Positions 1-64,000 of a stretch of 64,000 nt of DNA are shown one piece after another (position 1 is the stretch's first letter; every line of letters starts with the position of its first letter). Position numbers and translations under genes: made by a program. The stretch spans positions 62,001 to 126,000 of the forward strand of contig NZ_JABJXS010000006.1 in the NCBI RefSeq assembly GCF_013155275.1. The letters run 5' to 3'. Source of the DNA: Brenneria sp. hezel4-2-4 (GTDB lineage: Bacteria; Pseudomonadota; Gammaproteobacteria; Enterobacterales; Enterobacteriaceae). The notes beneath the pieces were generated by a model. It made no database searches, had not been told where the DNA came from, and saw only the letters and a program-made list of their open reading frames with translations.

Positions 1-636
1 GTAATCATAAAAGGTGCCGGCAGCCTGAATACGAATCGACGGCAGCACCTCATCGCCCAGAATGCCGACGGTGTACTCCGGGCCGCTCAGATACTTTTCC
101 ACCAGAACATCGTCGTCATGGCGGAACGCCTCTTTCAGCGCAGCCGGCAACTCTGCGGCCTGATCCACTTTACTCATTCCCACGCTGGAACCTTCGCGGC
201 TGGGCTTCACAATCAGCGGCATGCCTAAATGCGCCAGTTTCTCCGTCAGTTCTTCCTGACTGGCTGCGGCAAACTGCCGGCGGTTCAGCGCCACATAAGG
301 GGAGACCGGCAGTTTTAATGCCTGCCACACCAGCTTGGTGCGTAATTTATCCATCGTCAGCGAGGAGGCCATCACCCCGCTGCCGGTATAAGGTAGTTGT
401 AAAAACTCCAGAACACCCTGTAATGTGCCATCTTCACCGCCACGGCCGTGCAAAGCGATAAAGACTTTGGTAAACCCCTCATCCTTTAAGTGCGTCACCG
501 GAAACTCACGCGTGTCGACGGCATGAGCATTGATTCCCGCTTCTCTTAAACCTTCCAGCACCGCCTGGCCTGAAAGTAACGACACTTCACGTTCGGCAGA
601 GGTGCCACCAAGCAATACAGCAACTTTCTCAGTCAT
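1..636 (-). CDS. ddlB: D-alanine--D-alanine ligase B, C-terminus cut by window edge
   Basis: Cytoplasmic ATP-grasp ligase that joins two D-alanines for the MurF step. Reading the minus strand from the ATG at 636 gives [20 protein letters not shown], the hallmark Ddl N-terminus, followed by [16 protein letters not shown] and [15 protein letters not shown], which are typical DdlB segments. The window holds 212 codons of a family usually near 306 residues, so about 95 C-terminal residues, including catalytic Mg-binding positions, lie off the left edge. It starts 12 nt after the murC stop, as the last gene of the dcw run in view. Confidence 0.96.
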
Positions 637-648
637 GATGTTCCTCAT

Positions 649-2106
649 TCACAAATCTGTGGCTTGCAGTCTGGCATCAGCCAGCTTACGCGCCAGTTTG
701 CCGATATTACCGGCGCCCTGAACCAAAATCAGATCGCCGCCGCGTAGCGCCTGTGACAGCAGTTCCGGCAAGGTATCCACATCGGTTACCAAAATCGGAT
801 CAATCTTACCGCGACCGCGGATCGTGCGGCACAACGAACGGCTGTCGGCCCCGGGGATCGGCGACTCGCCCGCGGCGTAGACGTCCAGCATCAGTAAAAC
901 GTCGACCTGCGACAATACATGAGCGAAGTCATCATAGAGGTCGCGGGTACGCGTATAGCGATGCGGCTGAAAAACCATCACCAGCCGTTTGTCAGGCCAG
1001 CCGGCGCGCGCCGCTTTAATGGTCGCGTCAACTTCCGTCGGATGGTGACCGTAATCATCCACCAGCATGGCGCTGCCGTGTTGTCCGTTAACCAACTCCA
1101 GCGGGTATTCACCCAGAAAATCAAACCGTCTGCCGGTGCCTTCAAATTGCTCCAACGCCCGCAGAATCGACGCATCGTCAATCCCCTCGTCCGTCGCCAC
1201 GGCAACGGCGGCGGCGGCGTTCAGCGCATTGTGACGGCCGGGCGCGTTCAAGGTGACATTCAGCATCGACTTGTCCTGACGCTCCAGCGTAAAGTGCCCT
1301 TGAGCGCCAACCTGCCGGTAGCTGGCGATGCGCACATCGGCATCGTCGCTAAAACCATACGTCGTGATATGACGCCCGACCCGGGGCAACAGCTCACGAA
1401 TCACCTCATCATCCACACACATCACGGCACGGCCGTAAAACGGCAAATTATGTAAAAAGTTGATAAATGTTTGCTTCAGGTTTTCAAAATCGCCCTGATA
1501 CGTATCCATATGGTCGGCTTCGATGTTCGTCACGATGGCGACCATCGGCTGCAAGTGCAGGAACGAGGCATCGCTTTCGTCCGCTTCAGCGATCAGATAA
1601 CGGCTCGATCCCAAACGAGCGTGCGTTCCCGCCGCTTTCACCAAGCCACCGTTCACGAACGTGGGATCCAGTCCCGCTTCGGCATAAATGCTGGTGACCA
1701 TCGCCGTCGTGGTGGTTTTACCGTGTGTTCCGGCGATCGCAATGCCGTGGCGAAAACGCATTAACTCCGCCAGCATCTCTGCCCGGCGAATCACCGGAAT
1801 ACGCGCTTCATGAGCCGCGACAATCTCCGGATTATCGACCGCGATAGCGGTGGAAACCACCACCACGCTGGCGTCCAGCACATTTTCCGCCCGATGATGG
1901 AAATAAATCTGCGCCCCCAACTCGGTCAACTGTTGGGTTACCGCATTCGGCGCCAGATCGGAACCGCTGATTTCATAACCTTCATTAGCCAACACTTCGG
2001 CGATACCGCCCATGCCGGCACCGCCGATGCCGACAAAATGGATGTGCCGGACGCGATGCATCTCGGGCACGAATGAACGCAGTTTCGCCAGTTGTTGAGT
2101 ATTCAC
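649..2106 (-). CDS. murC: UDP-N-acetylmuramate--L-alanine ligase
   Basis: Adds L-alanine to UDP-MurNAc, the first amino acid of the peptidoglycan stem, in the cytoplasm. The 485-residue protein (E. coli 491) has the Rossmann glycine motif [12 protein letters not shown] near residues 23-34 and the Mur-ligase ATP loop GTHGKTTTT at about 126-134. The ATG at 2106 gives [20 protein letters not shown], the usual MurC start. It follows murG after 60 nt, the widest gap in this cluster, and precedes ddlB by 12 nt. Confidence 0.98.
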
Positions 2107-2166
2107 TTTTTTCTATCGCTACCTTGTTTAATCCCCGGCCGATGTTATCGCCGGCAATACCGTAAA

Positions 2167-3258
2167 TTAACCATGAACCACGCGAGTAGTCCGACTGCCC
2201 GCCGCGGCGCTGACTTCCGCCGCAACACGGGCGGTCGCATCAGGAATCGCCACCCGACGGGCCTGCTGGGCCATTTTCATCAACGTTTGGCGATCCCAGC
2301 CCGCCAGCGTATCGCTCACCGACGCCACGCTAAACTGGGGCTGCTCAATAATCTTCGCCGCGCCCGCTTTTTCCAGCGGCAGCGCATTCCAGTACTGTTG
2401 CCGGTCTTTATGCTGAAAAGGCACAAACAGCGCGGGCAACCCTGCCGCCGCCACTTCACTGACCGTCAGCGCGCCTGAACGACACACCACCACGTCGGCC
2501 CAGGCATAGGCGGCGGCCATGTCATCAATAAATTCCACGATCTTATGCTGCGGCTGCCCGACCTGCCGATAGGCCTGCCGCACATCGGACAGCGCGCCCT
2601 TACCCACCTGATGCCAAAGGGTGATGCTGTCGCCTAAGCGGGCCGCCACACCCGGCAGCGTCTGATTAAGCACTCTCGCCCCTTGACTGCCGCCAATCAC
2701 TAGCACCCGCACCGGGCCGGCGCGGTCGGCCAGACGAACCTCCGGCGCAGGCAAGGCCAGGACATCCGTTCGAACCGGATTACCGACCACCTCGGCATCA
2801 GGGAATGCGCCGGGAAAAGCCTGTAGCACCTTTTTGGCAATATGCGCTAACCAACGGTTGGTCAGCCCCGCAATGCCATTTTGCTCATGCAACACCACCG
2901 GAACGCCGCACAGCCAGGCGGCTAACCCGCCGGGGCCGGAAACATAGCCGCCCATGCCGAGAACCACATCGGGCCGATAGCGCCGCATAATGGCCTGAGC
3001 CTGGCGAACCGCCTTAAAAATACGCCAGGGCGCGCTCAATAGAGCCAGAACCCCTTTGCCACGCAGCCCGGAGATACGGATAAAATCAATCTCGATGCCG
3101 TGCTGCGGCACCAAATCCGCCTCCATGCGATCCGCCGTGCCCAACCAGCGCACCTGCCAGCCCTGCGCCATCAGATGATGTGCAACGGCAAGACCGGGGA
3201 ACACATGTCCGCCCGTTCCGCCGGCCATCACCATCAAACGCTTGCTTTCGCCACTCAT
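2167..3258 (-). CDS. murG: UDP-GlcNAc:lipid I N-acetylglucosaminyltransferase
   Basis: Transfers GlcNAc to lipid I to form lipid II on the inner face of the cytoplasmic membrane. The 363-residue protein has the N-terminal [14 protein letters not shown] loop (residues 13-26) and the C-terminal donor-sugar region with [30 protein letters not shown]. It is a GT28 family, GT-B fold enzyme. Its start overlaps the ftsW stop by 4 nt (ATGA), which implies translational coupling. Confidence 0.98.
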
Positions 3259-4457
3259 CGGGCACTCCTCGTAAACGCCTGCGCTTTCGTCAGACGCGTT
3301 TCAAAATCAATGCGTAACAGTAAAACGATGGCTGTCGACATAATGATCAAGCTGGAGCCGCCGTAACTGATCAGGGGCAACGTCAGACCTTTGGTCGGCA
3401 ACATCCCCGCGGCGGCGCCGACGTTGACCAGCGTCTGGAAACTAAACCAGACGCCGATAGAGCAGGCCAGAAAACCGGAAAAACGCTGATTAATCTCCAA
3501 CGCCCGACGCCCGATGGACATCGCGCGAAAAGCGACGAAGAATATCATTAACAGCGCCAAAACCACACCGATATAGCCGAGCTCTTCGCCTAAAATGGAG
3601 AAAATGAAGTCGGTGTGCGCTTCCGGCAGATATTCCAGCTTCTGCACCGAATTTCCCAGACCTTGCCCCCACAATTCGCCGCGTCCGAACGCCATCAGAG
3701 ATTGGGTTAGCTGATAGCCGCTGCCGAACGGATCTTCCCACGGATTCCAGAAGGAAGTAACGCGCCGCATACGATAGGGTTCAGCAACAATCAGCAGACA
3801 GACGGCAAAAATACCGCAGCCGATAATCGCCAGGAACTGCCACAGCTTCGCCCCGGCCAAAAACAGCATCGCCAGCGTGGTGATAAACAGCACCACCACC
3901 GTTCCCAGGTCCGGCTGAGCCAGCAGCAGCACGGCCAGCACCACCATCACGCCCATCGGTTTACAGAAGCCCCAGAAATTGTTACGCACTTCTTCTACCT
4001 TACGAACCATATAGCTGGAGAGATAACAGAACAGCGCCAGCTTGGATAACTCCGCGGGCTGAATGCGCAACGGCCCCAGCGAAATCCAGCGGGACGCGCC
4101 ATTTACCGAACTCCCGACCGCCAGCACCACCAGCAGCAAGACCATCGACGCCAGCAGCAGCACCGGGCTGTAACGCTGCCAAATCTCCATGGGAATGCGC
4201 AGCGTCACCATCGACAGCAAGAACGCCAGCCCCAAATATAGCGCATCGCGTTTGGCAAACAGGAAAGGATCGCTTGCCAAGCGTTGACCAATCGGCATCG
4301 AGGCGGACGTCACCATCACAAAACCAATCACGGCCAGCCCGAACGTCAACCACACCAGGGTACGGTCATACAGAACAACGCTCAGCGTATCGCTTTCCCG
4401 CGTCCCCATGACCCAGCTTTTTAGCCGTTCGATAAATGCCAGCCCGAAGAACCGCAT
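3255..4457 (-). CDS. ftsW: Septal peptidoglycan glycosyltransferase FtsW (SEDS family)
   Basis: Polytopic inner-membrane SEDS protein that polymerises glycan strands at the septum with FtsI. The 400-residue protein (E. coli 414) has about ten hydrophobic segments, plus [27 protein letters not shown] and [17 protein letters not shown], which are strongly conserved in the family. Its ATG overlaps the murD stop by one base (TGATG). The N-terminus is slightly shorter than in E. coli; the ATG at 4457 leaves a normal cytoplasmic tail of about 30 residues. Confidence 0.98.
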
Positions 4458-5773
4458 CAGCCCAGTTCCTCCGCCAGACGGGCGAACTCATCGCCCCGTT
4501 GTTCAAAACTGCGGAACTGATCGAGACTGGCGCAGGCCGGCGACAGCAACACCATGTCGCCGGGCGCGACGCGTCGTGCTATCAGCCGCATGGCTTGCTC
4601 CATTGTCTCTGTCTGTTCCGCTATCTCCGGACGCAAAGCCGCCAACAGCGCGCCATCACGGCCAAAACAGTACAGACGGATATTGTCGCCCTGCAAATAA
4701 GGCAGCAGCGGCGAAAAATCAGCCGACTTGCCGTCTCCCCCTAGTAACAGATGCAAGATACCGTCCAGGTTGAGACCGCTTAACGCCGCTTGCGTACTGC
4801 CGACGTTGGTGGCCTTGGAATCATTAATCCACCGCACGCCGTTACGCTCCCAAACCAATTGGAAACGATGCGCCAGTCCGGTAAATGCGGTGAGCGCGGT
4901 CAACGCGGATGAACGCGGAATATCGACGGCATCAGCCAGCGCCAGCGCCGCCAGCGCATTCGTGTAGTTGTGCTGCCCCACCAATTTCATCTCACGGATG
5001 TTCAGCACCCGCTCGCCTTTAACCCGTAGCCAGGTTTCACCCTGCTGGCGGTTCAGGTGGTAATCGCCGACGTCGACGCCGAAACTCACGCAGCGCTCGT
5101 CCGCGCCGCGTACCGGCATCGTCAGCGCATCGTCGGCATTAACCACGCACACATCGGCATGTTCATAAATACGCAACTTGGCGGCACGATACTGCTGTAA
5201 ACCAAAGGGATAGCGGTTGGTATGGTCTTCGGTCACATTCAGAATGGTCGCCGCCGCCGCATGTAAACTGCGGGTTGTCTCCAATTGAAAGCTCGACAGT
5301 TCCAGCACATAAAGCTGGCACTCATGCTGGAGCAACTGCAACGCCGGCAGGCCGATATTGCCTCCTACGCCCACCGACCACCCGGCGGCTCGCGCCATCT
5401 CGCCAACCAGCATGGTTACCGTGCTTTTACCATTAGAACCGGTAATCGCCACGATGGGCGCGTGCGCTTCTCGGCAGAACAGTTCGATATCGCCGACTAT
5501 CTCAATGCCCGCCTCCGCGGCATCGCAAAGGATAGGCGTAGCCAGCGCAATGCCGGGGCTGGCGACAATCAGATCGGCGTCCATCAGCCAGGCTTCGTTG
5601 AGATCGCCAAGATGGCGTTCTACGTTTTCCGGCAATTTATCCAGGCCAGGCGGACTGACGCGGGTATCCACCACGCGCGGCGCCACGCCGCGCGCGAGAA
5701 AGAAATCAACACAGGAGAGCCCGGTCAGCCCCAACCCGATAATGACCACCTTTTTACCCTGATAGTCCACCAT
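4457..5773 (-). CDS. murD: UDP-MurNAc-L-alanine--D-glutamate ligase
   Basis: Adds D-glutamate to UDP-MurNAc-L-Ala in the cytoplasm. The 438-residue length is that of E. coli MurD. The N-terminal dinucleotide-binding-like fold ([17 protein letters not shown]) is followed by the ATP loop GSNGKSTVT at about 112-120 and the Mur-ligase C-domain with [13 protein letters not shown]. It sits between mraY (3 nt gap) and ftsW (1 nt overlap) in the single minus-strand run. Confidence 0.98.
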
Positions 5774-5776
5774 GTT

Positions 5777-6859
5777 TTACCGTACCTTCAGCGTTGCCAG
5801 GCCAATCAGCACCAGCATCAGCGAAATAATCCAGAAACGCACAATCACCCGCGGCTCCGGCCACCCTTTAAGCTCGTAATGATGATGAATCGGCGCCATG
5901 CGGAAAATGCGCTGACCCCGTAACTTAAACGACCCTACTTGCAAAATGACCGACAGCGTCTCCACCACGAACACGCCGCCCATAATCACCAGCAAAAATT
6001 CCTGACGCAGCAACACCGCGATAGTACCCAGCGCGCCGCCTAACGCCAGCGAACCCACATCGCCCATAAACACCTGGGCCGGGTAAGTGTTGAACCACAA
6101 AAAGCCCAGTCCCGCGCCCACGATAGCCGTACATACAATCACCAGTTCACTGGCATGACGGATATAAGGAATGTGTAAATAACCGGCAAAATTCATATTC
6201 CCCGTGGCCCAGGCGACCAGCGCAAACCCGGCGGCGACGAAGACGGTCGGCATGATCGCCAGGCCGTCCAGGCCATCGGTCAGGTTTACCGCATTGCTGG
6301 TGCCGACAATCACAAAATAGGCCAGCGCGATATAGAGCAGCCCCAACTGGGGCATAATGTCCTTAAAGAACGGCACCACCAGTTGCGTGGCCGGCGTATC
6401 TTTACCAATCGCGTACATGACAAAGGCGACCACCAGCGCAATCACCGACTGCCAGAAATATTTCCAGCGCGCGATCAGCCCTTTGGTGTCTTTACGCACG
6501 ACTTTGCGGTAGTCATCAATAAAGCCGACCACGCCATATCCCATCAGCACAAACAGCACGCACCAGACATACGGGTTAGACAGATTGACCCACATCAGTA
6601 CCGAAATAATGATCGACGCCAGGATCATCACGCCGCCCATGGTCGGCGTACCCCGTTTACTGAAATGCGATTCCGGCCCTTCGTTACGAACCACCTGCCC
6701 GATCTGCAATCGTTGCAGCCAGGCAATCAAATGCGGCCCCATCCATAAGGAGATCACCAATGCGGTCAGCAGGCTGACAATGGCGCGGAACGTCAAATAG
6801 GAAAAGACGTTAAAGCCGGAATAAAGTTTGACCAGATGTTCGGCCAGCCACACTAACAT
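5777..6859 (-). CDS. mraY: Phospho-N-acetylmuramoyl-pentapeptide transferase
   Basis: Integral membrane enzyme that transfers phospho-MurNAc-pentapeptide to undecaprenyl phosphate, giving lipid I. The 360-residue protein has the family length and about ten membrane segments. Catalytic-site motifs are visible: FIDDYRK with D115 and D116, [13 protein letters not shown], and the [11 protein letters not shown] histidine loop near residue 325. The start overlaps the murF stop by 7 nt. Confidence 0.98.
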
Positions 6860-8214
6860 GTTGCATTCTCCTGTAATGCGTGTACTACCTGCTCCATCGC
6901 AGTGCTGCGCGACCCTTTAACGAGCACGCTTATTCTCTTGTGTTCCGATAGCAGCGCCTTCAAGCGTAAAACCAACGCCGCTTTATCCTGAAAATGTTCG
7001 CCGTTGCCGCTGGCCCCACCGATCAATTCGCTTAACGTTCCCACGCTTAATACTTTGTCGATGCCCGCCACCCGTGCGGCTTCGCCGACCTGACGATGAC
7101 ACTCCCGCGCTTCATCGCCCAGTTCGCCCATGTCTCCGACCACCATCACGCGGTATCCCGGCATATCGGCCAGCACCTGCGCCGCCGCCGTCATTGAACC
7201 CACATTGGCGTTGTAGCTATCGTCCAGCAGTAATTTGCCTGGCGCCAAAACCATCGGGAATAGCCGTCCCGGCACGGCCTGAAGCTGCGCCAAACCGGTT
7301 TTCACCGCATCTAACGTCGCGCCGACGGACATAGCGAGCGCCGCGGCGGCCAGCGCGTTCGACACGTTATGGCGCCCGGGCAATGGCAACTCCACCGCTA
7401 TCTGACCGAACGGTGTATGCAGGATGAATTGCGTACCCAGATCCAGCACCTTGATATCGCTGGCAAAAAAATCGACATCACCGGCGCCCTGCGGTGAAAA
7501 TCGCCACACCGTTTTATGATTCAACGTCGCCTGCCAGTGTGGAAAGTCATGACTGTCGGCATTGATAATCGCCACACCGTCGGCAGGCAGCCCAGCAAAA
7601 ATCTCCCCTTTTGCCTGCGCGACCCCGGCCAGAGAACCAAACCCTTCCAGATGCGCGGCAGCCAGGTTGTTGACCAATGCGCTCTCGGGACGCGCCAGAT
7701 CCGTGGTGTAGGCAATCTCGCCGATATGGTTGGCGCCCAGCTCAATCACCGCAAACTGGTGTTCCGGCGTCAGGCGCAATAAGGTCAGCGGCACGCCGAT
7801 GTCATTGTTAAAGTTGCCGGCGGTATAGAGCACCTCGCCGCATTGCCGCAAAATGGCCGCCGTCATTTCCTTGACCGACGTTTTGCCGGAAGATCCGGTT
7901 AACGCCACGACTCGCGCCGGTGACTGTTCTCTTACCCACGCCCCCAGCTTCCCTAGCGCCAGACGCGTATCTTGCACCAGCAGTTGCGGCACGTTAACAG
8001 GTAAGCGCTTACTTACCAGCAGCGCCGCAGCGCCGTTTGTTACCGCATTTGATGCATAGTCGTGCGCATCGAACTTTTCGCCTTTCAAGGCGACAAACAG
8101 ACAGCCGGCGGCAAGCTTGCGCGTATCGGTCGACACTGCGTCGATATCAATGCTGTCGCCAATCAATTGAGCGCTCAGCACGGAAGCCAGTTGCCGTAGG
8201 GAAACGCGAATCAT
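6853..8214 (-). CDS. murF: UDP-MurNAc-tripeptide--D-alanyl-D-alanine ligase
   Basis: Adds the D-Ala-D-Ala made by Ddl to the UDP-MurNAc-tripeptide. The 453-residue protein has the ATP loop TGSSGKTS at about 106-113, the central motif [15 protein letters not shown], and the C-terminal [13 protein letters not shown]. It overlaps murE by 4 nt upstream and mraY by 7 nt downstream. Confidence 0.97.
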
Positions 8215-9698
8215 ACGATCACCCCCAACAGGCGGGCGACGGTAATACGGTCCGAATAATCCAGACGCCGATTGCCGACCAATTGATAATCTTCGTGGCC
8301 TTTACCCGCGATCAGCACCACGTCATTTTCTTTTGCCTGCATAATGGCGCTGGTGACGGCTTCGGCGCGGCCGTGAATGACCTGAACGCGGCCGGCATCC
8401 AACAGTCCGGTCAGGATATCCGCGATGATCGCCTGTGGTTCTTCGCTGCGGGGGTTATCGTCAGTCACCACCACCCGATCGGCCAGCTGTTCCGCAATGC
8501 CTCCCATAAGCGGGCGCTTGCCTTTATCCCGGTCGCCGCCGCAGCCAAACACACACCACAATTGCCCCTGACAGTGTAATCGCGCCGCCGCCAGGGCTTT
8601 TTCCAACGCATCCGGGGTATGAGCGTAGTCCACCACCACCGTCGGCCGGCCTGCGGCGTGAAAAACCTCCATTCTGCCGCACACCGGCTGCAACTGTGAA
8701 CCAGAAGTAATCAATTGACTCAAGGGATAACCGAGGGAAAGTAGCGTAGCCAGCGCCAACAACATATTGCTAACGTTAAACGCGCCCATCAGGCGGCTTT
8801 CAATCTCGCCCTTGCCCCAGCTTGAGTCGAAACGGACGGTGGCGCCGCTGTCGTGGTAATCGACCTGGGTGGCTTTCAGCCAGCGACCGCGACAGCCGGG
8901 GATAAGATTATTTTCCATGGTTACGGCGACGGCGTCCGGCAGTTTATCCAGCCAGCGGCGGCCGACTTCGTCGTCGGCATTAATGATCGTCTGACCCACG
9001 CGGTGCTCGGCGAACAGAGACCATTTGGCGGCCTCATAGCGTTCCATATCGCCATGATAATCCAGATGATCGCGGCTCAGATTGGTGAATACCGCCGCGG
9101 CGAACGGCAATGCCGCAACCCGGTTTTGCACCAGCCCGTGGGAAGAGACCTCCATCGCCGCAAACGTGGCCCCCTGATCAACCAGTTGCCTTAGCACCTG
9201 CTGTACATCTATTGCCGAGCCCGTGGTATTCTCTGTCGGCGCGACACGCCCCAGCAAACCATTTCCTACCGTTCCCATTACCGCGCTGGTTTCGCCCAAC
9301 GCCTGGCTCCACTGCGCCAGTAACTGCGTGGTCGTTGTTTTACCGTTGGTGCCGGTCACGCCGACCAGTTGTACTTTCTCTGCCGGCTGTTGATAAAAAC
9401 GCCCCGCCAACGCGGAAAGACGATGATTCAGATTACTCAGGTAAACCACCGGCACACCGTGCATTTCACGCACGGCGCCATCGGTCGCCTCGCCCTCGGC
9501 TTCGGCAATAATCGCCGCCACACCTTGCGCAATGGCCTGCGGAATATAGCGCCGTCCATCCGTTTTGTGGCCGACAACGGCGACAAACAGATCCCCGGCA
9601 GCCGCGACGCGGCTGTCTAATGTCATTTCCCGCAGCGCACACGCCGGGGCATCCTGCACCCACGGCGCTAATAACTCGCGCAAATTACGATCTGCCAC
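8211..9698 (-). CDS. murE: UDP-MurNAc-dipeptide--meso-diaminopimelate ligase
   Basis: Adds the third residue of the stem peptide. The 495-residue protein has the ATP loop [10 protein letters not shown] at about 115-124. The motif DNPRSE near residue 413 is the signature of MurE enzymes that use meso-diaminopimelate rather than lysine, as expected in a Gram-negative. The start overlaps the ftsI stop by 14 nt. Confidence 0.98.
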
Positions 9699-11448
9699 CT
9701 GAAGCCTCTTTTCTGTTAATTACAAACTCGTTTTTGTCGCCGGTGGGCAATGCATCGGGCTCTACGTTCATCGTGCGCAACACCCCGCCCATAATGGCGC
9801 CAAATATCGGCGCTGAAACCGCACCGCCGTAATATTTCCCGGCTTGCGGATCGTTGATGACCACGACCAGAGCAAACCGCGGGTTACTGGCGGGCGCAAC
9901 GCCCGCCGTGTAGGCAATGTATTTATTAATGTATTTGCCGTCCGGACCGACTTTTTTCGCCGTCCCGGTTTTAATCGCAATCCGGTAGCCTTTGATCGCC
10001 GCTTTGGTGCCGCCGCCGCCGGGCAGCGCAACGCTTTCCATCATATGAACCACGGTGCGCACCAGCGCCTCGGGGAACACGCGTTCGCCGGCGACAGGCG
10101 GATCAACCCGGGTGATCGACAACGGGCGATAAATCCCAAAGCTGCCGATGGTGGCGTAGACTCGCGCTAACTGTAACGGTGTTACCATCAGCCCGTAGCC
10201 AAAAGAAAAGGTGGCCCTCTCTATGTCAGACCACCGTTGTTTTTGAGGGTATATGCCACTGCTTTCTCCGACCAACCCCAAATTGGTCGCTTTTCCCAAT
10301 CCCATACGCGAGTAAGTCTCTACCAACGCAGAGGACGGCATCGCTAACGCCAGTTTGGAAACGCCGACGTTACTCGATTTCTGGAGGATCCCGGTCAGGG
10401 TCAATTCGTTGTAACGCGCCACGTCTTTAATCTCGTGACCGTTAACGTAATAAGGCAGCGTGTTAAGGACGCTGTTTTCTTTTATCACGTTGCGTTGCAG
10501 CGCCGTCATGACCACCATCGGTTTCACGGTAGAGCCGGGTTCGAAAATATCGGTGATGGCGCGGTTGCGCATAATATCTTTGGGCGTGCCGGCCAGATTG
10601 TTGGGGTTATAAGACGGGCTATTGGCCATCGCCAGCACTTCCCCGGTATTCACATCAACCAGCACCGCCGTACCGGATTCTGCTTTGTTAAACGCCACCG
10701 CGTTGCTCAGTTCGCGATAAACCAGCGCCTGTAAACGTTCATCAATGCTCAGCATCAGATTGTGGGCGGCTTGACTGTCAACGGAGGAGATGTCTTCGAT
10801 CACCCGGCCAAATCGATCTTTACGCACGGTTCGTTCACCCGGCTGTCCGGTCAACCAGCGGTCAAAGCTTTTTTCGACGCCTTCAATGCCCTGCCCGTCG
10901 ATATTGGTGAAGCCCATCAAATGGGCCGTGACCTGACCAGAGGGGTAGTAACGGCGCGATTCCTGCCGCAGGTTAATGCCGGGCAGCTTCAGCTTATGGA
11001 TATATTCGCCAATCGCCGGGTTCACCTGACGCGCCAGATAGACAAAACGGCCTTTGGGGTTGGCGTTAATCTTCGCCGCCATCTGATCGAGAGGAATTTC
11101 CAACGCGTCGGAAAGCGCTTTCCAGCGCGTATCCAGCGTGATGCCGCCATGCTCATTCAATTCTTTCGGATCGGCCCAAACCGCGTTGACCGGTACGCTG
11201 ACCGCCAGCGGACGCCCGGCCCGATCGCTAATCATGCCGCGAGCGGTCGGCACCTCCTGCACGCGCAGAGAACGCATATCGCCTTCACGCACCAGCTTGT
11301 CGGGGTTAATCACCTGAAGATAAGCGGTACGCACCATCAGGCCGACCATCGCCAGCAGAATGCAGCTACAGAGCAACGCAAAACGCCAGCTAACAAAGCT
11401 GGCTTGGTCTTCCTGGCGCTTTAATCTTCCTGTACGGGCTGCTTTCAT
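9685..11448 (-). CDS. ftsI: Penicillin-binding protein 3, septal transpeptidase
   Basis: Class B PBP that cross-links septal peptidoglycan together with FtsW. Residues 1-20 are basic and cytoplasmic, about 21-40 form the single membrane anchor, and the rest is periplasmic: a dimerisation/pedestal domain, then the transpeptidase domain. Active-site motifs are all present: S306-T-V-K309, SSN near 360, and KTGTAKK near 494. At 587 residues it matches the family (E. coli 588). It lies 23 nt after ftsL. Confidence 0.98.
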
Positions 11449-11471
11449 GCTTAATTGGATGCCTGTTTAGT

Positions 11472-11792
11472 TCATTGCTTGACCACAATATTTTCCTGTG
11501 ACGGATCAACATGCCCCATTTGCAGTTTTTCCGTCGCGATCCGCTCAACGCGACTATGATCCCCTAACGAGTTTTCTTCCAGAATCAGGTTACGCCATTC
11601 AATATCCAGCGCATCACGCTCCAGCAGCAGCTGTTCGCGTTCCGCGGTCAACAAGCGCGTTTTATGCGCCGTCGTTACGACGAACACCGCGGAAACCAGG
11701 GCGGCGATCATCAGCAGTATCGGGATCTTGGCATTACGCAGCAGATCCTCGCCGATAACACCGACCAGACCGTGACGCTCGTTGCCTATCAT
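11472..11792 (-). CDS. ftsL: Cell division protein FtsL
   Basis: Small bitopic membrane protein of the FtsQLB complex that activates septal synthesis by FtsWI. The 106 residues have one membrane segment (about 21-40), then a periplasmic coiled coil ([20 protein letters not shown]), ending [13 protein letters not shown], almost identical to E. coli. E. coli FtsL is 121 residues because of a longer cytoplasmic tail; here the ATG at 11792 overlaps the rsmH stop by 4 nt. The shorter tail looks genuine. Confidence 0.95.
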
Positions 11793-12730
11793 GCCGGCAA
11801 TCTCTCGGCAAACCGCAAGACCGAACTACGGGCGCGCGGGTTTTCCGCCACTTCTTGCGCCGAGGGCATCATTTTTCCTACCGACTTAAGCGTTTGTCCG
11901 CCCTGACTGCGCAACTGTGCTTCCGTCAGCGGCATACCGGGCGGCACCTGCGGGCCACGGCTCTGATGGCGGATAAAACGCTTCACGATTCTGTCTTCCA
12001 GCGAATGAAAGCTAATGACCGACAAACGGCCATACGGCGCCAACACGCTCAGCGCCCCGTTCAACGCCTGTTCGATCTCTTCCAACTCACTGTTGATATA
12101 AATTCGGATAGCTTGAAAACTGCGCGTCGCCGGATGTTTATGCTTTTCACGAATCGGGCTGGCGGCCGCAATCAGCTCCGCCAACTCTTTGGTCCGTGTC
12201 ATCGGTTCCGTGCGGTTGCGTTCCACAATGGCGCGGGCAATCCGCTTCGCAAAGCGCTCCTCGCCAAAGGTCTTCAAGACCCAGGCAATATCCTCCGCTT
12301 CCGCTTTCATTAACCATTCGGCGGCGGACAGTCCACGGGTCGGATCCATACGCATGTCCAACGGGCCGTCGCGCATAAATGAAAATCCGCGCTCGGGATC
12401 GTCAAGCTGCGGCGAAGAAACCCCCAGATCCAGCAACACGCCGTCAATGCGGCCGGTAAGCTCGCGTTCCGCCATGTAGTCGGACAGCGCGGAGAACGGA
12501 CCGTGAATAATTGAAAACCGGGGATCGTCTATCGCTTTAGCCGCTTCGATAGCTTGAGGATCGCGATCGATCGCCAGTAAACGCCCTTCCGGTCCCAATT
12601 GGGAAAGAATAAGGCGAGAGTGGCCGCCACGGCCAAAAGTGCCGTCTATATAGGTTCCGTTGTTGCGGATGTTCAGACCGTTAACGGCTTCATCCAACAA
12701 CACGCTTGTGTGTTTATAATTTTCCGGCAT
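11789..12730 (-). CDS. rsmH: 16S rRNA (cytosine(1402)-N4)-methyltransferase
   Basis: SAM-dependent methyltransferase that makes m4C1402 in the 30S P site. The 313-residue protein has the SAM-binding [12 protein letters not shown] motif near residues 27-38 and the conserved [20 protein letters not shown] and [14 protein letters not shown] blocks. It begins 2 nt after the mraZ stop and is co-transcribed with it ahead of ftsL. Confidence 0.98.
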
Positions 12731-12732
12731 GA

Positions 12733-13191
12733 CTATAGTGATAAGTCCTGCAACCGCTCAGACAACGGTTCCTGAGTCGATTGTTCAGCGTCGATATCTT
12801 CCTTGACCTGTTGATACCAAGTCTGTTCATCCCACAGTTCGAACTTGTTGAACTGCCCGACCAGCATCACTTCTTTTGTAAGGCCTGCGTGTTGCCGCAA
12901 CGTACCGGCAATTAATAAACGTCCCGCGTTATCCATCTGACATTCACTGGCATGCCCCAATAACAAACGCTGAACGCGACGTTCGGCGGGGTTCATACTC
13001 GACAGACGAGAAAGTTTCTGTTCGATGATTTCCCACTCAGGCAAGGGATAAAGCAGCAGGCATGGCTGGTGAAGGTCAATGGTGCAAACCATTTGACCTT
13101 GCGATTCCTCGTTCAGCGTTTCCCGATAACGGGTAGGTACGGCAAGCCGCCCCTTGCTGTCGAGATTAACCAGCGTAGCCCCACGAAACAT
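12733..13191 (-). CDS. mraZ: MraZ, transcriptional repressor of the dcw cluster
   Basis: AbrB/SpoVT-like ring-forming DNA-binding protein that represses its own operon. The 152-residue length is that of E. coli MraZ. The two tandem MraZ domains each show a conserved D-x-K/A-G-R pattern ([15 protein letters not shown] near residues 9-23 and [14 protein letters not shown] near 86-99). It is the first gene of the dcw run. Its own predicted operator lies 30-56 nt upstream of the ATG. Confidence 0.98.
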
Positions 13192-13220
13192 GCCTGAGTT
13201 ACCCCTCCATAACCTTTTTC

Positions 13221-13247
13221 ACCACTTTATCCCACAAATTCCCACAT
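13221..13247 (-). promoter_or_regulatory. MraZ operator (direct TGTGGGA repeats)
   Basis: Read on the minus strand, two perfect TGTGGGA boxes at 13241-13247 and 13231-13237 are followed by a degenerate AGTGGTG box at 13221-13227, each 10 bp apart. Repeats of TGGG at one helical turn upstream of mraZ are the known MraZ-binding pattern in E. coli and other bacteria. The boxes lie just downstream of the predicted -10, which fits repression. Confidence 0.85.
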
Positions 13248-13252
13248 TGAAG

Positions 13253-13282
13253 AGTGTACGGAGGGTATGAAAACCTTGTCAA
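13253..13282 (-). promoter_or_regulatory. Sigma-70 promoter of the dcw cluster (Pmra)
   Basis: On the minus strand a perfect -35 TTGACA (13277-13282) is followed by an 18-nt spacer and a -10 TACACT (13253-13258). The spacer text resembles the E. coli Pmra promoter as I remember it. This would drive the whole mraZ-to-ddlB run. Confidence 0.8.
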
Positions 13283-13320
13283 GCCAGAGCGGACGTGCTT
13301 TGGAATTATTTCTGTATGAA

Positions 13321-14068
13321 TTTGGGTCGGCCTGAAGGAAAAAAGAATAAGGATGGATAATTAATAAAGATTAAGGTCATGAAAATTTGAGAGAAATTCA
13401 CGGGCGGAATAACATTTCCCCGAGATATAGCTATAAATTTTCGTTGGTGAATTATTTTTATTGTCACAGACTGATACTAAATATAAATGTTTCCGGAATA
13501 ATCTTAGCTGGCCGCAAGCCTTGCATGGCAAGGCTTTCACCGTTCGGCGCAATTATACTGCTGTTGTTAACACTTGTTCAATGTCACAGTTTTACCAACA
13601 ACATCATCGTTTCTCTATTAATCGCCCGGTTTACCTTAATTTACGTTTTCTTCCTCGCCAGGTTCGTTACTAAAAAAAGAAAAACCCCGGTTTGCCTGGA
13701 ACAAACTAATTAGCGTCTTTGGCCTTCGGCTGACGACGATGTAAAAGACCCCGGTATTATTCCGTCATTTATCATTACGGCATTACTCCCCTCTTTATAT
13801 GCATGTTTTCATTGCCCGCCGGGCCGCCTGTACCTAAAAAACCAACTCATTGTTTATAAACATATTTATTCCCCACCTCGCGATAAATGAGCGAATCAAT
13901 GCATTGGCAAAAATAAAGTAGCGAGAAGGATGAAAAAACTGCGAAAAATAAATATTTTTAGCTACTTATTAATCAATAAAGCAGTGATGTAAACTACGTG
14001 AAATTTCAAAAGCAAAATAAAAAACCATCATTAAGATTTTTCTCTGATTTTTATTCGCCAACAAAAAA
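13321..14068. other. Gene-poor AT-rich spacer between mraZ and alaE
   Basis: No convincing gene is seen in this stretch of about 750 bp. Three overlapping ORFs of 63-108 codons on both strands lack credible start signals and conserved motifs. The sequence is AT-rich, carries a perfect 12-bp palindrome TGTTTATAAACA at about 13852-13863, and its right end should hold the alaE promoter. In E. coli the equivalent interval between cra and mraZ has no alaE or helicase unit, so this may be the edge of an insertion. Confidence 0.5.
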
Positions 14069-14082
14069 CGGAGTCATTGGGT

Positions 14083-14526
14083 ATGCATTTTTCCCCAACA
14101 TCACGGTTACGCAGCGCAACGGCGGATACGTTCGCCTTGGTTATTTACTGCTTCATTACCGGTATGGTGATTGAGATCGGGCTTTCAGGCATGAGTTTTG
14201 AGCAGTCTTTCTCTTCGCGTCTGCTGTCTATTCCGGTCAACATCGTCATTGCCTGGCCCTATGGTATTTATCGTGATCGCGTACTCAGCTTCGCCAAACG
14301 CCATGGCCCAAGACACTTTTTAGCACGCAACCTTGCCGATCTGTTGGCATACGTCAGTTTTCAGTCTCCGGTTTATGCCGCCATTCTTTGGACTATCGGG
14401 GCTGATTCAGCGCAAATACTGACCGCCGTTACCAGCAATGCGGCGATCTCAATGGCGATGGGTGTGCTATATGGGTATTTTCTGGAATATTGCCGCCGGT
14501 TATTCCGGGTCGCCATCTCCGGGTAA
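14083..14526 (+). CDS. alaE: L-alanine exporter AlaE
   Basis: Small inner-membrane exporter that removes excess L-alanine. The 147-residue product aligns along its length with E. coli Ala[66 protein letters not shown], and a terminal [12 protein letters not shown]. Four hydrophobic segments are evident. The ATG at 14083 is preferred over the upstream TTG at 14077 because a CGGAG Shine-Dalgarno (14069-14073) is 9 nt from the ATG. In E. coli alaE lies elsewhere, so its place between mraZ and cra is a relocation. Confidence 0.93.
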
Positions 14527-14549
14527 CGGCCGTTACCCTCGGATATATA

Positions 14550-15071
14550 TCACTCTCGGGATAGGGTTTTCCGGCGCAATTTGGCAAGCTGCGTCATGAG
14601 GCGACCACGCTTCAGGCCGGACAGATTATCGATAAGCGATCGCCCATCCAAATGATCGATTTCGTGCTGTAGGCACACGGCCAACTCACCGCCCGCTTCA
14701 ATTTCCTGCTTCGCGCCATCCAGATCGAAAAAGGAGACCGTCACCCGTTTTGCCCGCTCCGCCGGCATTGGGTGGTCAGGAATAGAAGAACACAGTTCCA
14801 GATGCGCCGTTTTCTCTTCTGAATATTGAGTTATTTGCGGGTTAATCAACGCCAGACGCTGGCGTTTTCCCTGTTCGTCGGCCATATCGATCGCCACAAT
14901 ACGCTGCGGAATGCCAAGCTGGATCGCGGCAAGCCCCGAGTCTTTCATCGCATCAATCACGGCAAACATACGCGCCACCACCGCTTTAACGTTATCATCA
15001 ATGGTTTCGACGTCGCGGGAAACCTGATTCATCCGCCGATCGTCGATCCATAGCACATCAGTTGCGTCCAT
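14550..15071 (-). CDS. Divergent peptide deformylase homologue
   Basis: Peptide deformylase fold metalloenzyme homologue of 173 residues. Motif 1 is SGLAAIQLG (canonical GxGLAAxQ; residues 45-53). Motif 2 is ELCSS instead of EGCLS but keeps the metal-ligand cysteine C94. Motif 3 QHEIDHLDG keeps H136, E137 and H140. The metal site therefore looks intact while the substrate-pocket Gly and Leu of motif 2 are replaced. The ATG at 15071 has a GGAGAG site 5 nt upstream; a longer reading frame to 15158 is not needed. It overlaps the end of the helicase gene by 14 nt, so the two are probably co-translated. It is not the housekeeping def, which sits by fmt in enterics. Confidence 0.85.
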   Translation of the reverse strand: MDATDVLWIDDRRMNQVSRDVETIDDNVKAVVARMFAVIDAMKDSGLAAIQLGIPQRIVAIDMADEQGKRQRLALINPQITQYSEEKTAHLELCSSIPDHPMPAERAKRVTVSFFDLDGAKQEIEAGGELAVCLQHEIDHLDGRSLIDNLSGLKRGRLMTQLAKLRRKTLSRE

Positions 15072-16311
15072 TATTCTCTCCGTTAATACCTGTCTTTTGC
15101 TGTAGCGACATAAGCTTTGTGCGCAGCTTTTCATCATGCGCGTAGAGGTAGAGACCATAAATGGCCCGAGTCATCAGCACATTGATGGCGTTAAGCATAA
15201 TGCGCACCTTCACCTCATCAACGTTATCCACCTGGGATTGCCCCTGAAAGGCCGCGCTGTCTTCATATTCAGCAGGATTGAGGGCAATCTCCCCGCGGCG
15301 ATCATCCCACGTCACCGACGGCCCCAGAATCAGGCCGACATAGTTCAGGTCAAATCCCTGAACGGTGTACACCGAACCAACTTCATCTATCGTGTCTGCG
15401 CGCTCCGCCCAGGGCAATCGCTCGGTGGGTTTCGAGCGATCCCAGCGCAGGCGGAATTTCCCCTCTTCAATAAAATAATCCTGCCCGTCCAGCCGATAGG
15501 GATAGTCATAGGTTGACAGCATTCGCGCCAGACCGCCGGAAGCGTTTTTATCTTTTATTACTTCATACATAGCCTGCGCATCATCAAATATCCTGATGTC
15601 GAAAGCCTGTTCCCTGCCGGAGGTATTGGTTGATGGCAAAGGCAGCAGCCTGCGCTGACAAAAACAACGGATCCAGTGTTGCGTTGCCGCATCGGCCCGC
15701 ATTCTGAACTGATGGCGCAGCACGTGGACCTCATGCGGCCAGCGGGCCATGATGCGCGACAGATCGCTTTCACGCCACAGGCTCTTGAATTTCAACACCT
15801 GCTGTTCATCAAAAACCAATACCACGATACGGGCCAGGCGAATAATCTCATCCAGATGATTATCCTGAAAAAAATGATTATACCTATCGCGCCGGGTCAG
15901 CAGCAGATGCGCTTCGTCAACCAGAACGATATCGGCCCTTGAACCGCGTTTATCCATTCGGTTGATAAAGGTGGTTGGCCGCTCATAATCTTTTTTTCTC
16001 AGGCCGGGCTGATTATCCGTCGCATTTTTATAGGCTTTAAGCATTTCGGGATGGTTGACGAGCAAATAGTTTTCGCTGCCATAAAGAGGATGCTGCGGCC
16101 GCAGGCGGGCACGGGTTTGCAGGTCGCAAAATAGGTTATTCAATAAAACGCTTTTGCCGGTTCCGGCTTCGCCGTGGATAACAAAGAAAGCATGGGTATC
16201 CTGTGCGTGCGCGTTCAGGAAGTCCTCGACGCTGCGCTTTAAAATATGCTGTTCATGCGAAAGGTTTTTTTCTGGCGATAGTTTGAAGCTGGCCTGATTA
16301 ATGTCTGACAT
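15058..16311 (-). CDS. DUF2075 / Schlafen-group-3-type P-loop helicase
   Basis: Superfamily 1-like ATPase of 417 residues. Walker A is GEAGTGKS (47-54), Walker B is IVLVDEAHLLL (128-138), a motif III-like VFDEQQVL lies near 167, then RHQFRMR, SVYTVQGFDLNYVGLILG (motif V-like) and VLMTRAIYGLYLY (motif VI-like). This order is that of DUF2075 proteins, which are related to the helicase half of Schlafen proteins. No nuclease domain is fused. The start at 16311 has no obvious Shine-Dalgarno. It is paired with the deformylase homologue by a 14-nt overlap. The biological role is unknown to me; defence or translation-linked stress are guesses. Confidence 0.8.
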   Translation of the reverse strand: MSDINQASFKLSPEKNLSHEQHILKRSVEDFLNAHAQDTHAFFVIHGEAGTGKSVLLNNLFCDLQTRARLRPQHPLYGSENYLLVNHPEMLKAYKNATDNQPGLRKKDYERPTTFINRMDKRGSRADIVLVDEAHLLLTRRDRYNHFFQDNHLDEIIRLARIVVLVFDEQQVLKFKSLWRESDLSRIMARWPHEVHVLRHQFRMRADAATQHWIRCFCQRRLLPLPSTNTSGREQAFDIRIFDDAQAMYEVIKDKNASGGLARMLSTYDYPYRLDGQDYFIEEGKFRLRWDRSKPTERLPWAERADTIDEVGSVYTVQGFDLNYVGLILGPSVTWDDRRGEIALNPAEYEDSAAFQGQSQVDNVDEVKVRIMLNAINVLMTRAIYGLYLYAHDEKLRTKLMSLQQKTGINGENNGRN

Positions 16312-16366
16312 GTTAACTGACTGATTTATTAAGAATTCAGATTCTGCGTCTTTTCAATTGCAAGCA

Positions 16367-16394
16367 GGCGCCATACGTTTCGGTCATATGGCGC
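16367..16394 (-). terminator. Inverted repeat after cra, possible terminator
   Basis: GCGCCATA and TATGGCGC arms (about 16368-16375 and 16387-16394) flank an 11-nt loop just past the cra stop. On the minus strand no strong U-run follows, so termination is uncertain; it could also be an mRNA 3'-end-stabilising hairpin. Confidence 0.45.
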
Positions 16395-16409
16395 AATAAA
16401 AGCGAGAAG

Positions 16410-17414
16410 TTAACGCCGACTGAGCGAACCCCGGCGATAAAGGTTACGGCGAATACGGTTAAGCCCCGGTTTCGGCCTGTTGGGTTCATCCAGACTCGCC
16501 AGCACCAGTTCCAGCACCCGTTCAGCCACCTCACGATGGCGCTGAGCGACAGACAAAACCGGGCATTCCAGGAAATCCAGCAGCTCATTATCGCCAAAGG
16601 TGGCAATCGCCAGATTACTCGGCAGCCGCCCGCTCTGCTTCAGCGTGACATCCATTACGCCCTGTAAAAGGGAGAAAGAGGTGGTGAATAGCGCTTTGGG
16701 CATAGGATGGTGCTTAAGATACTCGGCAAATACCCCTGCCGCCGCTACACGCTCATAGCTATTGGCATACAGATAATGCACTTCCCGCGGATCGCCGGCC
16801 CAGGCCTGACGAAACCCCTGTTCACGCAGGAAACTGACGGAAAGTTCCGGCAACGCGCCCAGATAAAGAATGGATTCCGCCGGCACTTTTCGGAGTTCTT
16901 GCGCCAGCATTTCAGCATCTTCAAGATCGGCGCCCACCACGCTGGTGAAGTGCTCACGATCCAACGCCCGATCCAGAGCGATAATAGGCAAGCCATCTCT
17001 CGCCCAACGCTGATAAAACGGGTGCTCAGGCGGTAATGCCGTTGATACGATGATCGCATCGACCTGACGCTGCAACAGATGTTCGATGCAGCGCATTTCG
17101 TTGTCCGGTTGATCTTCAGAACAGGCAATCAGCAGTTGATATCCGCGTTGCCGCGCCTGACGCTCCAGATAATTGGCAATCCGCGTGTAGCTGGTATTTT
17201 CCAAATCGGGAATAACCAAGCCAATAGAGCGCGTGCGTCCGGCACGTAATCCAGCGGCGACGGCATTGGGATGATAATTGTGCTCCCTGACCACGGCCAT
17301 GACTTTCTCAACGGTCTTATCGCTGACGCGATACTGCTTGGCTTTGCCGTTGATCACATAGCTGGCGGTAGTGCGTGAAACACCCGCAAGACGCGCGATT
17401 TCATCCAGTTTCAC
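16410..17414 (-). CDS. cra: Catabolite repressor/activator Cra (FruR)
   Basis: LacI/GalR-family regulator of carbon flux that responds to fructose phosphates. The 334 residues have an N-terminal helix-turn-helix ([20 protein letters not shown]) and hinge helix ([15 protein letters not shown]), both essentially identical to E. coli Cra, followed by the periplasmic-binding-like effector domain. It carries its own upstream region after the ilvH terminator. Cra target genes elsewhere would include glycolytic and gluconeogenic operons; nothing in this window can be shown to be a target. Confidence 0.98.
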
Positions 17415-17523
17415 GATAACCCCTTAGTAAGCCGGATAAATAAAAAAGAGCGATGTCCATAAACTCGTCATGGATATCGACTAGATCTAACAGCAGAAGC
17501 GACTGAACGGCAACCGCTTTTAT

Positions 17524-17600
17524 CACATACTCGTCATACTTCAAGTTACAGATGCATTGGCCGCTCTCATTGCCGCAACTCGAATGATTGAGAGTATACA
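17524..17600. repeat. Short dispersed-type repeat with ATACTC/GAGTAT ends
   Basis: The segment begins ATACTCGTCATACTTCAAGT and ends in GAGTAT, giving 6-bp inverted ends (17527-17532 and 17592-17597) around about 55 bp. The core TCATACTTCAAGTTnCA with a following GCnTTGGC resembles a short non-coding repeat that I have seen scattered in intergenic regions of Yersinia, Serratia and Pectobacterium relatives. It lies upstream of cra. Copy number cannot be assessed from this window. Confidence 0.5.
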
Positions 17601-17620
17601 TAGGTTATAGACGGAAAAAT

Positions 17621-17651
17621 TAAGAGGCCCGACGTTATTATCGGGCCTCTT
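17621..17651 (-). terminator. Rho-independent terminator of ilvIH
   Basis: Stem arms AAGAGGCCCGA and its complement (about 17622-17632 and 17641-17651) surround a short loop. On the minus strand the stem is followed by AATTTTT. The position 27 nt past the ilvH stop fits termination of the ilvIH transcript and separates it from cra. Confidence 0.85.
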
Positions 17652-17677
17652 AAACCAAAAATCAGCGAAAAATACCC

Positions 17678-18169
17678 TTAACGCATGATCTTATCACCGC
17701 GGGATACGCCGACGATCCCGGAACGCGCCACTTCCACAATCTCCGCCACTTCACGCACGGCGTTAAGAAACGCATCCAGTTTATCGCTGGTTCCGGCCAA
17801 CTGAACGGTGTAAAGCGAGGCGGTGACATCCACAATCTGGCCGCGGAAAATCTCAGCGCAACGTTTGACCTCTTCACGGCCATAGCCCGTCGCCTGTAGT
17901 TTCACCAGCATGATTTCGCGCTCGACGTGAGACCCCTGCCCCAGTTCGCTGACGCGCAACACATCCACCAGCTTATGCAGTTGCTTCTCAATCTGCTCCA
18001 GCACTTTTTCGTCGCCGACGGTTTGAATGGTCATCCGCGACAGCGTCGGATCGTCAGTGGGGGCGACCGTCAAACTTTCAATGTTGTAGCCCCGTTGCGA
18101 GAACAGGCCGACGACACGCGACAATGCGCCTGATTCATTTTCAAGTAATACCGATAAAATCCGCCGCAT
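17678..18169 (-). CDS. ilvH: Acetolactate synthase III small (regulatory) subunit
   Basis: Regulatory subunit that confers valine feedback inhibition on IlvI. The 163 residues from the ATG at 18169 ([20 protein letters not shown]) match E. coli in length and start. The N-terminal ACT domain spans about 1-80; a C-terminal ACT-like domain follows. A 10-codon longer frame exists but overlaps ilvI and lacks support. The gene starts 2 nt after the ilvI stop. Confidence 0.98.
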
Positions 18170-18171
18170 GA

Positions 18172-19890
18172 TCAGGTTCTCTCCGTTTTGCTTAGCCACA
18201 TTTCGTCCATCCCGCCGCCACGGATCTGCATGGGGTAAACATGCTCGCTGCTGTCAATGTTGACATCCACGAACACCAGTCGGTTTTTCTGCGCCAGCGC
18301 CTGCGCCAGCTTGCTTTCCAGTTCATCGGGGGTATCAATGGAAATGCCGACATGCCCGTAAGCCTCCGCCAGCTTGACGAAATCAGGCAGCGATTCCATA
18401 TAGGAACTGGAATGGCGACCGGAATAAATCATGTCCTGCCACTGTTTGACCATGCCGAGGAAACGGTTATTCAGGTTAACCACCACGATGGGCAGGTTGT
18501 ATTGCAACGCCGTAGAAAGCTCTTGAATATTCATCTGAATACTGCCGTCGCCCGTCACGCAAATCACGGTCTCTTCCGGCAACGCCAGCTTAATCCCCAG
18601 CGCGGCGGGCAGGCCGAATCCCATGGTGCCCAGGCCGCCGGAGTTGACCCAGCGGCGCGGTAAATCAAAAGGATAATAAAGCGCGGCAAACATCTGATGC
18701 TGACCGACGTCCGATGCGACATAAGCATTACCGCCAGTCAACTGATACAGCGTTTCGATTACCGCCTGCGGCTTGATCTTGTCGCCGTCCGTGCTGTATT
18801 TCAGGCATTGACGGGAGCGCCATTGTTCGATGTTCTGCCACCAGTCGCGCAACGCATCAAACTGTTGCGGCGCGCCATCCTGCGCCAGTAGCTCCAGCAT
18901 CAGGGTTAATACCTGTTTGGCGTCGCCCACGATCGGAATATCGGCATTCACGGTTTTGGAGATCGAAGCCGGATCGATATCAATGTGCAATACGGTGGCG
19001 TCAGGGCAGTATTTCGCCAGATTATTGGTGGTGCGATCGTCAAAACGCACGCCGACGGCGAAAATCACATCGGCATTATGCATCGCCATATTGGCTTCAT
19101 ACGTACCATGCATGCCGAGCATTCCCAACGATTGACGATGCGTTCCCGGAAAGCCGCCCAATCCCATCAGTGAACTGGCTACCGGCAGATTGAGCTTTTC
19201 CGCCAGCGCCAGCAGTTGCTGATGACAACCTGAATTGATCACGCCGCCGCCGCTGTAGATAATCGGTTTTTCCGCCGCCAGCAGCGTTTGCAACGCGCGC
19301 CGAATCTGCCCTTTGTGTCCCTGTACCGTCGGGTTATAGGAACGCATGCTGACATGATCGGGGTAAGCATAAGGCAGTTTGTTGACGGGGTTCATCACAT
19401 CTTTCGGTAAATCCACCACCACCGGGCCGGGACGGCCGCTGGATGCCAGATAAAAGGCTTTTTTCAGTATCGTCGGAACATCTTCCGCCTGTTTGACCAG
19501 AAAGCTGTGCTTGACGATGGGCCGGGAAATTCCCACCATGTCGCATTCCTGAAAGGCATCATAACCAATCAGCGATGTCGCAACCTGACCGGAGAGCACC
19601 ACCATCGGAATCGAGTCCATATAAGCGGTGGCGATACCGGTAATGGCGTTGGTCGCGCCGGGGCCGGAGGTCACCAGCACCACGCCGACCTCGCCGGTCG
19701 CGCGCGCATAGCCATCGGCCATATGTACGGCGCCTTGCTCATGACGCACCAAAATATGTTCAATACCGCCAACCGTATGCAAGGCATCGTAAATATCCAG
19801 CACCGCACCGCCGGGATAACCGAATACATGTTTTACGCCCTGATCGATTAACGATCGGACCACCATCTCGGCGCCTGACAACATCTCCAT
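18172..19890 (-). CDS. ilvI: Acetolactate synthase III large (catalytic) subunit
   Basis: Thiamine-diphosphate enzyme that condenses pyruvate with pyruvate or 2-oxobutyrate in valine, leucine and isoleucine synthesis. The start [18 protein letters not shown] at 19890 is that of E. coli IlvI and has an AGAGG site 8 nt upstream; a frame 16 codons longer is unlikely. The 572 residues show the N-terminal PYR domain with the catalytic Glu in [15 protein letters not shown], a central FAD-type domain, and the TPP-binding [11 protein letters not shown] near the C-terminus. It forms an operon with ilvH. In E. coli the upstream region is Lrp-controlled; this is plausible but not shown here. Confidence 0.97.
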
Positions 19891-20158
19891 GGGTTTGCCT
19901 CTTAATACAACAGGGTTTGAAATATAACCAATCAACATAACGTGAGATTATGACTCAGGCAAACGACAAAAAACCACCATGCCATACGGTTATCATGGGG
20001 AATACATCGTAGGCGGAACCAGAACTAAGATAAAACACCAAAAAGTGGCCTTTGCGCCTGAAGTATCTTCCACAAAAGCCATAAATTACGGCGCGAAATC
20101 TTGAGACTAAAAACCAACGCGCATCCTCAGACAAAACCATTTCCCGCCACGGACGTCA

Positions 20159-21964
20159 TCATGAGTCAGAATACATGGCATCAATTTCCAACTGATAACG
20201 CTGATGAATCACCTTACGACGCAGCTTCAATGTTGGGGTCAACTCCCCTTCTTCCATCGAAAACGGCGCTGACAGCAAAGTGAACTTTTTCACCTGTTCA
20301 ACGCGGGATAGCTCTTTTTGCATTTCGCGCAGGCGCTGTTCAAACATCTCGATAATATGGCTGTGACGCAGCAGTTCCATACGATCGTGATATTTCAAAT
20401 TGGCGGAGCGGGCGTACTCTTCCAGCGCGTCAAAACAGGGAACGATCAGCGCCGACACGTATTTGCGCGCATCGGCAATCACCGCTACCTGCTCAATAAA
20501 CCGATCCTGCCCCAGCGTGCCTTCCAGATGTTGCGGCGCGATGTATTTCCCGCCAGAGGTTTTCATCAGATCTTTCAGCCGCTCGGTAATAAACAAATTG
20601 CCCTGAGCATCCAACTCCCCGGCATCGCCGGTTTTTAGCCAGCCATCAGCGGTAAACGCTTCAGCCGTTTCCTGCGGACGATGGAAGTAACCGCGCATCA
20701 CCGTCGCGCCACGCACCTGAATTTCATTATCCGCGCCGATCCGCACGTCAATTTCCGGTAAGGGCGTGCCAATCGAGCCAAGCCGGAAATTCTCTTCTTC
20801 CCAGCAGGACACCGTGGCGCAGGTTTCGGTCATGCCGTAACCATAGACAATGCGGATCCCCATCGACTGGAAAAACAGGATAATATTGTCATCCAGCCGG
20901 GCGCCGGCGGCGGGCAGGAATCTGACCTGTCCGCCCAGGAGCTGGCGCAATTTATCCAGCACCAGACGGTCGGCATAGCGGTGCATAAGGCGACGCAACG
21001 CGCCAGGTCGCTTACCGGCGCGGCGCAGCAGAAAAACCCGTTGCCCCTGCGCGATAGCCCAGTGAAATAACCGCTGGCGATACCAGGGCGCCTGAGCCAC
21101 TTTTTCATGAATGGCGCTGTAAACTTTTTCATAGAAACGCGGAACGGCGCACATCGTGGTCGGTTTCACCGCCTGCATGGCCGCGCGCACCAGATTGGTA
21201 TCGTTGAGATACACATTCTGCGCCCCGCTGTGCATGATGAAAAAGCTCCAGGCACGTTCAAACACGTGTGACAACGGCAAAAAGCACAGCGACGAGTCCG
21301 TCGCCGATACGCTCAAGCGCTCATCGTGCAGCTTAAGCTGCATCGCCATATTGGCGTAATCCAGCATGACCCCTTTAGGTTCACCCGTGGTGCCCGAGGT
21401 ATAAATCAGCGTAAACAGATCGTTGAGATCGCGGCTGTCGATACGGCTTTGCAGCACATCCTGCCAGAACGCGTCTACCGCCTGAGTTTCAAACTCATGC
21501 AGCGTCACGGCAATATCACAACCGCGCAAATCCACGCCGTCATCCATAACAATGATATTGCGTAATTGAGGACAGGTTTCCCGTAATGCCAGCAGCGCGT
21601 CAAACTGCGCCTGGCCGCCGACAAAAATAGTGCGAATATCGGCATCATTAATAATAAATGCGGCCTGCGCCGGCGTGTTGGTCGCATAGATCGGGACGCT
21701 GATCGCACGCAGGTGCAACATCGCCAGATCGGCCAGCGACCAGTTCATCGAATTATGAGCGAAAATGGCGGCGCGCTCCTGCACATCCAGTCCCTGCGCC
21801 AACAGACCGCAGGCGATTCGCCGAATACGCCTGCCCGCCTGAGACCAGGTAAGCCGCTTTTCGCCGTCCGGCGTCCACTCTCGCAACGCTGCGCGGCCCG
21901 AACAACCTTCAACCTGCTGCTGTATCCGGTGTACTACATGGTATTGCTGTAAATGATTATTCAT
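20159..21964 (-). CDS. Long-chain acyl-CoA synthetase (AMP-forming, FAA1 type)
   Basis: Predicted to activate fatty acids with ATP and CoA. The 601-residue product from the ATG at 21964 (MNNHLQQYHVVHRIQQQVEG) has the adenylate-forming P-loop YTSGTTGEPKGVML, the core YGYGMTETCATVS, and the GWLKTGDAGELDAQGNLFITERLKDLMKTSGGKYIAP block typical of FAA1/FadD15-like enzymes rather than E. coli FadD. The reading frame extends 40 codons further upstream but that part looks non-homologous. The ribosome-binding site is weak. It occupies the place of leuO between ilvI and the leu leader and is divergent from leuABCD. Confidence 0.88.
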   Translation of the reverse strand: MNNHLQQYHVVHRIQQQVEGCSGRAALREWTPDGEKRLTWSQAGRRIRRIACGLLAQGLDVQERAAIFAHNSMNWSLADLAMLHLRAISVPIYATNTPAQAAFIINDADIRTIFVGGQAQFDALLALRETCPQLRNIIVMDDGVDLRGCDIAVTLHEFETQAVDAFWQDVLQSRIDSRDLNDLFTLIYTSGTTGEPKGVMLDYANMAMQLKLHDERLSVSATDSSLCFLPLSHVFERAWSFFIMHSGAQNVYLNDTNLVRAAMQAVKPTTMCAVPRFYEKVYSAIHEKVAQAPWYRQRLFHWAIAQGQRVFLLRRAGKRPGALRRLMHRYADRLVLDKLRQLLGGQVRFLPAAGARLDDNIILFFQSMGIRIVYGYGMTETCATVSCWEEENFRLGSIGTPLPEIDVRIGADNEIQVRGATVMRGYFHRPQETAEAFTADGWLKTGDAGELDAQGNLFITERLKDLMKTSGGKYIAPQHLEGTLGQDRFIEQVAVIADARKYVSALIVPCFDALEEYARSANLKYHDRMELLRHSHIIEMFEQRLREMQKELSRVEQVKKFTLLSAPFSMEEGELTPTLKLRRKVIHQRYQLEIDAMYSDS

Positions 21965-22130
21965 TTGCAAAAGACGACTCACAGAGAAAGTTAACCCGCG
22001 GGCTTCAGCGTACAGCTGTATATTATTTTGGCCGCAGTCTACTGATATGATAGGAAACCGCAACACTCTTTCTGAGCCAGGCAATGGCCGTTGATGGTTT
22101 AATTGACGCCAGTCACACTGAAATCAAGGG

Positions 22131-22159
22131 TTGACATAACCCTGCTAATCAAGTACCAA
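22131..22159 (+). promoter_or_regulatory. Sigma-70 promoter of leuLABCD
   Basis: A perfect -35 TTGACA (22131-22136) is followed by a 17-nt spacer and a -10-like TACCAA (22154-22159). It lies about 37 nt upstream of the leuL start codon, as expected for a leader transcript. Confidence 0.75.
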
Positions 22160-22195
22160 TAGAGAAAGCAAATCAATTTCAGATGACGAGATATC

Positions 22196-22279
22196 ATGTT
22201 CAACTTCTCTTTCCTACTAGGCCTACTACTAAACGCATCTACATTGCGCGGTAGGCTGGTGGACAGAATTCAGAACTGA
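22196..22279 (+). CDS. leuL: leu operon leader peptide
   Basis: A 27-codon ORF, MFNFSFLLGLLLNASTLRGR and then LVDRIQN. Five leucines are encoded by CTA, a rare leucine codon in enterics, as CTA-CTA-Gly-CTA-CTA-CTA. This is the classic design for ribosome stalling when leucyl-tRNA is scarce. It lies between the promoter and an attenuator hairpin, with leuA 88 nt downstream of the leader stop. The LLLNA and RGR elements also recall the E. coli leader. Confidence 0.93.
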   Translation: MFNFSFLLGLLLNASTLRGRLVDRIQN

Positions 22280-22297
22280 TTCGCACCATCCAAAAAA

Positions 22298-22325
22298 ACC
22301 CGCGCCAATGCGCGGGTTTTTTTTT
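22298..22325 (+). terminator. leu operon attenuator (terminator hairpin)
   Basis: An 8-bp stem ACCCGCGC/GCGCGGGT with a CAAT loop (22298-22317) is followed by a run of about nine T. It lies 19 nt after the leuL stop and 40 nt before leuA, exactly where an attenuator is needed; read-through would depend on ribosome stalling at the CTA codons. Confidence 0.9.
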
Positions 22326-22366
22326 ACTCGCCGGGCGCTAAGTAAATACGATAAGGAATCAAGCCG

Positions 22367-25038
<2,672 letters not shown>

Positions 25039-25040
25039 CC

Positions 25041-26441
25041 ATGAGTAAGACGTTATATCAAAAATTATTCGATGCGCACGTCGTTTATGAAGCGCCGAAT
25101 GAAACGCCTCTGCTGTACATCGATCGCCACCTGGTGCATGAAGTGACCTCTCCTCAGGCTTTTGACGGCCTGCGGGCGAAAGGACGTCAGGTTCGTCAGC
25201 CGGGTAAAACGTTCGCCACCATGGATCACAACGTTTCCACTCAGACCAAAGATATTAATGCCTGTGGCGACATGGCGCGTATTCAGATGCAGGAGCTGAT
25301 CAAGAACTGTGCTGAATTCGGCGTACAGCTGTATGACCTGAACCATCCGTTTCAGGGCATCGTCCATGTTATCGGCCCCGAACAGGGCATGACGCTGCCG
25401 GGCATGACCATCGTCTGCGGCGATTCCCACACCGCGACGCACGGCGCGTTCGGCTCGCTGGCTTTTGGTATCGGCACATCGGAAGTCGAACATGTTCTGG
25501 CGACGCAAACCCTGAAACAGGGCCGCGCCAAAACCATGAAGATCGAAGTGACCGGCGACGCCGCGCCGGGCATTACCGCCAAAGATATCGTGCTGGCGAT
25601 TATCGGTAAAACCGGCAGCGCGGGCGGCACCGGACACGTGGTTGAATTCTGTGGCAAAGCCATTCGGGCCTTAAGTATGGAAGGCCGCATGACGCTGTGC
25701 AACATGGCGATTGAAATGGGCGCCAAAGCCGGACTGGTCGCGCCGGATGAAACCACATTCAGTTACCTGAAAGGCCGCCAGTTCGCTCCGAAAGGCGCCG
25801 ACTGGGACGCCGGCGTCGCTTACTGGAGCACGCTGAAGTCCGACGACGATGCCCGCTTCGATAGCGTCGTCACGCTGGACGCCGCCGATATTGCGCCGCA
25901 GGTAACCTGGGGCACCAATCCCGGTCAGGTGATTGCCGTTAATCAGGTTATTCCGTCACCGGAATCCTTCAGCGATCCGGTCGAACGCGCTTCGGCCGCC
26001 AAGGCGCTGGCGTATATGGATTTGCAACCCGGCATCAAACTGACCGACGTGGCGATCGATAAAGTGTTCATCGGTTCCTGCACCAACTCGCGGATTGAAG
26101 ATTTGCGGGCGGCGGCCGAGGTTGCCAAAGGACGCAAGGTCGCCAGCGGCGTACAGGCCATCGTAGTGCCAGGTTCCGGTCCGGTCAAAACCATGGCCGA
26201 ACTGGAAGGGCTGGATAAGGTATTTATCGAAGCCGGCTTCGAATGGCGCTTACCCGGCTGTTCCATGTGTCTGGCGATGAACAACGACCGTCTGAATCCC
26301 GGCGAACGCTGCGCGTCCACCAGCAACCGTAATTTTGAAGGCCGTCAGGGCCGTGCCGGGCGCACGCATCTGGTCAGTCCGGCAATGGCCGCCGCCGCCG
26401 CCGTCACCGGCCGTTTTGCCGATATTCGCGAGTTGAATTAA
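25041..26441 (+). CDS. leuC: 3-isopropylmalate dehydratase large subunit
   Basis: Aconitase-family isomerase subunit that carries the [4Fe-4S] cluster; with LeuD it converts 2- to 3-isopropylmalate. The 466 residues include [30 protein letters not shown] and [11 protein letters not shown], which supply the three cluster cysteines. The start lies 2 nt after the leuB stop. Confidence 0.98.
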
Positions 26442-26454
26442 GAGAGAAACCGAC

Positions 26455-27057
26455 ATGACTAAATTTATCCAACATACCGGTCTGGTGGTTCCTCTGGATG
26501 CCGCTAACGTTGATACCGACGCAATTATTCCCAAGCAGTTTCTGCAAAAGGTGACGCGTACCGGTTTCGGTCAGCACCTGTTCAACGACTGGCGTTTTCT
26601 GGACGAGTCCGGTCAGCAGCCCAACCCTGATTTTGTGCTGAATAAGCCACGCTATAAGGGCGCCAGCATTCTGCTGGCCCGCGAAAACTTCGGTTGTGGT
26701 TCTTCACGCGAACATGCGCCGTGGGCGCTGACCGATTACGGTTTCAAAGTGGTGATTGCGCCGAGCTTTGCCGATATTTTTTACGGTAACTCGTTCAACA
26801 ACCAATTGCTGCCCGTTACGCTCAGCGAAACGGATATTGATACGTTGTTTAAGCTGGTCGACAGCCAGGAAGGCATTACCTTCACGGTCGATCTGGAAAA
26901 CCAGACCGTGCTGGCAGGCGATATCAGCTATCCGTTTGAAATCGACAGCTTCCGCCGTCACTGCATGATCAACGGGCTGGACAGCATCGGTCTGACGTTG
27001 CAGCACGAAGCATCTATTTCTGATTACGAAAAGAATCAACCCTCGTTTCTGCGTTAA
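26455..27057 (+). CDS. leuD: 3-isopropylmalate dehydratase small subunit
   Basis: Swivel-domain partner of LeuC. The 200-residue protein has the [20 protein letters not shown] and [17 protein letters not shown] signatures of the family. It lies 13 nt after leuC with GAGAGAAA upstream, and ends the operon ahead of a strong terminator. Confidence 0.98.
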
Positions 27058-27115
27058 TCGCCCGGTTATATGCCGATAACACGTTAAGTGCGCTATCGGT
27101 GTGATACAACATCAT

Positions 27116-27153
27116 CAAAACCCAGCGTTTTTTACAAAAACGTTGGGTTTTTT
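27116..27153 (+). terminator. Rho-independent terminator of leuABCD
   Basis: AACCCAGCGTTTTT and AAAAACGTTGGGTT arms form a stem of about 12-14 bp (one G-T wobble) with a tiny loop, followed by a T-run, about 60 nt past the leuD stop. Confidence 0.9.
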
Positions 27154-27252
27154 AATTGGCATTATTCCTGGCGTTTAAGTTTCGGGTGATACAGGTATCA
27201 CCAAGTCGTTATCAAATTCGGCTTCATCTCTTCCCTATACCATTCATTCCTT

Positions 27253-27266
27253 TGCACAAATGTGCA
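27253..27266. promoter_or_regulatory. Dyad operator 1, TGCACA-N2-TGTGCA
   Basis: Perfect 6-bp dyad TGCACAAATGTGCA. The same pattern recurs at 27380 and 27523, all upstream of the sorC-like regulator gene; probable binding site for that regulator (inference). Confidence 0.7.
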
Positions 27267-27379
27267 ATTTTCTATTTATCTACAAAAATAAAACTGTGAC
27301 ATACTGCTGATTTCCGCTCACTCGTGCAAAATAAATCGGATACAACAAAAGTAAGTTCTATCAAGGATATAGCCTTTAA

Positions 27380-27393
27380 TGCACAACTGTGCA
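27380..27393. promoter_or_regulatory. Dyad operator 2, TGCACA-N2-TGTGCA
   Basis: Perfect dyad TGCACAACTGTGCA, extended by one A-T pair on each side. Start-to-start spacing is 127 bp from site 1 and 143 bp to site 3, allowing a looped complex. Confidence 0.7.
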
Positions 27394-27522
27394 TTATTTT
27401 ATGCTTAAATAATGCAACAAAACGAGAATTAACACCAATAAACGCACGATTATTGCCGGGCCGCATTTTGACAAGGGCATATGAAAATGATTATATCAGG
27501 CTAGGACTAGATTAATCTCATT

Positions 27523-27536
27523 TGCACATTTGTGCA
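27523..27536. promoter_or_regulatory. Dyad operator 3, TGCACA-N2-TGTGCA
   Basis: Perfect dyad TGCACATTTGTGCA, only 18 nt before the start codon at 27555, so a bound protein would block the promoter or early transcription: a natural autoregulatory position. Confidence 0.72.
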
Positions 27537-27554
27537 GGAACGCTGGGGTAATAA

Positions 27555-28514
27555 ATGACTAATAACGATGAACTGCGTTTACTTATCAAAGTTGCCCAGA
27601 TGTATTATGAGCAAGATCTGACACAATCACAGATCGCTAAATCACTCGGTATTTATCGCACTACCATTAGTCGGATGCTGAAAAAAATCCGCCAGCAGGG
27701 CATCGTAACCATTGCCATTAATTACCAGTTCAATGAAACCTTGCTATTGGAACAGCAGTTAAAAAAACGTTTCGAGCTAAAAGAAGCCATCATCTCCCCA
27801 GTCAATGCCGAGTCGCCGATGCAGGAGCAACTCGACAGCATGGGTTCGCTATGCGCCAACTTCCTCAATAGCATTATTGAAGACCGCGATGTGATTGGTT
27901 TCTCCTGGGGCAGTGCGTTATCGGCCGTCGTAGAACAAATGGCCGAAGGCTGCGGCAAAAAAAACGTCACCTGCGTGCCGATGGTCGGTGGCCCTTCCGG
28001 CAAACTGGAAAGCCGTTACCACGTCAATACCATCGTTTACACCGCGGCAAGCAAGATGCACGCGGAATCAAAACTTATTGATTTCCCAGCCATCCTTGAA
28101 CAAAAAATGATTCGCGACGGGATTATGGAATCACAGCATTACCTTTCTATTTCAGAATATTGGAACAAGTTGGACATTGCCGTTTTTGGCATCGGCTCAC
28201 CCAACATTAGCGGACACTCTGTCTGGCGAGCCTTTTATGGTAACGATGTCATTGAACACTTTAATACCGCACTGGTCGCAGGGGATATTTGCTCCCGCTT
28301 TTATGACGCGACCGGAAACAGCGTAGAAACGTATTTTTCCGAAAAAACCATTAATATTACGCTGGATAAAATTAAACGCGCCAATTACGCCATTGGCGTA
28401 GCACATTCTTATGAGAAGCTGTCCGGTATTATCGGCGCCATTAACGGCGGCTATATTAATTGTCTGGTGACGACCAAGGATACTGCGGAAAAATTGCTGG
28501 CGATGGCCCCATAG
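27555..28514 (+). CDS. sorC: SorC-family sugar-binding regulator of the L-sorbose operon
   Basis: Regulator of 319 residues with an N-terminal helix-turn-helix (LTQSQIAKSLGIYRTTISRMLKK, about 22-44) and a C-terminal sugar-phosphate-binding domain. It shares GFSWG, CVPMVGGPSGKLESRYHVNT, GIGSPNI, VAGDICSRFYD and GYINCLVT with Klebsiella SorC as I recall that sequence. The start ATG 27555 follows a GGGGTAATAA stretch. The gene is intact while the genes it should control, immediately downstream, are ruined, so it may now be an orphan or control other loci. Three dyads upstream are its likely operators. Confidence 0.85.
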   Translation: MTNNDELRLLIKVAQMYYEQDLTQSQIAKSLGIYRTTISRMLKKIRQQGIVTIAINYQFNETLLLEQQLKKRFELKEAIISPVNAESPMQEQLDSMGSLCANFLNSIIEDRDVIGFSWGSALSAVVEQMAEGCGKKNVTCVPMVGGPSGKLESRYHVNTIVYTAASKMHAESKLIDFPAILEQKMIRDGIMESQHYLSISEYWNKLDIAVFGIGSPNISGHSVWRAFYGNDVIEHFNTALVAGDICSRFYDATGNSVETYFSEKTINITLDKIKRANYAIGVAHSYEKLSGIIGAINGGYINCLVTTKDTAEKLLAMAP

Positions 28515-28609
28515 CCTAATAACAGGAAAATACGTTTAAAAAAATGGTTATCCACCATTTACGGCCTCCCCTTGCCCAAAAACAGCCAACCAACAATGAG
28601 GAGAAAAAT

Positions 28610-29314
28610 ATGCAGGACTGGTTAAATATCAAAAATAAAGTGATCGTCGTTACCGGGAGCGCATCCGGTATCGGCAAAGCGATTGTGGAAGAATTGCTGG
28701 CAAATGGCGCACAGGTGCAATTGGCTGACATCAATGCCGTTGAAGGAGAATTACCGCACCACTCGAAATTGCAGTTTATCAAAACCGATATTACCGATCG
28801 TTATAGCGTCGCCGCTATGGTCAATCATACGCTGGAAACCCATGGACGTATTGATGCGCTAGTGAATAATGCCGGTATAAATCTACCACGACTGCTGGTC
28901 GATCCCGCGCAGGAAGACGGCCATTATGAACTCAATGACGACGCCTTCGAGAAGATGGTCAACGTCAACCAGAAAGGCGTGTATCTGATGTCGCAAGCGG
29001 TGGCGAGAATCATGGTGAAACAGAGCCGCGGCGTCATCGTCAATATCTCGTCGGAAAGCGGACTGGAAGGATCCGAAGGCCAGAGTTGCTACGCAGCAAC
29101 TAAAGCCGCCATGTACAGCTTTACCCGATCCTGGGCTAAAGAGCTGGGTAAGCACGGTATTCGCGTGGTCGGTGTCGCACCGGGCATTCTGGAAAAAACC
29201 GGGAGGAAATCTGCTGATTCTGGGGGGCACAGGACCAATGGGACTGCTGGCGATCGACTATGCGCTGCACGGCCCGATCCAGCCACGGCGTCTGGTGGTA
29301 ACCGATCGTCATGA
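28610..29314 (+). pseudogene. sorD: sorD remnant: sorbitol-6-phosphate dehydrogenase, C-terminus lost
   Basis: Short-chain dehydrogenase whose product would oxidise D-sorbitol-6-phosphate to fructose-6-phosphate in L-sorbose breakdown. From ATG 28610 (GAGGAG site upstream) it reads MQDWLNIKNKVIVVTGSASG, with NNAGINLPRLLVD, NISSESGLEGSEGQ and the catalytic YAATK, closely matching SorD up to ILEKTG (codon ending 29203). After that the frame enters sorE sequence out of register and ends at 29314 with unrelated residues. About 65-70 C-terminal residues, which shape the substrate pocket and oligomer interface, are missing, so activity is unlikely. Confidence 0.82.
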
Positions 29315-29927
29315 AGAAAAAATCCGTTATGCCGAACATCTGTATCCCGCCGATAATGATACACAGGTGAACTACATTAACGTGAAAACCTTAACGGACC
29401 AGCGCAGTTATCTGCTTGGCTTGACCGAGGGCGCAGGCTATGACGATATCTTCGTCTTCGTGCCGTCTGAAGAATTGGTCACCCTCGCCTCCTCACTGCT
29501 GGCGCCGGACGGCTGTATGAATTTCTTCGCCGGGCCGCAGGACAAATCATTCAGCGCGCCCATTAACTTTTACGATATGCACTACGCCTTTACCCATTAT
29601 GTCGGCACATCCGGCGGCAATACCGAAGATATGCGTACCGCGGTGCGACTGATTGAGGACAAAAAGATCGATGTCAGCAAAGTTGTTTCTCATATACTTG
29701 GTCTGAATGCTGCGGCAGAAACCACACTGAACCTTCCACAAATCATTGGCGGAAAAAAGATGGTCTATACCGGGAAATCGCTTCCGTTGCTTAGCCTGGG
29801 TACGTTAACGCAGGAACCACAGGAAACGGAATTTACCCGCAAGTTGCAAAGGTTGCTGCGTGAAAATAACGGCCTGTGGTCAAAGGCCGCGGAAGATTTT
29901 GTGCTTAATCAGGCACCGGCCATCTGA
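29199..29927 (+). pseudogene. sorE: sorE remnant: L-sorbose-1-phosphate reductase, N-terminus lost
   Basis: The frame from about 29199 encodes PGGNLLILGGTGPMGLLAID and about 240 further residues of a medium-chain zinc-dehydrogenase-like protein that I recognise as the C-terminal part of SorE. The nucleotide-binding GGTGPMG is present, but the N-terminal GroES-like catalytic domain (roughly 165-170 residues) is absent. The segment is fused out of frame to sorD within ACCGGG at 29198-29204. In the known operon order sorC-D-F-B-A-M-E, the lost interval would be exactly the end of sorD, the PTS genes sorFBAM and the start of sorE. Confidence 0.8.
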
Positions 29928-29992
29928 ATCCGCTGCTATTGGGCGTAGGCTGAAAGACGTAGATTCTTGTAAATGTACTAAGGATAATCCTC

Positions 29993-30826
29993 ATGGGTCA
30001 TGAAATTAACAAAGATACTCAACTGTGCATGTCATTGTCGGGACGTCCCGGCAATTTCGGTACCCGTTTCCATAACTACCTGTATCAAGAACTGGGCCTG
30101 AATTTTATCTACAAGGCCTTTACCACCAAGGATATACAGGCGGCGGTAGGCGGCGTGCGGGCATTAGGGATCCGCGGTTGCGCCGTTTCCATGCCGTTCA
30201 AAGAGATTTGTATCCCTTTTTTAGACCAGTTGGATACCTCCGCCGCAGTTATTGAATCGGTAAACACCATCGTCAATGACGACGGTTTCCTTCGAGCCTA
30301 CAACACCGACTATATCGCCATCGCAAAACTATTGGATCAATACCAGGTGTCGCCAGCGACAACCTTTGCTCTACGCGGCAGCGGCGGCATGGCAAAGGCG
30401 GTCACCGCGGCGCTGCACGATGCGGGATTCAAAAATGGATATCTCATTGCCCGTAACGAGGCTTCAGGCAAAGCGCTGGCGTCACAGTATGGTTATACAT
30501 GGCAACCCGAGGTGGGTGATTTACCCGCGGAGATGATAATAAACGTGACGCCTATCGGTATGGCGGGGGGCGCTGAATCCGAACAGTTGGCGTTTGAACC
30601 CGCTATCATTGATGCTGCGAAAATCGTGTTCGACGTGGTGGCTTTGCCAGCGGAAACCCCCTTGATCCGTTACGGACGGCAAAAAGGCAAGCAGGTGATT
30701 ACCGGTGCGGAAGTGATCGTGCTACAGGCGCTGGAACAGTTTGTATTATACACCGGCGTACGTCCAACCGACGATCAGCTCACCCGAGCCGCAGCCTATG
30801 CGCGTGGGGAAGACGTTATCAAGTAG
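29993..30826 (+). CDS. Shikimate dehydrogenase-like protein (SDH-L / HI0607 type)
   Basis: AroE-superfamily oxidoreductase of 277 residues. It has the catalytic lysine in CAVSMPFKE, the aspartate in AYNTDY, and a Rossmann loop RGSGGMAKAVTAAL. The N-terminus NKDTQLCMSLSGRPGNFGTRFHNYLY resembles the Haemophilus HI0607 SDH-L subgroup, known to be a poor shikimate dehydrogenase with unclear physiological substrate. It is not the housekeeping aroE. AAGGAT lies upstream of ATG 29993. It follows the sorE remnant by 65 nt on the same strand and may have been part of the same acquired unit. Confidence 0.8.
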   Translation: MGHEINKDTQLCMSLSGRPGNFGTRFHNYLYQELGLNFIYKAFTTKDIQAAVGGVRALGIRGCAVSMPFKEICIPFLDQLDTSAAVIESVNTIVNDDGFLRAYNTDYIAIAKLLDQYQVSPATTFALRGSGGMAKAVTAALHDAGFKNGYLIARNEASGKALASQYGYTWQPEVGDLPAEMIINVTPIGMAGGAESEQLAFEPAIIDAAKIVFDVVALPAETPLIRYGRQKGKQVITGAEVIVLQALEQFVLYTGVRPTDDQLTRAAAYARGEDVIK

Positions 30827-30906
30827 GGCGGCGGGATTGCTGTCGATTCCGCCATAACTTCGTTGGTTTGGCGCTACCGTTGCGTAATACCCCGCATCAA
30901 GACAAG

Positions 30907-30931
30907 TTAAGCAACTGTAGCGGTTGCTTAA
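30907..30931. repeat. Perfect 9-bp inverted repeat
   Basis: TTAAGCAAC and GTTGCTTAA flank a 7-nt centre, about 80 nt past the SDH-L-like stop. No U-run follows on either strand, so it is a weak terminator candidate or a protein-binding dyad. A looser GGCGG/CCGCC hairpin lies just upstream (30829-30852). Confidence 0.4.
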
Positions 30932-30987
30932 CGACAGCAACGCATTGGATACGTATTGCCGCTGACGGCGCTTTATTGAATAAGCAT

Positions 30988-31244
30988 AAAAAAAGCCAGC
31001 GGAAAGTTTCGCTGGCTGGTGAAATGCACCATTACTCAGAATTTTTCAGTTGTCCGTGCCGTGCCGCTATATCCAGTGACGGTATTCCTCTTCCGACATT
31101 TCCGCTATTTGCCACTGGGTCGCCTGTTGCAATAACGCCATCCGCTGCTGAGCAGACATCCAACGCAGCCATTTCGCCTGACACGTCGAGAGATAGACCT
31201 GATAAAACCGATACAATGTTGAGATTGTCATAAGTCACCTCCAC
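30988..31244 (-). ncRNA. sgrS: Glucose-phosphate stress small RNA SgrS
   Basis: Divergently transcribed next to sgrR as in E. coli. The 3' part, read on the minus strand, has CTGAGTAATGGTG (about 31022-31034), close to the E. coli SgrS segment CTGAGTATTGGTG that base-pairs with the ptsG ribosome-binding site. It is followed by a GCCAGCG/CGCTGGC terminator (30994-31017) with a seven-U tail for Hfq. A -10-like CATAAT at 31251-31256 puts the 5' end near 31244, giving about 257 nt (E. coli 227). The 5' end is an estimate; the promoter has a poor -35, as expected for SgrR activation. Confidence 0.88.
31067..31231 (-). CDS. sgrT: SgrT, inhibitor of glucose PTS transport, encoded within SgrS
   Basis: A 54-codon ORF inside SgrS: MTISTLYRFYQVYLSTCQAK, then WLRWMSAQQRMALLQQATQW and a tail ending EEEYRHWI. 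It matches E. coli SgrT (43 residues) around FYQ, WLRW, QR and QW. A strong GGAGGTGACTT site precedes the ATG. SgrT blocks EIICB-Glc (PtsG) activity while SgrS acts on ptsG mRNA. The protein is longer at both ends than in E. coli, and its stop lies only about 33 nt from the base-pairing segment. Confidence 0.9.
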   Translation of the reverse strand: MTISTLYRFYQVYLSTCQAKWLRWMSAQQRMALLQQATQWQIAEMSEEEYRHWI

Positions 31245-31321
31245 GCTTTCATTATGGGAAAGTATCGACGTAATATAGGGAAAGATAAATTGATGACTTT
31301 AGCGTGTGGAGTTCCTCTTTT

Positions 31322-32980
31322 ATGTCTTCCAATCGTCTGCAACAGCAGTTCATCCGCCTATGGCAACGCTTTCAGGGACAGACAACAGAAACGACGCTAC
31401 AAGAACTGGCGGGCGTATTAAGTTGCTCACGTCGCCATATCCGCTCACTACTGGGCGCCATGCAGCAGCAGGGCTGGCTTATCTGGCAGGCGGAAGCGGG
31501 GCGCGGAAAACGATCGCAGCTCACCTTTATCTACACCGGGCTGGCGCTGCAACAGCAGCGGGCTGAAGACTTACTGGAGCAGGATCGCATCGATCAACTG
31601 GTACAACTGGTGGGTGATAAAGAAACCGTGCGCCAAATGCTGCTGGCGCATCTGGGCCGCAGTTTCCGGCAAGGGAAACATATTCTGCGTATTCTTTATT
31701 ATCGTCCGCTGCGTAATCTGTTGCCGGGTTCAGCCCTCCGGCGCTCGGAAATGCACATTGCCCGGCAAATTTTCAGCGGACTGACCAATATAAATGAGGA
31801 AAATGGGGAACTAAAACCCGATTTGGCGCATCACTGGCAAAGGCTGGAACCGCTGCGCTGGCGATTCTATTTACGCCCTTCCATTCGTTTTCACCACGGG
31901 CGGGAACTGACGATGGACGATGTCATCAGTTCGCTTACCCGGCTGACCACCATGCCATTGTTTGCCCATATCGAAAAAGTCACCTCGCCAATGCCTTTTG
32001 TGATTGATGTGCAACTGAGCAGCGCCGATTATTGGCTACCGTGGCTGCTCGGCAGCGTGCCGGCCATGATCCTGCCGCAGGAATGGCAAACCCTCCCCGA
32101 TTTTGCCAGACGCCCCATCGGCACCGGCCCTTACGCGGTGGTGTACAATAACAACAGTCAACTGAAGATAAGCGCCTTTGACGACTATTTCGGTTACCGG
32201 GCGCTGATTGATGAAGTCAATATCTGGGTACTCCCCGATGCCTCAGATGAGGTGCCGGTCTCGGTACAGCTCCAGTCGGATGACTCCGCCTATGACAAGC
32301 AGGAAAGCCGAATGGAAGAAGGCTGCTATTTTCTGCTGTTTGATCAGCGTTCTCCGCTCGCCGCTAAACCGGAAATTCGCCGCTGGCTCTGGCAAATCCT
32401 CAATCCTATCGCCTTGCTCAGCCGTGCCGGTACCCCTCATCAGCGAGACTGGTCACCCGCCTACAGCCTGCTGCCGCGCTGGCATCACCATCAGCAGGGC
32501 GAGCCGTTGCCGATGCCCCCGGGACTTAGGCAAATCACGCTGACGTTTTATCAGGAGCACCCCGAATACCAGATATTGAGTGACATCATGTCCAGACTGC
32601 TGGCGGAGCATGGCGTGAAACTGCATGTTCAAACCGTCAGCTACGAGTCTTGGTATCAGGGCGACGCCGAGAGCGATATCTGGCTCAGTAGCGCCAACTG
32701 CTACTTGCCGTTGGAGTTTTCGCTGTTCGCCATGCTGTACGAACTGCCGCTGCTGCAACACTGCCTGAGCGAAGATCTGCATTATGATGCCAGCCTGTGG
32801 CGCAGCAAAGCGCTGCCAATGGCGGAGTGGTGCGAAAAACTGGTCAGCAGTGGTCAGATGCACCCACTGCTGCATCATTGGCTGCAACTTCAGGGACAAC
32901 GCAGTATGCGAGGTGTCCGCATGAACACTCTCGGCTGGTTTGACTTCAAATCCGCCTGGTTCGCGCCGCCGGAAAACTGA
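31322..32980 (+). CDS. sgrR: SgrR, activator of sgrS
   Basis: Transcription factor sensing sugar-phosphate stress. The 552-residue protein has an N-terminal winged helix ([19 protein letters not shown]), the near-invariant stretch [21 protein letters not shown], and a large C-terminal solute-binding-protein-like domain (about 160-552), ending [19 protein letters not shown] as in E. coli. The ATG at 31322, with GGAG upstream, is chosen over an in-frame start six codons earlier because it gives the E. coli-like [15 protein letters not shown]. Confidence 0.97.
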
Positions 32981-33020
32981 GAACCTTTCGCTACCCGCCG
33001 GAACGCTCTACAATAGGCCG

Positions 33021-33116
33021 TTCTCAACGGGGTGCGGAAAACGTTTGACGCGTTTTTTCGCTGAGAAAACACCCGTCGAACCTGATCCGGCTAATACCGG
33101 CGAAGGGATTTGAGAG
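33021..33116 (+). promoter_or_regulatory. TPP (thi-box) riboswitch
   Basis: Contains the conserved thi-box elements in order: ACGGGGTGC (33027-33035), CTGAGA (33061-33066), ACCCGTCGAACCTGATC (33071-33087), the CCGG-CTAATA-CCGG stem-loop (33087-33100) and CGAAGGGATT. Outer CTCAA/TTGAG arms close P1. It lies 55 nt before the thiB start and should repress thiBPQ when thiamine pyrophosphate is plentiful. Confidence 0.97.
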
Positions 33117-33170
33117 TGTTCTCCGCTGACTCAAAGTCCTTTGCCACCCCATGATCCTCAGGAGTGCAAA

Positions 33171-34193
33171 GTGTTAAATACGTCATTATTAAAACATTCA
33201 GCCGCCATGCTGAAAAAAATCCTGCCTTGCCTGCTATTGGTGTCAATACCGGCGTTCGCCAAACCGGCACTTACGATCTATACCTACGACTCTTTCGCCT
33301 CTGAATGGGGACCCGGCCCGGTGATCAAAACCGCTTTTGAGAAAGAGTGTGAATGCGAACTGAACTTTGTGGCGCTGGAAGATGGCGCGTCATTGCTGAA
33401 CCGCCTGCGTATGGAAGGGAAAAACAGCAAAGCGGATATCATTCTGGGGCTGGATAATAACCTGTTGCAGGCGGCGGAACAGACCGGGCTATTTACCCAA
33501 CATCATATCGACACCACCGCGGCGGTAAATGTCCCCGGCGGCTGGAGCAATACGACGTTTGTTCCCTATGACTACGGCTATTTCGCATTTGTTTACAACC
33601 GGGAAAAGCTGAAGAATCCCCCCAAAAGCCTGCACGAACTGATCGACAGCACTGAGCCGTGGAAAGTGATCTATCAGGATCCGCGCACCAGTACTCCGGG
33701 CCTGGGTCTGCTGCTGTGGATGCAGCAAGTATACGGCGAGCAGGCGCCCCAGGCGTGGCAGAAACTGGCGAAAAAAACCGTTACCGTCACGAAAGGCTGG
33801 AGTGAAGCCTATGGTTTGTTCCTGAAAGGCGAGGCCGATTTGGTGCTGAGCTACACCACCTCGCCGGCCTATCACCTCATTGAAGAGAAAAACGACCACT
33901 ACGCCGCCGCAAACTTCAGCGAAGGGCATTACCTGCAAGTTGAGGTCGCCGGGCAACTTGCCGCCAGCAAAAACCCGGAACTGGCAAAACGTTTTATGCA
34001 GTTTATCCTGACCCCGACGTTCCAGCAGGCAATCCCCACCACCAACTGGATGTATCCGGTGATCAAGACCGATCTGCCGGCGGGCTTCGCCGCCCTTGCC
34101 GTACCGGAGAAAGCATTGCAATACAGCGCGCAACAGGTTGCAGAACAGCGGAATAACTGGATCCAGGCATGGCAACGCGCAGTCAGCCGCTGA
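33171..34193 (+). CDS. thiB: Thiamine/TPP-binding periplasmic protein
   Basis: Periplasmic binding component of the thiamine ABC importer. The mature part begins KPALTIYTYDSFASEWGPGP, close to E. coli ThiB throughout. The best start is GTG 33171, which has AGGAG 6 nt upstream and gives 340 residues with about 12 additional residues before the signal peptide MLKKILPCLLLVSIPAFA. An internal ATG at 33207 would give the usual length of 328 but has no ribosome-binding site. The gene ends RAVSR and overlaps thiP by 25 nt. Confidence 0.95.
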   Translation: MLNTSLLKHSAAMLKKILPCLLLVSIPAFAKPALTIYTYDSFASEWGPGPVIKTAFEKECECELNFVALEDGASLLNRLRMEGKNSKADIILGLDNNLLQAAEQTGLFTQHHIDTTAAVNVPGGWSNTTFVPYDYGYFAFVYNREKLKNPPKSLHELIDSTEPWKVIYQDPRTSTPGLGLLLWMQQVYGEQAPQAWQKLAKKTVTVTKGWSEAYGLFLKGEADLVLSYTTSPAYHLIEEKNDHYAAANFSEGHYLQVEVAGQLAASKNPELAKRFMQFILTPTFQQAIPTTNWMYPVIKTDLPAGFAALAVPEKALQYSAQQVAEQRNNWIQAWQRAVSR

Positions 34194-35779
34194 CTGCCGG
34201 AAGTCTGTGGCCAGGATTGCTGGCCACCGCGCTGTTAATTTCGGTGGCCGCGCTGGCTTTCGGCGCGCTGTGGCTACAGGCGCCGGAGAACCAGTGGCAA
34301 GCCTTATGGCATGACAGCTACCTGTGGCATGTCATCCGTTTTACGTTTTGGCAGGCGTTTTTGTCCGCCCTGCTGTCTACCTTGCCGGCGATCTTCCTCG
34401 CCCGAGCTCTTTATCGCCGCCGTTTCCCCGGCCATCGCTGGCTATTGCGGCTATGTGCCATGACGCTGGTATTACCGGTGCTGGTGGCGGTTTTCGGCCT
34501 GCTGAGCGTGTATGGGAGACAGGGCTGGCTGGCCGCATTACTGGGTTTTCTCGGCCTTCCCTATCCCTTTTCTCCCTACGGCTTGCAGGGCATATTGCTG
34601 GCGCATATTTTTTTCAACCTGCCGCTGGCGACCCGCCTGCTGCTACAGTCGCTGGAAGGCATTGCGACGGAACAGCGCCAGTTGGCCGCCCAGTTGGGCA
34701 TGAACGACTGGCAGTCTTTTCGGATTGTCGAATGGCCCTGGCTGCGCCGACAAATTCCGCCGACGGCGGCCCTGATTTTTATGCTGTGCTTTGCCAGCTT
34801 CGCCACCGTTCTATCCCTCGGCGGCGGCCCGCAGGCCACCACCATCGAGCTGGCGATTTATCAGGCCTTAAGCTTTGATTACGATCCGTCGCGCGCCGCG
34901 CTGCTGGCGCTGATCCAGATGATTTGCTGCCTGGGGCTGGTTCTGTTGAGCCAGCGGCTGGGACGTATCTTGCCGGTGGGCAGCACCCGGCAGTTGGCGT
35001 GGCGTAATCCGCAGGACAGCCTGTTCAGCCGGGTATGCGACAGCCTACTGATTGGCGCGGCGCTGTTATTGATCGTGCCGCCGCTGCTGGCCGTGGTCAT
35101 AGACGGCGTCAACCGCTCGCTGTTCACCGTATTGCAGCAGCCCACGCTATGGAAAACGCTGTTCACTTCGTTACGTATTGCGTTGGCCGCCGGCGTTATC
35201 TGCATCATCCTGACCATGATGCTGTTATGGAGCAGCCGGGAACTGAAGTTGCGCCAGAAGCCGCTATACGGTCAGTTGATGAATCTGAGCGGCATGCTGA
35301 TCCTCGCCATGCCCGGTATCGTGCTGGCAACCGGTTTTTTCCTGTTGCTCAACAATACCGTGGGATTACCTGAATCTCCTTATGGACTGGTGGTGATGAC
35401 CAACGCGCTGATGGCGATCCCCTATGCGATCAAGGTACTGGAGAACCCAATGATTGATATCGCGGAACGGTATAATCAACTCTGCCTGTCGCTGGATATC
35501 CGGGGTTGGCGGCGGTTGAAAATTATTGAGTTACCCGCGTTGAAACAGCCATTGGCTCAGGCGTTGGCATTTGCCAGCGTGCTTTCTATCGGTGATTTTG
35601 GCGTGATTGCCTTGTTCGGCAATGAGCAGTTCCGCACCTTGCCTTTTTATCTTTATCAGCAGATTGGCGCCTATCGCAGCGCCGATGGCGCCGTTACCGC
35701 ACTGTTACTGATGTTGCTGTGCTTCACCCTGTTCACTCTGATTGAAAAACTGGCGGATCGTGATGATCTTTCTCGATAA
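34169..35779 (+). CDS. thiP: Thiamine ABC transporter permease
   Basis: Fused-type permease of 536 residues, the same length as E. coli ThiP, with about 12 membrane segments and two binding-protein-dependent transport domains. EAA-like loops are visible at [20 protein letters not shown] (first half) and [20 protein letters not shown] (second half), which contact ThiQ. Its start lies inside the end of thiB and its end overlaps thiQ, indicating tight coupling. Confidence 0.96.
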
Positions 35780-36410
35780 ACTGACCTACCTCTACCAGCA
35801 GATGCCGATGTGCTTCGACCTCAACGCCCAGCCCGGCGAACGCATTGCCATCCTTGGCCCCAGCGGAGCGGGAAAAAGCACGCTGCTGAACCTGATCGCC
35901 GGTTTTTTGCCGGCCGACAGTGGGAAATTGCGGCTGAACGGAGAAGATCATCGCCACACGTCGCCGTCAAAACGTCCGGTTTCCATTCTGTTTCAGGAAA
36001 ATAATCTGTTTCCGCACCTGAGCATTGAGAAAAATATTGCGCTGGGGCTAAACCCCGGCCTGCGCCTTAATGCCGAACAGCGTGAAACGTTGAGACTGAT
36101 TGCCGCACAGGTTGGATTAACCGAACTGCTCAGCCGCCTGCCGTCGCAGGTTTCAGGCGGCCAGCGCCAGCGTGCGGCGCTGGCCCGCTGCCTGGTTCGC
36201 CACCAGCCCATCCTGCTGCTGGACGAACCGTTCTCCGCGCTCGATCCCGCGTTACGACTGGAAATGCTGCAACTTGTGGAAAAAGTCTGCGATGAACGTC
36301 GGATCACGCTGCTGATGGTGTCGCATAATCTGGATGATGCGGAATACATCGCCAACAGGGTCATTACCGTGAACGACGGGCGTATTAGCGACAACCGCGC
36401 GCTCAGCTAA
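35763..36410 (+). CDS. thiQ: Thiamine ABC transporter ATP-binding protein
   Basis: ATPase of the ThiBPQ importer, 215 residues from ATG 35763 ([20 protein letters not shown]). Walker A is GPSGAGKS, the Q-loop is LFQENNLF, the signature is VSGGQRQR, Walker B is [13 protein letters not shown] and the switch histidine is in VSHNL. It ends about 17 residues earlier than E. coli ThiQ (232), within the variable tail. The start overlaps thiP by 17 nt; TTG and GTG codons further upstream are less likely starts. Confidence 0.96.
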
Positions 36411-37164
36411 TCCGTCCGGACATGACGATACCGCCGTCGGCCACGGTATTCAAATAGGGAAAACGCTGGGAAGATGATAGAAGACACGCTATTTTTTGAC
36501 GTGGCCTAATGCGCCTTTACACCATATTGTGATCTAGCTGGTTATTCTGAGAAAAACTTTAAATTGGCGTATGAAATGCGACAAAAAATAAAATATGCTG
36601 CTGAACAAGAAATATAACGCAGCGTAACCATTTTCACATATTAAATAATCATGGAACTACCGTCTTTATTGGCAGTAAATAATATCTTTTTTTGATTAAT
36701 TATTCCGTTAAATTTTCGTAAAAAGATGTCTTGCGCCCTTCTTATTTTGGCCTTGTTTTTATTACTCACGTTATACCAACAGATTTCAATATGCCGGAAG
36801 GCGACAGCCGAAAGAAAATCCGTAAGATCCGCCAAGCGGCATAACAACAAACGGAACACCCATAAAAATTAATTAAAATCAACAATATAAAAAAATAAGC
36901 CAATTAGCATTGATGATGGAAATGTCTTAGCCCGTCCTATCTGACGCCCTTATAAATTAACTCAAATAAAAATAATAAGCTGGCTATTATCCATATCGTC
37001 ATTTTGGTACGAAACATATTTATTCTCGGCGTCTGTTTTTAAGTCCATGTCGCAGAGGTGGCAGCAAAGACTCAGGCAATCATACGTAGTATGTCGTTAT
37101 CTGATTCTTGTTGCCTTATTTAGGGGAAGTTCCTGGCAAATATATTGCTTAATTGGAGACTACC
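36411..37164. other. Long AT-rich region upstream of adhE
   Basis: About 750 bp without a supportable gene. A 72-codon minus-strand frame (36641-36859) has no recognisable homology or start signal. Long regulatory leaders upstream of adhE are known in E. coli (Cra, Fis and other inputs, complex mRNA processing), so this probably holds the adhE promoter. A weak ATACCG/CGGTAT hairpin at 36428-36449 could end the thiBPQ transcript. Confidence 0.45.
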
Positions 37165-39849
37165 ATGGCCGTTACACAAAATGATTATCTTGATTCTTTG
37201 GTTTCCCGGGTGAAAAAAGCCCAACGTATCTACGCTGACTATACGCAGGAACAGGTGGATAAAATATTCCACGCTGCTGCGCTTGCCGCTGCCGCCGTTC
37301 GCATTCCGCTGGCGAAAATGGCGGTGGAAGAATCGGGCATGGGCGTTGTGGAAGATAAAGTGATCAAGAACCACTTCGCGTCCGAATACATCTATAACGC
37401 CTATAAAAACGAGATTACCTGCGGCATCCTGTCGCAGGACGACGCCTACGGCACCATTACCATCGCCGCCCCCGTCGGTCTTATCTGCGGCATCGTTCCC
37501 ACCACCAACCCAACTTCCACCGCCATTTTCAAAGCGCTTATCAGCCTGAAAACGCGTAATGGCATTATCTTCTCGCCGCATCCGCGCGCGAAAAACGCCA
37601 CCAACAAGGCGCTCGACATCGTCCTACAGGCGGCGATTAACGCCGGAGCCCCGCCGGATATCATTAGTTGGATCGCCGAGCCGACCATCGAGCTGACAAA
37701 CCAGTTAATGCATCATCCGGACATTAACCTGATCCTGGCCACCGGCGGGCCGGGGATGGTGAAGGCGGCCTACAGCTCCGGAAAACCGGCCATCGGCGTC
37801 GGCCCCGGAAATACGCCGGTGGTGGTGGACGAAAGCGCCGATGCCAAACGGTTCGTCGCCTCCATTCTGATGTCGAAAATCTTTGATAACGGCGTGATCT
37901 GTTCGTCCGAACAGTCTGCCGTCGTGGTCAAGGATATTTATGACCAGGTACGCGCGGAGTTTCTCGCTCAGGGCGGCTATATCCTGCAAGGTGCGGAACT
38001 GGCGGCCGTAGGCGGCATCCTCAGAAAAAATGGCGGGTTAAATGCCGCCATCGTCGGGCAGTCGGCGGTGAAAATTGCCGAAATGGCCGGGATTAGCGTT
38101 CCGCCTGATACCAAGGTGCTGATCGGTGAAGTGTCCAAAGTCGATGAATCCGAACCTTTCGCTCACGAGAAACTCTCCCCCACGTTGGCGCTGTATCGGG
38201 CGCAGAATTTCAACGAAGCGGTCGACATCGCTGAAAAACTGCTCAACCTGGAGGGGATCGGCCATACCTGTTGCCTGTATACCGATCAGGATAACCACGC
38301 TGACCGTGTCATTTACTTTGGTGAAAGGATGAAAACCTCGCGGGTGCTGATTAATTCACCGACCTCCTACGGCGGCATCGGCGATCTGTACAACTTCAAC
38401 CTGGTGCCTTCTCTGACGCTGGGCTGCGGCTCCTGGGGAGGCAACTCTGTCTCGGAAAACGTGGGGCCTAAGCATCTTCTCAATATAAAAACCGTAGCCA
38501 AGAGAGCGGAAAATATGTTGTGGCATAAACTTCCCAAATCCATCTATTTCCGGCGCGGTTCGCTGCCTGTCGCACTGGCGGAAGTCGTCCGCGATGGTGC
38601 GAAACGCGTATTTATCGTCACCGATCGTTTCCTGTTCAATAACGGTTATGCCGATCGGGTGATATCGCGCCTGAAACAACAGGGTGTCGCCACCGAAGTA
38701 TTCTTCGAGGTCGAGGCCGATCCGACACTGAGCATCGTGCGTAAAGGAACTGAGCAGGTTAACGCCTTCAATCCGGATGTAATCATCGCGCTCGGCGGCG
38801 GCTCCCCAATGGATGCGGCCAAACTGATGTGGGTTATGTATGAGCACCCGGAAACCCGCTTCGAGGATCTGGCGCTGCGCTTTATGGATATCCGCAAACG
38901 CATTCACTCGTTCCCGAAAATGGGGGTGAAAGCGCGTATGATCTGCATCGCCACCACTTCCGGCACCGGTTCTGAGGTAACGCCGTTCGCCGTCGTCACC
39001 GATGATGCCACCGGGGTGAAATATCCGCTGGCGGACTATGCGTTAACGCCGGATATGGCGATCGTGGATGCCGACCTGGTCATGAATATGCCGAAATCAC
39101 TGTGCGCATTCGGCGGTCTGGATGCGGTCACCCACGCGACGGAAGCCTATGTGTCGGTGCTGGCTAACGAATTCAGCGACGGGCAGGCGTTACAGGCGCT
39201 GAAGCTGCTGCACGGTTATCTGGTCGTCAGCTATCAGGAAGGGGCGAAAAACCCGATTGCACGCGAACGAGTGCACAGCGCGGCGACCATCGCCGGCATC
39301 GCCTTCGCCAACGCCTTTCTGGGCGTCTGCCATTCCATGGCGCATAAGCTGGGTTCCGAATTCCATATTCCACACGGGCTGGCCAATGCCATGCTGATCT
39401 GCAATGTCATTCGCTATAACGCGACCGACAAACCGACCAAACAGGCGACATTCAGCCAATACGGTTTTCCGCAGGCGCGCAAACGCTACGCAGAGATTGC
39501 CGATCATCTTGCGCTCAGCGCCTCTGGCGACGACGTGGGGCAGAAAATTGACAAACTGCTGGCCTGGCTGGAGGAAACCAAGGCGGCTCTGGATGTCCCG
39601 GCCAGCATTCGCGACTTCGGCGTGCCGGAAGCGGATTTTCTGGCCAAGGTGGATAAACTGTCCGAAGACGCGTTCGACGACCAGTGTACCGGCGCCAACC
39701 CGCGTTATCCGTTAATCTCTGAGCTTAAGCAGATTCTGCTTGATACTTACTATGGTCGTTCCTATAGCGATACGCCCATCAAAGCAGATCGATCAGCCAC
39801 GGCGCCGAAAGCGGCCGGTAACGGCAAAAAGGGGAAAGCGAAAGGCTGA
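37165..39849 (+). CDS. adhE: Bifunctional aldehyde-alcohol dehydrogenase AdhE
   Basis: Fermentative enzyme reducing acetyl-CoA through acetaldehyde to ethanol with two NADH; it forms long filaments (spirosomes). The 894 residues comprise an N-terminal aldehyde dehydrogenase domain (about 1-440, catalytic C246 in NGVICSSEQ) and a C-terminal iron alcohol dehydrogenase domain (about 450-870, with GLDAVTHATEAYVS and SMAHKLGSEFHIPHGLANA). The start at MAVTQNDYLDSLVSRVKKAQ has GGAG upstream. In E. coli adhE maps far away near tdk, so its place after thiQ is a lineage-specific arrangement. Confidence 0.97.
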   Translation: MAVTQNDYLDSLVSRVKKAQRIYADYTQEQVDKIFHAAALAAAAVRIPLAKMAVEESGMGVVEDKVIKNHFASEYIYNAYKNEITCGILSQDDAYGTITIAAPVGLICGIVPTTNPTSTAIFKALISLKTRNGIIFSPHPRAKNATNKALDIVLQAAINAGAPPDIISWIAEPTIELTNQLMHHPDINLILATGGPGMVKAAYSSGKPAIGVGPGNTPVVVDESADAKRFVASILMSKIFDNGVICSSEQSAVVVKDIYDQVRAEFLAQGGYILQGAELAAVGGILRKNGGLNAAIVGQSAVKIAEMAGISVPPDTKVLIGEVSKVDESEPFAHEKLSPTLALYRAQNFNEAVDIAEKLLNLEGIGHTCCLYTDQDNHADRVIYFGERMKTSRVLINSPTSYGGIGDLYNFNLVPSLTLGCGSWGGNSVSENVGPKHLLNIKTVAKRAENMLWHKLPKSIYFRRGSLPVALAEVVRDGAKRVFIVTDRFLFNNGYADRVISRLKQQGVATEVFFEVEADPTLSIVRKGTEQVNAFNPDVIIALGGGSPMDAAKLMWVMYEHPETRFEDLALRFMDIRKRIHSFPKMGVKARMICIATTSGTGSEVTPFAVVTDDATGVKYPLADYALTPDMAIVDADLVMNMPKSLCAFGGLDAVTHATEAYVSVLANEFSDGQALQALKLLHGYLVVSYQEGAKNPIARERVHSAATIAGIAFANAFLGVCHSMAHKLGSEFHIPHGLANAMLICNVIRYNATDKPTKQATFSQYGFPQARKRYAEIADHLALSASGDDVGQKIDKLLAWLEETKAALDVPASIRDFGVPEADFLAKVDKLSEDAFDDQCTGANPRYPLISELKQILLDTYYGRSYSDTPIKADRSATAPKAAGNGKKGKAKG

Positions 39850-39864
39850 CAACGCATCCGCACA

Positions 39865-39908
39865 CGCCAGTGGAAGCCATGCTGAACACCGCATGACGCC
39901 CACTGGCG
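39865..39908. repeat. Long imperfect hairpin after adhE
   Basis: CGCCAGTGG and CCACTGGCG arms enclose an inner CATGC/GCATG stem. There is no T-run, so it resembles a REP-like mRNA-stabilising structure more than an intrinsic terminator. It begins 16 nt after the adhE stop. Confidence 0.5.
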
Positions 39909-40142
39909 AGAAGTACGGCGGGACGAGAAGGTTGTTCATGCCGTCTCTCCCTGCTGGCTAATGTCAACCACTCAAGCTGGCGGGGCGTTCGTTCGGTTCT
40001 CCCTTATCCGACATCGGCGGCCGAGAGTCGCCAAGTGTGATCCAACGCGAATTTTAGGGTTTTATTCGTTGCGGGTATTGTGTCCTTTTCACCACCTGTG
40101 ATTATATGGATAAGTGATTTAACCGTTAATAACAGGATCCCC

Positions 40143-40244
40143 GTGACGCACTATTCTTCCACTTCAGCACTACTAAGCACCGCGCATGTTGACGCGGTCG
40201 TCGTCGTGCGCGTGGTGGTGGTCGTCGTCGGCAGCGCGCCGTAA
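40143..40244 (+). CDS. ivbL: ilvBN leader peptide
   Basis: A 33-codon leader starting at GTG with AGGAT upstream: MTHYSSTSALLSTAHVDAVV, then a tail VVRVVVVVVGSAP. It carries runs of four and six valines split by an arginine, as in E. coli IvbL, plus two leucines (CTA-CTA). Stalling at these codons when valyl- or leucyl-tRNA is scarce would relieve the terminator downstream. It lies 117 nt before the ilvB start. Confidence 0.95.
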   Translation: MTHYSSTSALLSTAHVDAVVVVRVVVVVVGSAP

Positions 40245-40273
40245 CGGGTTCCGAATCAAGTCTAAAGATTCCC

Positions 40274-40310
40274 AAACCCCGCCGGCGCCAGCCGAGCGGG
40301 GTTTCTTGTC
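40274..40310 (+). terminator. ilvBN attenuator terminator
   Basis: AAACCCCGC and GCGGGGTTT arms (40274-40282 and 40296-40304) form a 9-bp stem that runs into TTTCTTGTCTCT. It sits 30 nt after the ivbL stop and 57 nt before ilvB, the position required for attenuation. Confidence 0.88.
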
Positions 40311-40360
40311 TCTACCCTCCCCGCTCTGATACCGCACCGGCCCTGATGAAGGATATAAAT

Positions 40361-42025
40361 ATGCGTTATACAGGCGCTCAGCTGATCGTTCGGCTGCTCG
40401 AACAACAGGGCATCACGACCATCGCAGGTATTCCGGGTGGCGCGGCTCTGCCGTTATATGATGCACTCGGTCAAAGTAAAACCCTACGCCATGTGCTGGC
40501 GCGTCACGAACAGGGTGCGGGGTTTATGGCCCAAGGCATGGCGCGGGCAAGCGGACGCGCCGCCGTTTGCCTGGCATCCAGCGGTCCCGGCGCGACCAAT
40601 CTGGTCACCGCCATCGCCGATGCCAAACTCGACTCTATCCCGCTGGTGTGCATTACCGGACAGGTGCCTTCCGGCATGATCGGCACCGACGCCTTTCAGG
40701 AGGTGGACACCTACGGTATTTCCATTCCCATCACCAAACATAACTATCTGGTGCGTGATGTCAGAGACTTGCCGCGCGTGATCCCGGAAGCATTTCGCAT
40801 TGCGCAGTCCGGCCGTCCCGGCCCGGTCTGGATCGATATTCCCAAAGACGTACAAACGGCTGAAATCGAGTTGGATGAATTGCCGGGGATAACCCTGAAC
40901 GATATTCCTCCGGCTATCGATCGGCAGAAAATTGAGCAGGCCGCTGCCATGATCAATACCGCCCAACGCCCGATACTCTATCTGGGAGGGGGGATTATCA
41001 GCGCATCCGCGCATCAACAGGCCATCCAACTGGCGGAACGCGCCGGCTTGCCGACCACCATGACGCTGATGGCATTAGGGGCGATGCCCGTCGATCATCC
41101 ACTGTCGCTGGGCATGTTAGGGATGCACGCCGCACGCTCAACCAATCTGATTTTACAGCAGGCGGATTTGTTAATCGTGCTGGGCGCCCGTTTCGATGAC
41201 CGGGCGATCGGTAAAGCGGAGCAGTTCTGCCCGGACGCCAGCATCATTCATATCGACATCGATGCGGCGGAACTAGGGAAAATCAGGCAGCCTCATGTCG
41301 CCTTACATGCCGACGTAGCGCAGGCGCTGGATCAATTACTGCCGTTGATCGAGCCCCGGCAGCGTGAGACGTGGCATTCGGCGATTGGTCAGTTGCAACG
41401 TGAATTCCCATTCAGCATGCCGGGCGCGGACGATCCGTTAAGCCACTACGGATTGGTACAGGCCACGGCGCAGGCGCTGACGGACGAGGCGATTATTACC
41501 ACTGACGTCGGTCAACATCAGATGTGGGTCGCCCAGTCTTATCCGCTGCGCAGACCGCGACAGTGGCTGACCTCCGGCGGGCTGGGCACCATGGGGTTTG
41601 GTTTACCCGCGGCGATCGGCGCGGCGCTGGCCGAACCGGAACGCACCGTGGTGTGTTTTTCCGGCGACGGCAGCCTGATGATGAACATTCAGGAAATGGC
41701 GACCGCCGCAGAAGAAGGGCTGAATATAAAAATCATCTTGATGAATAATCAGTCACTCGGTTTGGTTCATCAGCAACAGGATCTGTTCTTTAAACAGCAT
41801 ATCTTTGCGGCGGATTATCGCTACCGCACCAACTTTCTGGCGATCGCCGCGGGTTTCGGGTTTTCCACCTGCGATCTGAACGCGGCGGAAGATCCCCTGG
41901 CCGCATTGGCCGACGCGCTGAATCGCCCGGGACCGGCGTTGATTCATGCGCTGATTGACGTGAATGAAAAAGTTTATCCGATGGTGCCGCCGGGCGCTGC
42001 CAACATCGATATGATTGGAGATTAA
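40361..42025 (+). CDS. ilvB: Acetolactate synthase I large (catalytic) subunit
   Basis: Thiamine-diphosphate enzyme for the first common step of branched-chain amino acid synthesis. The ATG at 40361 ([20 protein letters not shown]) is preferred because AAGGAT precedes it; an ATG five codons earlier lacks a site. The 554 residues match E. coli IlvB rather than IlvI or Ilv[35 protein letters not shown] and a C-terminal [17 protein letters not shown]. The catalytic Glu is in [12 protein letters not shown]; the TPP motif is [11 protein letters not shown]. Read from ivbL through the attenuator. Confidence 0.97.
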
Positions 42026-42029
42026 TGCC

Positions 42030-42323
42030 ATGCTAAATCAATCAACCTCAACGCAGGTGACGCTGGAGCTATCGGTACGCAATCACCCTGGCGTGATGTC
42101 TCACGTATGCGGATTATTTGCCCGCCGGGCATTTAATGTCGAAGGGATCTTATGTATGCCGCTGGCCGGGGGCGACGAAAGCCGCATCTGGCTGCTGGTG
42201 CAAGACGATCAGCGCCTGCAACAGATGATAAGCCAGGTGGAAAAACTGGAAGATGTAATACAGGTGCGCCGCCACGGCGAGGAAATGCGCATCTTTGATC
42301 AGGTGGCGGAATTTTATCGCTGA
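42030..42323 (+). CDS. ilvN: Acetolactate synthase I small (regulatory) subunit
   Basis: Single ACT-domain regulatory subunit for IlvB, 97 residues (E. coli 96), with [24 protein letters not shown] almost identical to E. coli. ATG 42030 follows the ilvB stop by 4 nt with GGAG 9 nt upstream. Its last codons (QVAEFYR, from 42300) are duplicated at 44839-44862 (see the scar feature). Confidence 0.96.
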
Positions 42324-42370
42324 TGAGCGAACCGCAGGCGTCGTGGTTAAATGACCGCCTGCGGCGCTCA
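42324..42370. repeat. Long hairpin after ilvN
   Basis: TGAGCG plus CCGCAGGCG pair with CGCCTGCGG plus CGCTCA around a loop of about 15 nt. No T-run follows; it probably protects or ends the ilvBN transcript. It overlaps the ilvN stop region by one base. Confidence 0.5.
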
Positions 42371-42450
42371 CGCATAATCGGAAAAGCCTCTAAAACCAGC
42401 CGTCACAAGGTGTTAAGACCCTGTAACCAGGCGGCTTTGTGAATAGAAGC

Positions 42451-44649
42451 TTACCCCCTTCCCTCACTCAACGCGGTAATCTCGTCAGGGTTAAGCGCGC
42501 CATGCCAAATCTTAAAATAGTCATAACGCCCCGCGGTATAAGGATCAGCCTCATATTGCGAGCGCCCGAGGTAGGTGTTATTTTCCGGCCCCAGATGATA
42601 GGGCGCCAACGTAAACTCATCATTGCGGCCCACCGCCACGCCGTCCAGATATAATGTGCACACCTTGCCGGACAGCGTAACGGCGATATGCACCCACCGC
42701 CCTACCGGCATTGCCACATTCGACGCCACCCGCTGAGTATCGTAGCTATGCACCGTAGAGATGCCGAATTCCGGCCTGCCATCTCCGCCTTCCAACGTTA
42801 ACATCATCCAACGGCGAGGGCCGGAGCCGGCGTCGAACACTCTCGCCCATTTGCTTTGCCTATCAGCGTAAAATCGCGTTTCAATTGTAAAGTCGGCGAG
42901 CGACGCAAGCAGCCCTTCCGGAAGATTGATGTAACCGCCAGCCCCATCGAGCACAACGGCGCTGCCGCTCATGCCGCTTCCCCAACTGGCGCCGCCAACC
43001 AGTTCGCCATTGCCCTGATTTGCGATGCGGTTCGACGCAACCCGCCCGGAAGCTTCATCAAAATCGAGCTGGAAGATCGTCTTTGCCTTTATACCGACGC
43101 CGACCGCCTGCGAAGGCGCGTTTTCCACGCCATCAACGACTGCGGTTACCTTATAAAAGTATTCGGAAGCGCCGGCAATATCCGTATCTTCATAGGTCAG
43201 CGGATCGGTAATATCGGCGGCAATCGTCACGTAGTCGCCATTAACCGCGGTGGATCGCTTAACCTGATAGCGTTCCGCATCAATGACGCCCCACCACGAT
43301 AAAACCACGCTATCACCGCGCAGGTATGCCGTCAGACCGGAAGGCGAAAGGGAAGGCGCCTGCTGTTCGCGTGAAAATAGCAACGTGCCGAAACCGAGCT
43401 GATCGCCATTGCGATTGTTGGTTTCCGGGTACATCAGTGCCGCCTGCTTACGAACATATGGCGCGGCGATACCCTTGCGCATCGCATAGTGATGATAAAC
43501 ACACTCCCAGGTCGGCCGTGCGTTGCCCTGTCCGGCGGGAGAAATCCCTACCGCCAATCCATGCCGATTTCTATAGTCGAGCCACGGCAACGTATAAAAC
43601 TCGCCGCTCCCTGCTTTCAGGTTAGATTTGGCGACATATTCAGCCCCAGCCAGAAAACGGTTGTTGTCATAGCCGTACATATCATCGCCCTGATTCCAGG
43701 CCATTTCGCAGAATGCGGCGGCAAGACTGATACCCAGCGTACAGTGCCCCTGATCGCGCCCGCTCTCCTGCCACTGCCCAAGATAACCGGGGTGGACGTG
43801 ATAAACCGCCTGAAGCGCCGCGCCATTACCTTGCCCGTATTTATAATAATTCACCGCCTCTGCATAGATATCCGGCCGATCGCACAACACGCCGGTCGCC
43901 AGAATGCAGGCAATGGCGCACTGATCCCAATTTGCCCAGTAGTTGGTTATTTCAGCGTCATTATGTTCGCGCAAAAAACGTGACGAAAGCGGGTAGAACA
44001 CCGTAAGCATCATTTCTTGAAAGCGCGCTAAATCGCTGGACGACCAGCCCTGATAGGTGCGCATAATCTCGCCGACATTGGCGAACTGATAGCCGTAGAT
44101 ACCCGCCGCAAGATAGCGATCGGCGTTGCCGGTGAGGGTTTTCAGCGTGGATGACCAAGCATTGAGGTAAGCCACCGCCTGATCCCCATAGCGTGCGTCC
44201 TGAGAGATTTTCCAGCGTACCGCCAGTTGATAGGCCCGTTGTATATCGCCATGCAGTTGAGCGTAGTTATTGCCAGTTCCGCCGCGAACCACCGTTTCCA
44301 CCGGCCTCGGCGCGCGATCGGGCTGAGAATATCCGTCCGACAGTAAAGCGTTCCATCCATCCAGCCAGGGTTGTGCGGAAACCGCGATTTTCTTTCTGAT
44401 AAGCGCAAAGTCATCTTCCGTGTGCAACAAACCAGGGTGAACAAACGTCCTTTCGGCTGCCGCAACTTCCGTGCCGGCGACCGCCAGGGCAAGGCTTCCT
44501 GTAGATATAAGCCGTCCGTACAGCGTCCCCATCAATGCGGCGGAAATACCGCCTTTTAAGAGCTGTCGCCGACGAGGCATATTGACGGTTTCTTCTGACC
44601 GAGACACATCCTGATCGCTGATAGGCGGTAGGTAATCCTTTGATACCAT
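42451..44649 (-). CDS. Tat-exported alginate-lyase-like protein with FnIII and LamG domains
   Basis: Predicted exported polysaccharide-active protein of 732 residues. The N-terminus carries a twin-arginine signal (MPRRRQLLKGGISAALMG, arginines near 26-28, hydrophobic stretch to about 65 ending EVAAAE). Residues about 70-410 resemble the alpha/alpha-barrel alginate lyase family (NYWANWDQCAIACILATG, QWQESGRDQGHCTLG, YHHYAMRKG). A fibronectin type III-like module (about 430-520) and a LamG/concanavalin-like module (about 530-730, with GYINLPEGLLASLADFTIETRF and WVHIAVTLSGKVCTLYLDG) follow. ATG 44649 has GGAG 9 nt upstream. Substrate is unknown; binding modules suggest a plant or bacterial polyuronate. 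It lies alone, convergent with ilvN. Confidence 0.75.
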   Translation of the reverse strand: MVSKDYLPPISDQDVSRSEETVNMPRRRQLLKGGISAALMGTLYGRLISTGSLALAVAGTEVAAAERTFVHPGLLHTEDDFALIRKKIAVSAQPWLDGWNALLSDGYSQPDRAPRPVETVVRGGTGNNYAQLHGDIQRAYQLAVRWKISQDARYGDQAVAYLNAWSSTLKTLTGNADRYLAAGIYGYQFANVGEIMRTYQGWSSSDLARFQEMMLTVFYPLSSRFLREHNDAEITNYWANWDQCAIACILATGVLCDRPDIYAEAVNYYKYGQGNGAALQAVYHVHPGYLGQWQESGRDQGHCTLGISLAAAFCEMAWNQGDDMYGYDNNRFLAGAEYVAKSNLKAGSGEFYTLPWLDYRNRHGLAVGISPAGQGNARPTWECVYHHYAMRKGIAAPYVRKQAALMYPETNNRNGDQLGFGTLLFSREQQAPSLSPSGLTAYLRGDSVVLSWWGVIDAERYQVKRSTAVNGDYVTIAADITDPLTYEDTDIAGASEYFYKVTAVVDGVENAPSQAVGVGIKAKTIFQLDFDEASGRVASNRIANQGNGELVGGASWGSGMSGSAVVLDGAGGYINLPEGLLASLADFTIETRFYADRQSKWARVFDAGSGPRRWMMLTLEGGDGRPEFGISTVHSYDTQRVASNVAMPVGRWVHIAVTLSGKVCTLYLDGVAVGRNDEFTLAPYHLGPENNTYLGRSQYEADPYTAGRYDYFKIWHGALNPDEITALSEGRG

Positions 44650-44798
44650 GATAGTTTTCTCCATTAATCCGGACGCTGGCATTTAGGCCCCGTCGCTTGA
44701 TTATCCTTGAAATCCCAGGGATTCGTTTCGAACCGCTTTCCTGTCTTCCGACATCCCGTGAGTACAGCATCTCCTTTTTACCCGATTATAGTAAACAT

Positions 44799-44862
44799 GA
44801 TTTTATCACCCCTGCAACACCTGCCACACCTGCCACAGCAGGTGGCGGAGTTTTATCGCTGA
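44799..44862. repeat. Recombination scar: dedA 3'-end copy fused to ilvN 3'-end copy
   Basis: Bases 44799-44847 repeat the intact 3' end of dedA and its flank (compare 46771-46809), from GATTTTAT through CCCCTGCAACACCTGCCACA to GCAGGTGGCG, with one substitution and an added 9-bp tandem CCTGCCACA. Bases 44839-44862 then repeat the last codons and stop of ilvN (compare 42300-42323) with one substitution. The two overlap in the 9-bp CAGGTGGCG that both genes share. This is a fused pair of gene ends, not a gene. Confidence 0.85.
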
Positions 44863-45161
44863 GATAAATTGAGAAAATGAGAACTACGGTATCATTTCAG
44901 CGGTAGATCGGAATGGTAGACGCGCCTCTGTCTCTTTTAATTTTGGGAAAGTATTTTCGGAGAGTTTATCCTTGGTCGTTATTCCAATGATTTTCAATTA
45001 AATTAATTATTAACATGCTAATAATATAATTAGCACTCGTTGACAATAATATTTTCATAATGTGATAATCCGTGTTATCTATTTATAGGCTTACACTCAG
45101 AAAACCGCAAAGAAACACTAGCAACATCTTAGCGTTTATCATAACAAGAATGGATATCTAC
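44863..45161. other. AT-rich upstream region of the type VI cargo module
   Basis: About 300 bp of strongly AT-rich sequence between the scar and hcp. No gene is supported. It should contain the hcp promoter; no clear -35/-10 pair stands out. The composition change begins here and lasts to the end of the membrane-protein gene at 46664. Confidence 0.45.
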
Positions 45162-45641
45162 ATGGCAAATTTAATTTATGTAACGATAGAAGGTAAAAAG
45201 CAAGGATTGATATCATCTGGATGCTCTACATTTGATTCAATAGGAAACAAATATCAGGCCATTCATAAAGATGAAATATTTATCTTATCATTTGAACATG
45301 ATATGAACAGATCGATGAATATAACACACATGCCAGTATCATTCATTAAACTTATTGATAAATCCTCTCCCTTATTAGGTACAGCCATAACAGATAATGA
45401 AGAGCTTTTTCTTGAGTTTAAATTTTATAGAACATCAGATAAAGGTGGAAACGAACTTTATTACTCGATAAAGATACGAAAAGCTTTTATTGTAAAGCTA
45501 AGTGTTGTATATCCTCACGCAATAAATCACTCCGATAATCAACCAGAAGAACTAGTAAGTGTAAAATATTCGAGCATAGAATGGACTCATCATATCTCAA
45601 GAACATCTGGATATAGTTTATGGGGTGAAAGTGTTTTTTAA
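45162..45641 (+). CDS. hcp: Hcp (TssD) type VI secretion tube/cargo protein
   Basis: Hcp family protein of 159 residues from ATG 45162: MANLIYVTIEGKKQGLISSG followed by CSTFDSIGNKYQ, the signature N-terminus of the enterobacterial Hcp subfamily, with PVSFIKLIDKSSPLLGTAI in mid-sequence and a typical GYSLWGESVF end. Hcp hexamers form the expelled tube and can carry effectors in their lumen. The reading frame runs 30 codons further upstream but those residues are not Hcp-like. No other T6SS core gene is in the window, so this is an orphan copy heading an effector pair. Very AT-rich. Confidence 0.93.
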   Translation: MANLIYVTIEGKKQGLISSGCSTFDSIGNKYQAIHKDEIFILSFEHDMNRSMNITHMPVSFIKLIDKSSPLLGTAITDNEELFLEFKFYRTSDKGGNELYYSIKIRKAFIVKLSVVYPHAINHSDNQPEELVSVKYSSIEWTHHISRTSGYSLWGESVF

Positions 45642-45652
45642 GGAAATAAAAA

Positions 45653-46357
45653 ATGCGAAACCAATTTTGTGACGTTGATGCCTTGGGTTTTCCTAAATTT
45701 ACAGGATTTGATTTCATCAGATACCATTTACCAGAAAGTTCTACTTATGTAACGGGAAAATCTTATTTATGGGCATATAAATCGGCTTATTTAGCCTATA
45801 ATAAAGATAAGATAATAAGGTATGCACACGAAGAAAAAATACCGGTGCTATTATTGGCTGGCGTAGCGATAGCCGAAGTTGGCGGGGTGCCTGAAAGATT
45901 CAAAGCATATGGAGTTTTACAATTCAGGCAGATGATTAATGATACGATTAATGGTAATAATAAATCTTCTAATTCTACATCTGTTGGTTCTCTCGCGATC
46001 CAGCTACGAGCAGCAGCAGAAACTATAGGGCTGCCGCCTTCCTCTTTAACATCAAGGCAACAATTACAACTTTCAAATTGTTTACTTTCTGACGATTTTA
46101 ATATAAGAGTAGTTGCCAAACATCTCCGGGAACTCATTTTATTTGATAATCCAGAAATAGATGACACCCGACAATTAAATGATGAACAAATTATTTTAGC
46201 TGGCTCCAGATACAATAGGGGAACGCAGAGAGAGAAGAAAGATTTTTTGAAGTCGATATCATCGCCGGTTGGTTCACCAGAACGAGAGTATAGTGCTTAT
46301 GGCAGACGAATTCTTGAGAAGAAAGAGTCTATATATAAAATTTTAAGAATGAACTAA
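45653..46357 (+). CDS. Putative T6SS effector, possible lysozyme-like glycosidase
   Basis: Protein of 234 residues with no signal peptide, 11 nt after hcp, with AAGGAAAT before the ATG. I do not recognise a named family with certainty. Features resemble the lysozyme/lytic-transglycosylase fold: a candidate catalytic glutamate E75 in LLLAGVAIAEVGG, a YGVLQ (86-90) and SVGSLAIQ (110-117) that recall the G-x-x-Q substrate-cleft motif, and GSRYNRG (184-190) that recalls the A-Y-N-x-G motif. Position between Hcp and a small membrane protein is the usual effector slot. A peptidoglycan-cleaving cargo effector delivered by Hcp is inferred, not shown. Confidence 0.6.
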   Translation: MRNQFCDVDALGFPKFTGFDFIRYHLPESSTYVTGKSYLWAYKSAYLAYNKDKIIRYAHEEKIPVLLLAGVAIAEVGGVPERFKAYGVLQFRQMINDTINGNNKSSNSTSVGSLAIQLRAAAETIGLPPSSLTSRQQLQLSNCLLSDDFNIRVVAKHLRELILFDNPEIDDTRQLNDEQIILAGSRYNRGTQREKKDFLKSISSPVGSPEREYSAYGRRILEKKESIYKILRMN

Positions 46358-46358
46358 C

Positions 46359-46664
46359 ATGTTAAGATATAGATGGATTTTATTTTTTACGTTTTGCTGC
46401 GTTGCAATATATTTACTTTCCTCTTTTGAAGAGGATATTTATATTGATGGCAAAGAGATATTAAATTCCTGCATGGCTTTCAGGGCGTTTGTTGTTGATG
46501 ACACTAGAGATATTACTGGAACGATTTCATTCGCTTTTTTTGTTTTTCCTTTTCTACTGTTAAGTTTCAGGAAAAAATTTAGAGATATCAGTATAAATAT
46601 ACTGACCTTTTTTTTATTGCTGTTCTGGGCATGGCGTTTTTTTATAAGACTCCATCTCTGCTGA
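46359..46664 (+). CDS. YjeO-family (DUF2645-like) membrane protein, probable immunity protein
   Basis: Inner-membrane protein of 101 residues with three predicted helices (about 7-22, 56-71, 82-98) and an extended loop EEDIYIDGKEILNSCMAFRA followed by FVVDDTRD between helices 1 and 2. The pattern IDG...NxC...DDTRD...FFxFPFL...W-FF-R-x-x-C resembles E. coli YjeO as I recall it. It starts one base after the effector stop, so the two are translationally coupled, which is typical of effector-immunity pairs. A membrane-bound protector with periplasmic loops would fit a cell-wall-targeting toxin. Confidence 0.65.
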   Translation: MLRYRWILFFTFCCVAIYLLSSFEEDIYIDGKEILNSCMAFRAFVVDDTRDITGTISFAFFVFPFLLLSFRKKFRDISINILTFFLLLFWAWRFFIRLHLC

Positions 46665-46703
46665 TTACCATTAACAACACACGGTGATTTTCCGCTAATA
46701 TGT

Positions 46704-46739
46704 CCGTTCACTGTTGCAATATAAGCAAACAGTGAACGG
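46704..46739. repeat. Perfect 12-bp inverted repeat after the immunity gene
   Basis: CCGTTCACTGTT and AACAGTGAACGG flank a 12-nt loop. It lies between the convergent ends of the type VI module and dedA. It could terminate transcription from either side, although no T-run follows. Confidence 0.55.
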
Positions 46740-46776
46740 GCATTATAGGGATAAAATGACCTAAAACCCGATTTTA

Positions 46777-47547
46777 TTACCCCTGCAACACCTGCCACAG
46801 CAGGTGGCGATAAACAGGTATTAACGGATGTTGGATCAGCATGACCAGGCTCAGGCCCGCCGCCGTCAGCGTCAACGGAGCAACCCAGCGTAAACGGCGC
46901 AGCGGCAGCCGTTTGCTGAACCAGTCGCGTTTTTTGCGTTTATCGCCTCGCCACCAGCGCCAGCTTAACCACGCGGCGATCCACACCAGTAACACGGTAA
47001 CCAGCAATAGCCATTTAAAACCGCTGCTATTAACGCCAGCGGGAATATCAATCGCCACGCCGGCCAATATACCGGGTAAAAGATACGCCGGCGGCCACAG
47101 CAGGCAACCGATGATATTCGGTACGGCGAACTTATGAGGCGGCAGGCCCAGCATGCCGGCGACCATCGGGATCAGCGGACGCGTCGGCCCGACAAAACGC
47201 CCAATCAACACCGTCGGAACCGGATGCCGGTGCAAGGCATGCTCCGTTTTACGAAGCAACGTTTGATGCTTTTTCAGAAAAGACCATTGGTGCAGCGGTT
47301 GCTTAAACCGTCTGCCAATGAAGTAGGAAATCCAATCCCCCAGCAAACAACCGACAATACCCGCCAGCCACGCCGGATATAACCCTATCTGACCGCTGCC
47401 GATCAGCGCCCCCAACGTTGCCATCATCACGGTGCCCGGCAGCAACAGACCGACCAGAGCAAGCGATTCCAGAAAGGCTACCAGCATAATGGCGATCGAT
47501 GAATACGCTAATGATTGAGTAACCAGATGATCCAGCCACGCTTCCAT
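46777..47547 (-). CDS. yabI: DedA-family membrane protein (YabI)
   Basis: DedA/VTT-domain inner-membrane protein of 256 residues (E. coli YabI 254), a family linked to undecaprenyl-phosphate or phospholipid translocation and membrane-potential maintenance. Conserved elements: FLESLALVGLLLPGTVMM, GDWISYFIGRRF, and the signature IGRFVGPTRPLIPMVAGMLGLP. In E. coli yabI follows thiQ directly; here about 10 kb of other genes separates them. Its 3' end is the partner copied in the scar at 44.8 kb. Confidence 0.95.
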   Translation of the reverse strand: MEAWLDHLVTQSLAYSSIAIMLVAFLESLALVGLLLPGTVMMATLGALIGSGQIGLYPAWLAGIVGCLLGDWISYFIGRRFKQPLHQWSFLKKHQTLLRKTEHALHRHPVPTVLIGRFVGPTRPLIPMVAGMLGLPPHKFAVPNIIGCLLWPPAYLLPGILAGVAIDIPAGVNSSGFKWLLLVTVLLVWIAAWLSWRWWRGDKRKKRDWFSKRLPLRRLRWVAPLTLTAAGLSLVMLIQHPLIPVYRHLLWQVLQG

Positions 47548-47654
47548 AAACCCCAGCTCGTTGTTGGTAAAAAATGGATTGTCTGGATCTTGGCGGATAA
47601 CGTCAACGGGTCATTTTCAGTATGGGGAAAGCGAATGCCGCATATGCATCGCAG

Positions 47655-47724
47655 TCCCGTCATGCCCGCGCCTGCGGGTATGACGGGAAACTGCCGGCAA
47701 ACGCGGGTCCCCGCCTGCGCGGGG
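47655..47724. repeat. REP-like palindromic element (two hairpins)
   Basis: A 34-nt near-perfect palindrome with TCCCGTCAT...ATGACGGGA ends and CCCGCGCCTGCGGG centre (47655-47688), then a second GC hairpin CCCCGC-CTGC-GCGGGG (47709-47724). It lies between dedA and livF, just past the livF stop, so it would protect the 3' end of the liv transcript or act as an intergenic repeat. Copy number cannot be determined here. Confidence 0.65.
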
Positions 47725-47745
47725 GATGGGACGGCGGAGAAAAAT

Positions 47746-48441
47746 TTAGCCCCCCAGATACATCTTCTTCACTTCCGGGTTGGCCAGAATAGCCTGCGCC
47801 TGCCCTTTCAGAACAATCTGACCGTTTTCCAGCACATAAGCGCGGTCGGCAATCTTCAGCGCCGCCGTGGCGTTCTGCTCAACTAAAAGGATGGTGATAT
47901 TTTCCTTTTGCAATTGTTTAATAATATTGAACATTTCGCCCACAATCTTCGGCGCCAGCCCCAGGCTTGGTTCATCCAGCATCAGCAGTACCGGCTCGCT
48001 CATCAACGCCCTGGCAATCGCCAGCATCTGTTGCTCGCCGCCGCTCATGGTGCCGGCCAACTGGCTGCGACGCTCTTTCAGACGCGGAAACAGCGTATAC
48101 ATTTTATCTTTCAGGTGATTGAAATTAAGCGGGTTATTGTAGGCTCCCATGCGCAGGTTTTCTTCAATGGTCAGGTTGGTGAAAACCTTTCGCCCCTCCG
48201 GCACCAGCGCCAGCCCTTTACGCACAATCTGATGCGTCAGGCTGTGGGAGATATCTTCATTAAGGAAATTCACCTGCCCGGTCGATTTCACCAGATTGAT
48301 AATACCGTTAAGCGTTGAGGTTTTCCCCGCCCCATTGCTGCCGATCAGGGTGACGATTTCACTATTATTGACCTCAATATCAATCCCCTTTAATCCCTGA
48401 ATCAGCCCATAAAATACCCGTAGATCATCGGCCTTAAGCAT
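47746..48441 (-). CDS. livF: Branched-chain amino acid ABC transporter ATPase LivF
   Basis: One of two ATPases of the LIV importer. The 231 residues from ATG 48441 (MLKADDLRVFYGLIQGLKGI) have Walker A GSNGAGKTS, the signature MSGGEQQMLAIARALM, and Walker B LLMLDEPSLGLAP typical of LivF. GGAG lies 9 nt upstream; a frame nine codons longer is less likely. It overlaps livG by 8 nt and ends the operon. Confidence 0.93.
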   Translation of the reverse strand: MLKADDLRVFYGLIQGLKGIDIEVNNSEIVTLIGSNGAGKTSTLNGIINLVKSTGQVNFLNEDISHSLTHQIVRKGLALVPEGRKVFTNLTIEENLRMGAYNNPLNFNHLKDKMYTLFPRLKERRSQLAGTMSGGEQQMLAIARALMSEPVLLMLDEPSLGLAPKIVGEMFNIIKQLQKENITILLVEQNATAALKIADRAYVLENGQIVLKGQAQAILANPEVKKMYLGG

Positions 48442-49213
48442 AATCGACATCTCCAAGATACGCGGCAATCACCTCTTTATTATTAATTGCCTCATGGGTA
48501 GTGCCACTGAATAACGGTTTGCCATAATCAAGCACCAATACCCGTTCACACAGGGTGTTAACAAAAGACATGTCATGTTCAATCAGCAATACCGTTAATT
48601 TGTAATCTTCACGCATTTTAAAAATCAGTTGCGCCAGTTCATTGGTTTCTCTTGGGTTCATGCCCGCCGCCGGCTCGTCCAGTAACAGTAACGCCGGTGA
48701 CGTGGCTAACGCTCTGGCAATCTCGACTTTACGCTGATTCCCGTAACTCAGATTGGTTGCCAGTAAATGCGCATGCTCCGCGATACCGATATAGTCGAGG
48801 ATCTCCATCGCCTGCGCTTTAGCCTGTTTTTCCGCCGAGAAAAAGCGCCCCATATGCAATGCCGCTTCGATAAAGGAATAACGAATGGCGCGATCGAAAC
48901 CGATTAATACGTTTTCCAGCACCGTCATTGAATTGAACAGACGAATATTCTGGAACGTGCGGGCGATGCCGCGATTGACCACCTGATTCGGTTTTAATCC
49001 GGTAATTCTTTCATTACCCAGCATCACCGTTCCCGACGTCGGTTTATAATTCGAGGTAATCACATTAAATAACGTGGTTTTCCCCGCGCCGTTCGGGCCA
49101 ATCAGACCGAATATTTCCGCCTGATTCAGCGTAAAGCTGACGTCGTCGATCGCGCGTAAGCCGCCGAATTGCATAATGATATTTTCAACGTTGAGAATAG
49201 CCTTATTTTCCAT
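48434..49213 (-). CDS. livG: Branched-chain amino acid ABC transporter ATPase LivG
   Basis: Second ATPase of the LIV importer, 259 residues. Walker A is GPNGAGKTT, and Walker B is ALLLLDEPAAGMNPRETNEL, whose AGMNP(R/E) is characteristic of LivG. It overlaps livM by 11 nt upstream and livF by 8 nt downstream. Confidence 0.94.
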   Translation of the reverse strand: MENKAILNVENIIMQFGGLRAIDDVSFTLNQAEIFGLIGPNGAGKTTLFNVITSNYKPTSGTVMLGNERITGLKPNQVVNRGIARTFQNIRLFNSMTVLENVLIGFDRAIRYSFIEAALHMGRFFSAEKQAKAQAMEILDYIGIAEHAHLLATNLSYGNQRKVEIARALATSPALLLLDEPAAGMNPRETNELAQLIFKMREDYKLTVLLIEHDMSFVNTLCERVLVLDYGKPLFSGTTHEAINNKEVIAAYLGDVDYA

Positions 49214-50246
49214 GATGGCGCTTCCTCTTCACTTCCCAGATTTCCTGCTTACCCAGCAACCCTTCGCGGGCAAAAAGCATAATAATCAGCAGTACCAATG
49301 AAAAAACGACCATCCGTAAACCGGGGTAAGCGCCCAAGTTCTCGCCAAACAGACTTAGCGGCTGATCCAGGAAACGTAGCCATTCTCCGCTGCCCACCAC
49401 CACAATCGTCCCCAGAATCGCGCCGCTGGTACTGCCCAGCCCGCCCAGGACAATGATGATCAGCAACTGGAACGTCAGCATAAAATCAAACAGATCGGGG
49501 GAAATAATCGTCAGCAGCGAAGCCAGCAAACCGCCGCCGATCCCTTCCAGAAAGGCGCTGGTGGCAAAGGCGCAGGTTTTGATTTTGAAGGTATTAATGC
49601 CCATGGCGATGGCGGCGTCTTCATCATCACGCACCGCTTTCATCGCCCGCCCGTATTTTGAATACACAATCTGTAAAATAAGCAGCACAGCGATAAGGGC
49701 AATAAAACCGCACCAGTACAGCATGTTGCCGGCCTGAGGAATTTCATTCAGCCCGATGGCGCCATTGGTGATTTGCGGGTTATTGATGGCCAGAATTTTA
49801 ATAATAAAACCAAACCCCAGCGTCACAATCGCCAGATAGTCGCCGCGCACGCGAAAGACAGGGAACGCCAGACACACGGCTAACAGCGAGGCGCAGATCC
49901 CGCTGATAATCAACGCGGGCAAGAAAGAGGTATGCAGCGCCAGCACCAACGCGCTGGGGGAAGCCATCTCATACATTTCCAGCTTGGTGTCCGCGCTTAA
50001 CAACAGGATGGCGGTAATATAGGCGCCGACGGCGACAAAACCGTTAGGCTCCAGGGATAACTGTCCGGTGACGCCATTGATCAGGTTGTAACTCACCGCC
50101 AGGATCATAAAAATAAAAATATTACAGACGATACGCAGGATGTAATCGTCAAATACATTCTGCAATGTAAACAGCACCAGCAGCATGATCACAAATAACG
50201 CGACATAGCCGGTTAACAGCGAAAATGAATTTGTTGGCATTTTCAT
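49203..50246 (-). CDS. livM: Branched-chain amino acid ABC transporter permease LivM
   Basis: Inner-membrane permease of 347 residues with about nine hydrophobic segments. It contains NLINGVTGQLSLEPNGFVAVGAY and the ATPase-contacting RAMKAVRDDEDAAIAMGINTFKIK loop, both typical of LivM. Its ATG overlaps the livH stop by one base (TGATG). E. coli LivM is longer (425 residues) because of extra N-terminal helices; this length is common in other bacteria. Confidence 0.93.
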   Translation of the reverse strand: MKMPTNSFSLLTGYVALFVIMLLVLFTLQNVFDDYILRIVCNIFIFMILAVSYNLINGVTGQLSLEPNGFVAVGAYITAILLLSADTKLEMYEMASPSALVLALHTSFLPALIISGICASLLAVCLAFPVFRVRGDYLAIVTLGFGFIIKILAINNPQITNGAIGLNEIPQAGNMLYWCGFIALIAVLLILQIVYSKYGRAMKAVRDDEDAAIAMGINTFKIKTCAFATSAFLEGIGGGLLASLLTIISPDLFDFMLTFQLLIIIVLGGLGSTSGAILGTIVVVGSGEWLRFLDQPLSLFGENLGAYPGLRMVVFSLVLLIIMLFAREGLLGKQEIWEVKRKRHHGK

Positions 50247-51145
50247 CAGAAACGGCTCCTTTCCAGTCTTTCATCACCCATAATGCCCACCGGTCTGAAT
50301 AGCAGAACCAGAATCAGAAACAGAAACGCAAAGGCGTCTTTATATCCGCCCAGTTCAGGAAATACCGCCACGGCAACCACTTCGGTGAAGCCCAGAATAA
50401 AGCCGCCGATCACCGCTCCCGTGACGCTGCCAATCCCACCGAGCACGGCGGCGGCAAACGCCTTCAGGCCAATCAAAACCCCCATTAAAGGATCGATCGT
50501 CGGGTAGCTGGTGGCGTAAAAGATCCCGCCGAGCGCCGCCAGCGAGCTTCCCAGAGCGAAAACAAAAGCAATAATATGGTTGGCGTCCACCCCCATCAGG
50601 CGGACGGTATTGACATCAAAAGCGACGGCGCGGATCGCCATCCCTTGCCGGGTCCGGTAGAGGATAAACAGAATGCAGCCCAGCAAAACCAGCGTCACCA
50701 GCGGCACCAGCCAGGCGACATTGGTGATAATGATGCCCCAGAACGAGACGGTTTGATTGAAGAAATCAGGCGCCGCAAAGAAGCGCGGGCTGCCGCCGAA
50801 CAACACGTTAAACAGGTTCTCTAAAAAGAAACTGACGCCGATGGCGGTAATCAGCATGGATATTTTGGACGCCTGGCGCAAAGGACGGTAGGCAATCTGG
50901 TCGATACACACGCCCAGCAACGCCGAAAAGAGAATGGCGAATAAAATAGCCGCCCCGAAAGGCAGTTCAAAGGTGGTTGAACCAAACAGGGCAAGAAACG
51001 CCCCCACCATCATAATATCGGCATGAGCAAAGTTGATCAGTCGTAATACGCCGTAAACCATGGTGTAACCAATCGCAATCAGCGCATACATACTGCCCAG
51101 ACTCATGCCATTAACCACCTGCTGGAAGAAAATAGCAGCATCCAT
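50246..51145 (-). CDS. livH: Branched-chain amino acid ABC transporter permease LivH
   Basis: Inner-membrane permease of 299 residues that pairs with LivM. Conserved segments include QQVVNGMSLGSMYALIAIGYTMVYGVLRLINFAH, the coupling loop RAVAFDVNTVRLMGVDANHIIA, and GGIGSVTGAVIGGFILGFTE. It follows livJ by about 100 nt that contain a strong hairpin, which may set the ratio of binding protein to permease. Confidence 0.95.
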   Translation of the reverse strand: MDAAIFFQQVVNGMSLGSMYALIAIGYTMVYGVLRLINFAHADIMMVGAFLALFGSTTFELPFGAAILFAILFSALLGVCIDQIAYRPLRQASKISMLITAIGVSFFLENLFNVLFGGSPRFFAAPDFFNQTVSFWGIIITNVAWLVPLVTLVLLGCILFILYRTRQGMAIRAVAFDVNTVRLMGVDANHIIAFVFALGSSLAALGGIFYATSYPTIDPLMGVLIGLKAFAAAVLGGIGSVTGAVIGGFILGFTEVVAVAVFPELGGYKDAFAFLFLILVLLFRPVGIMGDERLERSRF

Positions 51146-51204
51146 AATTCAATCCTTATTGGCCTTTATATACTTGAGGTTATGACGGGCTATCCTGCCC
51201 GCTT

Positions 51205-51224
51205 CCGGGGGCTGACGCCCCCGG
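51205..51224 (-). promoter_or_regulatory. Hairpin between livJ and livH
   Basis: Perfect 8-bp GC stem CCGGGGGC/GCCCCCGG with a 4-nt loop. On the minus (transcript) strand no U-run follows, so it is more likely an mRNA-stabilising or partial-attenuation element raising livJ over livHMGF than a terminator. Confidence 0.55.
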
Positions 51225-51249
51225 TGTTTTGCAAGATGAAAGGGATATC

Positions 51250-52386
51250 TTAAGGGTTGACCACCGTCTTGAAGGCCAATTGTCCATCTTTGACTTCATT
51301 AATGACGGCGCTGCGGATCGCGTCGCCATCTTTCAGCGTCAGCGTGCCGGTAATGCCGGAGAAATTGCTGGTGGCGCGGATTTTCTCATTGACGCAAACA
51401 CGGTCTTTAGGATCGCTGCACTGATTCATCCCGTTGACGATCATTTTGTAAGCGTCAGCGGTCATTGCGCCCCAGGTATGGGTCGGTTCTTTATATTTTT
51501 CTTCCCAGGCTTTGATAAACGTCTCACCTTCAGGCGTCTGATCTTTGGCATTCGGCGAGTAGTAGTCGGTGGTCATATAACCTTCAACCGCATCCTGTCC
51601 CAGCTTGAAGAACACCGGATCGGCCGCCAACCCGTCACCGCCGACAACCGGCACTTTCAGCCCCAGTTGTTTGGCCTGCACCGCGATCAACGCCCCTTCG
51701 GTGTAATAGATCGGCATATAAATCATATCGACATTTTTAGCTTTGATGGTGGAAAGCTGGGCTTTGAAATCTTTACTGCCGCCTGGAGCCTGAACTTCGA
51801 CCGCAATGGTGCCGCCGTTTTTGAGAAACTGGGTGCGGAAGGATTTTGCCAGACCGACGGAATAGTCGTTGCTGCTATCAAACATGATGGCGGCGGTTTT
51901 CGCGCCTAAATCGCGCGATGCCAGATTGGCCCCCACCACCCCCTGGAAACTATCGGAAAAGCACACGCGACTGACATACTGGCGATTACGGGTCACACGG
52001 TCATTGGTGGCGGTCGGGGAAACCAGCGGCGTTTTGGTGTCTTCAGCCATTTTGGTCATCGCCATGGTGTTGGTTGAAGTCACCTCGCCGATCACCGCAT
52101 CGACTTTATCACTGGAAACCAGACGCTGCATGGCGTTGGCCGCTTCAACCTTGTCGCTTTTATCGTCAATGATGACAAGTTTGATCGTATCGCCGTTTTT
52201 CAGCGTCGGCTCCAGACTATTAATCAGCTCAACGCCTTTTTGAGAAGGTTGTCCATAACCGCTAAGCGCCCCGCTCAGAGGCAGAACCACCCCTATCTTT
52301 ACTTCAGCCGCCAGCGCGCTGTTGGCACAGATGACGGAGGAAACAAATGCAGCAGCTACCGTTACTCTGACAAAATTGTTATTCAT
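51250..52386 (-). CDS. livJ: Branched-chain amino acid-binding periplasmic protein
   Basis: Type I periplasmic binding protein of the LIV importer, 378 residues from ATG 52386, which has AAGAGG 6 nt upstream; an in-frame ATG ten codons earlier is less suitable. A signal peptide of about 26 residues ends NSALAAEVKIG. The mature part begins with the family pattern VKIGVVLPLSGALSGYGQPSQKG. E. coli has separate livJ and livK; only one gene is present here, so the name livJ is by position and could equally be livK. Confidence 0.92.
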   Translation of the reverse strand: MNNNFVRVTVAAAFVSSVICANSALAAEVKIGVVLPLSGALSGYGQPSQKGVELINSLEPTLKNGDTIKLVIIDDKSDKVEAANAMQRLVSSDKVDAVIGEVTSTNTMAMTKMAEDTKTPLVSPTATNDRVTRNRQYVSRVCFSDSFQGVVGANLASRDLGAKTAAIMFDSSNDYSVGLAKSFRTQFLKNGGTIAVEVQAPGGSKDFKAQLSTIKAKNVDMIYMPIYYTEGALIAVQAKQLGLKVPVVGGDGLAADPVFFKLGQDAVEGYMTTDYYSPNAKDQTPEGETFIKAWEEKYKEPTHTWGAMTADAYKMIVNGMNQCSDPKDRVCVNEKIRATSNFSGITGTLTLKDGDAIRSAVINEVKDGQLAFKTVVNP

Positions 52387-52503
52387 GATCGCCTCTTTTA
52401 ATAGTGAGAGATTCAAATCCGAGTTGTGGAATAAAGCAGTACATCTGACTGTGAGAGTCTCAAAAGTGCCACAGGGATATATTCTGTTGGCGGAATTAAA
52501 ATC

Positions 52504-52519
52504 AGCAATAAATGTGCCA
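52504..52519 (-). promoter_or_regulatory. Sigma-54 (RpoN) promoter upstream of livJ
   Basis: On the minus strand TGGCACATTTATTGCT matches the -24/-12 consensus TGGCAC-N5-TTGCW exactly, with GG and GC separated by 10 bases. It points at livJ; the start site would fall near 52493, leaving a leader of about 107 nt. Confidence 0.7.
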
Positions 52520-52615
52520 GAACAACGAAATAATTGTTAACACTCTAATAAAAAAAGAAAAAATCCATTACTATCCACCAAGAAAATAACGGTAGAGAAA
52601 AGGGATGAAGTGGAA

Positions 52616-52632
52616 TGCACCATTTTGTTTCG
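52616..52632. promoter_or_regulatory. Possible NtrC-like half site upstream of the sigma-54 promoter
   Basis: TGCACCATTTTGTTTCG has a perfect left half of the NtrC consensus (TGCACCA-N4-TGGTGC) and a poor right half. It is about 120 bp upstream of the predicted start site, a normal enhancer distance. Weak on its own. Confidence 0.3.
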
Positions 52633-52969
52633 CGGTTGCTTTTAAAAAGTGCGTTGAGGTTAATGACGATATTTTATAAGGAAATCAATCTTTCATCGCG
52701 GGTGGGCAATACCCTCTTCTTATGAATGTAAGATATTATTTTTATTCAACTCCATGTTACGGAAGCATGATTTTATAGTGATAATTCCTTTAAATATGCC
52801 ATTTACCACTTTTTATGCTAAAACATAGGGGAAAAGGTTTACTGCATGGGGCGTTGTCAAAAAATTTATAATCCCACCGGATTGGATGACTATACTGACC
52901 AGAATTTACAGGCTATAAACCAGTACTTATGATACCGACTATTTTTATCACCGCGCCAATCAACCCACT

Positions 52970-54547
52970 ATGTTGTTAAAACTGTCCAATCGCATCGGAT
53001 TACGGCGACTTATCCTGCTGCTAGCCGTCACCAGCGCGCTGATTATGTTAGTTAACAGTCTTCATGCCAGTTATCGCGTGCAGCGCCAACTGCTGATCGA
53101 CAATACACTGGAAGCCAATCGCGTTTACGCCACCAAGCTGGCGGCCATCACCGATGTCTTCTTCAAAACATCGCTGCAACAGTTATCTTACAGCACCAGC
53201 ACGATCGCGGATCGAATGGATGACAGCGACAGGCTGAACGAGGAAGCCAGACGTATCGGGTCACAGAGCGGTAGTTTTAACACCGTATCGATTGTCGACG
53301 AACACGGCGTGGTCAAGGCGACCTTTCCCGACCGACTGCAATTGATGGGAAAAAAGGTGACTACCGCCGGCGTAAGACGGGCCTTGCAGGAAAAGAGCGC
53401 GTTGATTAGCTCACCTTACTTTTCCGTAACCGATAACCTGATCGTACTGGTCTCGGCCCCCATATTTACCCGGGACGGACGCTACAAAGGGTTTATCGGC
53501 GGCTCTATTCATCTGGAAAAACCCAGTATTCTTAATGCATTGCTTGAGCGTCACTATTATCGGGACGGTTCTTATATCTATGTCACCGACCACTACAGAA
53601 AAATTTTGTACCACAAAGATCCCACGCAGATCGGCGTCGTCGTCCGCAATAGCCCGATAATCGATAGCCGCACAGAGCGCAATGGCAGCCGGGAGATGAC
53701 GGATAGTCAGGGAAGAAAGGCGCTTGTCGGATACGCCGTGGTTCCCGCCAACCGCTGGGAAGTGCTGGTGCTGCGTCCAATAAGCGAAACGTTAAAGCCC
53801 CTGGATAGCCTGATGCTTAATGTGTTACAGCATACTCTGCCGTTAGCTATTCTGACGCTATTCTGCGTTTGGCTGCTTGCCCGGCTCATCGCCCAGCCGC
53901 TGTGGCTGCTGGCCCGCAGCGCCAATAAAATGGACTCACTCAATGTGTCCGACGACATCAGGAAAATCCACTCCTGGTATTTTGAGGCCACGCAACTCAA
54001 GCAGGCGATGTTGATCGGCATCGAGCTGCTACAGAAAAAAATCGGCAAGCTTCGCTATGAAGCGCAAACCGATCCCATGACTGGGCTGTTCAATCGCCGG
54101 GGATTGGAGAGCATCCTGAGATACTGGCTGATCGGCCAGAAAAGTTTCGCCATCGTCGCGCTGGATATCGACCATTTCAAACGCGTCAACGACACCTACG
54201 GTCATGATGCCGGCGATAGCGTGATTAAATATCTTGCGCAACTCATTCGCTCCAGCTCCCGTGATACCGATATTTTATGTCGCAGCGGCGGGGAAGAGTT
54301 TCTGATTTTATTGCCGGAAACCAATATGAAGACCGCAGTGGATATTGCCGAGCGCCTGCGCAACACCACACAGCAGGCCACGATCCCGACCGTCGGCAAG
54401 ATCACTATTTCGTTGGGCGTCTCAATGTGGCTGCCGGACACGCAGGAAATCACCATAAAACGCGCCTTTAAAATGGCGGACAAAGCGTTGTATAAAGCCA
54501 AACAGCAAGGCCGCAATCGGGTGATCTCCGCCGCTGACGCCGCCTGA
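52970..54547 (+). CDS. Membrane diguanylate cyclase with dCache-like sensor and GGDEF domain
   Basis: Predicted to make cyclic di-GMP in response to a periplasmic signal. The 525 residues have a first membrane segment (about 12-30), a periplasmic double-Cache-like sensor (about 35-275, with SIVDEHGVVKATFPDR and GFIGGSIHLE), a second membrane segment (about 288-306), a short linker and a GGDEF domain (about 360-525). The active-site sequence is SGGEEF near 438-443, the catalytically competent GGEEF variant, with an RxxD inhibitory site (RDTD) five residues before it, so product inhibition is expected. The ribosome-binding site before ATG 52970 is poor. Monocistronic, beside liv, in the interval that holds araC-araBAD in E. 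coli. Confidence 0.92.
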   Translation: MLLKLSNRIGLRRLILLLAVTSALIMLVNSLHASYRVQRQLLIDNTLEANRVYATKLAAITDVFFKTSLQQLSYSTSTIADRMDDSDRLNEEARRIGSQSGSFNTVSIVDEHGVVKATFPDRLQLMGKKVTTAGVRRALQEKSALISSPYFSVTDNLIVLVSAPIFTRDGRYKGFIGGSIHLEKPSILNALLERHYYRDGSYIYVTDHYRKILYHKDPTQIGVVVRNSPIIDSRTERNGSREMTDSQGRKALVGYAVVPANRWEVLVLRPISETLKPLDSLMLNVLQHTLPLAILTLFCVWLLARLIAQPLWLLARSANKMDSLNVSDDIRKIHSWYFEATQLKQAMLIGIELLQKKIGKLRYEAQTDPMTGLFNRRGLESILRYWLIGQKSFAIVALDIDHFKRVNDTYGHDAGDSVIKYLAQLIRSSSRDTDILCRSGGEEFLILLPETNMKTAVDIAERLRNTTQQATIPTVGKITISLGVSMWLPDTQEITIKRAFKMADKALYKAKQQGRNRVISAADAA

Positions 54548-54631
54548 ATCCGTGGGATAGTTTGTTTTAATCAACCCGCAATTCTCTTTAATCCGGCCAC
54601 CGGGAGAGGTATGCAAACGACTGGACATCAA

Positions 54632-54647
54632 CTGTATAAATAACCAT
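54632..54647. promoter_or_regulatory. Degenerate LexA-like box upstream of polB
   Basis: CTGTATAAATAACCAT has a correct left half (CTGT) but CCAT instead of ACAG on the right. E. coli polB is SOS-induced from a LexA box at the same relative place. The TATAAA inside may also be the -10, with TGGACA at 54622-54627 as a -35-like element although the spacing is too short for a good promoter. Confidence 0.3.
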
Positions 54648-54693
54648 ACTTAATCATCTTTCTCCGGTGATAACCAACGAAAAGGCAGTCTGA

Positions 54694-57060
54694 GTGACCG
54701 AGACGCGTCAGGGCTTTCTCCTTACCCGCCACTGGCATGACACCCCGGCGGGTATGCAGGTGGAATTTTGGCTGGCTACCGATGACGGCCCGCTACAGGC
54801 GCGCCTGCCCGCGCAACAGGCCGTGGCGTTTATCCCTGAAGCGCAACAGGCTCAGGCCAGCGTATTATTAAGTCAGGAAAACCAGTGGCGGCTACGGCCG
54901 CTGGCGCTGCAAAACTTCCATCACCAGCCGTTGCTGGGACTCTACTGCCCTAAATATCGCCAGCTTCTGAAGCTGGAAAAAATCCTGCGTGAAGGCGGAG
55001 TTCAGGTCTATGAAGCGGATATCCGCCCGCCCGACCGTTTCTTGATGGAGCGCTTTATTACCGCCCCCGTCTGGTTAAGCGGCGAACCGGCCTCATCCGG
55101 CCTGTTGACTCAGGTACGCATGAAACCCAATCCCGACTATCGTCCCAACCTGAAACTGGTTTCACTGGATATCGAAACCAATCGACACGGTGAGCTGTAC
55201 TGTATTGGTCTGGAAGGCTGCGGGCAGCGTCAGGTTTATATGCTCGGCCCGGATAACGGTCATGCCGTCGATACGGATAATTTCACCCTGGAGTATGTCG
55301 CCAGTCGTCCGCAACTGCTGGAAAAACTGAATCACTGGATGAAACGGCACGATCCTGACGCCATTATCGGCTGGAATCTGGTGCAATTCGACCTGAGGGT
55401 GTTGCAAAAACATGCCGAGCGCTACCGTATCCCGCTGCTGCTGGGCCGTGACGGCAACGAACTCGAGTGGCGTGAACACGGCTTCAAACAAGGGCATTTT
55501 TTCGCCAGCGCCGCCGGCCGGTTGATTATTGATGGTATTGAAGCGCTGAAATCCGCCACCTGGAATTTCGCTTCCTTCAGTCTGGAATTCGTCGCGCAGG
55601 CGTTGCTGGGCGAAGGTAAAGCCATCGATACCCCCTACCAACGGATGGATGAAATCGACCGCCGCTTCGCCGAAGATAAACCGGCCCTCGCTCGCTACAA
55701 CCTGCAAGACTGCGAGCTGGTGACACGCATCTTCGCCAAAACGGAATTACTGCCTTTTTTACTGGAACGCGCCAGCGTCACCGGTCTGGCCGCCGATCGC
55801 AGCGGAGGTTCCGTCGCCGCCTTTACCCATCTCTATCTGCCCCGCATGCACCGGATGGGCTTTGTGGCGCCGAATCTGGGCGAAGTCGCGCCGGAAGCCA
55901 GCCCGGGAGGATTTGTGATGGATTCCCGCCCCGGTCTGTACGATTCGGTATTGGTGCTGGATTACAAAAGTCTGTATCCCGCCATCATCCGCACTTTTCT
56001 TATCGATCCCGTTGGTCTGGCCGTCGGGATGCTACATCCCGATGAACAGCATTCCGTCCCGGGTTTTCGCGAGGCGTGGTTTTCCCGCGATCGGCATTGC
56101 CTGCCGGCCATTGTCGAACACATCTGGCAGGGGCGCGAGGCCGCCAAACGCACCGACAACAAACCGCTGTCGCAGGCGCTGAAGATCATCATGAATGCCT
56201 TTTATGGCGTGCTGGGCGCCAGCGGGTGCCGGTTTTTCGATCCCCGACTGGCCTCTTCCATCACCCTGCGCGGCCATGAAATTATGCTCAAAACGCGTGA
56301 ACTGATTGAAGCGCAAGGGTATCAGGTAATCTATGGCGACACCGACTCCACCTTCGTGTGGCTGACACGTCCGCACACGGAGCAGGAAGCCGCCGTCATC
56401 GGTAAAAAGCTGGTACGGCAGGTTAATCAGTGGTGGCAAACGCATTTACGGCAAACGCACGGACTGACCAGCGCGCTGGAACTGGAATTTGAAACCCACT
56501 TCCGCCGCTTTTTGATGCCCACCATCCGGGGCGCTGAACAAGGCAGCAAAAAACGCTACGCCGGGATGATCGCCACGCCACAGGGCGAGAAAATGGTGTT
56601 TAAAGGGCTGGAAACCGTTAGAACGGACTGGACGCCGCTGGCGCAACAATTTCAGCAGCAGCTTTACCTGCTGATTTTTCAGCAAAAACCTTATCAGGAG
56701 TGGCTGCGGGAGTATGTCGGTAAAACCTTGAACGGCGAATTTGATGCGCTGCTGATTTACCGCAAGCGGCTGCGCCGCCGGCTCGACGACTATCAGCGCA
56801 ACGTACCGCCCCATGCACGAGCAGCCAGGATCGCCGATGACTACAACCGCCAACAGGGGCGGCCGCTGCAATATCAGAATGGCGGCTGGATTAGCTACGT
56901 CATCACCACCAACGGGCCGGAACCGCTGGAAACCCGGCGCTCGCCGCTGGATTATCAGCACTACGTCGAACGTCAGCTACAACCTGTCGCGGATGCCATT
57001 CTTCCTTTTCTTCACGATGATTTTGCTACACTGATTACCGGACAGATGGGATTATTTTAA
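54694..57060 (+). CDS. polB: DNA polymerase II
   Basis: Family B DNA polymerase with 3'-5' proofreading, used in SOS repair and translesion synthesis. The 788 residues (E. coli 783) show exonuclease motif I ([19 protein letters not shown], about 157-175), polymerase motifs [13 protein letters not shown] (about 422) and YGDTDSTF (about 545), and a QMGLF end that fits the beta-clamp-binding tail QLGLF of E. coli. The start is GTG 54694, preceded by [28 protein letters not shown] aligns with the E. coli N-terminus. Confidence 0.97.
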
Positions 57061-57241
57061 CCCTCGGTATCGATTCACGGCTTTTGAGCAGGTGACGAAC
57101 GCGCCGCCTTCCATTACCATAACGCCCTTTCTCAATTGACATCAACAACACCATTATCTTATTGGCGCCGGACATACCGCGCCAATAGCAAAGCATAACC
57201 TGACACTATCCCGACACAGACAAAAATCGAGCTAAGAATTT

Positions 57242-60145
57242 ATGCCTTTTACACTTGGTCAGCGCTGGATCAGCGACACGGAAAGCGAACTTGGATTGGG
57301 TACTGTGGTTGCAGTCGATACCCGCATGATAACCCTGCTTTTCCCTGCCAGCGGTGAAAACCGACTCTATTCCCGCAGCGATGCGCCCATCACCCGGGTG
57401 ATGTTTAACCCCGGTGATACCGTCACCAGCCATGAAGGCTGGCAGCTTAAGGTGGACAGCGTACGCGATGAGAAGGGTCTGCTGATCTATAGCGGCCAGC
57501 GTCTGGATGATGACTCTGCGGCTGAAATGCGTGAAATCCTGCTGGACAGCAAGCTGACTTTCAACAAACCGCAGGATCGCCTGTTTGCCGGGCAGATCGA
57601 TCGTATGGATCGCTTTGCGCTGCGTTACCGCGCGCGCAAGCACCAAAATGAACAGGCGCTGCAACAGTGGGGCGGACTGCGCGGCATGCGCGCCAGCCTG
57701 ATCCCGCACCAGTTGCACATTGCCTACGAGGTCGGACAACGCCACGCGCCGCGCGTACTGCTGGCGGACGAGGTCGGGCTGGGCAAAACCATCGAAGCCG
57801 GCATGATTATCCACCAGCAACTGCTGGCCGGCCGCGCCGAACGCGTGCTGATCATTGTGCCGGAAACCTTGCAGCACCAATGGCTGGTGGAAATGCTGCG
57901 CCGTTTCAACCTGCTGTTCTCGCTGTTTGACGATGAACGCTACGCCGAAGCGAAACTGGACAGCAGCAATCCCTTTGAAACCGAACAACTGGTCATCTGC
58001 TCACTGGACTTCGTACGGCGCAATGCGCAACGTTTCGAGCAGTTGGTCAATGCCGACTGGGGCTTACTGGTGGTGGATGAAGCCCATCATCTGGCCTGGA
58101 GCGAAGAACAAGCCAGTCCCGAATATCAGGCGATTGAACAACTGGCCGGAAATATTCCAGCCGTGCTGCTGCTGACCGCCACACCGGAACAGTTGGGTCA
58201 GCAGAGTCACTTTGCCCGCCTGCGTCTGCTCGATCCCAATCGCTTCCATGACTATCACGAATTCGTCGCCGAACAGCGGCAATACCGTCCGGTTGCCGAT
58301 GCGGTAACGCTGTTGCTGGCGGGAGAAAAGGCCAGAACGCCGGAGTTGAACGCGCTAAGCGAGCTTCTGGGCGAACAGGATATCGAACCGCTGCTCAAAG
58401 CGATCAACAGCGACAGCGAAGACAACCTGCGGGCGCGTCAGGAACTGATCACCATGCTGATGGATCGCCACGGCACCAGCCGTGTGCTGTTCCGTAATAC
58501 CCGTCAGGGCGTGAAAGGTTTTCCACAGCGTATTCTGCATCAAATCCGTCTACCGTTGCCGGCCCAGTACCAGACGGCGATCAAGGTATCCGGTATTATG
58601 GGCGCCAACAAAACGCCGGAAGCCCGGGCACGCGCGATGCTGTACCCGGAGCAGATTTATCAACAGTTGGAAGGGAACGACGCCACCTGGTGGAATTTTG
58701 ATCCCCGCGTCGAGTGGTTGCTCGACTATCTGACCGCCAACCGCGACAAAAAAGTACTGGTGATCTGCGCTCAGGCCGCCACCGCCCTGCAACTGGAACA
58801 GGTGCTACGCACCCGTGAAGCGATTCGCGCCGCCGTTTTTCACGAAGGGCTATCCATTCTTGAGCGCGACCGGGCCGCCGCCTATTTCGCGTCGGAAGAA
58901 GAAGGGGCGCAGGTGCTGATTTGCTCGGAGATCGGTTCCGAAGGCCGCAACTTTCAGTTTGCCAGCCATCTGATCATGTTTGATCTGCCGTTCAACCCCG
59001 ACCTGCTGGAACAGCGTATCGGACGATTGGATCGTATCGGTCAGACACAGCAAATCCAGATTCTGATCCCGTATCTGGAAAATACCGCCCAGGCATTGCT
59101 GGTGCGCTGGTATCACGAAGGGCTGGACGCGTTTGAGCATACCTGCCCGACGGGCCGCGCCATTTATGACGCCCACTACGCGCAGTTGATCGAACGCCTG
59201 ACCATCCCGGGCGAACAGCAGGGTCTGGATGAATTTATCCATATCTGCCGACAGCAGCATGAACAGTTGAAACAGCAGCTTGAGCAAGGCCGCGATCGTC
59301 TGCTGGAAATGCATTCAAACGGCGGTGAACAGGCGCAAATTCTGGCGCAGGGGATCGCCGAGCAGGATAACGACATTAATCTGGTCACCTTTGCGCTGAA
59401 TCTGTTTGATATCGTGGGCATCAATCAGGAAGATCGCAGCGACAATCTGATTATTCTGACGCCGTCCGACCATATGCTGGTGCCCGACTTTCCCGGCTTA
59501 CCGCAGGACGGCTGCACCATCACTTTCGATCGTGAGCAGGCCTTATCCCGTGAAGACGCGCAGTTTATCAGTTGGGAACATCCGCTCATCCGCAACGGGC
59601 TGGACTTGATTTTGTCCGGCGATACCGGCAGTTGCGCCGTGTCGCTGTTGAAAAACAAAGCCTTGCCGGTCGGTACGCTGCTGGCGGAACTCATTTATGT
59701 GGTGGAAGCCCAGGCGCCGAAACACTTGCAGCTAACGCGCTTCCTGCCGCCGACGCCGGTTCGTCTGCTGATGGATCGCAAAGGAACCAATCTGGCCGCG
59801 CAGGTGGAGTTTGAAAGCTTCAACCGCCAGCTCAGCGCCGTCAACCGCCATACGTCGAGCAAGCTGGTGAATGCGGTGCAGGCCGATGTGCATGCTATGC
59901 TGCAACAGGCCGAACCGCTGGTCGCCGAGCAGGCCCGCCAGTTGATTACCGACGCGCAGCAGCAGGCCGACCAGCAGTTGCGCCGTGAACTGGAACGTCT
60001 GGAAGCGCTCAAAGCGGTGAACCCCAACATCCGTGAAGATGAATTAAGCGCGTTGGAAAATCAGCGTGAGCAGGTGCTGAGTAATCTTCATCAGGCAAAC
60101 TGGCGTCTGGACGCCATTCGTCTGGTGGTGGTGACGCATCAGTAA
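57242..60145 (+). CDS. rapA: RNA polymerase-associated ATPase RapA (HepA)
   Basis: Swi2/Snf2-family ATPase that recycles RNA polymerase. At 967 residues it matches E. coli (968). An N-terminal Tudor-like region (about 1-105, [18 protein letters not shown]) is followed by the ATPase core with [15 protein letters not shown] (about 174-188) and VVDEAHHL (about 278), a helicase C domain with [37 protein letters not shown], and a C-terminal RapA-specific domain. Order polB-rapA-rluA is conserved with E. coli. Confidence 0.98.
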
Positions 60146-60170
60146 GCGTATGTATTAACCCCGCCCCGGC

Positions 60171-60187
60171 CTCCCCCTTACGGGGAG
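60171..60187. terminator. Small GC hairpin after rapA
   Basis: CTCCCC-CTTAC-GGGGAG, 25 nt past the rapA stop, followed by AAAAG on the plus strand. It is at best a weak terminator and may be part of a short repeat ending in a second GC-rich structure near 60225-60247. Confidence 0.35.
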
Positions 60188-60282
60188 AAAAGCGAATATC
60201 GCGCGCCGCCTCTGACAAAGGCGAAAGCCGATATCGCCGGCCGGGAAAGGGTTTATCAGCAATCTGAAGAAAGGCACTATCG

Positions 60283-60936
60283 ATGGAACCCTACAACCCC
60301 CCAACCGATCCCTGGCTGCACATCCTGTATCAGGATCAACACATCATCGTGGTGAATAAGCCCAGCGGCTTACTTTCCGTTCCCGGCCGCGCCCCGGAGC
60401 ACAAAGATAGCGTGATGCGTCGTATTCAGGCCGATTATCCCGCCGCCGAGTCCGTCCATCGTTTAGATATGGCCACCAGCGGGGTGATCGTTGTGGCGTT
60501 GACCAAAGCCGCCGAGCGGGAGTTAAAGCGTCAATTTCGCGAACGCGAACCCAAAAAATCCTACATCGCCCGCGTCTGGGGATTAATGGAACATGATGAG
60601 GGATTGATTGACCTGCCGCTGATTTGCGACTGGCCGAACCGTCCCAAACAGAAAGTCTGTTTTGAGCAGGGGAAAGCCGCGCAGACCGAATACCGGGTCT
60701 TGTCCCGCGATCGCGACGGCACCACCCGCGTTAAGCTGATGCCTATCACCGGGCGCTCTCATCAGTTGCGCGTTCATCTGCTGGCGCTGGGACACCCGAT
60801 TCTGGGCGACGGTTTTTACGCGCCTCCCGACGCCAAAGCGCTGGCGCCCCGTCTGCTGCTCCACGCACAGGAACTGTGCATTCTGCATCCCGCCTTCAAA
60901 ACGCCGATGCACTTCCGCTGTGAGGCGGACTTTTAA
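60283..60936 (+). CDS. rluA: Dual-specificity tRNA/23S rRNA pseudouridine synthase RluA
   Basis: Makes pseudouridine at 23S position 746 and tRNA position 32. The 217 residues (E. coli 219) contain the catalytic-Asp motif VHRLDMATSGVIVVALTK and the RluA-family pattern LMPITGRSHQLRVHLLALGHPILGD. The start ATG 60283 lies 137 nt after rapA. Confidence 0.97.
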   Translation: MEPYNPPTDPWLHILYQDQHIIVVNKPSGLLSVPGRAPEHKDSVMRRIQADYPAAESVHRLDMATSGVIVVALTKAAERELKRQFREREPKKSYIARVWGLMEHDEGLIDLPLICDWPNRPKQKVCFEQGKAAQTEYRVLSRDRDGTTRVKLMPITGRSHQLRVHLLALGHPILGDGFYAPPDAKALAPRLLLHAQELCILHPAFKTPMHFRCEADF

Positions 60937-61031
60937 ACGCGTTTTTAATCAAGTCGGCATGACGGGCAGAAAAAGGAATGATACGCGGGGGCAAAAACGG
61001 GAAAAAAGCGGAAAGGAGCAGATAGATACGG

Positions 61032-61901
61032 TTATTTCAATTGATTGGCGCTTTTCAGCAATTCATAGGCGGCCTGAATATCCTGCGCTTTTCGCTTAGC
61101 CATTTCCATCATTCTGGGCGATAACCCTTTCGCCACCAGCTTATCCGGATGATGCTCGCTCATTAGCTTGCGGTAGGCGCGCTTAATCGTCGCCGCATCG
61201 TCGTTGTGACGCACTCCCAGCGTACGGCGGGCGCTTTCCAGCGTCGGCCCGCGCGGCGGCGCAGACTGCCGTTGACCGCCGTAAGAATGGCCGTTGGACG
61301 ACTGACCGCGGCGCTGATAGGACTTCCCGCCCTGTTTGGATCCACCGTGCCCCGACTGATAAGAGGTATTTTCTATATTGCGCAGAAAAAACTCGAACTG
61401 CTCGCGGGTTACGCCCAGTTCGTCGGCGATAACATAAAGCAACCGCCTTTCGTTCGGATGCAGCACGCCATCAACAAACGCCACCTGAAGTTGAATTTCC
61501 AGAAACATCTTAATTAAATCAAAACGTCCGAAGCAGGCGTCGCGCAGTTTTCGCAATTTGATACGCAAGGGGAAATGGCTGGCTTTGCCTTCACGAAACG
61601 CCTGTTGCGCCGCCGTTCGCGCCTCGCCAAACAGTTCAAGGCGATCCATCATTCTGGTCGCAATCTGGATATCCGCTTCCGTTACCCGCCCTTTGGATTT
61701 GGTCAGGTGCCCCATCGCCTGAAAGGTGGTCAGGAAAAACAGCGACTGGCGGGTGGATTGGGCTGAAAAAAAGCTGCGGCGACGCGATGCTCTGGCCCTG
61801 TCAATCAAGTGCCCCATCAGCAGTCCCATGATCATTCCCCAGATGCCGCCGCTGGACATAATTCCCAGCACAAGCCCCAGCAACTTTCCCCAATACCGCA
61901 T
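61032..61901 (-). CDS. djlA: Membrane-anchored DnaK co-chaperone DjlA
   Basis: Type III J-domain protein, 289 residues (E. coli 271). One glycine-rich membrane helix lies at about 5-30 ([20 protein letters not shown]), then a TerB-like domain (about 55-190), a Gly/Gln/Ser-rich linker ([20 protein letters not shown] region, longer than in E. coli and the reason for the greater length), and a C-terminal J domain with the HPD motif near 251-253. Divergent from lptD and convergent with rluA. Confidence 0.96.
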
Positions 61902-62088
61902 ATACTCCTCAAATCCTCATGCCGTCGGCTAAAAATTGCTTTATCATACCCGTCATTTATCTTTGCACCTAACGGCAGCGCGTATAAAAACAGCGGGGAT
62001 TAAACACTGGCGCAACGCTGACGAGTGATATAGTCTCTGACCGTTTGTCGGCATGATGCCTCTGATGACGGAACACCTGATACCGCGT

Positions 62089-64000
62089 ATGAAAAAAAGT
62101 TTCCCAACCCTGCTGGCCACCCTGATTTGGTCGGCGCTATACAGTCAGCAATCGCTGGCCGATCTCGCCGAACAGTGCATGCTGGGTGTACCTACGTACA
62201 ACAGGCCGCTGGTGACAGGCGATCCCGATCAATTGCCGGTACATATTCAGGCCGACAAGAGCGAAGCCAGCTATCCTGACAGCGCCCGATTCACCGGCAA
62301 CGTTAATATCGAGCAAGGCAATAGCGTGCTGACCGCCGAGCAGGTGGAGCTTAACCAGATTGAATCCGCCACTCAGGGCGCGCCCACACGAACGATTACC
62401 GCCACAGGCAATGTGCATTACGATGATAATCAGGTCATTCTGAAAGGCCCGAAAGCCTGGTCGAACCTCAACACCAAAGATACCGACGTGTATCAAGGCG
62501 ACTATCAGATGGTTGGTCGCCAGGGGCGCGGCGCAGCCGACAAAATGAAAATGCGCGACGGTAATCGCTACACCATTTTGGAAAACGGCACCTTTACCTC
62601 CTGCCTGCCGGGAGATAATAGCTGGAGCGTCGTCGGTTCGGAAGTCATTCAAGACCGCGAAGAGCAGGTCGCTGAAATCTGGAACGCACGTTTCAAGATC
62701 GGCAACGTCCCCGTTTTCTACAGCCCTTACCTGCAATTGCCCATTGGCGACAAGCGACGTTCAGGCTTCCTGATCCCCAATGCCAAATACAGCAGCAGCA
62801 ACGGTTTTGAGTTACTCACGCCATACTACTGGAATATCGCGCCGAATTTTGACGCCACCATCACGCCGCATTTGCAAACCCAACGCGGCGTGCAGTGGCA
62901 AAACGAATTCCGTTATCTGACCACGCCCGGCACCGGCACGATCCAGCTCGACTGGCTCCCCAGCGACAGCCAATACGCCAAAGACGTACCGCAGGATGAT
63001 AACAATACCCGGTGGTTATTCTACTGGGGACACAGCGGCGTGATGGATCAAGTCTGGCGCTTCAACGCCGACTACACCAAAGTCAGTGATTCACGCTATT
63101 TCACCGATTTGGACTCGGAATACGGTTCAACCACCGATGGTTACGTCACCCAAAAATTCAGCGTGGGTTATGCAAACCAAAACTGGAATACCACGCTGTC
63201 CACCAAACAATTCCAGGTATTCTCCACCGCCAACAGCCGGGATGTCTACCGTGCGGAACCTCAGCTCGATATCAACTATTATCAGAACGATATCGGCCCG
63301 CTGGATATGCATCTTTATGGTCAGGCGGTAAAATTCACCAACGTTAACGAAAATCGGCCGGAAGCCACGCGTCTGCATATCGAACCGGCATTGAGTCTGC
63401 CGCTGTCCAACCGCTGGGGCAGCCTGAACAGCGAAGCCAAGCTGCTGGCGACGCATTATCAACAGGGAAATCTCGATCGCTACCGCGCAGACCCGACGGT
63501 CAGCGACAGCTCGAAGAATAATCTGAAAGACTCGGTAAACCGGGTCATGCCGCAATACAAGATCGACGGAAAAATGGTGTTCGAGCGCGAGATGGACTGG
63601 TCGCAAGGGTATACCCAAACGCTGGAGCCGCGCGCGCAGTACCTGTATGTGCCTTATCGCAACCAAAGCAGCATCCATACTTACGATTCAACGCTGTTGC
63701 AGGCCGACTACTCCGGGCTATTCCGCGACCGCAGCTATGGCGGGCTGGATCGCATTGCTTCCGCCAACCAACTGGCGACAGGGGTAACGTCGCGTATTTA
63801 TGATGACGCGCTGGTTGAACGTTTTAATGCCTCTGTAGGTCAAATCTATTACTTTGATCGTCCGCGCACCGGCGATAGCAATATGTTGCTCGATCAAAGC
63901 GATGATAACGGCAGCATGGTATGGGCCGGCGACACCTACTTGAAGGTCGACGACAACTGGGGCGTGCGCGGAGGATTGCAGTACGATGCCCGTCTCAACG
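62089..64000 (+). CDS. lptD: LPS-assembly protein LptD, C-terminus cut by window edge
   Basis: Outer-membrane beta-barrel that inserts lipopolysaccharide with LptE; essential. From ATG 62089 the frame reads [20 protein letters not shown] with a signal peptide cut near [13 protein letters not shown], then the OstA jellyroll domain ([29 protein letters not shown]) and the start of the barrel ([40 protein letters not shown]). The first disulfide cysteine (in EQCMLG) and one in TSCLPG are present. The window holds 637 complete codons of about 780-800, so the C-terminal barrel strands and the second cysteine pair lie off the edge. Confidence 0.97.

Follow-up and report, generated by a model that had tools for sequence, protein, structure and literature searches.

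Peptide deformylase (PDF) is a target in antibiotic development, and more than one PDF is present in 48% of the bacterial species surveyed (PMC12690207). A conserved partner gene offers a handle on the role of these extra copies. The PDF described here resembles the accessory PDFs, such as Vibrio cholerae Def2, which lowers actinonin susceptibility, and the integron PDFs, in being additional to the housekeeping def, patchily distributed, and changed at inhibitor-contact residues (PMC12690207). It differs from them in its ELCSS motif, in the replacement of R97 by Pro, in its overlap with a helicase gene, and in its surroundings, where no integron or biosynthetic cluster was seen.

That helicase shares its domain with the Schlafen group 3 (SLFN-g3; DUF2075, PF09848) helicases of Bacillota, but these occur alone or fused to GIY-YIG, with no PDF in the flanks examined. 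Its SF1 helicase fold (model pLDDT of 74) is reminiscent of mammalian SLFN11 and SLFN14, although it lacks the SLFN core nuclease and UvrD scores higher. The defense proteins Nhi and AbiO show partial similarity over the helicase, while the protein studied here has no nuclease part, low scores, and no defense context. The pair is carried by some plant-associated bacteria. A full-text literature search, with preprints outside its scope, returned no report of a DUF2075/SLFN-g3-PDF pair or of helicase-gated control of protein N-terminal processing.

An accessory two-gene unit between cra and alaE

In the window (the whole 64,000-nucleotide stretch of Brenneria sp. hezel4-2-4 DNA that was analyzed), two minus-strand genes encode a helicase of 417 amino acids and a divergent PDF of 173 amino acids (Table 1). 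The preliminary description of the two genes was borne out as to their identity, coordinates, and overlap. On the minus strand, cra is followed after 98 nt by the helicase gene and the overlapping PDF gene, beyond which alaE lies on the plus strand. The longest PDF frame begins at 15158; we took 15071 as the start, since a ribosome-binding site (GGAGA), inside the 3' end of the helicase gene, precedes it. A similar site is found ahead of the PDF in the relatives compared.

Table 1. Features of the helicase-PDF locus in the window
Feature	Position	Strand	Basis
SF1 helicase/ATPase, Schlafen group 3 (SLFN-g3, DUF2075)	15058..16311	-	Pfam PF09848, SF1 motifs, fold match
Divergent PDF	14550..15071	-	Pfam PF01327, kept metal ligands, predicted structure
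14-nt overlap between the helicase gene (3' end) and the PDF gene (5' end)	15058..15071	-	Sequence
Helicase stop codon	15060-15058	-	Sequence
Gap from cra stop to helicase, 98 nt, with palindrome GCGCCATA...TATGGCGC	16312..16409	-	
cra (LacI family), flanking core gene	16410..17414	-	
alaE (L-alanine exporter), gene flanking the pair opposite cra	14077..14526	+	Pfam

Among nine Brenneria genomes, the helicase and the pair-type PDF are present in the same four and both are absent from the remaining five, each of which has a single PDF match of the ordinary def type. In all five pair-less congeners, cra and alaE are direct neighbors with no gene between them. Since alaE adjoins cra there too, the accessory stretch is limited to the pair itself. 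An accessory patch between mraZ and cra had been proposed; the accessory character holds (4/9 congeners), while the location is corrected to the interval between cra and alaE. G523, one of the pair-less genomes, has a shortened alaE whose ORF spans 80 aa (L058:1190-1432).

A palindrome resembling that of the 98-nt gap also follows cra in the five pair-less congeners, so that insertion of the pair probably took place on the downstream side of the palindrome. The terminator scan scored no T-tract terminator at this palindrome, and the promoter and terminator scans of positions 14400-16600 gave one prediction each, fewer than the averages of 1.9 and 2.4 obtained with shuffled sequence. Ten upstream regions, inspected by eye, displayed no operator common to Brenneria, Lonsdalea, and genome G087 ahead of the helicase gene. 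The GC3 of the pair (0.58-0.60) is like that of five neighboring genes (0.56-0.65), a resemblance that makes recent acquisition from a distantly related genome less likely.

Whether the two genes are conserved as a pair was a check suggested at the outset, and the answer is clear: the PDF gene adjoins the helicase gene, at -14 to +22 nt, in 11/11 genomes with a close helicase (>70% identity), namely, the genome of the window, G518, G519, G521, Brenneria sp. 4F2 (L008), G087, G117, G595, G665, G724, and L012. No genome among these 11 has the close helicase without the PDF. The 14-nt overlap is found in the window and in the L029, L005, and Lonsdalea loci; the helicase ends earlier in L030, L008, and L031, leaving gaps of 2, 22, and 21 nt, respectively. 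The gene order in Brenneria sp. 4F2 is the same as that in the window.

Seven of the 392 family genomes gave a helicase match, six of them close (the genome of the window, G087, and four Lonsdalea genomes) and the seventh (G035) weak and broken. A search of genome contigs also retrieved Brenneria sp. 4F2, four Lonsdalea genomes (L009-L012), and two Listeria genomes. Three of these Lonsdalea genomes (L009, L010, and L011) agree in coordinates with G595, G117, and G665, respectively, and were counted once among the 11. Beyond the genome of the window, the 369 class and 299 phylum genomes contained no close helicase relative, only matches of 25-38% identity. The pair had no blastn match among 20,395 E. 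coli records, and neither protein had a phage or plasmid carrier at an identity of at least 60% (50,697 phage and 72,556 plasmid records).

Nei-Gojobori dN/dS values, which are rough since many dS values exceed 1, were 0.069-0.197 for the PDF (36 comparisons of nine sequences, one of them helicase free) and 0.065-0.149 for the helicase in 27 of 28 comparisons, the last one being saturated. These low values indicate that both genes are under purifying selection and look functional. The two genes make up a genuine accessory unit that is under selection. Chance neighborhood was also considered and is ruled out by the conservation of order, strand, and close spacing in 11/11 genomes, together with the dN/dS values.

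A deformylase with an intact metal center and changed pocket residues

The PDF matches Pfam PF01327 (E value of 1.6e-41; 141.9 bits versus a cutoff of 22.8) and passes the TIGR00079 deformylase equivalog (129.8 versus 103.95 bits), but it misses the narrower NF001159 cutoff (118.5 versus 125). Its AF2 model (pLDDT of 91.5) displays the standard PDF fold, including the C-terminal helix, and the E. coli PDF 1xen is the structural match of rank 4 (TM of 0.87/0.91, rmsd of 2.0). This helix (residues 152-172) is basic and kept, with invariant K/R residues; that of E. coli PDF docks on the ribosome.

Pocket positions are compared using E. coli PDF numbering, I44 and L91 being counted among the pocket residues of that enzyme. 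Residues Q51, C94, H136, E137, and H140, equivalent to E. coli Q50, C90, H132, E133, and H136, are kept and do not vary among the 10 of 11 pair PDFs that were aligned, nor does any part of motif III (QHEIDHLDG), along with the metal ligand C94. In the same 10 proteins, motif I reads DSGLAAIQ and motif II reads ELCSS, not EGCLS. The exact motifs are inessential for PDF activity, according to PMC12690207. E. coli I44, I86, E87, G89, L91, and R97 are replaced by S45, H90, L91, L93, S95, and P101, again invariant in 10/10, and the position of L125 holds E or A; four of these E. coli residues (I86, E87, R97, and L125) have been tied to actinonin binding (PMC12690207). The alignment thus shows a metal center that is intact and residues of the predicted substrate/inhibitor pocket that are changed. 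In six canonical PDFs from other gammaproteobacterial families, position 97 is Tyr (five proteins) or Phe (one protein); since Arg97 is missing from ordinary PDFs too, its loss is by itself no mark of resistance.

Relatives of this PDF extend beyond the pair. Eight genomes in the family search (392 genomes, apparently the same set as that used for the helicase) encode a PDF of at least 60% identity, six with the helicase and two (G677 and G666) without it. Both helicase-free PDFs share ELCSSIP. The G677 gene lies directly after a GFA-family (formaldehyde-activating) gene, downstream of frmR-, frmA-, and gfa-like genes (L121:8370-9574), and that of G666 overlaps the end of a YycE-like gene of the glyoxalase fold (L122:7625-8564); gfa and YycE were assigned by Pfam, and the frm names come from ORF reading. 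The existence of these genes indicates that the PDF can work without a helicase partner. In the class search (274 genomes), the matches at threshold besides that of the genome of the window (6/274) were EGCLS enzymes.

These neighborhoods bear on two other explanations. The two genes may have no functional relation, having moved together on one occasion and been retained for separate reasons, a proposal with which the different PDF neighbors (a formaldehyde-detoxification-like set ending in gfa in G677, the YycE-like gene in G666) and the occurrence of the helicase alone in two Lactobacillaceae records agree. Against it, the pair is kept in 11/11 genomes over three sites, the ribosome-binding site is conserved, most share the 14-nt overlap, and no close helicase was seen alone; we regard separate functions as unlikely. 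The PDF could also hydrolyze a different formyl or acyl adduct, for instance one arising from aldehyde stress, and play no part in N-terminal processing. The helicase-free member located after frmR-, frmA-, and gfa-like genes and the changed pocket positions point in this direction, but this is a single such neighborhood and none was seen at the pair loci, making an adduct hydrolase improbable.

Two genomes of genus g99 encode a PDF relative of 43% identity in which QHEXDH has become QHTLDH, the catalytic Glu being gone and the ORFs intact. In a tree of 34 PDFs, for which a long-branch warning applies, the 14 ELCSS-type and g99 sequences form one group (support of 100/99) on a long stem (1.42); the pair PDFs appear as a single clade in 14% of 200 bootstrap trees, so that their own grouping is unsettled. 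A sister group without the catalytic Glu suggests that the wider PDF clade tolerates noncatalytic roles. The two QHTLDH proteins (L123:6366-6869 and L126:6709-7212) are apparent pseudoenzymes, and their genes adjoin a GIY-YIG (Cho-like) gene.

The PDF-like protein may be no enzyme at all, serving the helicase instead as a metal-containing subunit with a regulatory or scaffold function. The altered motifs I and II (10/10), the sister group that lost the catalytic Glu with its ORF intact, and the long, well-supported stem would fit such a subunit. The metal ligands and the catalytic Glu, however, are kept in all 10 aligned pair PDFs, and the presence of this PDF type in two genomes devoid of the helicase indicates that it is not bound to it; a scaffold role is therefore rather unlikely. 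If inactive, the window PDF would represent a PDF fold turned regulatory subunit.

The helicase lineage and the genomic sites of the pair

The helicase domain (PF09848; E value of 2.2e-105, 353 bits versus a cutoff of 24) covers residues 41-393 of the 417. It carries the SF1 motifs GEAGTGKS and VLVDEAH, which we take to be Walker A and Walker B, together with HQFRM, TVQGFDLN, and LMTRA, and the alignment shows the SF1 motifs to be conserved from Lactobacillaceae to the pair clade. The model of the protein (pLDDT of 74, pTM of 0.77, built from seven sequences) matches UvrD (VIA-align Z of 20.6), HelD (17.9), SLFN11 (17.8), and SLFN14 (17.1); the model being moderate, these matches support an SF1 helicase but no finer placing. 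A sequence search of the PDB with the helicase gave no match.

Pfam detected neither the Schlafen N-terminal core nuclease domain nor a nuclease domain of any kind in the protein. The tRNA-cleaving part of Schlafens is this N-terminal core. The preliminary description had reasoned from the restriction of viruses by Schlafens; since the protein holds the helicase half only, this argument fails to carry over, and Schlafen-like tRNA restriction was rejected.

The nearest helicase relatives outside the family are found in Bacillota (36-53% identity), including L. curvatus (53%), L. fermentum (45%), Listeria (49%), and Enterococcus (40%). No PDF was found near SLFN-g3 loci outside the clade (0/19, with flanks of 0.04 to 6 kb and the helicase ORF unrecovered in L043). 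Six of these 19 distant loci were scanned by Pfam, and 5 of 36 plasmid records with helicase relatives were inspected. All six scanned relatives possess an N-terminal GIY-YIG domain, just below the Pfam cutoff in two, whose region matches the candidate defense family PDC-S14 in 6/6, and two of the six also have a LexA/S24-like domain. An N-terminal extension as large as GIY-YIG is missing from the L. curvatus and L. fermentum proteins. In a midpoint-rooted tree of 16 helicases, the PDF-paired clade (100/99) groups with these two extension-less proteins (96/95), a topology that fits loss of the nuclease before gain of the PDF partner.

L041 and L016 combine GIY-YIG (just below the Pfam cutoff), SLFN-g3, and LexA/S24-like domains and are possible damage-sensing nuclease-helicases. 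The Listeria riparia GIY-YIG-SLFN-g3 homolog (L014:5035-6585) is split over frames by an apparent frameshift. On an L. plantarum plasmid (L035:1853-12276), a GIY-YIG-SLFN-g3 gene is accompanied by pyrophosphohydrolases, a DEAD/DEAH helicase, and DUF2357, which may form a defense cluster.

The pair occupies three chromosomal sites, where its neighbors are metabolic or cell-division genes. Besides the Brenneria site between cra and alaE, it is flanked in Lonsdalea by a NicO-like gene on one side and a histidine-phosphatase gene on the other, and in G087 by genes for a periplasmic binding protein and a MetE-like protein. Reading the ORFs of the three sites by eye revealed no integrase or transposase beside the pair, and a look for boundaries or repeats around it revealed nothing resembling element ends in the window or in the Lonsdalea stretch. 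PADLOC 2.0.0 (2023) matched 0/10 nearby proteins chosen from the three sites and gave no hit for the PDF or alaE. The helicase itself displays partial similarity to Nhi (2.1e-9, residues 19-256), AbiO (3.2e-7), and PDC-M16A (5.9e-6); these matches are partial, and no known anti-phage component set of PADLOC 2.0.0 was recovered. In G087, a DUF559 (endonuclease-like) gene is located about 1.7 kb from the pair (L080:5866-6231), and a run of GC-rich palindromic repeats of about 67 nt lies upstream of it (L080:9799-10117). A repressor-like ORF with a helix-turn-helix look, as judged by eye, is found about 5.6 kb from the Lonsdalea pair. A defense island around the pair received no support from the neighbor reading and PADLOC.

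These observations address the proposal that the pair forms an anti-phage or anti-plasmid module, in which the helicase would sense or unwind foreign nucleic acid and the PDF-like hydrolase would act as the ribosome effector. The GIY-YIG, PDC-S14, and LexA/S24-like features of the scanned relatives, the partial similarity to Nhi, AbiO, and PDC-M16A, the patchy presence of the pair, the neighborhood of the L. plantarum relative, and the DUF559 gene of G087 would be in line with such a module. Conversely, no PADLOC family covers the PDF, alaE, or the 10 nearby proteins, no mobile genes were seen by eye beside the pair, the helicase has no nuclease domain, the E. coli records gave no blastn match, and all phage and plasmid matches were below 60% identity. 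A defense role is not supported by this evidence, which leaves it some room, and we consider it an unlikely one. The defense role first envisaged finds no backing in the PADLOC results, in the lack of integrases and transposases, or in a PDF clade that includes helicase-free members in two genomes; a link to translation through the PDF may nevertheless exist. It had also been anticipated that the idea of a system would fail if most homologs of either gene occurred alone, or if the pair lay in core positions with no defense or mobile context; solitary homologs exist in part (the Bacillota helicases and the PDF of two genomes), and neither context was found at the three sites.

Possible role of the pair and a PDF-inhibitor-type cluster

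The explanation that we favor, tentatively and with low confidence in the mechanism, is that the window encodes an accessory deformylase whose specificity for substrates or inhibitors has changed and which is coupled translationally to an SF1 motor. The unit would be a compact accessory operon, composed of an SF1 helicase without a nuclease domain and a paralogous type 1 PDF with a remodeled pocket. The PDF product may be a functional hydrolase; its C-terminal helix, basic and conserved, would anchor it to the ribosome, and it would assume the deformylation of normal or altered N termini when the housekeeping Def is inhibited or insufficient. In the same response, the helicase would provide an ATP-driven step on nucleic acid (mRNA or DNA), the helicase:PDF ratio being fixed by translational coupling. 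PDF inhibitors or other translation stress in plant-associated communities, and not phage, would be the likeliest selective force.

An accessory deformylase is suggested by the fixed order and spacing in 11/11 genomes, the purifying selection, the kept catalytic residues next to a changed pocket, the PDF fold, the TIGR00079 score, the kept C-terminal helix, and an inhibitor-type cluster in the same genome. Several points stand against it: it is hard to see what the helicase would contribute to inhibitor resistance, R97 is also absent from ordinary PDFs, the g99 sister group has no catalytic Glu, the pair does not track the inhibitor cluster, and helicase-free PDFs exist. Were the window PDF truly inhibitor insensitive, it would represent a naturally occurring variant whose motif II is unusual. 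The pairing points to a role for some accessory PDFs in a nucleic-acid-linked response, beyond a simple backup of def.

A bolder version of this relationship, which we think has little chance of being correct, is that a Schlafen-type helicase line, having lost GIY-YIG, adopted the PDF as its effector; N-terminal processing would then be under helicase-gated control, with a nucleic-acid trigger leading to the rewriting of nascent N termini at the ribosome.

The cluster mentioned above is located on contig C10 of the Brenneria genome of the window (L135:926-15030; L127). It encodes a nonribosomal peptide synthetase (NRPS) of 563 aa, a polyketide synthase (PKS) of 1851 aa, an NRPS of 2048 aa, a third PDF, which has Tyr at position 97, and a methyltransferase. 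A Vibrio cluster of the same makeup is reported to have a product that blocks PDF (PMC12690207), and by analogy the Brenneria NRPS-PKS-NRPS-PDF-methyltransferase cluster possibly makes a PDF inhibitor and carries its own resistance PDF. Since this third, inhibitor-cluster type of PDF is present only in the genome of the window (1/9 congeners), the pair does not track the cluster, and the cluster does not explain the pair. The same contig also bears a type II CBASS (L136:4252-8912), with patatin phospholipase, cyclase, E1-E2, and JAB genes.
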